Source: Neelides folsomi (Eukaryota > Arthropoda > Collembola > Neelipleona > Neelidae). From it: a stretch of DNA of 64,000 nt. The stretch's first letter is position 1, and every line of letters starts with the position of its first letter. A model generated the notes under the pieces. That model was given only the letters and a program-made list of their open reading frames with translations, had not been told where the DNA came from and searched no databases. Shown one piece after another: positions 1-64,000 of the stretch. Position numbers and translations under genes: made by a program. The DNA lies in the NCBI GenBank assembly GCA_034687125.1, contig JAQGBZ010000023.1:248001-312000 (forward strand), read 5' to 3'.

Positions 1-3000
1 TATTTTAACTTATAATAGATTTTATTTATGCGAGCAGAAATCGTCATTCTTCCTATTATATTTATACCTTCAATTATCCATTCCTTGCTTGAAAAACCCA
101 GAGATCTCGGAGAAATTCCTCATCAAATCAAACACTGATTAAGAAAATAAACAAAGCAAATTGGGGAAAATAAATTAAATAAATGAACTGTCTCTCTCTC
201 CAACTCTTGTAATTTATTCGAAGTTTCTCCTATCCCAAGGGGATTCAGAGAGTGAATTGACGAAGCGATAAGAGACTTCAAATTCCCAAACCTCTTTGAG
301 GAGAAACTCAGAGGATAAGGAAACTTTCAAGAAAATTTTGGGCTCATTCAATATTTTTATTAAAAACTTATAAATATTCCAATAAGTAATCCAATACGTC
401 AATGAGAATTATTTTGATTAGATTATTTTTAATCAAATTATTTCTCATTACAAATTAAATTAAAAAATCGTTCGTGGTGAGTCCATTCGTTATTGAGATT
501 AAAAGGGTCGAAGGAGTAATGTAACAAGCTGGGAGGATCTGAGGCGACAAGAATAAAAAAAAGATCCTTAAAACTCCTTTATCCCCCTTACATTAAATTA
601 ACGAGAACAATGGTGTAAGTACCCTATAAATATCTTTTATTATATTAAAACCCTCAGATTTATTCAACGGTCTTACACTTACTCGGCGGAAGTCAAATAT
701 TTATTCTCCCTATTCTTCTAAAGAGAATTTCCATCCTTAAAATTATATCCGTCTTATATTTTATGACTTGAATTGCCAATTTCATGTGAAATGTAAATAT
801 GGATTGATATTCTAAATAATGATTTATCATTTAAGCCTTTCTATTTTAGTTTTTGAACTTAAATTTTTTTAAGCTTTTACACGACTAATTGTTTTATTTT
901 TCATCAAATTGTAAAGCAACCCTAATTTAATTTATATGGCTTATAATTTGAGGTAAACAGACTTGAAACTGTTTATTTAGATTATCTTTTATATTAAAAC
1001 GTGGAGATATGAAAGACTAATTTGCATAATGGACATTCAAATATTGCGTGATTTGCCAAATGACACGCGAGAATAAAATTATGTTTTATACCCCCACTTC
1101 AACCCATTATAAAAACTAAAGATAATTAATAAAATTTGCAAATAGACTCTTAAGCTGTTGATCCACGTATGAAGCATAGCGGTCATTATTTCTCAAATAC
1201 GCTTTCCCCATTTTGTTTACAGTTCATAAAAAATTACCTTAACGTTAACTAATGCATTAAATGAAGGACAAGTAGAATCTTAATTTCTGTGAGAAAGGAA
1301 ATTCATTAAAAAATAAATTAGTTAAAAGTGAAGAGGGTTCTCCTTAATAATTAAGGCAGAGTAATTAATTAATGAAAGGATTCCTAAAATTCAAAGGCCT
1401 TCTTTATAAGTTCCCTTTCTCTCTAACTTTATTCCTCTGTACACTTTATGATATGACTATGAGGAATATGTGGTGAGTATTGGCTATATACCATGAATCT
1501 TTAGTATTCTGAATTAGAAAATTGAATTTCCCCATGTCGATTTTCTTCAGTTTTCTCTCCAAGTTTCTCCTTGAGAAGACCGGGAATTGAATCCTTGGGA
1601 AAGTGGAAGGGGGGAAGTTGGATATAATAAAGTTAATTAGGAGGGTGGGAATAAAATTTAGAGAATAAATAAATTCGGGGAGTGCGGTGAGTTTGTGCGG
1701 GTGAAAAATCAATAATCCTCCCCTTATACACACATAACAAGAGTAATAGGACGTACAGTACATGCACATTGTACTTGCATAGTGTATGTAGAAAAGTGGA
1801 GGCCCTATAAGGATGTTTTCCACTTAGCAGGGGGGCTATATAACTATAGAGCCCCAATTTACTTCCCCCGACTCGCCTGTGAAATAATGGCAGAGAAATG
1901 AGGGACCCTGTTGCCGAATTCTTTATATTTATCGAACGAACCGGGACTCAAACTTCCCCCGGAACATTTTTACCCGACTTCAAATTAGATTTCCCAACTT
2001 CGTTTCTCTACCCGGGGCCTCCCCCAGGAATTTGATTAGACCTTTAAAAATTTTAGACTCCGCATTCCCGAACCTCTCGCCGACTTTCACCAGACCCCAA
2101 TTTACTTTCCCACTCTCCCCCTCACCCTCATTACCAAACGAATTGAATCTCATGCTTAACTCCTTTAATTCATCCAGAAAATTCATTTACTTGCCCGAAA
2201 TTAAATAATTTAAAACGCCAATTAAACTCACAATTTAATTTAAGCACAAACAAGGTCCAAATGTATGTTGTAAATTCCCCCGAGTTCAACATGCTGATTC
2301 CAAAATCAAAGTTAATTAATTATGCAAATAAACAAATTCAGCTAATTTTTGAAAGCAAACCTCGTTACTTTTAAATGTTTTAACTTCAATATAGCAAAAT
2401 GGATGTTTATGATTAAACTGTTACAGATTTGTATCACCTATTTCAAATAACCATTGGGAGTTGAAAACTAAATAGAGATAGTAGCTTAATTAGGGTGAAA
2501 AATAAAATTGACCTTGATTCATTGTAAAGATATGGAAATAGGCGTGGAGGTGCGATAAAATGCGGAGAGAAGCTAAGTGTTTGAAGTGTGCTAAGTGATG
2601 AGTGGGGGAGTTTGTTAGGATGAATGAGATTAGGGCAGTGGGGTCCTCCATTGAGAAAAAGGGTTCATGTCTCGAGTAATAGAATGAGCGTAAACGTGAG
2701 TCTCTCACTCACTCCCACGTCCCACACCGACTCGTCCTCACTTCACTCTTCGATCAATAGAACCATCTCTAATAAAGTCCTATACCCAGTCTTATACAAC
2801 TCCTTTCAAAATCTCAATGTCAAGAAACTATGCTCAAAATCCAGCTTTGATTCACAATACACAAACCATCCAACAACGAACAATTTTAAGATAAAAACAA
2901 AGGTTAAAGAGAGAAGTTTGAAAGAAAAGTTAACTCCCTTGTGGTACACTTAAACTATTCTTAAACTAGTTTGATATTTTAGAGAAGACCTTAGGAAGTG

Positions 3001-6000
3001 AATATAATATTATGTATGGTATATGGTACACAAATATTACATCTTACATGATATATTTTAGAGTTTTGATACAGACAGAAAATTCTTAGTTTATAAGTGT
3101 GTATCTGGAATTGTGGTTGAATGGATATGGAAGTTATAAAGTTAAAAGCCGATGCGTGAGAAAGGGCGGAGGAATGAAAAAAGGAAAAAGATGAATGGGA
3201 ATATGAGGAGCATTCGTAGTAAGAAGTATTTTTGGGAAGGTAAGATTGTGTAGGTCGGGAGTAGATTAGGAATATTTCAACAGCTCCATATCATGTCTTG
3301 TTTACAATTCTCACTCCGCATATCTCCACTCCTCTCGTGTGTGCAGAAACAGAAGAAGCGTGCGAGCGAGGAAGACAGCTGGATTCGCATCTCACATTCT
3401 TTCCTCCTCAATCGCCGCTTTTCTCTTTTTCCCTCCCGTCCTTGAGAGGAGTCGAGTGGATTAAACTCCTTCAAAGATCCCTCCATTTCGGAGAATCTCT
3501 CTTATTATCCACTTCCTTGCACATTCGTTTAGTTAAACCTTATTCGCTTCTTCACGACCCAAATCACACCATTTTTATATAAATTTGGAAATCGGAACGA
3601 GTCGAAGATTTGATTTGTGCCCACCAAAGCTAATAAAATTGTAATGAGATTGAAGCGACTTGGCAAATATTGTGCATTTAAGGATGTAATTGAATAGGAA
3701 AAGTTTGGGAGAACGAAAGTGGTTGATAAATTATTTCCACATTGCTCTCCACATCTAATGTCTTCTTTATCAGAGTAGGCAAACAATGAATGCAAACAAA
3801 AAGTAAAGAAATATTACGCCCCATATACAAGTAGTTTAGAATATTGCTCTAGGTTTGTAAAACTAATATAAATCCAAAATCCATTATTATTTTTTTGATC
3901 CAATTTAAAAACATTTTCATATCCTATTTGCCAAACATATTATGACCAAAGCTGTATCAAAAACTATCTCGAATTATCCTCAAATGGATATATGAAAATT
4001 TTCTCTCATTTTAAATTCAACGATAATGGGTAAAATGAAAGAATGGGGAGTTTAAGAGGATTCATTGAAAATGAATTCCTGAGCTGTCGTTATTATTGCA
4101 TCTGCCTATTGTAATGGGAGTTTTACTGCTTTCTTCCACTTCTCGCCGCCCTATACTTTCCATGTTATTAAATGATATCTCTCGTAAATTTTCGGATAGA
4201 AAGGATCGAAGAATCTCGGGAGCCAATAGCGGTCCCACTTTAATTAAATATTTAATCTCCTACACACATTCTTATCGATTACAGCACATCTCTGGGGGCT
4301 TTACTCCACGATGCTGCGTACACTTGATTTAATGCCTGAATAAACTTTGCTCATATAAATGCATATTATATACATGTTATACCATAGTCTCATAATTGTA
4401 TATCGTATCTTTAAAATTATAGGTAAGTACCTAGAATAAGATAATTCAAAGATAAAAGTTTAAAACAATAGAAAAATTGTATTCTTCCTTATTTGATAGA
4501 TATTGTATTTTTACATGATAAATGTTGTTCAATATTTAATGGTTGATTATGTAGGATAGGAGTGTTGAAATGAGATGTTTGATGTATAGATGAATTGAGA
4601 GACGGAATTGGGAAATGATTGGGATGAAGAATGGGAAGAAATAAGCGGGCGGAAGTTGAAGGATTGATCTTCATTTTTCTTTTCTCTCCATTAGACCCAG
4701 GTTGAGACCGAAGAGGGTAGAATTAATATTGAGAGCTACACGGGATCCGATTTTATTTCTCGGAACTCTCATCGTTAGGACTGAAAAGAAGGAAATAGGT
4801 ACCAGCTGTGACCCGCCGACACACGACATTACACTCTGGAATAAATGGTTCCGCTTCAACCCTCCGCTGCCTAATCTATAATTGCACACACACACTTTTT
4901 CAATACCAGCATTCCTTTAACACTTCAAGTTACAATAAGCTTTGCATTAAAAATAACATTAATGAGTATCTCCCCAATTCCAATTAATTGTAAAGGTCTA
5001 TAGAATTTATAAGCATTTAAAGTGCTTTAAATTTTTAAGCAAATATTTAGATTTAGGGAACACACATTCATTAGTTTAATGAAGGCACTTCTTTTTAATT
5101 GCACAAATAAAATGTAAATTTGTTCTTTGCATTTGAGACGAAAGACGTCAAAGGAGAGGAGTTAATTAAAAAATAAGAAAAATAAATTGAGTTCCTCATT
5201 AGCAATTAGATTGAGGAGATTAAAGAATTTAAATGAAGTATTAGTAATTAGGAACCGGGAGGGACGTCGTGTTAAGAATAAAAGTGAATGATGTGGGGCC
5301 CACTGCTGATATCCTTTTGGGTGGAGACTGAATTAGCCGTACAGGGATCGAACTCAAAGTTCTCTTCATTTGCATACGCTCGCTCTCATTACCATTATAT
5401 TGCATTAGCCAAAAGGATCAGCCTGTTTATATCCTAATTCCGACGTATCTCAATATAGTTTTATATCACAGCTTATATATTTATATATTTTTTATCCAGT
5501 TAATTGTAGAGATATATCTTCGAACAAAATAAAAACTAGAATAAGAAGCATCCAAATGTAGGAGAAATTACACATAAGGACAATTCTCAAGACTGGCAGA
5601 TTTACGAGCATTGTTGTAATGTTTGTTGGGTTGATGAAGATCATGTAACTAGGTTACATTTTTTAAGCTGGCTGTATGGTGATAAAGATAGATATTGAAT
5701 AAAAGTAAATAAAATATTGGAAAGGTCGAATTGAAGTCGGTGGAGGTAATATTGGAGGATTTAATGGAATTGGGCGCAGTGGGGAGGAGAGATAGGAGGA
5801 GATCCATAAAGCCATGAAATATGGCATAACTTTCCCCATCATTTTCTGATCACCTTCTCACCCTTCCCCGCCCAAAAACTTTCTCAGAAATATTTAGCTA
5901 TCCTCCACGTACGACTCCATTCATTACCCATTGCATTCACAACTTTAGGAATTATTCTCAGTCTAGAGGACAAAGATTTCATAGGCTCAAATACGTCTTT

Positions 6001-9000
6001 AAAAATCAAACTCTTCAACAATATTTCATGCAAATAACAAATAAAAATACAAACAATGTGCGTAATGTTTTCAAATATAAAACTTTTTACAAAACTATTT
6101 AGGTACGTGCTTCTTACATATTATTACATACACTATAAGGGTATGTTCAAAAATCTTAATCTTGTTAAATTATTCCGGTACGGCAATTTATTCGCTTATT
6201 TAGTTCAATTGATTGTAATATGGAATATAATTGAACAAGTTATAAATCTACATTAGATGAAAAAATGACTAAAAAATTGTAATAAAGGTAAATTTACGTT
6301 AACGTTCTTTGTAAAATAAAAGTGAAAGGGTTGAGATCCGAAGCGGGGTAGTTTACGCAAGACGGAAGAAACTTTCGGGTTTCTCTGAGCCATCTCTCGT
6401 TTGGCCCTCAGACTTCATCCCAAAATTTCTCCTAAAGTCCATGAAGGGACGCTGGAGGAGAAACGGTTCAACAACAACATTGCATTTTCGACAACCATCC
6501 AGTTCCATGGCATTCACGCACTTCCCGGATGGGGACGTGAGGTGAAATTGTAGTAATGCTAATGGTATATTCATTCCTTATGTACTTATTGTTAGTCGTA
6601 TATATTTTAACCTTAACATATATATTACACAATATGTGTATTCATTAGTATATCTAACATTTACAAAGGTAAATGGTAGATATAATATATTTTTCATCAT
6701 GTAAACTTCCTAATGTATTACTATCAGACACGATATGAACACAGTGGGAGTTTGAATAGGTTTAAACGGTATTTTAAAGAAACCAGGTGGATTCTCTTTC
6801 ACTCTCCCTTTAGCCCTTTTATTACTCACTGAACGGACGTTTTACCTTCAATTGAGAAATGATAAATATGGCAAAGTATCATGCATGGTATCTGAAGAAT
6901 TTGGATGGATTTCCATCATCTATTTTTTAGTTTTTAACTGTAGAAAATTCAGCTATTTAAGTTTTACCATTCTTGCTCTACAAAATATTATTTTAGGGAT
7001 GAATAAATAAAACAATGTGTGTATATATGGAGTAGCGGTTCATATTTTCATAAAACCAAGTGTTCCTACATACAATGGTTGTATGCAGTGAAACATTTCC
7101 CTGGACCCTTTATGTCATTTTAAATTTTATTTACCGAAAGTCGTGTGAGAGGGCATAAAAGAAGGGTCTGTCGATGTGTTTAAAGGTTCTTATATAATAT
7201 ACAATAAGTCTCGTAAGGTTCAAGTTGAGATTATTACATGGAATGAATTGAAGGAGCCTTCGGTTCCAGAAGAACCCATAACTCACTAACATGAAACCTC
7301 AAATCTTTACACGGTTTCGGACCTTCTAGACAAATGGGTATACCGACCGATATAAGCCTTGGATATATCCTCAAACCCAATTCTTTCACAGAGTCTGGAA
7401 AACCTCGGCTGCCTTTTAAATTAAACTGTCTCATGTAGGTTGAATGTCTGGCTCCTGGACTTTATTATGATTCCCCATTAACAAAACAGAAAGGAACATA
7501 AGTTGAATAAACACTAACCACGCACGCTTCGTTGCATAGTTTATACATTAATGCTCAATTCTTTTTATTAATCAACAAAAAGAGTTTTTAAATTATGCTG
7601 CAACCAATAGATTTTTATAATGCAATATTCTTTTAATAGTAGTTACCTTCACATATGTCCATGTGCTAAAGAATTATTTTATTATATGTTACTTATAATA
7701 AAACACATGGCACAATAGGAAATTGTTAAGCAATAAGGATGGAACTGAAAAGAGTTTTAATTCTGATTAATGTTCCTCTCCTCTTTTATAATGGGTATAT
7801 CCGAGTCCGAGTTTCCGAGCAATGCTCATTGAGCTTCTCATCGAATGAGAATGACCGGTTTTGAAAGGGGATGATTTTTAGGAAAGAGGATAAAGCCCAT
7901 TCTCTCCGACACTCGCAAGAGTTGCATCCTCATGTCCGATTTCATCGAACACTGAATTTATTTGGATGGGTCTGTATGCGGCATGAGCGTAGTTAAGTCG
8001 GCTATCAGGAGAAGCCAGTGAAGGTTCCATTAACCCTCCGAATTAGAAAAACAAAATGGGAGTTGAGCCGAAAATTGTGACACGTGGCCCGTTCCTGCAC
8101 GTGTACTATTATTGCATTCAAGGGACAATTATAATAATTCTATCCAATTCAATGGAATCATCTGCATACGGTCATGCCTCGACTCTGTAAATTATAAAAT
8201 GAAACCAGCAGATGCAAAGATTCTTCAGTCCATAAATTTTACTCCAATTACACTTTCTCATGTTGGGTCGAATGAGAATGCAAAAAATATGAAATCCACC
8301 AGTTCCGGTCCTTCCTAACCAACAAATGTTTTAACGAACAAATATAGGATTAGAAAATAATCGATTTTTAAGATCATGGCCTGCTGCTCTTTAAAGATAA
8401 GAATGATAAATGTTTTATCTGGAATTGGGAAATAAGAAATAAAAGTTCAAACTAATAATTTGACTTCCATTCAATCGAATGAGTAGAGCGATAAAATGCA
8501 CATGGGAATCAAAAAGTAGTAAATTAAAAATTTAATCAAAGGAGCTTTGAACTTCACTCCCATAAAAATCACACAAAAGTAAATTTTGTGAAAATTAAAA
8601 TTGATGAATCATGGGATGAAAGCAAAGGAAATAACGGGAGCCCAATTTTAAAATCGTCTGCTGTTGACACTGAGAATTTGGACAGGCAATGAGGGATTTG
8701 GTAAGTTTTGAAGCGGAGGTTCGTTTGCAAAACACGGAGGGACTGCAAAACAAAACATTTTTAAAATCCGAACGAGTGTGTTAGGAAAGGAAGGATACTC
8801 GAGTCGAATGAATGGAATTATTGTTGGCCAATTCTCCGTAGTAGCCTGCTCATATTTACAAATGGTCTTTCTATCTCTGAATGAACCCACAGCTGCTCTT
8901 TATATAAAAATTCTTTTTACATTTATCTCACCTTCTCCGATACATTTGAGTGAGTGAATGAGAGGCTCGGAGGAGCAAGAGGAATATAAAGATACGCGCC

Positions 9001-12000
9001 CAATTGTTCCGTAAATGATAAAATAAAGGAAAAGAATATGTGTGGCTCGACGAAGTGAGTCAGACAATGCGGACATTAAAATCCTTTGCGATTTACGAGA
9101 CCTCCCCGTCCCAGCTGCCTCTTCCTATTACTCCAAGGAATAATTATATTCGCTCGGGCTTATCTCATTTCGTCTCTTACGAATAAAGAACCAATGCAAT
9201 TTGATTTTTATATGCAGCTCTCATACTTTTGCTTTTATCACAATAACAAACGAAACTCTTTTTACGACTTTTCTTCCATTACATAATTAATGTTTCAACT
9301 TTGACTGTTCTTTGAAACTTTCATTTTCTAATTACTTTCTGGAGAGTTGAGATGGAAGTTCGGGCTTTTATAATTGAAACAATATTTTACAATTTTCTAT
9401 GCATTTACTCAAAGTGCATCGAAACAAGGAAAATGACAAAGGAGTGGAGCAGCATTGATAGATCCATTTGAGAATCAATAGAAATATAACTTCGTTTATT
9501 TGCAAATGAGCAGAGAGAAATATTGGATTAAAAAGGGAGAGTCAGATGAGCGTGGAGAGCGAAGCTTGTGAAATTGGAATGCAAAAAGGAAACGAGCTTC
9601 TCTATTCCCTTTTGTGTGGATCTTCAATTTAGAATTTGAATGGGCAGAGTGACAGATGCTCCGATTCGGACTCGAAGAGAGACAGCAAGGCTTTTATTTA
9701 CTCTTATTTTTATTTCAGCTAGACGAGGCTACCTTACGCCATTCAGCTACCTTTTTAACCAACATGTGGCCTCTTATTTCATCCACTCTATACAATTCTA
9801 TTTTATGTATTTGTGTATACCAATACCAACTCGTATGAGAGCTTTTGTATTGAAAATTTCATTTAAGGCGTTAATTCGGTTGCCCTCAAATATACAAAGT
9901 AGATACAAGCAAATATAACCATTAAAAACCTCTCTACGCACATATGGACATGCCTAGAAATATTTTATTATGTACCATACACAGGCAATGCAAATAATAC
10001 GTTAAATATCAGTGAAACAGCTATTCTACAATTTGTACAATATTTTATAAATACATTGTAATTCTTAAAAAAATATATCCATTGAAAAACTTCACTAATT
10101 TTTTTTAAATTAGATCCATCTGAAATAAATTAATAGATTCATTAAATGAAAATTTGTCATTCATAAGATTGTAGATGAAAAAAAGTTTGGTGGGGTAAAG
10201 AAATGTAATTATATTTCATTTTATACTTTTACTAGCAATGAAAAATAGTAAGATAAAAATAATGTTATAAAATGTGAATGTTTTACAATACTCTCACTTT
10301 GTGTGATGTTGAATGTTCGAGAAGGTTAGGAACGAGTTTGTGTATGTGGCCAGTGACTTATCAAGTTATCTCTTGGTCCCTTTCTAAGGTCTAAGGAATT
10401 CCGAAAAGTACAAAGTGCGAGAGTGATTTAGAATTTCGGGAACGAGGGCCCCTAGGAAAAAGTGAAAAGGATCGCATTTAGCTCGGCAAACGAACCATTT
10501 CCCTTTTCGCCTCCTGCCTCTTATTCCCACTCATCTCTTCTCGTATTATTCTCGGGATTTCTCATCCACTCGGCTTCAGTCACAGACAACATTCATTATT
10601 CTCCATTACCTCATTTATACTTCCTCATCTCCCTTCACCTTCCCTTCACCATCGTGAGGGCTAATGAAAAAATAAGGATGCCAACTTGCCACACTGCTCG
10701 ACCAATTCCAAACTAAGTAAATTAAGCTTTTAAAATTCATCCAATGAAAAAAGTTTTCAAAATTTCCCAACTGATCGTTTTGGAAGATGAAGGGAAAGTA
10801 TTAATGGTGTTGGTAGGAGCTTCTGGATTTCTCATTTATTTATTCAGGCAAGGGAGCAAATAGGCTATACGAATCCCATGAATCATTCTCTTAATCACCC
10901 GACTTGATTCCAAGACAGACTTCACTTGGCTCCACACACCTGCCCACACATCCTCACGAGTCATAAAGAACCAATTATTTACATTTATTTGTCCAATCAA
11001 CCCCGTTCCTTGCAACGGAATCTGGTCCAGCTCGGACAGAAAGCGAAAGGAAAACAATGAATGAAGAAGCACCAGAAGATTGCAAATCGAAGGAGGATTA
11101 TTGGGGGGAATGGAGTTAACGTGTGAGTGTAAGATGTATCAATTTGTCGCAGTGAGGGTGGTGTGAGTAACCTATCCCAATCCGAAGAACCTTGTCCACT
11201 CACACACTCCATTATAAGCACACTACTCCGAGTCTTCCCTTCTTCTCCCCTGACGATCTCTCCCTTCTTTAGACGCGGAGTCTCCGGGAGACTCACTGAG
11301 ATTGAACCCTCGTCCTCCCCCGCCTTCCCCGAGACCCAATGTGGAATCCTCCACTGTGAATACAACTATTATTATATATACCCACTTCCAAGTATATTTT
11401 CCTTAATGATCTTTTCATGCCCTCCTTTCAAACTCATCCTCTCGCTGACTGCAGGGATAGAAGGGTCCATACATCATTTCCAAATCCTTTGCTGTCGAAG
11501 AAGAGACGACGAGTGAGGGATTCCAACGACATATAACATGAAGTGGAGAAAGACGACAACCCTTTATTTTTAACATTTTTCTGCCTTACATGCGGAATCT
11601 TAAGGGATCCTCTTACTTAAATTCACTCATCCCCCAGTTCAAAAGATTTCAAGATTCATCCATTTTCATCCTGTCATTTTATGCAAGTTATGCTAAACGA
11701 AACACGAATCTACTAATAGAATTAAAAATACTTCTTTAAAAATAAACGGATTGAAAGATTTTTTTTGATTGGAAAAATGAGATGGTTCAGTTTAGCATTG
11801 CGAAGGAAAGGAAAGCAAATTGGTCAAAGGTCTTACCATTTTCTCTTGATTAAATATTGTATCTATATAAAAATATTAATATTTGATTAAGGATGGGTTG
11901 AATGTGATCTAAATACTTAATGAGTACAAATTGATTCTTGAGAATCTGGCTGTTTATTGAGGTATTTTAAATCGAGATTACATTACAGAAATATACTGAC

Positions 12001-13774
12001 TTTAATATGTGTGTAAATCTCTATTGTAGGTAATACAGTTTTTGAACTCACGAGTTGAGGTTAAGCCTTGGTCTCCTTAACATATCCTAAATATATAGTT
12101 TATGTATCGGTATACAGAGATCCACAATACGACAAATACTTCACATTAAACACACGGGTAAACTTAAAACTTATGGTTCGTGTAATAAAATATAAAACTG
12201 TAAGAATATAATATTTATAGTGTACATCATTTTAGTAATCTCAAATTTATATTGTTTTCTCTCCAGTCTTTCATTTAAGTTTCATGTAATTTCGTCGAGG
12301 ACAGTTGGTAAATATATTATTTGTAAATTTCCTAATTAAAACTTTCATGCTATTCTACATTTATAAATTGTGGCTTAAACACATTTTATACTCAAGCAGT
12401 ATTTCGATTAGGAAGGTTGTAAATATTTGATCTTAATAGTAGTCTTTGTGTCAAAACTCTTCTATTATTAATATGTTAAGGCAAATATAACTTCTTCTAA
12501 TATATTATCATTCGCGATTCTCTTTTTACGTTTACTGTATACTTAGGTATATTTATTATTAATTATTGGTTTCGGATAGTTAGGTAGGAAGATATGAGCT
12601 ACATAGCTTTTGTATGTAAAATTGAAAATAAAATTATCTTTATAAAATAGGTTATATGTCACATTTTAAAAAGATGTGTCATATACTAAAGTTAATTGAG
12701 TTTTTTATCATTTGTTCCTCGTGTCATTTTAAGCCGAGGGTGACACTTATAATATAAAAGTTATCAATATATTGTATTAACCTCGCAATGAATCAAAGAT
12801 ATATGTATTTACAACAACACACTATTTTAATACTCATAGTTGATAATGTTAATGTTAAAGAAGAGTTTGTTAATATTACAAAATACATATTTCCACATGC
12901 AAAGTCTTATTTTACAATACAATGACTTACACAAATATCATTTATAAATATATAAGTAAACTATTAGATTATAACTATAAATTACACATAAGTTATAAAT
13001 ATTGAAAAATTGTTAAATACATCAATTGGCTTGTGAAAAAACTTAATATTTAGTGATGAAAAGAGAGAAAGAAGATTAACAACAAAAAACAATTTGCCGT
13101 TGTAGGCAATGACTCGAATATGTTGTCCGGTACAAAATGAGAGTGAACTAGACACACAATAATTAAAAACAGAAAGAGAAGAAAGAGAGACGGTGAAGAG
13201 AACGAAGGAGGAAAGGATTAGAAAGAAATACAAAAATGATGTCGAATAAATATGTAACTGATGGCCGTTTCGTGACGTGTCGTTTAGGAGTGACGGGCGG
13301 GGATTGGGATGAGTTCAAGCCATCCACCAGCACAGCACTCACTTCTCACGACAGCGTTTAATCTAAGGCAAGGATAAACACATATATGACTAATCAACAC
13401 ATTTGATTTAAGATAAGCATTTGATTCAATTCTCTCCACAGCCTCCTTTCTCCTCTTTCTCACCTCTTTATGCATAAGGAGGTTGGGACAAACGGGTCTT
13501 TACCATTCCTCTCTCTTCTTCCACTTCTAATAATAACATTTAATATAATGGGAATTATTCAAACAACATTCCATGCTTTTACCATTGAACGAACTCGCAG
13601 ATGCATTTGGACAAAATCCACCATTTTGTAGCCATGCACTTTACTCAATTCTCGATTTTAAATTATCTTAAATCTTATTAACCCTTATTTCTTATCATAT
13701 TTATTCATCCATTTCTATCCTTATCTTGGTATGTTACCTTCATATATAAAAGTACCATGTATAGCATACCATAT
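1..13774. other. Gene-poor AT-rich region, probably intron or flank of the CXXC gene
   Basis: No exon with recognisable protein similarity was found on either strand. The background is strongly AT-rich. It is interrupted by GC-richer islands of roughly 200-600 bases, for example near 1860-2180, 3290-3530, 4660-4880, 6340-6560, 7780-8060, 8640-8960, 9540-9720, 10430-10700 and 10890-11560. Open frames of 60-125 codons occur in these islands, but they lack similarity, consistent splice sites and neighbouring exons, so they are read as chance frames. Because the CXXC exon at 18511-20130 is on the minus strand and ends in a donor, this stretch is probably its first large intron. That placement is inference. 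Confidence 0.5.
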
Positions 13775-14208
13775 ACCGTAAAGCATCGATATTTGTCCAG
13801 GTATCTAATTATATCCGGTATCGAAATATATCCGGGGGTGAGACATGAGATTTTAAAAGATGTCCGGGTATTAAATTATGTCCGGGTCTAATAAAAATAT
13901 GCGCTAATTTTTAACACATACTGCAACGGCCAATTTCTTTCAAATTCATTCTTTCCATATTAATTTAAACTAAATGTTGTTAAGCACGCTGAAACCATAG
14001 GGGTGAAAGTACAGCTAAACATTTTAACATTGAAGCGATAAAGAAGTTCAGAAGATTAGTTCACAATAAATTTTTAAAATAAAATATTTTGTCTAACTTT
14101 ATTTAAAGATGTCCGGGTATTGAATTATATCCGGTATCGATATATATCAGGGGGTTTAGGGTTAAGTTTTGAAAGATATCCCGGGACAAATATCGATGCT
14201 TTACGATA
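13775..14208. mobile_element. Non-autonomous DNA transposon (MITE-like) with 22-base inverted ends
   Basis: The left end CGTAAAGCATCGATATTTGT (plus two further bases, 13777-13798) is repeated perfectly as its reverse complement at 14184-14205. A TA dinucleotide lies one base outside each end, compatible with a TA target duplication. The element also carries direct repeats: 13795-13870 and 14111-14186 align in the same orientation at about 80 percent identity by eye, both built on TCCGGGTAT and ATATCCGGTATCGA motifs. A third partial unit lies near 13861-13900. There is no transposase frame, and the core is AT-rich. Such subterminal repeats often bind transposase in other families. The family is not recognised. 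Confidence 0.75.
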
Positions 14209-17200
14209 ATATATTAGTAGATATTATTATTGTATTACACAATCCCCATTATTCATTCTATTTTTTCTTTTTCTGCAATGACATTTTATCTAATTATGAA
14301 TTTAAAATTCTATAACCAAACAAACGATTCTGTAAACCAATGTTGAGTCAGGGGACAGATGAGTTGAATACAAAGATGGAATCTGAAGCGGAAAAAGTAA
14401 TCCAGATATAGAAATGTACCATGATTCATACATGGATTTCATAAAAATAGATTGAAAGCGAGGTGGAAATAAATGGTCGCGGAAGGAGTAAATGAGGAGA
14501 TCGATGGAGGCAAGGGTAGAATATTTTATGAAATGAATTTCATCCCGATTGTGAGAAGAATGCGGAGTTGATTTGGTAAAAATTGCAGAGTGTGTATGTG
14601 TGTGTGAGGGAGGGTGGTGGGTTGATGGTTGGGGGTAAGGAACCATCATTTCCCACCCCCTTCGCCCAAAAATCCACTATTTTCGGATCCGACGACCCGA
14701 GCGAGTTTCGGAGTTTTTCCTTGCGCGAGAAAGAATCGAAGGTCTACTATGCAACTCCACTGCACAAGCGAATCGCGAGAGTAAAGAATGATGATCTCAT
14801 TCATGCTACGTCTAGTAGAATCGACTTTCGTTGCATCCTCTGCATTCACTCCCTCACTCTAAATGCATTCACGTTACGCAGCAAGGAACCAAATAAATAA
14901 CATAGGACCTAGGACCTAGGACCCCGCACAAACGCCCAATCAGCCTGAGCGGAAAAATGCTTCATTTATTCTTCCTCTTTACAAACTAAAATTCATTGTC
15001 TGTTTTCCTCGTTTTTCACAATGCTTCTTTTAAACTTGGTGATCCGACGCTCCGATTCCAAATCACAAAATTCGTCACCTTTATCAATCTATTCAAGAAT
15101 GAAGCTCATGGATGTGAGAGGACTATGTAATGTTACATTATTGATACAGATACATGGGTAAAATACATAGGATCACGTTGCTGTATGCAAAGGAGGATTA
15201 AAAATAATTGGAATTAGGAAGTACAAAAGGAAGAAGAAATCCAAGCTTTGATGAGAGTAAATATTTGAAACGGGTAACATAATCCTACAAGACTCATTCC
15301 ACCATTGAAATGAACAATGAGGAATGGGCGAGTGAATGAAGTAAGAAGATAAGGATTATGAAGGTAATGACAAGAGATGGATGCTTAGTGGAGGATGAAG
15401 AATTCTAATGGAAGTCTCGTCGAAAAATCCACCGTTGGATTCCTCTTGGATTCCCTTCTTGAGGGATCTTTGAAGTTGAGTGAGAAATCGCATTATAAAA
15501 TCCATCTTCTACTTCCTTTTACTCTGCGTTTAAAGGTTGGGAGGGAAGGACGGTGTGCGGGTCGGGGTCGGGAGAGGCTGAACGGTGGGTCGGAATTACA
15601 ACAGCTGCACACACTGCCATTGTACACCCAGACTCACTTAATGCTCCCAATCCATCCAATGCTCAACATTTCACTCCAAAAGGAATTTTTTATATCGCAA
15701 CTTTCACTTCGTTCCTCGTCAGAAGAACTTGGTTCCGGTTTACGCAAATTATATAAAACTCTCTTATAATAATAAATACAATATATTGGAGAGCACATAC
15801 ATACATACAAATATAATAATACAGAAGAGTATATATAACAACTAACAATGAGTATGGTATGTTATATGTAAAAAGGAAGCTTATAATATTTATATAAGCC
15901 CGTTGCTATTTTCCCTCATGTTAATAGGAAAATATTGAGGATAGTTAAAACATTGAATAATCCAAAGTATGACGATCAATGAATATAATCAACTTCAATT
16001 TGCATACTGATATACGGATATACCCATCCAGAAAATCTTACAATGAATGCACATGAATAATATGTCTATTAACTAAAATAGTGCTTATAATGGAAGAGTG
16101 GTTCACATAGCAGATGCAATGTCTAATTGATTAAAATTGAGCTTCGGAATAGAACGACGTTCGCTGCACTACTATTAATTATTATTAGATGCAATAGCGA
16201 GGCGAGTGCGAAGAGGAGAGTTGGAGGCTATTATTAAAAGGGTACCCAAGTTACATGATGCGTAGGAACAAATGAAACGCCGTGTTTTGTGCGTATGTGG
16301 ATGTTGGTGAATATAAAAGAAGAGTGACATTTGGATGGAGTCATCTCAATGTTAGCAGCCGGAGCGTCCATTCCACTAGAGTAGAAATGACATTTCCTCT
16401 CTTCATCCTTTCCTCCCTCTACCCGGGTAATCCCTTGACAATTAACCCACCATCTTCCAATTCCGAAACTAACCTTCTCTTCCCAAAAATATCCTTGCGA
16501 CATGAGTCATCACTCTTCCTTACACGTACATATACGTTTCCCAAATTCCCAATCTTCCCACTCTCCAAATTATCATTTGCTCCTAATGTGATTCAAAGGG
16601 TCGCGAAGAATCCCCGTCCTTTCCTACATACTTGAGACTTCCAGTTGGAATCAACGATTTGCTCAAGGATGGAGGCGAATTTGGTGGAGAAGTTCAAGTT
16701 CAAGCTCAACTCGGAGGAAAGTTAGGGAGGAAGAATGAAAGTTTCGGGCATTGGTGGTCGTAGTAGAATGAGTAAATATGGGAGTTTTGGGTGAGTCATA
16801 GAGAAGCCTCTCGCTTTCACTGATCCTATCTGAATTCCATTCGGAGCAGGCCGTTACGCAGGGAGGAAGCAAGAAGGAAGAACCTTTATTACGATTACAT
16901 ACCTCCCTCCACTCACTATGTATTCACCTCACTTGAGCCCTATGAAAATAAGATCCGAATCCTAAATAAGCTCAGCCAAGACGCCCTTTACGCCATCCAT
17001 TATGTATGCTCATGCACAACACCAGGACCGAACCTTCCGCGAGGTCCCACATTGTATGTTATGTATCTCTGCAGAGACATTTATTCACATAGTTGAGCGA
17101 TTGAATGAGCCATTGGGAAGTTTATGACGTTCGGTCCATGCAAGTCCCACTTCCTGTAATAAGTACTTAGTTGCATGAAAAGATTAAGAAGGAATAAATA

Positions 17201-18510
17201 TAAAAAAGATAAAAAATGGAGTAATAAGTTTGATGGTAAAATTCTCAAATGCATACGTAAACATAATGACGACCATTGCATGCTCAAAACGGTCATATGA
17301 GAAGGCAAAGTTTGAGGTTGAGTAATGAAAGCAATGTTGATCGAAAGGTGAGATACGGATTTGAATAGGAACCTAAAGTATTATAATACCTTTTATAACT
17401 ACATACCTAGCTCTGATGAATATAATGAATAAAAGCTCCGCTTTTCCTCACTTCGACTCCCATTCAAATCCACGGATGAAATGTACATGGAGGACTTTCC
17501 GAACAATATTTCTTAACGTCCATGAGCTTGAGAGAAATGTAAATTTTTTATCCGTTTCCCACGATTGAACTCCAGAGTCCTCGAGACTCCAATGGAGACA
17601 TTAGTCACATCAAGTAGGAACTTAAGGGTATCATTACGTGAATTTATGCAGAATAACTCATATCCGGCAACGGTGGTTGGAGAAAAACAAAGTTTCCCTC
17701 CAGCTGCCCATACAAGAACCTCGTGAGGAAGATAAGAATATAAGTATAATTTGCAGGAAATTGAATTGCCATTTAAAGAAATAAAATGTAAAAGTATGAA
17801 TGTCCAGACTGAGGACCGGCCTGAGTTTATGGGTAGTGGCTGTAATGTGAATGGTAAATAGACGCAGAGCGTTTAGAGTTTCGGGAGCTCCTCGACTGCC
17901 GACCATCTGCTCTCTCGTCTCTAATGTCCTCATATCCACATCCTCTCTAGCCGAACAAAGCGAAGGCTCGGAGCATTTATTACAAATTCCATTTGCTCAC
18001 AGTAAAAATTAAGACTACTCATTGTGCCCATATTGCCTCTTGATTCACGCATTCTCCAGGGCAAACTCACTTTCTCATCTCTACTCTTTTATACCTATAG
18101 ATCCATACATAAATCATAGGAGGATTTCTTTCAATGAAATAGCATGATGGAATGTTTTTAATCCTGTTTCCAATTTCTAACGTTATATTTAAAAAATAAC
18201 TTCATTTATTATAGGAGATTACTCGCAATATCCTCTTTAGGATATTTGACATTTTGAATTAGGAACCAACCCTTGTCCTCAACCCTTATTTAATTTTTGT
18301 ATTACTAAATGTATAAGTATACTTCAATTCGTATATTTATAATATCTACATTCGTACCAGATGGTAAATGAGTTGTTCGTTCGTTACTTTCTTATGGTAT
18401 TATTAATTAATATTAATTACTTAATTAGATAATTATAAATATACTACCATAATTTAAAATATAATTATATAAGTACAACTATTTTAATAAAATGAAGAAA
18501 ATGGACGCAC
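14209..18510. other. Non-coding stretch with GC-rich islands, downstream of the CXXC exon
   Basis: No gene is recognised. GC-richer islands lie near 14550-14940, 15390-15740, 16200-16890 and 17500-17990, separated by AT-rich DNA. One island contains a short TG-rich run near 14590-14605. The last 300 bases before the CXXC exon are very AT-rich. If the CXXC exon belongs to a multi-exon Tet gene, this is the 5' part of the intron that follows its donor at 18509-18510. Confidence 0.5.
14903..14923. repeat. Three perfect tandem copies of the heptamer TAGGACC
   Basis: TAGGACC occurs three times head to tail with no mismatch, at the edge of a GC-rich island. It is too short to be a minisatellite and does not match the usual arthropod telomere unit TTAGG. 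No function is evident. Confidence 0.8.
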
Positions 18511-20130
18511 CTTTTTTTCAGTGAGCTTCTCGCAGCGTCTAACTTTACAGATTTGATGACTCTTGTCGTTTCGACACGGAGCGCATTCTCCGCAGTTGTC
18601 CTTCCTTTGGCATCCGATACATTCACCGCAGCGTTTCCTCTTCTTCTTCACCGGCTTGTCATGTCCGTCGTCCAGTCCGTTCCCATTGTGTCCTCCGTTG
18701 AGCCCATGAAGACCAATGTTCAAGTTTGGCCTCTTGAAATCATTAGAGTCCGTACTGCTCACCGAGCTCACTTGTGGCTCATTCAAATCGTTGTTGTTGA
18801 GAAGGCCATGGTGACCCAACTCGGGGAGATCAAGTCGTTTCCTCTTCCCGTTCTTCTTCCCGTTCATTCCGCTGTTCCCAGCCGGCGAATTGGAATTGGA
18901 GACAATCCCAGGACTATTTTGTTCATTTTCTAATTTGATCAAGTGATTTTGCTGGAACTGTTGACCGAGATGCCCAAAACTCTTGACCGCAATCACGTGG
19001 CCGTGATGATGTTCCAACCCATCTCCATTCGTATTGCCATTGCCATTGCCATTATTGTTATTCCCGAGGTACTTTGGCATTTGAAGAGACCCAAACGACC
19101 CGTGAGGATCAATCGAATTGAGCTCAGTTTTGATAGTGGTCATGGCGGGATGAAGAGATGGAACAGGTACGAGTTCCCCGATGTTGAGATGGTTCGAGTT
19201 CCCATAATGCCCCTGTCCATTCATTCCATTCCCATATCCATTTCCATTGAAGCCAATTTGTATATGGCCATGGCGATCGTCAAGGAACTGCTGTTGAAGG
19301 TTCACCTCCCTCTGCCCGTTGTGATGATGGTGAGGATGTGGGGGATGTTGCGGGTTGAAAGATCCCCGCACCGGCAATGTGTGAAAGCTGGGGAGAAGAT
19401 TATCCCCGTTCCCGTTAACTTGACCGTGTTGGGCCTGGTGGGACTGATGAACTCCCTGTTGATGAATGTTTACGTGATTCGGCGGAATGTCGGAGAAGGA
19501 GTTGAACTGTGATTGGAAAGAGGGAAGTTTCCCGCCTAGAGACCCGTTTTGACCATTTTGGTGAGCAAAGGACTGGTCGGAATTGGGAAATCCTGGAAAT
19601 GCACTCGTGAGGGTTGTGAGAGTTGGCGACTTCCCGTTGCCAGTCACGGTGATTGAACCATTCGTCGTCGTCGTCGTAGAGACAGAAGGCGAAGAAGGTG
19701 AGGCAGTCGAAGGCGAGGACGAGATCGGCTTCTCCCAAGGTCTGTATTGAACACCGCCATCAATATCGAGGGCGTGGCGGGGATCGAGGAGCAGCCGAGT
19801 CGAAAGGCCATCACTCGTTGGGAGAGCGTAAGGGCCAATGTCCCAGGAAGGATGCAGTTCGAGGTATCTCATCTCCATGAAGTTCCCTCCTGGGAGAGAG
19901 TCGGGAAGGTCTGGAAATGGATTGAAACTCGACTTCAACAGCGTTAAATGGGACGCTGTGAGTGAGGAGTCAGAAATGTCTGTGAGGCCATTAGGAATCG
20001 GAATTGCGACGGGAATCGGAGTTGTTGAAGTGGGAGAAAATGCCTCTTTTCCGCCTCCTCCGAACCCGCCATATCCTGGATGTTGCTCCAGGGTTCCTCC
20101 ACCAGGATCTGCAGTTTCGCTCATTTTCAT
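18511..20130 (-). CDS. Tet: N-terminal coding exon of a TET-type CXXC zinc-finger protein (partial)
   Basis: The exon codes for 540 residues and ends at a codon boundary in the donor AAG|GTGCGT (GT at 18510-18509). Without splicing the frame runs only eight more codons. Residues about 492-540 form a CXXC zinc finger: a basic KKKRKRC entry, CGECIGC, NCGECAPC, then HQIC and RRC, eight cysteines in all, followed by EKLTEKK. It lacks the KFGG motif of the MLL/DNMT1 class and resembles the TET1/TET3/CXXC4/CXXC5 class, most closely what I recall of insect Tet. The rest is low-complexity Gly, Asn, His, Pro and Ser sequence. TET enzymes oxidise 5-methylcytosine, or N6-methyladenine and RNA bases in flies, and the CXXC finger binds CpG DNA. 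The catalytic exons are not in the window. A possible acceptor TTACAG lies about 15 bases upstream of the ATG, suggesting a 5'UTR intron. A stand-alone CXXC4/5-like gene is the alternative. Confidence 0.75.
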
Positions 20131-23100
20131 TCAATTATCTCTGTAATATTTAAAAAAATTCTTAATTCACATTTGCAATTTGGTATATTAAACCTATTTT
20201 TCAATCTACCTTAATAGTACAGTACGTATTATATATTGTTGTCTGTACTAAATATATTGTATCTGCATTATACATGTTATTTATCTCTGTACTGTAGTCA
20301 GTTATTATATTTAATGCTGGCACACTGTTTCAAGATTTATAGAAATGGAATGACAGCAACTGAAAATATTCCCGAAATGGAGCCGTGTGGTGTGTTTATG
20401 AGAAATGGTAGAAGGAATGCCTAACCTAAGTCAACGGAAAAGCAAGTCTTATTTAAGGATGTTTCCAACTCTTTTCCATCCCATTCCCATGTTTCATCTT
20501 CGTCGCTCTGCAGCTGTTTGATTTTCCTCCTCCTCCGATGTGCCCATGTGATAGAGAAATGAAGGAGTTGGGAGCTTCACTCGTCGAGAACCTCCAACGA
20601 GCCAAATTGTGCACTCTTTATGGAAGAAGTAAAATACTGAAATTGAACCCCTTTCCAAGTCTGCATCTTTCAACTTGCTCTCGACTCCATGCATTTGAAG
20701 GGAAACGATAAAATTTGGATGGTTGGGAGCTGAGTCAAATTGGGTTCCTTCTCTATTTCTATCTCATTATTACCATAACCCTCATTTCTCAATGATGACT
20801 TGCAAAGAAGCTACTTAAATGTCGCAAATTATAAGTATAGCGATAAATCACTCATTGGAGTATCACTGGTAAGAACTACCTACTTAAGTATAATGTAATT
20901 AACTAATGTTAAAAAATGAAGCTTCAAACTGTCAGGAGACCAAATCAGTAAAAGTCATTTAAAGACCATGTTTTTGTGTTATATTGGGTTTAAAAGTGAG
21001 AAAGCGAGAGTAACATTGGAGTTGAATTAGAAAGCCGTGCGTGTGTCATAATGATGAGGAATCAAAGAGAAAGAGAGATTCACCTCCGCGACTCGAATTA
21101 CAAATAAAATAAAATGGAATTTCCCCTGACTCAAGCCTTTACTCTTCCGAACAGAACTTCCTGACTCAGATCAGACAGACTCATCCGATCACGCTCAACC
21201 CTGTGTTTTGCTATCTACCCAAACTTCTTCCTTCATCTATAACTGTAGGACTATTACGATCAATGCCAATAAAGGCTTAGTAAAGAGAAAAACTTGGAGA
21301 GTAAAAAACCTTCAATGGAAGTTACAAATGCTTGTAGATTTCAACAAAAACGAGCTCTCCAAAGTCTGTCGACCACCAGAGGAAGGAACGAGAGGATATT
21401 TGGTATATGAGCATATCTAAATTACTCCAAGGATCCTATCTGCCTCAAGAGTGGCGGAGAGAAAAGTTGGGAAGAGAGACAAAGAGAATCGGATTTTCTC
21501 TTCCCGAAAGAATCCCTATAGACCCTATAAATATAAAAGAAGAGTGAAAGTGGGTAGGACAAAGGATGAAAAGGAAAGTGACTCAACCTGGGATTCCTAC
21601 TCTCTCGAGCTATTTAATACTTTATATCGTACTTCTTATACGCCGCTCCGATCCACAACATCCCTCCATGTACTTATGGAAGTATATGGTACAAGTGGAG
21701 TGGGGATAGGAAAATCCTTCTCTTTGGGATATAACACATTTATGGTGGCTATATCTTTGTATAATATGTCATCCATTCGGGGTTTCATGCCTGCCCATAG
21801 CCATTTATTTTATACGGGGCTCGGGAAGGCAAATCGAAATCCGACGAAGAGCTCCGCCACGATTGAGAGAACTTTCCCTGCCACTGTGCGTTATAATAGT
21901 GGATGAGTGGGCTCGGGACTTCCCAACGGCTCCCTTTTTTCATTTCCTTCTCCATTCAAATCCAACTCGAGAAGCCTTCAACCTCACAACCCAAACAGTA
22001 GAAGCTCAAAAAATATTCCGACTCTCGGCCCATCAACCATCAAATTCTGTTAATGGTTCAAAGTTAGTGTTGCCACACTCAAAGCAACTCCTTTTCACTT
22101 CTGCTTTCATCATACTTACATACTCTTTCCCCCATTCGAAATCTACAGCCACTTCAATATGTCTCGCCAGAGAATTACGCTTTTCTCATTCATGTTTATG
22201 ACTCCAATAGACTTTCTTATTAAACTTCCACTCACATTCATTTTCCAATTTCATCCCCAGGCCTTTTATGTAATTTGAAGAATAATGAGAACCACTCAAA
22301 TTCAGTAATCTAACTAAAATGAGAAAACTAAAAAACTATAAACTTTCGAGTCTTATGATTTGACAACATTGTACTTATACTATAATGTTTTTGATTAAAT
22401 ATTTTGATGGAAATATTAATATAATGTAACTCTTTATAAATTAATATTTTAAATGATATTGTATGAAATTGGTAAAAGAGTAAAAGCCAAATTACAAAGG
22501 GTGAATTATTAGGACTAAAAGCATTATGGGTTATTGGGATAAAAGGGAGCCGTGTTTATGAGGAAATTGTGAAGATCGTCGGTGACTTCTCCTTTCATCT
22601 CATATAACTCGGGAGTAAGTGACTCAGATTCGGATGGACAGGGAAAACGAGGGAGATAAAAGCCTATTGATTTCCTGTCTTGATCAACAACCAAAACATA
22701 GAAGTCGTTCCATATCTATTTACAACTCTCATATTACTACATATCATGTACAAAGAAGTAAATACGCATTCTAAGTAAATGTAAACTAGCAAGAGAAGAA
22801 GATTATTTTTTATAAAAAAATATTTATTTCATTAATGAGGGCTGTTTATATTCTTGGTATCTATCCGTATGTATCAATTTCAATAATAATGATGATATTT
22901 GAAAATCAAATATGTAAGTAGTACACAGAGTGAATTATTAAGATCCATTTAAACATTGTATGCTCCTCTATAATCATTTATTTGCATAATTGATAAATTC
23001 ATCTAATCAAAAATAATTATGAAACCGTCTTTTTATTTAAGTTGATACGATTATTATAGCGACAAAAAGTTAGAGTGCACGAAGTCTTTTAAGCCTATGA

Positions 23101-26100
23101 TAAATTCATTGTTTTCTTAATATAAAAAGGATCGATTGACGGAAAGATCGATTTAAAAAGGAAAGGCTCAAATAAAATTCTCGGAGAGGAACATAAAATG
23201 AAAACAGAGGAATAGAATGAGGCATTCGTATTTCATTTCCCCGTCGTCCCCACAAGATCTGACATTGAGCGCAAGTCTGAATACTTTTCATTGTAAACGA
23301 TGGAATGGAACCCAATAGAAAAAAATGAATTTTTTATATGTGCATTAGGACAGAAACATTTTCCATTGAGTCATGTCTTTGCTTCTATGAAATGGAAAAT
23401 CATAAAATATATAACAGCTAAAAAGAATGAGTGAAGGAATCCTGAAAGAAATAAAGTCAACTTTTTTCCAAAACTTCTAACATTACGACTCAACATTCAA
23501 TCATAAACATGAAAAGAAGGAAGCAAATGACAATCACTTTTTTATATATTTTTATCCAATATTCCAACCTTTTCATTTTTAATGTCAGTTGTGAAAATAT
23601 CAATCGAGCTACTCAAACTTATCAAATTAAAAGTTATACAAAATATATAGGAATATTATAAATTGCGTTTATCTATTGACCTGAGAGTGTTCAAAAGAGT
23701 GTCAAAGGTTAATTGATTGTAAATGTGGAAGAGGAAGAGGGGAAGGAAGAGGAAAATGAATGGAGGGAGGAATGCTCGAATGTAGTGGGGGAGACCGAGA
23801 CTCGGACACCGATTTCATCATTGTGGGTTCAAAAGCAGTTCACCTTCAACTCTCTCTCCTCCGCCTACTATTACACACAAACACATACATACTTACATAT
23901 ACAAGAGTGTATAAAAACTCTCGTTTTCATCCTCGACTCTATTTCGGGTCTAAAAAAATTCCTCCTTTTAATTTCCCCTCTGGGCAGATCCCGGAATAGG
24001 GAAGAAAAAAAAGACATCACAATTTCTTGAGCTTACTAACCTATCTCACCAACAATAACACATCTACGCTAACAAACTAACAACAGATACTCATGTACTC
24101 CTCTTATGTAGAAAATATATCAACTACACCGAAATATTGCTTCCAATATTTTAAACAAAATCTGTTAATCAATTGCTCATTTGGACTTATCATTCGATTT
24201 TAAAATAATATTTAATTATCCGCATTATATTATTTTTCTTCTTTAAAAAATAATCGTATTAAAGTATAAAAATTGTAGATGGATTTCCTTTTATGGATCA
24301 CTGTTATACAAATAATTAAATATTTTAGCTTGCATTCATTTGATAATTTTATGTTTTAATCTGACTGGTCTCATTCATGTTGAATTCACACATGGATTGT
24401 ACGGAAGCAAATGCGGTTGTCGGTTTCCCTTTCAACTCCCTCCAAGTTCTCAACTGGGGAAGGTTAGGGAATCGACTTGAAACCTTCCTTGGGCTCAAAA
24501 GGAGATTTGTAACACATTCAATCCCCATTGTTGTTCATACACACGTAAGAATCTTATCGTTAAATGGTAGACATTTACATCAGTTGAGCATTGGAGAAAA
24601 CGTGTAGTCCTACTCCAGATTCTCTTCCATCCTTCTATTTTCGTCTCGCTCCACGTCTCACACATTTTCAAGGTCCCTCGGCCTTTCATATTCAGAGACC
24701 CTTCGGAGGTATTTTACAAGGACCGTGAATATAAAATTGTTTAGGTAATGCATTTCACATTTCAATGATCCTCTCAAAGAGAACTGCCTCGATAACTCAA
24801 AAATAGAAACAATTAAATCATGAATTGACGCCATGATGTAATATTTGATAATTTATATTTACATTACAATGGATTAACATTCTATCTATGCATCAGTGTA
24901 ATATTGTGATCATCAAAAAAATTAATTTAATATTTAATGATTTTTTAATTAATTATACCATGTTTTTAGTATATTCACAAGTCCATAACTAATGATAATA
25001 ATGGCGTTTAGACAGAAGCGCCCTTTTCTTCGACCGTTATGTTGATGCTCAAGTTTTGGAACCGTAAAGTGTAAAATAAAAAGGCCATGTTTCTTTCTGA
25101 ATGCAAGACATTTCCTTTGGAAGCATAAACATCTGGCTCTCCTCTTTCTTTCATTTTTCATCTAACAGCCCTTCTTCTCCATTTCGAGTCTGGGTGAGAA
25201 TCCTTCGTTACTCACAATTAGTATGATTCAGTATTTAGATTTAATTCACATGTTGTAAGGCTCAAGTTTTTAACAAAAATATCCTTCAGAATTATAATTT
25301 TCAAATTCAAGTCTAAGGTTCTTTAAAACACGATAAAAAGCTGAAGATCAAGGATAATGCTCAGAATTCTCCCATGATTATTCACTCGGTCGAAATGAGG
25401 AAACAGAAAGAGAGCAACCAAATAAATTCATCGAGTTTGAGTAATAATATCAAATGTATACACAATCTGTATATTAAAATGGTGATAAAGATGAAATGTG
25501 AGTTTAAGATGGATATTAATACATATAATTTAGTATGAGACATATCAATGTATCAAGTATGCATTATATTTATCTACTCATTGTACTGATAATATGTTTT
25601 GTTTAAACAATGAATGGAATTACTCATTAATTTGAAACGCACGACAATAGCAATAGCCAGACATTCTTTTAGGAGAATGAAAGTTTGGTTTAATTACAAT
25701 GTCGACTCATTTTTGAATAAATAATGGCGATGGGTCTCCGAGGTTGATACACATAAACGATTTCAAAGCCCGGGCACATTTGTATGGGCTACGAGGGACA
25801 ACGTGAGCGGAGAGCATTAGGCAATAAAGCCTCCGAAAGATTCCCTGATTGCAATCCCAATAAATCACAAATGGAGGAAGAGTGACTCATCTACGCCCGC
25901 CCTGCCAATCCCCATTCTTTTTAACCGAGATGAAACGAAACTCGGGGATCGGGTGGATACACAAACTACCATACATTGTATCTACATAATAAATAGACAC
26001 AGAAAACCGAAAATGTTATACACAGTTACGATAATAAAACTCTTCGAGTTTCTTCACACTTGATAAATTCGTCAAACACTGAACACTTTCAAAGTTTTAA

Positions 26101-29082
26101 AAATATAGATCCAAAGATGAGTCATATTCAGAAAATTTCTAAAATTGCATGAAACCAAGATATATGATAAAAATAAACAATAATTCCTTATATGGTATAT
26201 TACTATTTGAAGTAATAGTATTGTGTTAACTATCATAACTTTGTATTTATAACTCTACTATTATAGTAATATTTAATATTAAGAGTTTATTAAAAAGGTT
26301 TTTAAATAAGATAAAAGTTTAAAATAAAATTTTCTTACCTGAGTATCATAATGAGATTTCAATATAAGTAGATTCAATTTTCAGTCTTCGTTCTCGTCAA
26401 TAAATAAGCACTTGTATTTTTCTTATAATATCTACGTCATACTTTGAGATCTCTTAATTATGATGTATTTAGAAAAATAAGACTTTATATTTGAGGCTTA
26501 TTACTGCCCATACATCCCATGCTCTATAACTTTGTATCCCTCAGTATTTGAGTGAATGTAAGTATTCGTTCTGTAAACAAAAGATAACAAGTCGCTGAGG
26601 TCTCAAAAAGTCTTTTCTGGGTGGAATTGGTTGTTTGTGATAATTAAATATATATATATATTTATTTATTTATATAAAATGATTTTCTATCTCTCCTTCC
26701 CTATCGCTCCAGTATTGCTCAACCAATCTGTTTAATTAAATATTATTTACCAACTTCTCAACTTCATCTCCATTCAATGGTGTTGTTTGCTTGGGAAATT
26801 TTTGAACTCCAACTGAGAATTTTCTCTTCTCGTTTCAATGAGTATATGAATATATTAAGTTAAAAATTACTCAATAAGCTTTGAATATCTTAGAATAATT
26901 AATCAACTAATTGCTCTTCCTTATTTAGCTACTATTTTTAAATATTTTTGTATAAAATTTTGATTAAATAGATTTTCTATCTTAATGTTCAAAGTTTGAT
27001 ATAGTATAAAGTTATGTGTTTTGGAACTAAAGTTGAAGGTATACAGTTGGAAACGTTTAACTAGTTTATTGTGTGTACAAATTGACTAACTCACTACAAT
27101 TATAAATTTAAGTGTATTTGGAGCAGAAATAACTACAATTAAGATTATTGCTATTTAATAGCTAATTTTGGAAAAACTCAAAGAGAGGGAATAAAAAAAG
27201 TAAAAAAGAGTATTAATAAAATACGGGGGTTAAGGGCTGAGGATTTCCGGGTCTAAGGAGTTGGGACCGTCGGGTTTGGTGAGGTTGTCTGGGCGCAACT
27301 GAGGGTGAGAGTGTCGGCTGACTCTGAAGCCACCCCGACGGATCCCTGAGTTGCCCACTTGGGCGGACCAATCCCACGGAGAGGGTCGTATTCTCCACCA
27401 TTCCAGTCTCCAAGATGATCCCCGTTGCGGAAGGACTCTCACTCTCGTTTACAATCCCCATTCAATGTCTCACCCTCCATCCCACACTTCTCCCGCTCAC
27501 TCATCAATCCTTCACTAGTACACATGGAAATAAAGAAATACATACTAGGAATTATTCCTACATGTTACGAATACCGCAGTAATTGATAATGTGAATCATA
27601 TTATTTATGATCATTATGATTTCATGAAATATTAGCATTTATTCTTGAGATATTGTGGACGGTAAATTTTATCACATATCATAAAATCGCTAACTGGACA
27701 ATGATAGTCATCTAATGTAATAATTTAGTGTGTATTATTGTTTACAATTATGTGTTTAACTCATATACTAGATTAGAGGTTGAAATGAAAAAATGTAATT
27801 ATACCAGCAGACGTGTATGCCTAAGATAAGATACATATTGGTATAAATAAATGTAATGAGTATTTAATATAAATACATATTCTCTTCTTTGATTATACTT
27901 GCATCATTAATAATAATTAATTAAAAATAAAAAAGAATTGGATTAAAATAATTATTTTTTACAACATATTATTGAAAACAAAGTTGCAATCTTTCTTTCA
28001 ATTTTTCAATTTCAATTTTTTAATCAATCTTTCAAAAATTCTTTAAAATCTGAGCAAGTGATAAATCAAATAACATTATTAGCTTCCGTTTTTCTTCTTG
28101 ATATTAATTAATTACTTAATCCATATATAGCTAATTAAATGTACCACTATGTAAATATGATATATGATAGGTAAATTTTAGTGTTATTTTGAGTAGCATA
28201 AAATAAATAAACAGTAAAAGTGTATATTAGTAGGTATTTTAGCTATACTATTTAGGTATGCTTAGTTTATTTGAGATACCATCTTGTATTCTTACGCATA
28301 GTATGTATGCCCTTACCTGATATTGAATTAGGTATTATGTACGTAATATGTAGTAGAAATTTGAACACAGTCACTATGAAGTAAGTATGAGGCTTCTCAA
28401 ACTAAATATGGTATACTGTAGGTATCTGTATATCTCACACAAATTGATCATCAATTGCTTCGTACCAATTGATGTGAATTCCACCCAAAGGGATCATTAG
28501 GTGAGTTTGGAACATGGATCAATTGATTCATTCAAAATACTAAAATAGACTAAATGAGATTTGACTCTGTTTCAAAAGTCAGTCAAACTTTCCTAATTAA
28601 CTGTCCAATAAAATCTTCTCTTTCGAAGATTCATTAACTAACCCTAAGTCAAAAAAGTGCACATGTCCTAGCATAAATCGGATAGAAATAGCTAAATGCT
28701 CAGGGCCCTATTAAGATAACGATATATTCCGGGAGCAAATAATTGGCTCTACTTTGATAGTTTCTGCACTAGATTCCAATATCCTTTGCATTCTAATTTC
28801 CAACACTCCAATAAGGTAAGACAATGTGCCTAAATAGTTGTAATTGAATAAGTTTAAATATTTACTTGATAGATAATTCATGATTTGATGAGCATTAATA
28901 AAAACATTTCTTTGAGGTAATATTTTAATATTCGAGGTATCAGATAAGACGAGCATATGAATAGTCTTGATCTTGAATATAAAAATGGTAGTGTAATTGA
29001 CTTAGAAATAAATATCAGCAAGTGGCCTGACAGGGAATCATTGAAAAGGCCATCAAGGTAAATGGAGAGGAATGTGCTGAGG
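20131..29082. other. Intergenic or 5' flank region without recognised genes
   Basis: This lies between the CXXC exon and the Boule gene, both on the minus strand. It is mostly AT-rich, with GC-richer islands near 20400-20720, 21000-21600, 21650-22250, 23700-24020, 24370-24720, 25730-25960 and 27200-27520. The longest open frame (151 codons, plus strand, 21451-21906) has no recognised domain or splice context. A seven-copy AT run lies at 26648-26661. Some islands may be promoters or 5'UTR exons of the CXXC gene, but nothing in the sequence proves this. Confidence 0.5.
26648..26661. repeat. Short AT dinucleotide run
   Basis: Seven perfect AT units, flanked by TTTATTTATTTAT sequence. It is a simple low-complexity tract. 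Confidence 0.8.
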
Positions 29083-30347
29083 TCAATGGGCCGGCGGGAT
29101 GACAGAGGGTGGATTGAAAACATATAAAGGCTCAACTCCTCCAAGAGATGAAGGAAGCAACTGAAGGCCATTGTTCGTCCAGCGTAAATTGCTCGACTGC
29201 CAACTCCCCCCAGCACCCTTCAAAATTCATAAAATTACAAATCTAATAAAAAATCACACTTGTAAAAGGAAAGACCCTTAGATGTCCCTTAGGGAAAGGG
29301 AGAAGAATTTACCTGAGAAGGAGCCTGAGGTTGAAAATAATGCTGCGAGTTGAGAGGCGCTGGTTGTGGGACGATGCAAAGTTGCTGGGCGCTTCCGGTT
29401 TGTCCTTGTGGAACAAAATAAGTTGATTGAAGCATGTGATGCGGCTGTTGCTGAACCGCTGGACCAGTCACAAAAGAACTCCCACTATTTTGTATCGTAT
29501 AGTATGGGCAAGATACTTGTGTTGGTGTCAAATGTTGATATTGCCCATTGCCATTGGCATAATAGTAAGATAAAGTTGGTGGAGTTTGCGAAGGGTAAGC
29601 CGAAGCTCCAACTGACTCAAATGTATTTGCTGGTTGAACGTAGCTGAAATCTGGCCATGTTGGTCCATTTCCTTGACCATCAAACGGATTCTATATGGTC
29701 CAAATATACAAATTCTATTAAATTCTGATCAATTTTATTCTTACAAAATTATTTATTTACCTGAACAGATTGCTTCTTCACAGCAGGAGCAATATTGAGT
29801 CGTCTTTCAGCCACAATTATAGGACCAATTTCCTATTGCATAATAATGATTATACATAATATAATTCTAAGGAATTCTTAATGAAAAAATATAATTTTTA
29901 GCTTCAATTACACGTGAATGGATGGCAATGAAGAGTCTACGAGCTTCTTCTTCAGTTTCGAAAGTGACAAAACCATAGCCTTTGGAAACTCCAGCTCTAT
30001 CCTGGATGATTTTGATAGCTCTCACTTGACCATACATTGAGAAAACTTCATGAAGTTCCTCCTCTGTTGTAGATGAAGCAATCCCTCCTACAAAAACACG
30101 ATTTGGCACAAGAGTTCCGTACTTTGGGGCAGAATAAGATTGACCATCGCCGGACCTTGATAAACAATTTCAATATTTTCATTGAAAACAAATGCAAAAT
30201 TAAATGTTAATACATCGTTTTTAATCGTGAGCATTTACGTAGAAGTGTTGGTTGACCCGCGAGGAGATCCGCCATTCAAGTCAGATTTAATTCCAACTTC
30301 AGCAGGAAGATTTGAGACCTCGCTTCCTGAATTCATTTCTTTTCTAG
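29083..30347 (-). CDS. boll: Boule/DAZ-family RNA-binding protein
   Basis: Five coding exons were joined by hand: 30239-30336 (from the ATG at 30336, acceptor at 30347), 29912-30155, 29761-29832, 29313-29690 and 29083-29217. The total is 927 bases, or 308 residues, in frame throughout. One RRM follows an N-terminal tail: RNP2 VFVGGI and RNP1 KGYGFVTF, with DRAGVSKGYGFVTFE matching Boule/DAZL closely. Then comes ERRLNIAPAVKKQ, the DAZ-family continuation of the RRM, and a Gln, Tyr and Pro-rich tail. The last exon adds 44 residues and ends at TGA 29083. Boule proteins bind mRNA 3'UTRs in germ cells and promote translation at meiosis. An upstream exon at 30590-30620 is open in the same phase without an ATG, so the true start could be further 5'. 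It lies about 700 bases downstream of VWA8 on the same strand. Confidence 0.88.
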
Positions 30348-30589
30348 CTAAAATGACCAAAATGACTTAACTAATAAATTACATTTACTTTTATATAATA
30401 TTCACATACAGTAGAAAATATTTATGATACTGTAGTTTACTAATAAATTTAAATACAGATATTTGTATTATAATATTTTATGTAAAATGTTTATTTTGTT
30501 TTGCTTTATATTACATGTAGAACTTAATATCGTAGATAAAAGTGAATTAATCAATGTTTGAAATAGAGCTAATTATGAAAGAGACTTAC

Positions 30590-30620
30590 TTGTTGGAGAA
30601 GCAACTTTACTCGTCGGTGC
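30590..30620 (-). other. boll: Probable 5' exon of the Boule gene
   Basis: This short exon has an acceptor AACAG at 30622-30621 and a donor A|GTAAGT. It joins in phase to the exon beginning at 30347 and reads APTSKVASPT-TRKEM through to the assigned ATG. No ATG lies within it, so it is either 5'UTR or the end of a longer N-terminus whose first exon I could not place. Confidence 0.5.
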
Positions 30621-31314
30621 CTGTTAGAGATCGAATTAACTTCCTCTCTTGAGCGCCCGACTCTTTCCATTCTATTTATAACTTATCGTCATCTCCAGCC
30701 TGCTCCCATGATATTTGCAACCTCTACCTCGTTAGAATTTAACAACAAAACACTTCATTTGGAATTAAAATGAAATGTAAAGATGAAGTAATGAGTTATC
30801 AACAAGTCACAAGAATCAATACATATACAGACTTGTCCATACTGTAAAAATGCTTTTAATTATCTGTATATCTTAATGTTACGTACATTATAAAATAACA
30901 AACTCTTTTATTTTTTGTTTTCTTTTGTAAGTGCGCTAATAAATGGCAAAGGTCCAACATAGTCTTCTTGTTATTTAAACAGAAGAAAATGAAAGTAAAA
31001 TATATACATTTATACATATTTAATTTTACTTTAATGCATTAAATGAATGGGCATTTTGATGAAAAAAAATTACAACAAAGAAATGAACGAATTTCTTATT
31101 GTTTATTAATAATCATCAAATTTTGCACAAATCCGTTTAGAAATGTCCAATTTTGTCAAGACTTAGATTACAACATGCTTACCTAGAGTATATTATGTAG
31201 AATTTTCATGATAAATAAACATTATTTATATAATAAAAATTAATGTTTTGTAATAAAACTACGATTTATTTCAAAATAACTTTTCTCCTCACATAAAATC
31301 ACCCATGTACTTTT
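30621..31314. other. Intergenic spacer between VWA8 and Boule
   Basis: This is AT-rich DNA between two minus-strand genes. It should hold the VWA8 3'UTR, with an AATAAA signal at 31265-31270, and the promoter or first exon of Boule. A somewhat GC-richer segment at about 30630-30740 is the best place for the Boule 5' end. No other coding signal is visible. Confidence 0.5.
31265..31270 (-). other. Polyadenylation signal AATAAA for VWA8
   Basis: TTTATT on the plus strand reads AATAAA on the minus strand, about 45 bases past the VWA8 stop codon. This is a normal place for a short 3'UTR. Confidence 0.55.
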
Positions 31315-34300
31315 TTAGGTTAAAATAGTTTGTGTAAAAATTCGCTGAAGAATTTGAGGCAGCTTGGAAGTGTCAAGACAAACGAAACCTTTCCCTGCTG
31401 GCAACTCCTTCGCTAACCTTTAAAAGAAAATATTCCGATTAAATATTAAATAAACTCAATTTTTTTAATTAAACTTAATTATTAAAATTTTCACATGCTT
31501 TGTGAGCTTATGAATGAATGAAAATAGAAATTCTGATCACCAGCATACCTTTGTGCCTGATCCCCAAGAGACCCAACGAATATGGCAAATGCTTTGATCT
31601 CCGAATTCATATTAAGGATCTTAGATAGTTCTTTTGGAGAAATTCCATATCGATCCAAGTTTGCATCACTCAGAACAATTACAAAGGCTTCATCGGTGTC
31701 TTCTAAATCATCGGCAAATTTCTTGATTGCGTCTTCAGTCGCTTCAAGAGTATTGTCACCAGAGGCACAAAATTGTGAATGCAGATGCATCATTTTCATG
31801 ATGTCAATTCTATCCTTGTCACTTTTAGGAACTGAATTAAATTCCACAAGAGGCAATTTCCAATCGTCTCCAGAATGACCAATGATTTCATATTGAAATA
31901 TATCTTCATAATCTTTAAATGATTCCATTACGAGCAGAGCGCATTCTAACATCCTATCCATTCTTCGATCATAGCCATTAAATCTATAATAATAAAAGAG
32001 AATTGGCATCAATATTAATATACAATTACAAGTATAGGTAAATATTTGCGTGGTTTTTTAAATATTAATAACTAAAAATGGTTTGAAGATTTACCTATAC
32101 ATAGACCCCGAACAATCAACGACTAATTTGAGCTTTTTCGGCTTATCTTGTGGATCTCCTGGTTCTGGATCTTCTTCTTTTCTCCTTTTATAAATTGCTT
32201 TCTCTCCAACAACACCTTTAAAGAACGTTTTAAGAAAATATACAAGTTAGTATTATTAATAAAGGGATTAATTTACTATCTTGCATATTAGAATATGTAG
32301 TAAATTAAAAAATAAGATTCATTATGAAAAACTTACTTTCAATAAGCTTTGAATCATCGATTTCGCCTGAAGTTTGATGTTTTACCCATTTTCTTTCTTT
32401 TGCTTTTGCTTGTAATGAATTGAGGATTACTCTCAGAGCTTGAATCTATGTAACATAATACGGGTGTTAATCAAATATAATAAATTAAAACCATTTAATA
32501 CAATATATTATACGTATTACAAGTTAATACTTTTAGGTATATTGATTTACCTGGGGACGTATTGGATTCAAATACTGTTCATAAATATTTCCTTCGTATT
32601 TACTCATTCTTATTTGTTGAAGTCTCTCTTCAAATGCTTTCATAGCCATTGCTCTTGCCATTTTTCTAACTTCCGGAGGAACTGCTTGTTTTACTGCATC
32701 TGCTACTTGAAATACGGGATTTCCAGAGTCAAGTCTGAATGGTCCACCAGCACCTCCAAGTCCAGCAGTTGCCTGTCCTCCTGAACCACCGGCCCATTGA
32801 TTGCCGCCAACATGAGGGGCGTTTGTTGCGTCAAACTTTCCAATTTTAGGAGCTTGAAAATCGGATTCTTTGAACACACGAGAAGATTCAAGAAGGGGAG
32901 ACATTTGTGTCATTTCCATTCGTTTCATGAACTCTGGAATTTCAGATACTGGAACAAGGTGAACTTCCAAATCCCTAAATAATTCATATCATATACGTAA
33001 GCAAAATGAAATAATTACAGTTGTGCTATATACCATAAATAATAATAAATATAGCATTTAATATAATTAGACCGTATATTGGAAAGTAATTTTATATTAC
33101 TTATCATCAGTAATGCTTGAACGTCTCCTTAAAAGAATTCCTTCAGTAGGCTCAAGATTGAATTTCTTTAACGTCTCTTTCACGGTTTGTCGAAGTTCCG
33201 AATTATAGACATCAAAGTCAAAAACGTTATCAATTGCATCAGCCAAACTATCATTAGGATATTTCTAAAAGAATATTATATTACAGAATTTAATCAGAAT
33301 AGAATCAAATTAAAATCTTTAAGGAATGTTTTAAAAATAGATATTATTACTCACTTCCAAATGTTTAACAATGCTAACTGCTTCTCTTGTCGAGTATGGA
33401 TATGGAATTGTTCCTTCGTCTGCCAAATTTCTCAATGCTCCAAAGGCTTTGGCAATTCTAGCCAAATAGTCTTCGCTTATGGATGGACCATAGCCCTTTA
33501 AAAGTTCCATTTCTGATTCATAACTTGGGTTGTCAATTGCATGAACGCTAAACAAATCGCCAAGAACTGAATAAAAATCATTTCCTAAAAAGGGAAATCC
33601 TGGCCGATTTGCTAGAACAAACATTCGAAAATTCGGATGAAGTGGGATGATATTTTTCATATCCGCGTCTTTATAATAATCCTCAATCATTTTCATTGGG
33701 ACAATTCTCCTTCCATCAGACAATATCATTTCACCACTTTCTGCAAGAGTCTAAAATAAAAAAACAGGGTGAATATAAATATATAAGAATTTTTTCAGAA
33801 TGGTTTATTTATACCTTGAGAATAGATGTAACATGAGTAGGAGCTTTGTCCGCTTCGTCAATTATAATAACATGGCCATCTCGAGCAGCACGAACTAATG
33901 GTGAATCTTCAAATGTCACCACACCGTCTATGACTTTTTGCTGAAGTGTTAAAGCTTGTACTGTGGTATCCCTTTATACATAGAAATAAACATCATGATT
34001 TTTGTTAATTTTTTAACAAAAATAATTAGGTGCTAGTGATAACTAGTAAATTAATCATCTTAGTTTAAAGTCAACCTGTGGAGTTGAATATATTCTCTTG
34101 GTCTATTAAGTAGAAAGAGGAGTTGGTCAACAAGTTTATTTTTTCCAACGCCTTGATTTCCAACAAGAAGCAAATGTTCTCCCATCAAATAATTTTGAAG
34201 TAATTCTTCCAATGCTCTTATATGCTAAAAATATTAATAAATAAGCTAATACATTGAAAATTATCGTCTGTGAATATTTAATTGAAATTGAAAACTTACT

Positions 34301-37300
34301 TGTTGAATATTGTAAAAGAGAACATAAGGAACTTTTGATTCATATTGTGTATCGGTCCAAATATCAGCAACTGTGTGTCCAATCGTCAATTTTCCATTAG
34401 ATATATCAATTTTTCTCTCGGCTGTATTCTTGAATGTCAATGGAAGAATTCCGTTCCTTTTAATAACTCCTTCAAGTTCATCTTTATTGAGCGACGGGAG
34501 AAACCTTCAAGAAAATAAATTATATTAAAACCAAAGATATTACAATGAGAAAACATGAAAGTAAATAAATAATATTCTTAATTAGCGTATAAAATAAACA
34601 CTTAAAATCTTATGACAGTTTGTCACATTTCATAAAGTCTTGATCCATCAATGGCTGACAAAGAACCTAATAAAGAAGATGCAACCTACGCGAGTCAATT
34701 GGTTGGTTATTTAGTGGCCACATTTCAGACTCAATATAAAGCAATTGTTGACAGCAGTTTAAAGGCCTACAATAGTTTATCAGTTCAATACCATGAGCAT
34801 TACAATAATCTAACAGAAAGATGCAATCAAGGCTTTCAAAATTTAAAGCAACAAACTGCTAAAGGTATAAATTACAATCTACAAAATATCAATTTTAACA
34901 AAAAGTTTAGTAATTTAACCAAAATGAAGGGAATTAAAAAATTTTCTATTTGGATATTAAACCAGTAAAGAACTTCATGATGAACTCAATAAGAGGTACG
35001 GTGAAGGTAAAGATAGTCTCTAAAAGTTGTACGAAGAGGAGAAAAAGATTGCAACGGCAATTTAGCCAAACTCAAGGAACATTACGAAGAGGAAAAGAAA
35101 AAGCATCCAGCATTTGATATCAAAACTTATGAGAATGCAATGAACGACATGAACAAGAAAAAAGATGAAGCATTGGCCGATTCTGAGAAAAAATACAAAG
35201 AATCTTCAGCCAAATTGGAGAATATCTACAAAGGCGAAAAAAAGTTTACCACCATAAACTTCCTCAACGCCAATACAAATACTAAAAAACTGTAGTATGA
35301 GATAATTAAGATAAATGTATACTATAATAATTAGTAAATTGTATTTATAACTAAAAGTAGTATTTATAACTAAAAAATAGTAAAATCGATCGATTTGATA
35401 ATAAATAACATTTACTTATTTATGTATTGAATATTGACTAATTCTACCTTGAAAGACAAGCCCTTGTTATTTCTTCGAAAGGGCCAATTTCCTTATCACT
35501 CTTCCCAAACTTCTCGCTCCTCTTCGCTATTCGAATGAGTTGACGTGTAGAAAGTGATGAAGCCAATGATTTCTTTGAAGATTCGGATGACTCTCTCAGT
35601 TCTCTTGCTATTTCAACAATTCTCTTCATTTCTCTCGATATTTTTCCTTCACACTTTAAGATAAATATTTACGAGTTAAAGTATTGAAATAGTTGAATTA
35701 GCAAAGGTATAACTAATTAGTTCAAATGTAGAACTAACTTACGAAGGATTGGATTATTGAAAGTTCTTCTTCTAATGTCATATCAGGTAGTTTGTGGTAA
35801 AAGAATAAACTTAAAATTTCTGGAGTTAGCCATTGAGATTTTCCTTTGCCCGAAGGACCCCCTGAGGATGTTGACGATTTTGGTGGTGGAATTCCGGTGG
35901 CTACAATGTAAAAATCAGGATGAATTCTCTGAATTAGATGTTTCTCTTTCATTTCTTGATCGGAAAGAGAATATTTTTCCTTGATTGCATCGTATCTATC
36001 GCTTCTCAATAATCTTGAACCATCGTGAAGTTGGAGTTCGCGATCATGAACCAATCTGAATAATTATTCGAATAATTATTATCATAATATTTTAATCAAA
36101 AAAGTTAAAAACGTTACAACTTTGAAAGATTGTATAAAATGTGTACCTGAATATGACAGACAGGGTTGAAGAATGAACTTGATCGAGTCCATCAAGAAGT
36201 GCCAATTTTCCATCGAGTGCAGCTTGTACAAGGGGAGCATTCAACCAAATCGTATCCCCATCACTTTTTGTAGCCCTTTGTTGTAAAAGATCTCTTGCTG
36301 TCATATCCTGAAATCATTGACAATATGCTAAAACTTAATAAAATCATCAATACTAATTATTACAAAATAGGGATACATGTTAACGGTTTTAAATTATTCT
36401 TACTTTGTACATCACGATGGGTTCAACTTTAGAATTGATTGATTTGGCAAATTTTGACACGATGACACTTTTCCCTGTTCCTCTACTGCCAACCAAGCAA
36501 ACATCCCTTCGAATAGAATGAGATTGGATCATTTCATCAATCACAACTTGATGTGAGTCGATAGGAATAAACAAATCTCCATCCATCTTCTTTACTTTCC
36601 TCTTCTTTCTCTCTGAAACTTCAATTCCATATTTTGGGAGACTTTCTTGAACGGCGTTAAGCTGCCCTTCCTCTTTTTCCAATAAGAGGTCGTAAGGGTA
36701 CATTCGAAGTAGAAGGCGATCCAAAGGAATGTCTGGGTCTTTATTCTAAATATGAAAATAAAACTTAATAATTAGGTAAACCCACTTATTAGTGAATGAA
36801 AGAACATACTACGGATAATTGTTAAATTAATAAATTACCAGCAGTGCTGCACCATATGATAAGTTTTCTAAAGGAAAGTGAGGGAGACTAATAGCCCAAG
36901 GATTGTCCTCACTTTTCTTAAAATCAGGATCATTTGACCAAATCACAGAATAAGCAAAATTGTTCAACGTCTTCAACTTCTCCATTGGGACATCCGGTCC
37001 AAGGCCTCGGAGTTTAATCAGCATTTCCTTTTAAATCGTAATACACACAATGAAATAAATAAAAATATGAAAAGAAAGCAATTTCATAATATCGTATACA
37101 ATAAAATACTCGTCTACTATAGTACGAGCTGAATGATGATTTTAGATGAATATGAATTCTTTATGATTTATGGCTATATAAAATATGAGATCAAGTGATT
37201 AAGGGTTGTCTACTTATGTAATTTTCATTTACAAATGCAGCAAAAGTAAGCTTTTATCATTAGATTCATTTGAAATCTCAGGGGGGAGCTTCATCAATTT

Positions 37301-40300
37301 GAAGTGTAATCCGTAGTAGAATACATAGAATAGAATCGTGTTGAATATTTATGAACGTAATCATCAGCGGAAATGAAAGAATGCAGAATGGTAAGGTGAT
37401 ATACCCAATATATCACCGCATTATATCAATAATAAATATAAGAGAAAGTAAAAATAGCGAATTGTTCAAGTCCTCAGGAATCCTCTTGAGTTGAGACACG
37501 AAGCTCAATCATGAGAAGAAAGTTTAGAAAGTAAAACCACTCGGTTTATACGCTTTATTTAAGAATCATAATCGACCTCTTCCTTTATCAAGCCAAAATT
37601 CTCTAATAAAAGAAAGAAAAAGTAAAGAAACTCACAAAGTAAGAACGTAGAAAGAAAGAACTTTTTTCATTCCCTCACGTGAACCGAGTATTTACATACA
37701 TTTAGATTTCCATGAGGTTCAGAGGAATGCCCGAATGAGATTTTTTGGCTAATTAGCCAAACTCCAATGAAAAATAAACTTTGGTCATTATACAGTAAAC
37801 AGCAAACTTTTCCTCTTTTCCAAAGTTCTCTCAGGAATGAAGTCAAGGCGTTTCTCCGCTTCACTTCTCAAAATCAGTCAGCTTGAATATTATAAAGAAT
37901 TCTGTACCATAAATATGTATACCTATTAATACATACTATGTTGCTTACTATTTACATAGGTACATAGGTATTACTCATATATGTACGGTACTAATATAAT
38001 CAATGAAAGGTGAGTATACTAATATTGAAATGGCAGACGATAACACGGATCAAATTAATTAATCTTAAGGATTTAATAAAATAATTAACTTTTAAAAATA
38101 CAAATACTTATATCTGTACATAGTTCCTAGCATTTACAATTTTCCCCTTCTTATCAAGAATAAGGGTATATTTATTAGGCAAAAGGAAATCTTATTCATT
38201 ATTTTATTGGTATTGCATAATACATATTTTTACTTGTTCATGAAAATATGAATGCGACATGATATTATTTATATGGTATGGTGTGGACACCTAAGAAGTG
38301 AATAAAAGGAAAATAGCAAATTTGTTAAATTTTCATTTATTCGTCTCCCGTCGAGGTAGTTTACTTAATGATCTAATTTTCTCCTCAACTCTCGGTATTC
38401 GTGATCGAATACACAAATAAGTCAGTCAACGTCAGCAAGGAAGCCTTGAGACTATTACGTTAAATTACACAATTCCAAAAATATTTTCCTTTAGTATTTG
38501 CCTGACTAATTTTTTCTCAACGTCACGCTAAATTTTCCTCCTTGGCTCGAATAAGTCTTTAATTAGTACAACTTCAACAGTTAAATTTTGATATCCAATT
38601 TAATTTTTAGAACTGTTCAACACGCATCAGAGGTTTTTACATTTTATTTATAGTGAAACTATGAATTGAAAATCTACCAAATGCACTATTATTAGAACAT
38701 TGAATATGCCTAATATAATGTAAGATATGTTGATACTTAACTTTTCAAGGATTGAAAAAGTATGAGACTCTTGGGCTCTATTAGAAATATTTTATATTAC
38801 TAGTACATTATACATATACAAATATTAAATATGGTACATACCGAAAAACACAATTACAACACTCGTAGTATAATAAATAATTTAGAATACATATGAAAAA
38901 TTTCTATTCATAATAAAATAATAGCAATAACAAACATTGCTCATCATCAAATATGTAAGTATGTTATAAATTCTAATAAATTATTGGTTATTACTTCATA
39001 TTATTGACATTTAAGATTAATCCTTAGATGATTCGAGCAATGGAAGAAAAATATGTACTTGTACTTTTCCCTTCTTATCTGCAACAACCTTTGGCGGAAC
39101 TTCAAGCCTACACTCAGCTCTTGACTTTGTTTCTCCCATTAGAAAAACTCTCGTGTTGTCAATCCAAACTTCACCCATGTAATTTTCATCATCCGTCTCT
39201 CTATCGAATAATTTGAAACTCAAGTCTTGACTCTTTTCCATTCTTTTCTTCCTTCCATTCAATTTCCTCTCTCGTTTAAGCATTTCTTTTTCTTCCACAT
39301 TCTCGATAATCCTCACCTTCTTTTTCTTTTCTTTCTTTTCAAAGTTCTTGACCAAAACGCTCATCGGGGTCGTCAAACTGCTACTTGAGCTGCTCAAGCT
39401 TGAACTTATAGCGTCATTACTTTTCCTCGACTCACACTCCGTCGATAACGAGGATCGATCACTAGGAGTTAATGAAATTATGGACAAATCAGTTGAATCA
39501 TCTCTTCTCAATTTCTTCATATTGAGTTGATCGTTGGTTGAATGTTTATTAGAATTTTCTCCACCAAGGATCCAAACATTATTGGACCCATTGTTATTTC
39601 TCTTCACTTCCAAATCAATCCAACTGAGGATTCTGGAACAGAGAGAGTTCTCAATTCCATTATTGGTGTTATGGTTGATAGGAGACATGGATCTGGTGAC
39701 TCGTCCTCTGGCTAAACTTTTGATAAATGGACTTTGAATGGGCACAAAGTCGGGATCAAAGATTGAAGAGTAGTCGTAGATATTTTTATTATCTAAATCA
39801 ATACTATGAGATAATTTTTTCTTTCTCAATTCAGCATGTGCCAATTGGCTTCCATTTATCTCAAATAACTCACATTCCCCACGGTCAATATTCGTCACAT
39901 GTGAGAGAGATAATTTTTTCAAATTGACATTTAACAATTCTTCTTTCTCTTCTTTTGGCTTCTTCAGCTCACGTCGAACATTTTTAAGAATTCTTTCATT
40001 TTCAGCACATTCTCCCAATAGAAACTGTCTCGTTCCATCTTTCCCAACAATGCTTCGGATCTTCATGGGCTTCTTTGCACTTTCCCACATTTTAATAACT
40101 TCCTTTATAATAGGAGTTATTTTTGTCAAATAGGACCTTTGGTGTCAAGAAAGAAGTTCATTTTTAGCATTGAATGATCCATTAAAAGAATTCTTTCTTC
40201 TGAACCACCAAGAGAGCGAGAAAGTCAATTTGTATAAAAAGGTTCAATTTCCAAGCACGACATGGAAATCTGTCGAGTACAATACAGAACGAGAAGGAGC

Positions 40301-42430
40301 ACAATGGAATGGAAATAGCTTTCTTAAAGTCTCAGTGCGTTTTTATATCACTTCTCACAGTTGTCGCAATTTGCATCAAAATGGCAAATCAATTCCTTTT
40401 AGCTTGAACAATATCTTCTTGCATTCCCATTTACACATTGAAATGGATTGTAAAATGGTCAGCAATAGGGCACTTATGCTTAACATTTATGCTCAAGGAA
40501 ATGTTGAGCGTTCTTTAACAATGTGTAAATCATGGAATGATATATAAAAGGAAGATTAATGGTATTGCCATTTGGACTATAAAATTATATGATAAGTGCG
40601 GCATTACCAGCAGAACTTATTTCACTTTACTACCCCAATAACGAGGAATTGACTGAATGTGAGAGTGGGAGATTATTTATATATTAAAATACAAATCAGT
40701 GCAATGTTTACTGACACGTGCTGGAAAGGTAGAAACTTATGTTTTGATATCGTGAGGTTCTCGGATTCTAATGGCAAAAGTTGAACTTGGATTTTTCTAT
40801 TTATGTGAGTAAAGTGGGAAGCCGTTTAAAGGAACTGAACGTGCGCTTTCTCCACGTGTCTCTCACATTCACTATCAACAGTCTCATAAAACATATGCAT
40901 TTTTATAGATAAAGTATGATTGCTCGCTATTTCCTCCACTTTCTTTCAAAAACTATAATTTGCAATTCCGATATTTCAACTTTCTACAAATTAATGTAAA
41001 AATATGAGGGCAATAAACAAACTAGAAATTAGTAAAATGTCAATTAAAAAGTATACTTACAGTTGTAGTAAGTGGAACGATGCTTCTGCCCTGAAACCTC
41101 GATCGGAGTGGAGGATCCAGAGGATTGCCTTTAAAAAATGGAACCGGAAGACCGAGAGCTATAACTCGAAAATTCTTGTTGACACGAACCAATTTCCATC
41201 TTTCCAATGCTTCGCTCCCATGTTCCTACAAACGTTGCAATTTAAATCAAACCCATTAGCATAAATTCATAATCGCATAAAATAATACTATTTTTCATAT
41301 TAAGCTAAAAAAACCAATAAATTCATTATTGCAGTCTTGGGACATTTAATAAAGTAATTAATTGAAGCTCATTCCAAAACTTGGAGAAATGATTATAGCA
41401 TATGATAAATAAAAACTATAATGAACTTTGTATAGTTTATCGAAAGTCGATGAAGAAATCAAATGTCGCCCATCTTCTAGGTGCATTTCTCGGTTTTCTA
41501 ATAAATTGTTCAAAAGTGGCAAAACATTTCTCTCTGCTTTCTCAATTCCTTCAATGATGAGAAGACGACCTTCCACAGCCGCCCGCACTGCGGACTAAAA
41601 CCAAATAAAATTATATAATAAATCAAAAGAAAATTATATCTGATAAGCAGTCAATCCTGACCTGATCAATATATTGAGCCGTTTTAGAAATGACTTCTCT
41701 CCTTTGTTTCATGTCTGACTCCGTTGTGTCGCGAGATAATGAAAGATACTCGACTTCCCGGTGAGTCAGTTCGGCGAAGGCCATTGCTAAATGTCTTCGA
41801 GAAGGACCAGGAGGCCCAATTAAAAACATGTCCTGCCCCAATAAATCCTTCTTCAACATCCATCGTAAATGATTTAGCTCTGTTTGGCTGATATTATTCT
41901 CATCTGTAACATAATTGCACTTTATGTAACAAAGATTGGATACACAATAAATGGTATTATTTTGAGAATAGTACCCTTTGCTTAATAATTAACATGACAT
42001 TTTATTAAATGAAAATAAAAAAGTTACAATATAAAGTTGGGATGAAAGCAGGTGTCTTGGGTTCTTGAATCTCTTTAGAAATTGATCCAATATAGATTTG
42101 TAGCGGATATGGCTTCTTGTATGTTGCCTCTATTAAAAATCTTAAAATTACCTTCAAAGATAATATCTCATTCTTAATATTTATTGTGTATAATGAAATA
42201 ATGACTTAAATAATAATCATTCAATATTATATCCTAGATCGAGATAAAAGTAATTTGATGAAAATACCTGAAGAAGCATTACGAAGAATCAATCTTTCAT
42301 TTATATTGATGTATTTAAAGTTCTTCTTTGGCACCCTATACTGTTGAACAATACTTCGATTTATCAAGAATCGGATTGTTTTACTAGAATTTACATGTTG
42401 ACAAGCCTTGTAAAGACGATTCGTGAACAT
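31315..42430 (-). CDS. VWA8: VWA8: mitochondrial AAA+ and von Willebrand A domain ATPase, compact form
   Basis: Twenty coding exons: 42268-42430, 42028-42129, 41662-41903, 41427-41594, 41061-41225, 36839-37027, 36404-36745, 36147-36307, 35743-36055, 35448-35653, 34300-34504, 34076-34224, 33815-33971, 33355-33750, 33101-33264, 32551-32974, 32337-32445, 32095-32215, 31549-31983 and 31315-31417. They sum to 4314 bases, or 1437 residues, in frame throughout. The N-terminus is basic with no acidic residues early on, as expected for a mitochondrial presequence. Three AAA+ modules follow. Module 1 has a degenerate Walker A, GPPGPSRRH. Module 2 has GSRGTGKS. Module 3 has GNQGVGKNK with Walker B VIIIDEADKA. 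The C-terminal VWA domain has the MIDAS DCSGS and ends at PQILQRIFTQT. Exon by exon it matches human VWA8, except that about 470-540 residues between module 3 and the VWA region are missing. The intron after exon 5 is 3.8 kb and holds another gene; the rest are mostly short. Human VWA8 is a matrix-side mitochondrial ATPase of uncertain role. Confidence 0.95.
34651..35295 (+). pseudogene. Decayed intronless retrocopy-like pseudogene inside a VWA8 intron
   Basis: It is antisense within the VWA8 intron 34505-35447. It opens with an ATG and 105 codons (MADKEPNKEDATYASQ...), then decays. After about residue 90 the frame shifts to ETSKELHDELNKRYGEGK-like sequence, a stop follows DSL, and a further frameshift is needed before a long Lys/Glu-rich stretch (LAKLKEHYEEEKKKHPAF) that runs to TAG at 35295. 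Summed over frames it spans about 210 codons of helical, charged, coiled-coil-like sequence without introns. That is the pattern of a retroposed copy that has lost function. The parent gene is not recognised. No clear poly-A tail is visible after the stop. Confidence 0.6.
39017..40090 (-). CDS. Intronless protein of unknown function nested in a VWA8 intron
   Basis: A single open frame of 357 codons from ATG 40090 lies within the 3.8-kb VWA8 intron 37028-41060, on the same strand. I do not recognise the family. It is Lys, Ser and Glu-rich, with a seven-Ser run broken by one Leu near the middle and a strongly basic stretch (KKEKKKKVRI). The N-terminal segment GTRQFLLGE is echoed near the C-terminus by NTRVFLMGE, a possible ancient internal duplication. 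There is no signal peptide or membrane segment. Its length in AT-rich DNA makes a chance frame unlikely. An in-frame TTG lies 13 codons upstream, but ATG 40090 is the first methionine. It could be a retrogene or a lineage-specific gene. Without an own-promoter signal, an alternative VWA8 exon cannot be wholly excluded. Confidence 0.7.
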   Translation of the reverse strand: MWESAKKPMKIRSIVGKDGTRQFLLGECAENERILKNVRRELKKPKEEKEELLNVNLKKLSLSHVTNIDRGECELFEINGSQLAHAELRKKKLSHSIDLDNKNIYDYSSIFDPDFVPIQSPFIKSLARGRVTRSMSPINHNTNNGIENSLCSRILSWIDLEVKRNNNGSNNVWILGGENSNKHSTNDQLNMKKLRRDDSTDLSIISLTPSDRSSLSTECESRKSNDAISSSLSSSSSSLTTPMSVLVKNFEKKEKKKKVRIIENVEEKEMLKRERKLNGRKKRMEKSQDLSFKLFDRETDDENYMGEVWIDNTRVFLMGETKSRAECRLEVPPKVVADKKGKVQVHIFLPLLESSKD

Positions 42431-43069
42431 TTTTGTCTTGGTCAATGTAGCGCAAGTAGATTTTTAATTGTGATATAAATTATCAGTATAAATAAATTAA
42501 ATAGTAAATATTACCGTTCAACATCAATTAATTTAAATATAATGAGCTATAAATTATCAGTAATATATAAAGCTGGCCAAACATCAAACTTGATAAAGAA
42601 ATCAATTTAATTCAAGTACATTCCTATTAGTTTATCAATTAGGTACACAGGTACACATTGCGATCTTTGTTACCGGCATCACATGTTCAATGTTCACATA
42701 CCTATTTCACTTCACTTCGAATTGAAAATTGAAATCAATGGAACACTGGAGACTTCATGATTAAATTTGATCATGACAGGAAGATGAAGATGAAATGAAG
42801 ATGATAAGAATAAAAATAAATGAATAAAACCATGTGTATTGAAGAATGTGCGCCAATGATTTCTGAAATAAGTTGATTGTTGGACTAGGGGTAAATATAT
42901 AAATTCACAACCATGTGCCTCAATTCTGGTATTTCCTCAACATATTCTGGGTATACGGCCTATCGTCTACCGCTCAAGTTTAATCCTGGAAGATATTAAT
43001 TTTAATTAAAGTTTTAAAGTTAAAGTTAAAAAAAGAGATTTAATATATTGATACTTGATTATTTAATTA
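42431..43069. promoter_or_regulatory. Shared divergent promoter region of VWA8 and the mitochondrial microgene cluster
   Basis: These 639 bases separate the VWA8 start codon (minus) from the PIGBOS1-like start codon (plus). No coding signal or TATA box was found that I would defend. The segment 42590-42960 is less AT-rich than its edges. The head-to-head layout of two sets of mitochondrial genes suggests a bidirectional promoter; this is inference from position only. Confidence 0.45.
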
Positions 43070-43264
43070 ATGATTAGAATTAGAAGAAGAGGATTAACTA
43101 GGGCCCAAATTCTAATTGCTGGAATCGTAGGTGTTTTAGGCGGAATTTACATTTGGAAGCCGGCTTTTGAGAAAAAGTTTCAGCCACCTGATTTTGGCCC
43201 GATCAAAGAAATTAATTTGGCTGATTTACCGAAAGAAACAAAAGACTCTCCTAATTCAGATTAA
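43070..43264 (+). CDS. PIGBOS1: PIGBOS1-like mitochondrial membrane microprotein
   Basis: A 64-residue protein with a basic N-terminus (MIRIRRRGLTRAQ), one hydrophobic segment (ILIAGIVGVLGGIYI) and a polar tail beginning KPAFEKKF. The pattern R-x-LT-x-AQ, a Gly-rich helix, GG-x-YI-x-x-P-x-FE matches vertebrate PIGBOS1 as I know it. PIGBOS1 sits in the outer mitochondrial membrane and touches ER CLCC1 to modulate the unfolded protein response. The protein is about ten residues longer than the human one. It is the first of three small genes in tandem; the next ATG in the following frame starts only 22 bases after its stop. The family call rests on a short motif, so it is moderate. Confidence 0.65.
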   Translation: MIRIRRRGLTRAQILIAGIVGVLGGIYIWKPAFEKKFQPPDFGPIKEINLADLPKETKDSPNSD

Positions 43265-43285
43265 TTTAAAACACAAAATAATGAA

Positions 43286-43630
43286 ATGATATTTCGTAAA
43301 ATTGGTGAATTTTACTATAAAAATAAAGTTGTTGTTTACGCATCGGCGTTATTTACAGTCGCATTTTATTATACCGTTGTGGGTCGAGCTCAGATAAAGT
43401 AATTAAAGTCTCGCTCATAATTTTCAATAAATTTTACAACAAATTATATAAATTAATGACAATCAAATATATCTAAACTATTAACTAATAACGTTTTTGA
43501 TTTGTATAACAGTTCAGCACGGATAAAACGAAATTCGGACATTGGAGAAGAAGTCTTCAGGAGAAGTTATCCCGAATTGGTTGAAGCCAGAGAAGCAAGA
43601 TTTCAAAATCTTCCAACTCAAGCAAAATGA
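43286..43630 (+). CDS. Single-pass membrane microprotein, second gene of the tight cluster
   Basis: Two exons, 43286-43398 and 43513-43630, joined AA|GTAATT ... AACAG|TTC, give 76 residues in frame. Unspliced, the frame stops three bases past the donor. The protein has a short basic N-terminus (MIFRKIGEFYYKNK), one hydrophobic span (VVVYASALFTVAFYYTVV) and an Arg/Glu tail ending FQNLPTQAK. I do not recognise it. Its size, single span and charged tail resemble inner-membrane assembly microproteins of the SMIM kind. Its stop codon TGA overlaps the ATG of the bL17m gene as ATGA. An ATG at 43281 just upstream opens only a two-codon frame. The two-exon frame fit supports a real gene. Confidence 0.7.
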
Positions 43631-44562
43631 ATCAAGCAGCGTTAACCCAAATAGTTTCAAAGCTTCGGATTAAGATTCTTCCGAGAGCTAGAATTTTTGC
43701 CAATATAGAAGGTCAAGCTGGGAGGATCAAGAACATGAGAATGACAGTTGAAGCATTACTTCGACACGAAAGAATAGAACTTAATTTTTACAGAGCCGAT
43801 GAGGCTCGAGGTTATGCCGAAAGACTTATCGCTGATGCTCTTCGGTACGGAGAATGTCATCGACCAACAATGGAAATGGCCAATTTTTGGTTACAAGATA
43901 AGGCGTTAGTTCCTAAGCTATTCAAGGTTCTAGTCCCCAGATTCATGGATTTGCCATCAAATCTGCCTTATACTCGTCTTTTAAAAGCGCCATATATTTC
44001 TCGTAAGCTCAAATTATCTTGTCAATTAAATTCTACATTTATTAAAATAATATTATGTAAAAATAACTGTATTTATGCTCAGATTTATGAACCATTTTAT
44101 ATTAAATCTTATAATTAGCTGACGAACACAAGAAATTTGAATGGCCTGCTAAGAGAATAAGACGATATGATAGAGCTATCCTTGAATTACGTGGAAATCC
44201 TTATCCTCCTCTTCCTGGTCCAATGAACAAAACAAATCCATCTTCGATTGTAAATGTTCTCTTAGAAGAAGCAAGAAGAGATATTTATTCTTCTCGTAAA
44301 ACAAGCCTTTCAAGCAGGTAATATATAATTATTAATACAATAATGTTCTGTGTAATCTATTTTTTGTTATTTAAGATTTGAAATTATGTAATTAAATGCA
44401 TTATTAATCCATTACATAATAATAATTGCGCGAACGTATTTATTTAGTACTGTTGAACCACCTGAGATGGATGCTGAAATTTCTCATTCAGAACCTCAAG
44501 AGGAAATTTCCACTGATTCACAAATTGAATCCGAAGAAGTAAAAGAAGAGAAAAAATCTTAG
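43627..44562 (+). CDS. mRpL17: Mitochondrial ribosomal protein bL17m
   Basis: Three exons, 43627-44002, 44119-44317 and 44448-44562, total 690 bases and 229 residues. The conserved L17 core is plain: ILPRARIFANIEGQAGRIKN, then LLRHERIELNF, RGYAERLI, MANFWLQDKALVPKLFKVL, PR, and YTRLLKAP, matching the order of human MRPL17. The Pro-rich segment NPYPPLPGP follows in exon 2, as in the human protein. The C-terminal exon is an acidic, poorly conserved tail, which makes the protein longer than the roughly 175-residue human form. It is a component of the large mitoribosomal subunit in the matrix. No ATG occurs between 43513 and its start, so an mRNA beginning at that acceptor would translate this frame first. 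Confidence 0.93.
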
Positions 44563-44683
44563 AGTTATGCTTCGTTTGACCATTATTGTTCATTTAATTT
44601 CTAAATTTTCATATTGATCCTTAGATTTATTCCAATTTCAAAACTTATGATTGGAATTGTATGTAAGTATAAAGAGCTGAGCA

Positions 44684-44689
44684 AATAAA
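44684..44689 (+). other. Polyadenylation signal AATAAA for bL17m
   Basis: AATAAA lies about 120 bases past the bL17m stop, followed by a T-rich stretch. It is the first canonical signal after the three-gene cluster; none is seen between the cluster members. Confidence 0.6.
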
Positions 44690-47600
44690 TTTTTTAGCAT
44701 TTAAACAAAAAAAACTATGTTCACATAAACTCCCAAAATCTTTTCCCTTATTTGGGCGAAGAGAGAGGAATTTGGCCAGAGGGCCAATCTCTCAAATCAC
44801 TCGATTCTTTGCCTCAAGAGTTTTAAGCTCTTTTTTCGTTAGGAGTAATTAACGCAGAAATTAAAGTTCTGCATGTCTCATGCAATTTGCAATCGAATTT
44901 TTTACATGGAAGATGATTGCATTATTCCACAATGGGCAGATTCATATTAGCGTCCGTTTTTTCATAGTAATTTCGGCAGTCGTAAAAGCTGGATTACGAC
45001 GTGAGATAGGAGGCTGGGGTTCCTCTTTCTCTTTCCTTATATAGAGTCTTCCTCGTTTTCACTCCTTCATTTCATTCCCCATCTCCTTATTCTTCTTTTT
45101 ACCTCTTTCATAATGGGAATATTATTTTACTCGACAGCGTTAAAACTCATTATATCCACCCTAAAACATTTTTTTCCGACCTTATATTTTATACTTACCA
45201 TACATTATACGCGAATCTGTCAATGCTGCTTAAATGTTCACATTTACTAAACACTGGATCGGTGTTTTATTAGTGATCCCGCCCCGTATCCGGAAAGGTA
45301 ATGTTTGCCAATTCCCGATTATTTCTTATGCGGTAAATACTCGGTAGATAAATGCAGATCTAATACATGTACAAAGATATATTAATGTATTGGAGGTATT
45401 ATTTATGTATGGTACACATGATCCAGTCTATAAGTATATCCTATTTAATAGTATCGGCACTACCAATTTCGATGAGCTCCCGACTACAAATCCTCGTTCC
45501 CGACCATACACTACACTTCAGTCCCTCACTAGACTGACTAGTAGTCATTCTAATTTTATTATTAGGTAAAGCTTATAGTTATTGCCAAAGTTTTCATCCT
45601 TTCTCATCGTCAGTTCGAGGACTGCTCAAAAATAATTTTCAGACTGTCAAAAACCCATCTCAAGATTTATTCACTATTTTGCCTCATTGAACTTTTCTTG
45701 TCAGGTATTCCTAATATAGTTTAGTTATATTGAGCGAAGTTTTAAATCTAGCAAGTTATTTTTTATTGTGGTCTATTTTACGTTTAGTTTTCTGATAAGA
45801 ATGAGTTATCCACCTTCAAGAACTCGAAATTCTTAATTTCAATCATTTAAATGTAATACCCAGGGTTATCAGAGCCGACCTAATTAAGCTAATTAAAGAG
45901 GAATGAGGAAGTCGAAAGGTGATTAAAAGAAATTAAACAAAAAATAAACTGAATTGTAAATATCATTCGAAGCAATGGTCATGGTTTAATTGAATGAGGC
46001 TTTTCAACTCTTGTGCTTTATCTTCTGGAGAGTGAATTTAAGGAGTGAAATATAGGAATTTCAATTTACGAATCTCATGCACATTCCATCACTTTTGATG
46101 GAACAAATTGAAGAAATTCCTTAACCTCATCTGCATCTTTAGACATGAATCGTTTAGAGAAATCTCAATTTATGTAACCTCCCGTGGCCCATATATTTTT
46201 TCATGTTAAGGTTAAACAAACTCTTTTGAACTAATTCTTATCTGAAATGATACACTTACCGCAAAAACAATTCATGCTGCAAATTTTGTTTATTTAAAAT
46301 ATAATTATCATAATACGAAAAATATCATCATCATAATTTTAGTACAATAAATACAAATACTCGTAGTATGTGAATATTATAAAGGCTAATAGGATTGAAG
46401 AATTTGTTTTAAACGTTACAAGCCACAATTAAACTTTAGCTTTCACAATTTCTTCGTCTATTAACTTTGTGTTGGAATGGCGGTGTTCGTGATTTGTGTG
46501 GGTTTGTAGGCTTAATAATCTTTTTTGGCTCGTAGGTTACCTCGAGTTGCGGACAATTAAGAAGTTTCGTTGTGGCTCAAGAGGCCGCCGTTTAATCGTA
46601 GCAGGATATTTATGTGTCAGCCACATGTGCCCATAATCGTATGCCAATTCATTCTTATATATACTTTTTATAAAAAGGCACATTGTCATATGGATGTTCT
46701 CTATACGCCCTCCTCGCATTCAGCGATTTAAACTTCACACTCACCTTTTCAACTTCACAGATTCGCTCACATAGAGGAAAGTGCAATATCAGTATAAGAT
46801 CATCGTTAGTGGAGAATACCTCAATGGTGTGGATTTGAATTAAAATCACAAATGTGTACCCACATACCTAAAATTGCAGATCTTAAAGGAATAATTGTAT
46901 ACGTGTGTCTTATGCTAAATGTGCGAGAATCTTTTGTAAATGCGTTTTTTCCTCTTTAAGAAAAAAAATCTTTCTGCTTGTATGCTTAGCCAATTTCCTT
47001 CGCCTCCATTCTAATAAATTGTATAAAGGAGTTGTAATGGGTTTAGGTCTAGAAGTTAGAACCCTTCATTTATATTTCACTTTGTTTTTGTCTTTTAGGT
47101 ATGCACGTAAGTCAACCTGCCACGTAAGTGGTACTTTAATTGAAAAATCTTCCTTGTAACAAGAGACTTTTTAATGTTATAATAAGAGGAAATTTCGTTG
47201 ATGAGGCGTAAGAGTAAGAGTCAGGGGTAATAACTTTTAGTTAGTTAACAAAAGAGCATATTAGTTTTATTTGCATACTCGGACGGGATAGGAATTTAAG
47301 AATAGATAAATAAGCTTTCGACAATTTAGAATTGCCGTGTGTAATGGGTGAGTCTGGCGTAAGAAAACAATTGGCTCCTGAGGAGAAAGATAAAAATATG
47401 ATTGTGAATGGGGTGAATAGATGATTAACTTTCCTGGCAGGGTCGCCGACGAGAATTTTATGACCTCCTTATCATCACACTTCCCTTTGTAGGAGTCGGA
47501 AAATGAGAGAAGCGGGTCATGGGGAGTTTCTACGCAAAAAACAAAGTGAGATGAACCTGCCAATTGACTGAAGGAACTTCGCCTCACAATCTCACTTCCT

Positions 47601-50600
47601 CGGAGGTCTTTTAAGCCGTTTTTTTGATCAAGTGTCGTCGCCTAACGAAATTAGCAACTTCCCCTACATCTCGACATTAAGCCAAAAATGTTGTAAGAGA
47701 CTGAGAGCAAAAAGCATTTAGTTCTGACTTTCCTTAAACTTCTTCCCCCCCCTTTTGTTTACTATTATCTTGACTTTCTTGACTCGTGCACTCGCTCTTA
47801 ATTGAGTGAATGCTTCTATTGTCTTATGACTTCCAGTGCGATCTTCCTCACCTTCACTCTTCACTCTCATTTTCAGAACTCGCGTAAACTTCCGCACATT
47901 ACGAACGCACTTTGTCAGTTTATAATATCCCTCTCTATGTACCATATGAATAAGTATACGACTTCCATGTTATCTTTCACGTTTTAACAACCAAATGCAC
48001 ATTAGATCTTATCAATGCAAAGGTTGAAGATTTCCCATTTTCTGTTCTTACTTTACACTTGTAGTTTTAAATTTAAGATCAACGTCTTATCAGCATTCGC
48101 AATCGCCATTCGCCCTTTCATATCCATAGGCCAAAGAAAACAGTTTTATAAAGAAAAACATGACTAAATCGTTTTAGGCTTTTATTGTTACATATAAAAA
48201 CATGATTAAATGGGAATAAAATAAAAATTTGAATTAATATCAGATAAACATTATAATGGTTTAAAACACTTTACATGTTTCCGATAACCTAAAATAAATA
48301 CATGCCCCTCTATTAAATACTTTTTTAGAATAGTATAGATAATATGTAATTTTCATTCTCTTCATTGATTATTCATTGTTCATTGGTTCCTTCATTTCTG
48401 CGTTTCGTTTTTACTGACGTAAAAGTAATTATTTCAGACTCATGTGCACAAGCCCTAGTTTTTTAAAACTGTGATGCAAAATAAAATTAAGACGCTAACA
48501 TCTTATTCCTATTTGATAATCACAATGAAATTAAAATAAATTCCAAGACATAATTTATTTACAGACTGATTAACATCGTGAATCAAAAGATTGGTAAAAC
48601 AGTTGAGTACTTGTATTTACATAGTATTTATCACACATGTACAAAGGTATATCACTACCTAAGTACACATGTATGTACCATACATAAAAGCAAGAAGTGC
48701 GTGGAAGCAAATAACGTGTAGAAGTAGAAGTAAGTTGTTAATAACAGAAGCCGAAGATCCCGAGGCGGTGAATTAATACGGTATCCTCTTAAGAGGGTGA
48801 GAATTTGGGCGGAAGAACTCGTTACTCTGGAGGAGGATTTGAAAGCCAAACCAAATAAACATCCTCCAGTTGGATTCATCAATCAGAGAAGATTAAATTT
48901 CTCCTCCCTCTTCGCTCGGACCGAATTGGTCTGTTATCCTTTCCCAACACGTCCATTTCTCCAGGAGTCTCATCATCTTCTTTAAGAATGAAAAGATTGC
49001 GAGTGAGCCAAAAATTGTTCCATCGCCTTCACTCACGCAACACTCACACTCTTCACCCATCCATGTGTTGAGCAGAGCTCAGAGGGTAAAATAATCTCAA
49101 GGGAAAAATATCATGTCCCGTCATATGAATATTCTCAACATAAATTCTTTTCATTTCTCAATAAATTTTATTTTAAAAGATTTATGCTAATAGTTCTTTT
49201 CATTCCACCCATCTCCACTCTCATAAGATATCTACTACATCTTTTACATCCGTTTTACATCTTGAGGTCTAATACTTATGAAATAAGTCTGAAGATTGAA
49301 CATCTCATTTCATCATATCAAATTCCATCATCTCACCAATTCTCATTTTCAACCTCCTTAGCCGTCATCGTCATTCACTTCAATGAATTGAAACATGAAT
49401 TTCTACAACTTGGATTCACAGATTTCTCTTCCACATGGACAAGCACCGGTAAATTACTCTCTGAGGGGTTTTAAAAACCAAGGAATTTTGTATGGGAATG
49501 ACTCTTGTGTTAATTATCCCATAGGGGCGAAGACAGTCGACTTCAAATGAGCAAATGGATGTGTAAAAAGGATATTTTGGAAATGATTGAGGGTTGTAGT
49601 CCGTTTTTGGAACTAATGAGAGCTTCCCTTCATTATCTTCCTCTCTTCGCCCATTGTAGTGCAAAAGTCTCGTTCAGGATCTCATCTCCTCATCTTCTCT
49701 TCGCCCATAAATCCCTAAAGGCAATTTGCAAGCGAAAAACAATTGGAAAAAATTTTCAATTGTACTACTATGGGACTCACTTATATTAACTCATAGGTTC
49801 TGATGATTGTATTTTGTATAGTACTGAACCTATGCATTGTAACATCTCCCCTTCGGAGGTTCCCACACAGAGCGACACACACCCAAACTCCTTCTTCGAC
49901 TTCTTTTAAACGGATTATGGGCCGGGTCTATACGAACTTCATTTTATTTATACCGAAGCATCCTCTCATTAATCATTTCGACTCGAGAGGAGTTACAAAC
50001 ATTCAAACATAGAGACTTGTCTTTTGGGACCCTCGTCGTCTCGTCATTCTTATTTTTCCGTCCATCATTGAATCATTTGCTTCTATTTAATCTATTTACC
50101 TTTCCTGCATTGTCATCCAATGCTATGTGTGTGCATGTTAGACTTAAACCTTTCATGTCTAATTGTGCGATTGTCTTTATAAGGAACCGCTACCTCACTT
50201 CAACACAACTTACGCTAACTTCATTAAAACTTTTCATGAGCGAACATAGAAAAAGAACATTATAAAGTGTTTATTCCTTGAGGTAGACACTCACGATACT
50301 TTAATAGCATCTTTTTATCATTAGAGTCATTCCAAATTTAAACATTTATTCCTCCTCCTTTTAAGGCTCTTCGTGAATTTTCATTTCTCCCTTGGTAAAT
50401 CTTGTAATGATTATGGGCCTTCAATAAATATCATTCATAATTTCATATTAGGAATATTCAATAAGTCATGTGTATTTATACTTTATGACTGAAAAGAAAT
50501 TAAAAAACACATCTACTAATATATTGACTTTATAACTAGTGGGTTTTTACTACTGTTTGTAAAATCCAAAAGCAATAATAAAAGAGTTTCTCTTTCAGTA

Positions 50601-52540
50601 TATTACAAATTGCAATATACACATAATACATACTTATACATACATGTATATTGTATATTGGTAAGATTTATAAACTATTACTTATACGTATGTGAAGTTT
50701 AAAGGTCCACTCTAAAAAGAATCAACAATTGTGTTGGTGATTTTGGTCAAGTAAGGAGATACAAATTTGTAGTAGCTGAAGTTAACAAACTCAAACGTGG
50801 TAAAATGACCGGAACCCTACTTAAGCTCAACAATAAGGATGAGCATTAGGGGTTGTAGTAAAAGTAAATATTTTCAAACAGAAGTTTAGAGTGGAAAAGA
50901 CAAAAAGCAATTTGAATTTCCTGAGTGGATTTTGATGGGAGAGTATTCGGGAAATGATACCGGTCTCCTTGGGCGGGGGCCCTCATTCAATAAATTAGGT
51001 ATGGGCAGGGGCTGGGCTCCGCAATCAGGCCTTATATGACCCTTGAGCCAGCAGGGCGTTATCCACGAATCTCACACATTGAGAACCACCTTTAGGATTT
51101 TTGCATACGAAGGCCCTGCACGTTGTTGGCCATCTCAGGTTCATATTGAAGAAGGAATCTTTCTTTAAACTGCTAAGCCAGAATCATAGGGAGAACAAAC
51201 ACGTTGTATCTCCCATCGTAAAAGTAAAGGACGAAGTAAGTTGAATCCACATTACTCATCTCACCCATCTCGAAAAGATTTTATATGGATTGTTGTAGTA
51301 AGGACTTTTTCAAACTGCCCCTCAAAACCTGAACTCATTAATCCATCCATCCGCCATCGAGTTTTTCATTAAATTGAACTTTTAAACTCGACTTGTCCGC
51401 CTGGTCGCCCGCCTCCACAAAGAGAAAATTAATCCCATCACCCTCAATTATTATTCATGTTAAAATCAAAACGAGTCATTTCCATATTCAATGACTCTCC
51501 TTAAGCCTATTATGTATGGAGCAATGACAAGAGAAAGTATTATATCTAAATAGTAGTAGACTACATAACACTGTCCATTCTATAGGCTCATTTAGTGCCA
51601 ACTATGAAGCGATCAAGGTTCATTGGACATGCTGAAAAAGACAATTGACAGTTCTATTAGAATAATTATAATAGCATGCTGATCGAGCAGGTAGCAGGTA
51701 TACAACTATAGTCACATATAATATTCAACTATTCAACAATAATCTTTTCAATGAAACTTTGCTTACTCATTCCTCAACTTCTCTTGTTTGGTCACATTCA
51801 AATACTGAAGGAAATTGAATCAGATAAGGACTAATCAAATAATAGAAGAGAATCACATATGAAAGAATTTCATTCAAGCCGTTCCTATTCCAATAGAAAG
51901 GATGTTCTGATAGAACCCAAGCAGATTCATTTACTCATTGGAAAATGGCATTAAAATAAGTAGAATCCTCATTGCCTTAAAAGGTTTTCGCATGGAAATC
52001 TTCAATATCAATAATTACATACATGTACGGATTATGGGCAATAAGTAATAAAACTATAGTCTACTTATCTTATAACGAACTTATGATGATATCTTTAAAA
52101 GTATAATTTATCTACGGGCGGATTCGCCTTTGCTTTTTTCTTCCCATTGAAGCATGAAAAACTCTAAAATTTGACAGTATTTTATAGTATCTGTAGTTAA
52201 GAATCTGAATTCCCCGAGAAGAAAATTTTGTGGAAATGCAAATTAATGAAACTGAGAATAAATCAATAGGAGGGATTCCTTCTAAAAGAGTAATGAAGAG
52301 TGGATGGTTGATGAGGATTGTTTGGGCGTGGTACAAATTGGTTCGAAGATCAATCTCTATTGACTGAGAGCCTCAAAAGGGAAAGGTGTATGGGGAATTG
52401 GCGTGTTTGCGAAAAGAAGGTGGGGGGCAGGAAGAGAGTCTGGTTGAGGAGTAGTTGGCGGAGAAACAACCTCCAGTCATTTGGCAGGAAGAAGAGGGAG
52501 AAGAGCCGCCTTCTCTTCCCATCCACATCTACATAAATCA

Positions 52541-52554
52541 GTGTGTGTGTGTGT
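52541..52554. repeat. Short GT dinucleotide run
   Basis: Seven perfect GT units upstream of the DOMON gene start, inside a GC-richer presumed promoter region. Confidence 0.85.
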
Positions 52555-52647
52555 TTCTGTGCGTGTAAAAATAAAACCCGGGGAAGAATCATAAGAGCCG
52601 ATTCGGGTCAACCTCACTGTCATCTTTAACTCTTCAACAATTAGAAC

Positions 52648-55600
52648 ATGTTTTTGCTCCTAAGTGCCTCGCTGCTCTTTCTCCTCTCGACTTCTTTCGT
52701 CGCCTCGTTCCAGTTCACAGAAGAGTCGGCCTTATCAATCCCATCGGTAAAAAAAAGCATTTTGGATGTTTCTGATGGTCCTTGAGACCTTATATGTGAA
52801 ATCTCACAGGTTTGCCATTCATAAGTAATTGTAAATTAAATCAGATCATTAATTTCTCCAGTGGGACAGCAAGAAGAGGGAGGAGGCCGTGACGGCCTTT
52901 TATAAAGGGTGCAACGAAGATGAGAGTAGGAATGGACGGGATGGGCTCAAGACCTGCTACGGTGCTTTTGAAGAGGACTGTGTGGCCAAGAAGTCCTGCC
53001 ACTTTGCTGTGTCAATCACGGACGAGTTAAGGGGATTTACGATCACTTTGCTCGATTTTATGGACTTGCTCTCTCGGGCTGGTGGCTGGATTCACCTCAA
53101 AGACTTCTTCTTTGCTCTCGGATTAGACACAAGCAACGTAAGATCCTACCTCAAACCTTGCCCCAGACTCAAACCTAACAAATCCACTCATCAATTTTAT
53201 TCCACACTTATCGGAAACCCCGCCGCCTTTGCCAAAAAGAAACTCTCAAGTGTCTCTGACGCCGACCTACCATATATAAATAAGCAGAGTTTAATTTAGA
53301 AATCGATCCATCAATGAGAAAATTTTTACAACATTCCCAATTTCAAAGATTCTTGAGCAGAATCAGTGTCTTTTACTATGTAATTTATATAAGTATGTAA
53401 GTAAATATAATGTGTCGATGTCGAACGGAAGTTGAGGATTTCTGGATTTCTAAACAATATGTCTTTTCTTAGAAATTGAGCTGATCTATAGCAAACAAAT
53501 GGAATCAAATTATCATGTTAAGATCAAGGGTCTGAGATATGGAGGGAAAGCATGGAAAAAATTAGAAGATGAGATTGTGAAGGAATGTGGAGGGAAGAGA
53601 AATGTTTTGGAATGGGATTGAGAAGGGGACAGCAGGATGATAATAAATCATTAATAAGGATGAATGTAATATGGATTGATTTCAATTTGGCAGGATCGGG
53701 GCGGCGTGGAGTGTCGGCTGCCAACATTGAAAGATTTCAAGGTCTTTATGTTCTCCGACAGGGACCCGAGGAAATGGATCATTCCAAAGGTAAGGAAATC
53801 TTTCATCATCTCCTTTCAAGAAAATGATTTTTTATCCATTGGATCAACCCCCCATGTCTATAATTGATATGATCAATGATTGACCAAATTGAATATCATC
53901 AACTCTGCCTCACAGACTTTTCCCATAAATGGAACTTTTAAATCACAGTGAATCATTTAGGACATTACGGCTCTCGTCATAAAAATTATCCTGTCAGCGG
54001 ACCCCATCAAATCCCTATTTACTCCCAAACTAAACGCTCACCTTTAACAGCTTTTAAAACGAGAACGAAAGAGAATATAAAACTACACACATAAATCTCT
54101 AAAGTGAATGAGTCTTGTGTATAAAAAATACAAAAGCCCGTTTTTACAAATAAGAATTGAACTTTGGCCAAACACGTAATATTATCCTTTTCCGTTTATT
54201 CCCCTTCGAAATGAAAACGACGGGTGTTGAATGTTCGAAACAAACATTTGATTTTGATTGTTTCATTTAACATTGAAACAGACGTTTAAAAATTGGTTTC
54301 TTGCATGAGTTAAATATAGGATTTGGAAATCTGTCTGCAATCTATTCATAAATAATTTCCAACAGTAGACGGAGACAAAAATATGTATAAAAAGAGTACC
54401 GAAATAAAAGAGAGCAAAATATTCAGAAATAACATAATCAAGATGAACCAATTTATTGTAATTTTAAACAGACGGAGCTCAGCGTTGGTAAACGATTGAT
54501 GAATAAAAATGAATGGAAACGAGACTGCGACTCTCGTCGGCTTTCTGGTCTTCTCAGAACCTCCGACCCCAACAACTTCAACTTGACTTCTTACATTAGA
54601 ACAAATTCTCTTTTCTCTCTCTCCTCAAATCCTACATTGTACAGAACTCAGGATTATTCTTCAGTTCGGTTCATCACCAGCGACTCGATCCTTTATACAG
54701 ACATTGATTCATTGAATAGAGACGGAGGAGGAGGAATAGAATCTCCAGAAAATTCAATTGATAGATTCTATGAAGGTTGTGCTACACCAGATAGAAGCGA
54801 CAAACGCTGCTTTGGTCTCTTTTACTCTGACTGTCTTCAGAGGAAATCTTGTGCCCTTGCGGCGTCCATTAAAGAAAACTCAACTCATTTCCAACTTGAC
54901 TTGCTGAATTCGGTGAAGGGACAATTTGGAAAACCAAGCGGGCATGTTTACATGGCCGCTTCACTCGCCACCGTTGTGAAAACGGTATCGGTAATTTAGT
55001 GAATAGATTTACTTTATTTAAGCACCTAAATTAATTTTGTTTTGCACATTTACACGTTTCATTATTAATTTAAACTTTTAATGAATAACCTGAAATTAAT
55101 AGTTTATAAAAATTAAAATTTCTTGTTAAAGGGCGATGAACTAGAGATTGAATGCAGAACACCGACAATGGAAGATTTTAAAATATTCCTATTTTGGAAT
55201 CATAATGGAATTGAAAAGGTCCATTGATATTAATATTTAAATAGATAAATTATTTAGTACATACATATTTATAAGGGAATTTTTCAATTTGAAATTCAAC
55301 CAGTTTTTTGTTTAATAGGCCTCCAATGGAACTGATTTTTCAAAGGCCTCCAACACGATCGACAAAGAAACTTTCAGAAGAAATTGCGAAAGAGATTATG
55401 CAGGAAAGAGCAAAAAGTTTTTCGGCGATGAAATCAACTTTTACCTGGACCGTTCCCTCTCATCTATAGGAATCATGACTATCAGAATTCATGGTAAATT
55501 ACTCACTTCTTTCCCTTCATATCACGATAAAACTCCCATTTCAAACAATTAAGGCACTGTTTCACTAGTTCACTATTAAACCCTTTCCACTAAATTAAAC

Positions 55601-57297
55601 CCAATCCATTTAGCTCCTAGAGCTAACATAAGTGAACAACAGAATTTAATCCATTTAGAAGTGATTACCAGTGAGGGCAATCATGTCAACGTTCTTTGTT
55701 GATTGACTATGAAATGTTGAAATTTATGTTCCGAACCAAAAGCTTTCCTAATTAATTCCATTTTGTTAATGATCCAGATGAGATACGCAACCTTCACACG
55801 CGCGATCGCCTTTTCTACACAAACTACGGAGAAGCAGGAAGCCGGGAAGTTCTCCGGACCCCAATGAGCGAAATAGGGAGCAGCATTCCACGGCAACCGC
55901 AGCCGACTCAACGCTATACTCCTAGGCCAAGTCGAGTAACTGACTTGGAAGAAGGAAAATTCCACGGATCCAACAATCGGGCAGACATCATCTCTTTTAA
56001 CAGAGCTTCAGAGGTTGAACGAGAACGACAAGAACGGGAACGAGCAAGAGAAAACGAACTCGAAAGACTTCGTTTAGAAAGAGAAAAATTCGAGAGAGAA
56101 AATGATCGAGGGCGACTTGATCGGATCCGAGCTGAAACTGAAAGAATTCGTCAACAAGAGTCTCGCCAAGAGACTGATAGAATTCGTCAATTAGAAACTG
56201 ATCGAATTAGACAGCAAGAAACTGATCGGATTAGACAACAAGAATCAGAGAGAATTAGACAACAAGAGACCGAAAGAACCCGTGGCGGATCTCGAGAAGA
56301 ACGGATAAGAAATGTAGAACGAGAGCGAATTAGTCAAGAAGAATCATTAAGCAGAAGTGAACAAGAGAGAAGAATATTAGAAAGAGAACGACAAAGACAA
56401 AGAGACGCGATGGAAAGACTTGAAAGAGAGCGAATGAGAATTGCTCAGCAAGAAAGAATCCCAATGGAAAGTGAGTCATACTTTGGGTCAAGGACAAGAC
56501 CAACGACCAGTACATTAAGACCTGTGAGGCCATTTACATATCCACAGGATATTATTACTCGACCGACGACAACAGTACCTACGACAATTCGTCACCGAGT
56601 AACGTTAAAACCCATCATTAACAAAGACCCTGAAGTTATTACTCCTGCGACTGACACGGAATCTTATTTCAATCGTGTTAGAGAAAATAGCGAGACTGTG
56701 AATTTAAATCAAAGAAAGGGAACGCTAAGTTCTCGACAACCTTATCTCGATGCTGGTGATCCAATTAAAGGACAGGCGAATGAAGTGACCGAAGTTGAAG
56801 CTGAAGATGTTGAAGGAATGAACAGAAGGATTCTTTCTGAAATTGCTAGAAGAAAATCACCACCGAAGAAAACTTTCTTCTCGGCCGAAAATCTCGATTT
56901 GAGTCTATTCAACTCTCCGAAAGGGCGAGAAACAACAAGTGTCGCTCAGGGAGGAATGGGAGTGTTTATTGGAGCTTCTAGCAGAGATACTTTTAGTACG
57001 AGCAAAACAGGGAGAAAAGAAAATGAGATCGTGATGGTTGAAGAAACCAAAATTCCTAAAAAGATTTCATCAGAATCTGACGAAGACGACGATGACGATG
57101 AGGACGAAGACGAAGACAAATATTCAAGAACTAATTTAAAAGCAAAAGAGAACAAAGAGAGAAATCAAATCCAAACTTTTTCAAGTTTAAGAAATCGAGA
57201 AACGTCAACGAAGCCAACGTCAAGTGCTTTTTCGCTCAAGATCAATTTGTTTATTTTAATAGCTTCTATCACATACACCATTCTATTATATAACTAA
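52648..57297 (+). CDS. Secreted or surface protein with two DOMON-like units and an Arg/Glu-rich helix
   Basis: Seven exons: 52648-52746, 52862-53137, 53694-53789, 54472-54990, 55132-55218, 55319-55493 and 55778-57297. They total 2772 bases and 923 residues, in frame. Residues 1-20 form a clear signal peptide (FLLLSASLLFLLSTSFVAS). Units at about 46-157 and 258-359 share C-[YF]-G-x-x-x-x-x-C-x-x-[KR]KSC. They then have a strand-rich region and a [VI]EC segment followed by RxPTxxDFKxF, a layout like the DOMON domains of ferric-chelate-reductase-1-type proteins, which bind haem or sugars. Each unit is followed by a related cysteine segment (KRDC, RRNC). Residues about 494-651 are almost all Arg, Glu and Gln, predicted to be one long helix. 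A Thr-rich part, an acidic run and a hydrophobic C-terminus (INLFILIASITYTILL) follow, suggesting a GPI signal or tail anchor. The ligand and partners are unknown. The donor after exon 5 (GTCCAT) is weak. Confidence 0.8.
56119..56280 (+). repeat. In-frame 24-base repeats coding for RIRQQETD-type octapeptides
   Basis: Within the last exon of the DOMON gene, about six 8-residue units follow one another (RIRAETE, RIRQQES, RIRQLETD, RIRQQETD, RIRQQESE, RIRQQETE). Synonymous differences between units show they are not a very recent expansion. A period of eight differs from the heptad of ordinary coiled coils and suits a stable single helix. Confidence 0.75.
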
Positions 57298-57516
57298 CTA
57301 ATTGGAATAGGTAATAGTCTAAATTATCATATTATGTACTGCCGTTAATGGCCGTTTCCATTAATCTCATTCGTTTAAATGGAAAATTCTCATTATTTTT
57401 AACCTACTGTATTTGCAAATCACGCTTTATAAATTAATTTTGTTCACTATGTAAAGAGTCAACTATTCAATATTCTAGGGTAGTTATAATCACAACTAAT
57501 TTCACCATATAACTAC

Positions 57517-58179
57517 TACGAGGGATGCATCAAGTCTTTAGATACCTGACTTATTTTTTTTCTTGCTTGAGATTAAAATCTAATCATATACTATTTTCAT
57601 AATATAAGGTCTAAAGAAAATTGACAAAAATTTTGGGGATCCTAAGTATCACCGATCCGAAATGACAGGCATAATGGGTTCAAAGTTTGGGAGATGGTAA
57701 TTCGCTCAATTTTTTGAAAATTCATTTTGACAAAATATTAAATAATTTTTATTAAGAGCAAATGAAAGGATTTTATAATTTTTAATGGAGCATTCATTAG
57801 CATGTTGTTGAGCTTTAAATACATTGATTTGGAACCGAATATATTGAAGGAAAGAATAATTATAAAATTTGATTCAACACACAGCTATACTCCATTGAAA
57901 TGGTAGGGCATTCCTTGGTTTGGCTCCCCTTCCCCTGCCTTCCATTCCCTATCTCAGCGCTGTGGAGCAAACCGAGCATTTCCTCTCTTTTCCACTTGCG
58001 AATTACCATCTCCCAAACTTTGAACCTGTCATTTCGGATCGGTGATACTTAGGATCCCCAAAATTTTTGTCAATTTTCTTTAGACCTTATATTATGAAAA
58101 TAGTATATGATTAGATTTTAATCTCAAGCAGGAAAAAAAATAAATCAGGTATCTGAAGACTTTTGATACATCCCTCGTA
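57517..58179. mobile_element. Mariner-type non-autonomous element with long inverted repeats
   Basis: Left repeat 57517-57705 and right repeat 57998-58179 are near-identical reverse complements, with a few substitutions and two small indels. Both start TACGAGGGATG, and the outer TA on each side fits a TA target duplication. Mariner family ends of the cecropia/mori type often begin CGAGGG followed by a TCAAAAAGT-like motif, and the right end here has TATCAAAAGTCTT. The 292-base core has no transposase frame. The high similarity of the arms suggests a fairly recent element or selection on the hairpin. It lies 220 bases past the DOMON gene stop. Confidence 0.8.
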
Positions 58180-60144
58180 CATACTATATGTAATACCAAT
58201 GGTATACTGAATTAAGGGAAGATAAATACCTTATAATTAAATACCATAAAATAGCAACTATTTATAAGCATTTAATTGAATCAATTTATTCCTAAAGAAT
58301 AAAGCTATTAATTTTAGATAACATACCTACGACTAAAACTATTTAAATTGCTCACTGGTCTTGAGTGTTTTAAAAATTCATAATTTTTTGTAAACTAATC
58401 GACATCTAATTAATGACTTTTAAAACTGATTTTATTTAATCAAAAAGATTGTTCAATTAACTTGTAAATGCGCTAACATACTCATACACAAATAAATATA
58501 TACTGTAGGTAAACTTATTATTACATACTTAATTGATTATAACATTCGCACATTCATTGTATTGTAACTTAAATATCTTTAAGGTCAACTTTTTAAATGT
58601 CATTCATAACTCTTAAGTATAGTATGTATACATAGAATAAGTAATAAAGATAAATACAGATATATTGTATATTAGGAAGTATATACCTAGGTATATGTAC
58701 GTTTACAACTTCAAGTACCTTTCGATTTTAATTTCAAATGACAGTTAATGGGTTAAATTGTAGCGCATATTAATGTACTTAGATAATGTCAAAATATATT
58801 AAACCTTAATGCCGCTTTATAATATACAAAAAGAGAAAGTATTATCACCATTTTACCATTTTATACAAATACCTACACACATAATTTCAAATATGTAAAA
58901 GTGTACTTAAGTAAATAATAAGTTTACTTTTATTTTAACTATAATTATATAGATAGATTGAGAAAAGTCACTTAACTTTTTTGTGTTATTTTAAAAATGC
59001 TTTATTGTTTATGTTATTCCTTCAAAAAGTTTTAAAAAATAAATGTTTTCCAATAATTTTTCCTAGCATGTTGCATGTTTAACCCATTCTCATCTCATCT
59101 TTGATTTATTAATTGAAATGACATGAAGTCTTAAAAGACCTTCATGCCAAGCATTAGAAGCATAGGATAAATAGCCTAAATATATGTAAATGGTTAAATT
59201 AAATACATAGTATAAAGACATTGTTGTATCCCTTATCCTTACTATTAATTTAGTCCCAAATAAGCATAGTATGGTGTATGTCAATCAAAAGTCTAATTTG
59301 AAAAAAATTTTCAGAAATCGGAACGCTTGTCAGACTGTCATCGTTATTTTGTCATTTACTTATACATACCTAATTACTAATTATAATACATGAAATATTA
59401 TCATACATGTATTATTTATAATAATAAAAGTCAAAGATAAAATACAGAATCGGTTTGAAATTACATTTTCATTCATATTTGAAATACATTGAATACCTAG
59501 TGCCATCAATGATTTGCATAAAGTATCCAATTTGTAAGATATTTATTGCTAAATCGGGTATGAATATATGGAGAGACAGTGGGACGTGGGAGTGTGATCA
59601 GTTGTACGATTGTCGGTGAGTTAACTACTTACCATACATACTAAACACATTAATAGATTATACTGTATAATACGTACTAATATGCAATTGAAGATGAGAT
59701 TCATTCAATAACAAAAACAAAATATAAAAAATACTTATATCTTTTCATTTATTTAGAATTTTTAATATATTGAAAAATTGAAAACTTCAATATGATATTA
59801 CAATATATAACAATTAAAAGTGTACATCTTTACACATGTATGTATTTGTAATGTTGTACTATCTATCTAATTTGCAAGAGGCTATATTCAATAATAAATG
59901 TTTTGTGTTGTAAAAAAATATAATAAATTCTCTTAAGCGAAGGAATGAATTTGATTCAAACACTAAAATTTTTAACAATTTGTAATCGGGCACTAAAAGT
60001 ACTTGGCAATAACCGTAATAAATTAACGTAACATGAAAAATAACCGCAATAAATTAAAAGGTAAGGACCCGAACCGCGATGGCTAAAAGACTATTATTAA
60101 TGAGTTTGGTTAAGATTAGAATTTTAAAAACAATATTGTTAATA
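58180..60144. other. Very AT-rich intergenic stretch
   Basis: This lies between the mariner-like element and the GPKOW stop codon. It is almost wholly AT-rich with many TATGTA and GTAC motifs. The one exception is a short GC-richer segment near 59560-59620 that could be an isolated exon on the plus strand. The GPKOW 3'UTR should lie near the right end; a clear AATAAA close to the stop was not found. Confidence 0.5.
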
Positions 60145-62205
60145 TCAAACATCTCCAACATATTCACATATATCATCAAAATGCATTTCAATGATAGGGT
60201 CTCTATCTGGGAGCAGTTGAATAATTGCTTCGCACTTCTTTTTATCCCTTTGAACAATTTCACCAACTTGGCCTCGATATTTCCCTCTAAGAATACACAC
60301 ATTTGATGATTCTCCTCGAGGAATAACAGTTTCAAGTTGCTTCTCTCGAATCTTATCTAAAATCCCTCCATGGTCGTCTCTGAGTACACACTCGTCAGAT
60401 CGAAATACGTCTTCTATTACAAACTGAAATTTAATAATAAATACGTTAATTAAGTTATGTTGAGTCAATTATAATTTATATTCATCTTCAAATGAGATAA
60501 TGCAATGTGTGATTTATTTGTTAATTTTTATAGAATTCACCCTCATCGGGTAGACAATGTTCAATGGGCTTACCTTTTTCTCATAATAGCGACCCTTTTG
60601 GTATTTCTCATCAATGAACCTTACTCGCAAATTTGGTCGAATCCAACCTCGATTTCTCGACTCTTCTTTCTTTTTGTGTTTCTTATCTTTCTTTGATTTC
60701 TTTTCCGGAGGTTCTCCAGTCGTTGAATCTAATCTTGACCCAAAAGCATCTCCTATTTCCCGATGGCCATCCTTTTCTTCTTGCATCTTTTTATACTTTT
60801 CGTATTTCTCATTGTCTGTAAAGAATTAAATATTAATTGAGTACAAATAAGAAAATATTTACCATATTTTACAAATATAGTATAATGTAATGCAAAATTT
60901 AATTGTAAATATTATCAGAATGGATACGATTTATAAAAAAACAGTAATTTTGTAATTGTAATATCTTACTTAAAATCTTTGATTTTGACTTGTATTCCTT
61001 TTCTGTCACAAGTGACATATTAAATTTTGATACTGCAGCCATTTTCGAGTTTATAGCAAGTTTAAGAATTACCCTGTTATTATCTTCATCGAATGATCCT
61101 ATCTAAAAATTGAAGATAATTTTAGTTTTTTAAAGAAGGATCTAAAACATTTATTTGAGATTGAGATTAGAATATATCGGTATTACTAACTTGGCCATAG
61201 TATCCATTGTTGCTCCCTTTTGTGATGAGAGCAAAAGCTCCGATTTTGAGAGTTAGATTTTCTTCATCTTTCTTTCCAGAACTTTGCGGCAATAAAGCTT
61301 TATCGTTCTGGGGACGTTCAGCTCCAAGACCAAGGCCCTTTGGTCGTAATTGAGGTTCAAGCATTTGAACAACTCTGTAAAACGATAGAGTTAATATTAT
61401 ATTAATATATGTAGATGCCATTAATAAATTATAGAAATATTTATTATAGTCAAGTCAAAATCAAAAAGTCAAAATAACGTACTTTTTATTTTTAAGACCA
61501 ATTCCTTCATCTTTCTTCCATCCCATTCCTCTCAACATGGCCATTCCAAATTGATCTATGGGAATTCTCTCATAATCTTCAATTGTTGGGATGTCTGGGC
61601 GAAGAGAAACGTCCATATTACTGTCTTCTTCATAGCCATCGGGAATTCGATTTTGTAAAAGTAAGGGAACATTTGGATCAATTTCTTCTTCCTCTTCATT
61701 TGAGACTTCTTTTGGTTTGATAGACTCTATCAAAAAAATATATATAGGTAATCTAAATTCTATGTAAGACATGATCCGTGAAATTCATTTATGATTAAAA
61801 ATATTATGGATTTTACCTAAAATCTCTTTAATGGCTTGCTTTTCGAGTTCATCGCCGATTTTTCCATCTTCAATAGATTGAATTGGGTCAACTTTATTCT
61901 TCGCTTTCTCCCTTTTCTCTCGGTCAACTCGCCAATTGTTTTTTGCAATGAGAGGTATAACAAGTTCTTCTTTTTTCGCTTTAATTTTTTTCAAAGTACT
62001 AAAAAAGATAAATTGTATTTAATTCAAGTTTGCTTTAAATTTATATTTTTTTACAATTAAATACTTACCCCTTTATCTCAGTCCCAACGACTGATTGAAC
62101 GAAATCTCTCTCTTCCTCGTCGTCTCTCGTTGAAGCATCTCGGATTTTAGAATCTCGAATTACGTTATTTTGGATCTTTTTTGTAAATGTGAATGATAAA
62201 CTCAT
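60145..62205 (-). CDS. GPKOW: GPKOW: G-patch and KOW-motif splicing factor (Spp2 homologue)
   Basis: Seven exons: 62069-62205, 61817-61998, 61483-61726, 61191-61374, 60970-61102, 60574-60815 and 60145-60423. They give 1401 bases and 466 residues, against 476 in human. Markers in order: SFTFTKK, the N-terminal motif of the family; ELVIPLI; the G-patch FGMAMLRGMGWKKDEGIG; RPKGLGLGAE; a first KOW region at KIGAFALITKGSNNGYYGQ; a Lys-rich linker; WIRPNLRVRFIDEKY; and a second KOW region at RGKYRGQVGEIV. The protein binds the helicase DHX16 through the G-patch and helps activate the spliceosome in the nucleus. It is complete. ODR4 lies about 750 bases upstream on the same strand, so separate promoters are likely. 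Confidence 0.95.
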
Positions 62206-62951
62206 TATGAAAATTTATAATTTGCTAATAAGAACCAAAACTGATAAAAAATTAACGCTTTTAAACTTATTATACTTTATTTAATACAATTAAAATACTA
62301 CAAAGTACAAATACAAAATCTATTAATCTATATCAGAACGCAATTTTAAATTTGAATGACGTTGAACCAGATTTTAGTGTATGGTTATTTGATGTGTTTA
62401 ATGGATACAATTCGCATTCTCATACAAAATACCTTCCAAGCTCTCATGGTCAATCTCAATTCTATCTGTACTTTAAAATACATACATAGTACCTAATTAA
62501 GTTTAATTGAGGTCTGAAGGTCATATGCAATGTATAAATGCAATGTATAATATAATTTTTATATGATTTGGATATGAATACCTATACAATTATGATGCTT
62601 ATTAGATGAATTATGTGTTGGGAAAAAAATCCTCAAGAAATTCAATAATTAAGAATAATTTTTATTCCCATATTTAGTGAAAGAATAAAAATATATAGTT
62701 AAAGTATTAAATTTTATATATCGGTATAATTTTTAGCTCATAAAAGTGGCAAAACAAATACGCCATTTTAACAAAGAATCCTTACATTATTAAAAAATGA
62801 GAATTTATAATAAATGGCCTTTGATTTTGATACAAATTGTAATTTCACCTTTACAAAGAAAGAATTTTAAATTACAAATAGAAAAGCTAAATACTTTACT
62901 TTATGCCATTAAATGTCAGCAGAATATAAATATGCCGATTTATAGATTCAT
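62206..62951. other. Spacer between ODR4 and GPKOW
   Basis: AT-rich DNA holding the ODR4 3'UTR and the GPKOW promoter. Bases 62320-62480 are somewhat less AT-rich and are the likeliest promoter area. No TATA box or coding signal is convincing. Confidence 0.45.
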
Positions 62952-64000
62952 TCATAGGTCTTCAAATTCAATATCCTCTCCATCTTTCATGGTTGTTTTG
63001 AAGAAGAATGGAGTGAAAACTGCGAAGAGCGCAACAAAAGCTCCAAAAATGACTGTCCAAAACAACAGACGACTTTTAGCCAAGTGACTTCCAAGTCTAC
63101 CACTGCTGTCCGAATGACATAGAAGTTCCTCCATCGATCCACGCGTTTGAATATCTCCCAAATCTAAAAATGAGAATATAAGTACTGTATAAGCTAAAAA
63201 TTATGTCTATTTTATAATGGCTCTTAATAATAACAATCTAAATAATATAAATGTACCAAAAGGTTTCTCTTTGTTCATAATCACTTCAGTTTCATCTTCT
63301 AGGTATAGAGATAAAATCTCTCTGAATGTGGCAACAGAATCTTTGGGCCCTTCACCAGGGAAAAGGTAATCAGAAAGAAGGACTTTGGATCCAGGGAGGT
63401 TCGCGAAGACTCTTCTTGGAATTTCATGATAAATTCGTGGTGTATCGCCAGTTCCTGCCTCGTCTAAACCATTAGCTCCTTCGTCTATGAGTGACTCGCA
63501 GTGCATTTCAAGACGAGAAGCCATTGACCTCAGAATGTCTTGCCTCAGCATCTATTTAAATCAATTGGTTAAATATTGCTTACATAATATATAAAGTTAA
63601 AAATGAATTTTAACTACTAAAATGCTTAAAAAACATTATAGTTAACGTACATTGACGGCATAAGCTGTCGAACTCCGACCAACTGGAACAAATGCAACTG
63701 CGGCTATTTTCCCTTGGATGTGCATATGGCTTAGAAAATCTTCCTTATTGGAATTTCGTCCCAAAAGCCCAGGAACCTGAAAATATTAATTTACAAGAAT
63801 ATGAAGTTGGAGTAATTTAGTAAATTAAACTCTTTTAAAATATAAGTGAAACACACTCGATCAATAAGAATGTGGACAGGACTAATTGGCCTATCTCCTT
63901 TTTCCTTCGACGTGTCACTATCTTCGTCGTTATCGCATGCTGATGAAAGATTAGGGTCAGAAGAATTTCCACGTTCTTCGTCCTCAAGGTCGGAAATGCC
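62952..64000 (-). CDS. ODR4: ODR4 homologue, C-terminal part (gene runs off the right edge)
   Basis: Four exons are visible: 63857 to beyond 64000, 63651-63776, 63257-63551 and 62952-63163, all joining in frame. Together they code for about 258 residues of the C-terminal half. The anchor is RQDILRSMASRLEMHCESL followed by PRRVFANLPGSKVLLSDYLF, which matches human ODR4 (RDILNTVADRCEM, then PYRVFVPLPGSTVMLCDYKF). The last exon holds one membrane helix (LLFWTVIFGAFVALFAVFTP) and a short acidic tail, as in the family. In worms ODR-4 is an ER membrane protein that, with ODR-8/UFSP2, helps olfactory GPCRs mature and reach the cilia; in vertebrates it also recruits UFSP2 to the ER. The upstream acidic Ser/Asp segment near 63880-64000 is poorly conserved. 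Confidence 0.85.

Follow-up and report, generated by a model that had tools for sequence, protein, structure and literature searches.

A putative spliced tricistronic mRNA for PIGBOS1, a candidate microprotein and bL17m

Three small frames follow one another at 43070-44562 on the plus strand of the 64-kb stretch of DNA analysed here (the window). The question is how such a cluster is expressed: as one polycistronic message, as messages separated by spliced-leader trans-splicing, or as separate overlapping transcripts. Judging from the DNA sequence, we suggest, with moderate confidence, that the best reading is a spliced tricistronic mRNA for PIGBOS1, a 76-aa protein (gene 2) and bL17m, which would be read by leaky scanning.

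Layout and identity of the three frames

The frames lie where a preliminary description of this DNA placed them, including the gene 2 intron at 43399-43512, the removal of which leaves 76 open codons (43286-43398 joined to 43513-43630) up to the TGA at 43628-43630. Both junctions are also as described: the first stop and the second start are separated by 21 nt (43265-43285), and gene 2 and bL17m overlap in the letters ATGA, with the ATG at 43627 and the TGA at 43628-43630. The description did not include a two-codon mini-frame, AUG AAA UGA, just 5' of gene 2 at 43281-43289. The features, all on the plus strand, are as follows, with their basis in brackets.

43070..43264, plus strand: gene 1, PIGBOS1-family microprotein of 64 aa (Pfam profile, hydropathy)
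43281..43289, plus strand: two-codon mini-frame, its stop overlapping the gene 2 start (sequence)
43286..43398, plus strand: gene 2 exon 1, of the 76-aa frame (open frame, donor GTAATT at 43399)
43399..43512, plus strand: gene 2 intron, 114 nt, GC 0.19, with AATAAA at 43426 (GT-AG)
43513..43630, plus strand: gene 2 exon 2, with the ATGA overlap at its end (frame open once joined; codon score)
43627..44002, plus strand: bL17m exon 1, start context AGCAAA-ATG (PF01196, splice model)
44119..44317, plus strand: bL17m exon 2 (splice model; bL17m alignment)
44448..44562, plus strand: bL17m exon 3 with stop (splice model)
44684..44689, plus strand: AATAAA, probably the poly(A) signal for all three genes (word search)

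Gene 1 belongs to the PIGBOS1 family: it matches PF23670 with E 1.8e-9 and 38.1 bits, above the curated cut-off of 27, and has a single hydrophobic segment at residues 14-32. Gene 3 matches PF01196 (L17) with E 2.7e-15, and animal bL17m chains rank first among its matches (best E 2.8e-28, residues 21-198 aligned). Its three exons encode 229 aa (43627-44562). Exon 2 comes from the only one of the GT/AG combinations tried that stays in frame without a stop, and the introns are 116 and 130 nt long, with GC 0.18.

In the assembly (75.1 Mb in 840 contigs) the PIGBOS1 and L17 profiles have one match each at E 1, namely gene 1 and gene 3. The mitoribosome requires bL17m, and since this is the only L17 match, the third frame should be expressed, barring a second copy missing from the assembly; bL17m would thus be made from this locus, provided that the assembly is complete. 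The mitochondrial character ascribed earlier to all three frames finds no Pfam or PDB support for gene 2.

The fly PIGBOS (CG34310) is located in the 3' UTR of cup, so that, like gene 1, it is a PIGBOS1 homologue within the transcript region of another gene; the partner gene differs, and the fly protein is longer, with 129 aa (PMC12740097).

An AAA_5 domain frame (Pfam, E 1.5e-11) is found on the minus strand at 41623-41988, and a candidate first exon for it, which has no Pfam match, lies on the same strand at 42227-42430. We take the AAA_5 frame to resemble VWA8. It runs away from gene 1, and the two may have a common promoter in about 640 bases. No Rfam family matches within the 64-kb window at gathering scores.

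The coding status of gene 2

Gene 2 is probably coding. Its frame crosses a well-formed intron, which resembles the bL17m introns in length and GC, and the 76-codon product has a single hydrophobic segment at residues 15-33. The in-frame codon score of exon 2 is 5.0; of 4,424 overlapping open noncoding windows, 0.5% score as high, the score having been trained on a small set of 2,308 codons from frames that are partly unverified.

The alternative is that gene 2 encodes no protein and that 43286-43626 is the 5' leader of bL17m with an upstream frame, an arrangement that would be compatible with the other readings of the locus. It would agree with the negative score of exon 1 (-5.9) and with the nearly equal scores of the other two plus-strand frames of exon 2 (4.5 and 3.5, with one stop each). 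It would also agree with the missing family match: Pfam gives nothing but Styelin at E 0.9, below the cut-off, the PDB gives no match, and the genome search finds gene 2 at this locus only. However, small membrane proteins are frequently missed by profiles, and the open frame across the intron, its length, the hydrophobic segment and the rarity of the exon 2 score all argue for a protein. We therefore consider the leader alternative unlikely.

Pfam and PDB likewise give no match that would make gene 2 a protein of the sloth/SMIM4 or COX14-like kind, and genes 1 and 2 are rejected as paralogues, as they give no alignment with each other. If a single mRNA covers the unit, gene 2 would become a candidate for a new mitochondrial microprotein, its mitochondrial placement being a guess drawn from the neighbouring genes.

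The acceptor at 43513 and the spliced-leader question

The preliminary description suggested that the acceptor at 43513 could serve either cis-splicing of gene 2 or spliced-leader trans-splicing that frees a bL17m message. In the second case a leader would join at 43513 for bL17m and perhaps at 43260 for gene 2. In favour of this, the 114 nt from the acceptor to the bL17m start contain no AUG, calanoid copepods are known to use spliced-leader trans-splicing (PMC4664967), and intercistronic gaps are absent from most Ciona operons (PMC7986045). The spliced-leader operons of nematodes and tunicates share with this locus close same-strand genes and short gaps. Unlike in those operons, no leader is found here in the limited search given below, and no unpaired acceptor, the mark of a spliced-leader operon, precedes bL17m: the acceptor at 43513 lies in the open gene 2 frame and pairs with the cis donor at 43399 across a 114-nt AT-rich intron that resembles the neighbouring ones. 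No AG occurs in the 21-nt gap between genes 1 and 2; the nearest one, at 43258-43259, stands before the gene 1 stop and could still be an acceptor. The earlier observation that 43513-43626 is free of ATG is correct, yet it is ordinary, as the window's 114-nt stretches are likewise ATG-free in 15% of cases where they are classed as noncoding and in 19% where they are classed as coding.

A search for a leader sequence was run on the genome with two queries from Table 1 of PMC4664967. Neither the 27-base CopepodSL core nor the opening 26 bases of the SL-like sequence from siphonostomatoids (CopepodSL-like1a/1b) occurs in the genome at up to 3 mismatches. Copepod leader genes can adjoin 5S genes (PMC4664967). 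The genome has eight matches to the 5S rRNA gene, spread over seven contigs without a tandem array (L011-L018), and pairwise comparison of these loci, with 1.5 kb on each side (one locus shorter), gives only single 127-168-base stretches around the 5S gene in common; nothing extra is common to the eight.

The same genome offers a control. The MoaE profile has its matches on one contig, split into three pieces. The frame just upstream, on the same strand, we take to be MOCS2A-like; the pair lies at L027 1071-1500. In this frame the removal of a 113-nt intron fuses GGA G with GA TAA, which gives Ser-Gly-Gly-stop, and the assigned MOCS2B start lies 20 nt after this stop, the codon of which is completed by splicing. 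The double glycine end of MOCS2A is essential (PMC9607355). The acceptor must therefore act in cis, as it is needed for the correct Gly-Gly-stop end, and the parallel with MOCS2 thus argues against a spliced leader at 43513 as well. The pair appears to share a similar design with gene 2 and bL17m, with an acceptor just before the downstream start. Since two AUGs lie inside the MOCS2A-like frame before the MOCS2B start, this single case, itself read from sequence, supports the common design and not leaky scanning.

Leaky scanning is reported for human MOCS2, and in higher eukaryotes both frames of the gene share 77 bp of exon 3 (PMC9607355). The MOCS2A/MOCS2B gene resembles the proposed tricistron in that a spliced mRNA carries two frames, in the local copy with a short intron and a short gap. 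It differs in its product, a molybdenum cofactor enzyme, in the known dual reading of exon 3 and, in the local copy, in the AUGs between the starts. Brawnin/DUF4516, taken as a second control, is a short family and has no genome match at E 1.

Taken together, the spliced-leader part of the earlier proposal finds no support in the splice signals or in this limited leader search, and we regard trans-splicing at this locus as very improbable. The operon-like character of the cluster survives in another form, as one polycistronic unit would be the best reading.

A proposed single message read by leaky scanning

The bases at -3 to -1 improve in the order of the frames, from TTA in gene 1 to GAA in gene 2 and AAA in bL17m. 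The start of bL17m, CAAAATG, is identical to the optimal context of the fly sloth study, where it is named for sloth2 (PMC9681215). The spliced stretch 43070-43629 contains four AUGs, namely the three starts and that of the two-codon frame, which stands in a good context ahead of gene 2 (ATA-AUG, with A at -3). The features expected for leaky scanning are thus present: weak upstream starts, a strong last start and one intervening AUG. This scarcity of AUGs is permissive and is not evidence of selection, because the codons of these proteins give it anyway: synonymous resampling yields as few AUGs in 83% of random recodings (P = 0.83), which rules out AUG depletion as a sign of selection. Four AUGs or fewer are also found in 27% of coding and 8% of intergenic 446-nt windows.

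We suggest that a promoter somewhere before 43070 would drive one unit, and that the cis-spliced mRNA, its 3' end probably formed after 44684, would carry the frames of PIGBOS1, the 76-aa gene 2 protein with its single hydrophobic segment, and bL17m. Ribosomes would enter at the cap and scan. Some would pass the PIGBOS1 start, which is weak (TTA-AUG), and the gene 2 start, which is middling (GAA-AUG), and go on to bL17m, where the start is strong (AAA-AUG). Reinitiation may contribute as well, through the two-codon frame at 43281 and the ATGA overlap. Human reinitiation cases depend on aspartate-rich ends with repeated AUGs (PMC3923131), so ATGA reinitiation is offered here as a possibility only.

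The poly(A) words bear on whether the unit is one transcript. The preliminary description saw no such signal before the end of the third gene; this is wrong, as AATAAA stands at 43322 (gene 2 exon 1) and at 43426 (gene 2 intron) ahead of the one at 44684. In an alternative with separate transcripts, the signal at 43426 would end an mRNA of PIGBOS1 and a short gene 2, while a bL17m-only mRNA would come from a putative internal promoter or from alternative cis splicing, either with an upstream donor joined to 43513 or with a start in the gene 2 intron. The AUG-free run from 43513 to the bL17m start fits such a message, and monocistronic transcripts are frequent too at fly polycistronic loci (PMC4528330). 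On the other hand, the intron AATAAA may be a chance word: at the density of 2.5 per kb in the window, AATAAA words are weak evidence either way. We consider separate transcripts the more serious of the alternatives, though still a doubtful one. The points against the tricistron include the two AATAAA inside the unit, the good context of the two-codon AUG ahead of gene 2, the negative score of gene 2 exon 1, the nearly equal scores of the other exon 2 frames and the fact that gene 2 is without a known relative.

The tricistronic reading has parallels in flies, for which 159 dicistronic pairs and seven tricistronic sets are reported, the gaps ranging from -34 to 319 nt at loci with polycistronic transcripts only (PMC4528330); the 21-nt gap and the 4-nt overlap of the present locus fall in this range. 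A close case is Drosophila sloth1/sloth2, a bicistronic mRNA for complex III assembly microproteins, the data for which support leaky scanning, with a weak first start that lets ribosomes pass (PMC9681215). Like the proposed tricistron, it has small mitochondrial proteins with one membrane segment, a short gap (five nt in sloth), a non-optimal first context and CAAAATG downstream (PMC9681215). Unlike the tricistron, it encodes other proteins in two frames, not three, and sloth1 and sloth2 are probably paralogous, while no alignment is obtained between genes 1 and 2. Conserved upstream frames in flies also favour mitochondrial messages, for example Tim9b (PMC2276209).

Hence the kind of unit is already known from fly polycistrons, and what would be new is the partner set, together with one undescribed microprotein candidate; among the open-access matches listed, judged by title and the start of the abstract, the trio of PIGBOS1, gene 2 and bL17m is undescribed. 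If the unit is one mRNA, PIGBOS1 and bL17m join the animal polycistrons that carry mitochondrial proteins, and the locus offers a compact test of three frames dividing the scanning ribosomes. A further-reaching version, which we find improbable, is an ancient tricistron linked by function, in which translation of PIGBOS1 and of gene 2 as a mitochondrial microprotein would set bL17m output via leaky scanning and ATGA reinitiation, and so couple mitoribosome supply to organelle contact or stress signalling.

Elsewhere in the window, three long frames at 52853-57297 on the plus strand have no Pfam match at E 0.01, and one of them holds a 24-base tandem repeat (56167-56278). A long frame at 18484-20130 on the minus strand contains a CXXC zinc finger (PF02008, E 7.6e-7) and is perhaps TET or CXXC4/5-like. 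In the genome, six-fold TTAGG gives 19 overlapping matches on four contigs and its reversed control none; TTAGG repeats fit an arthropod.
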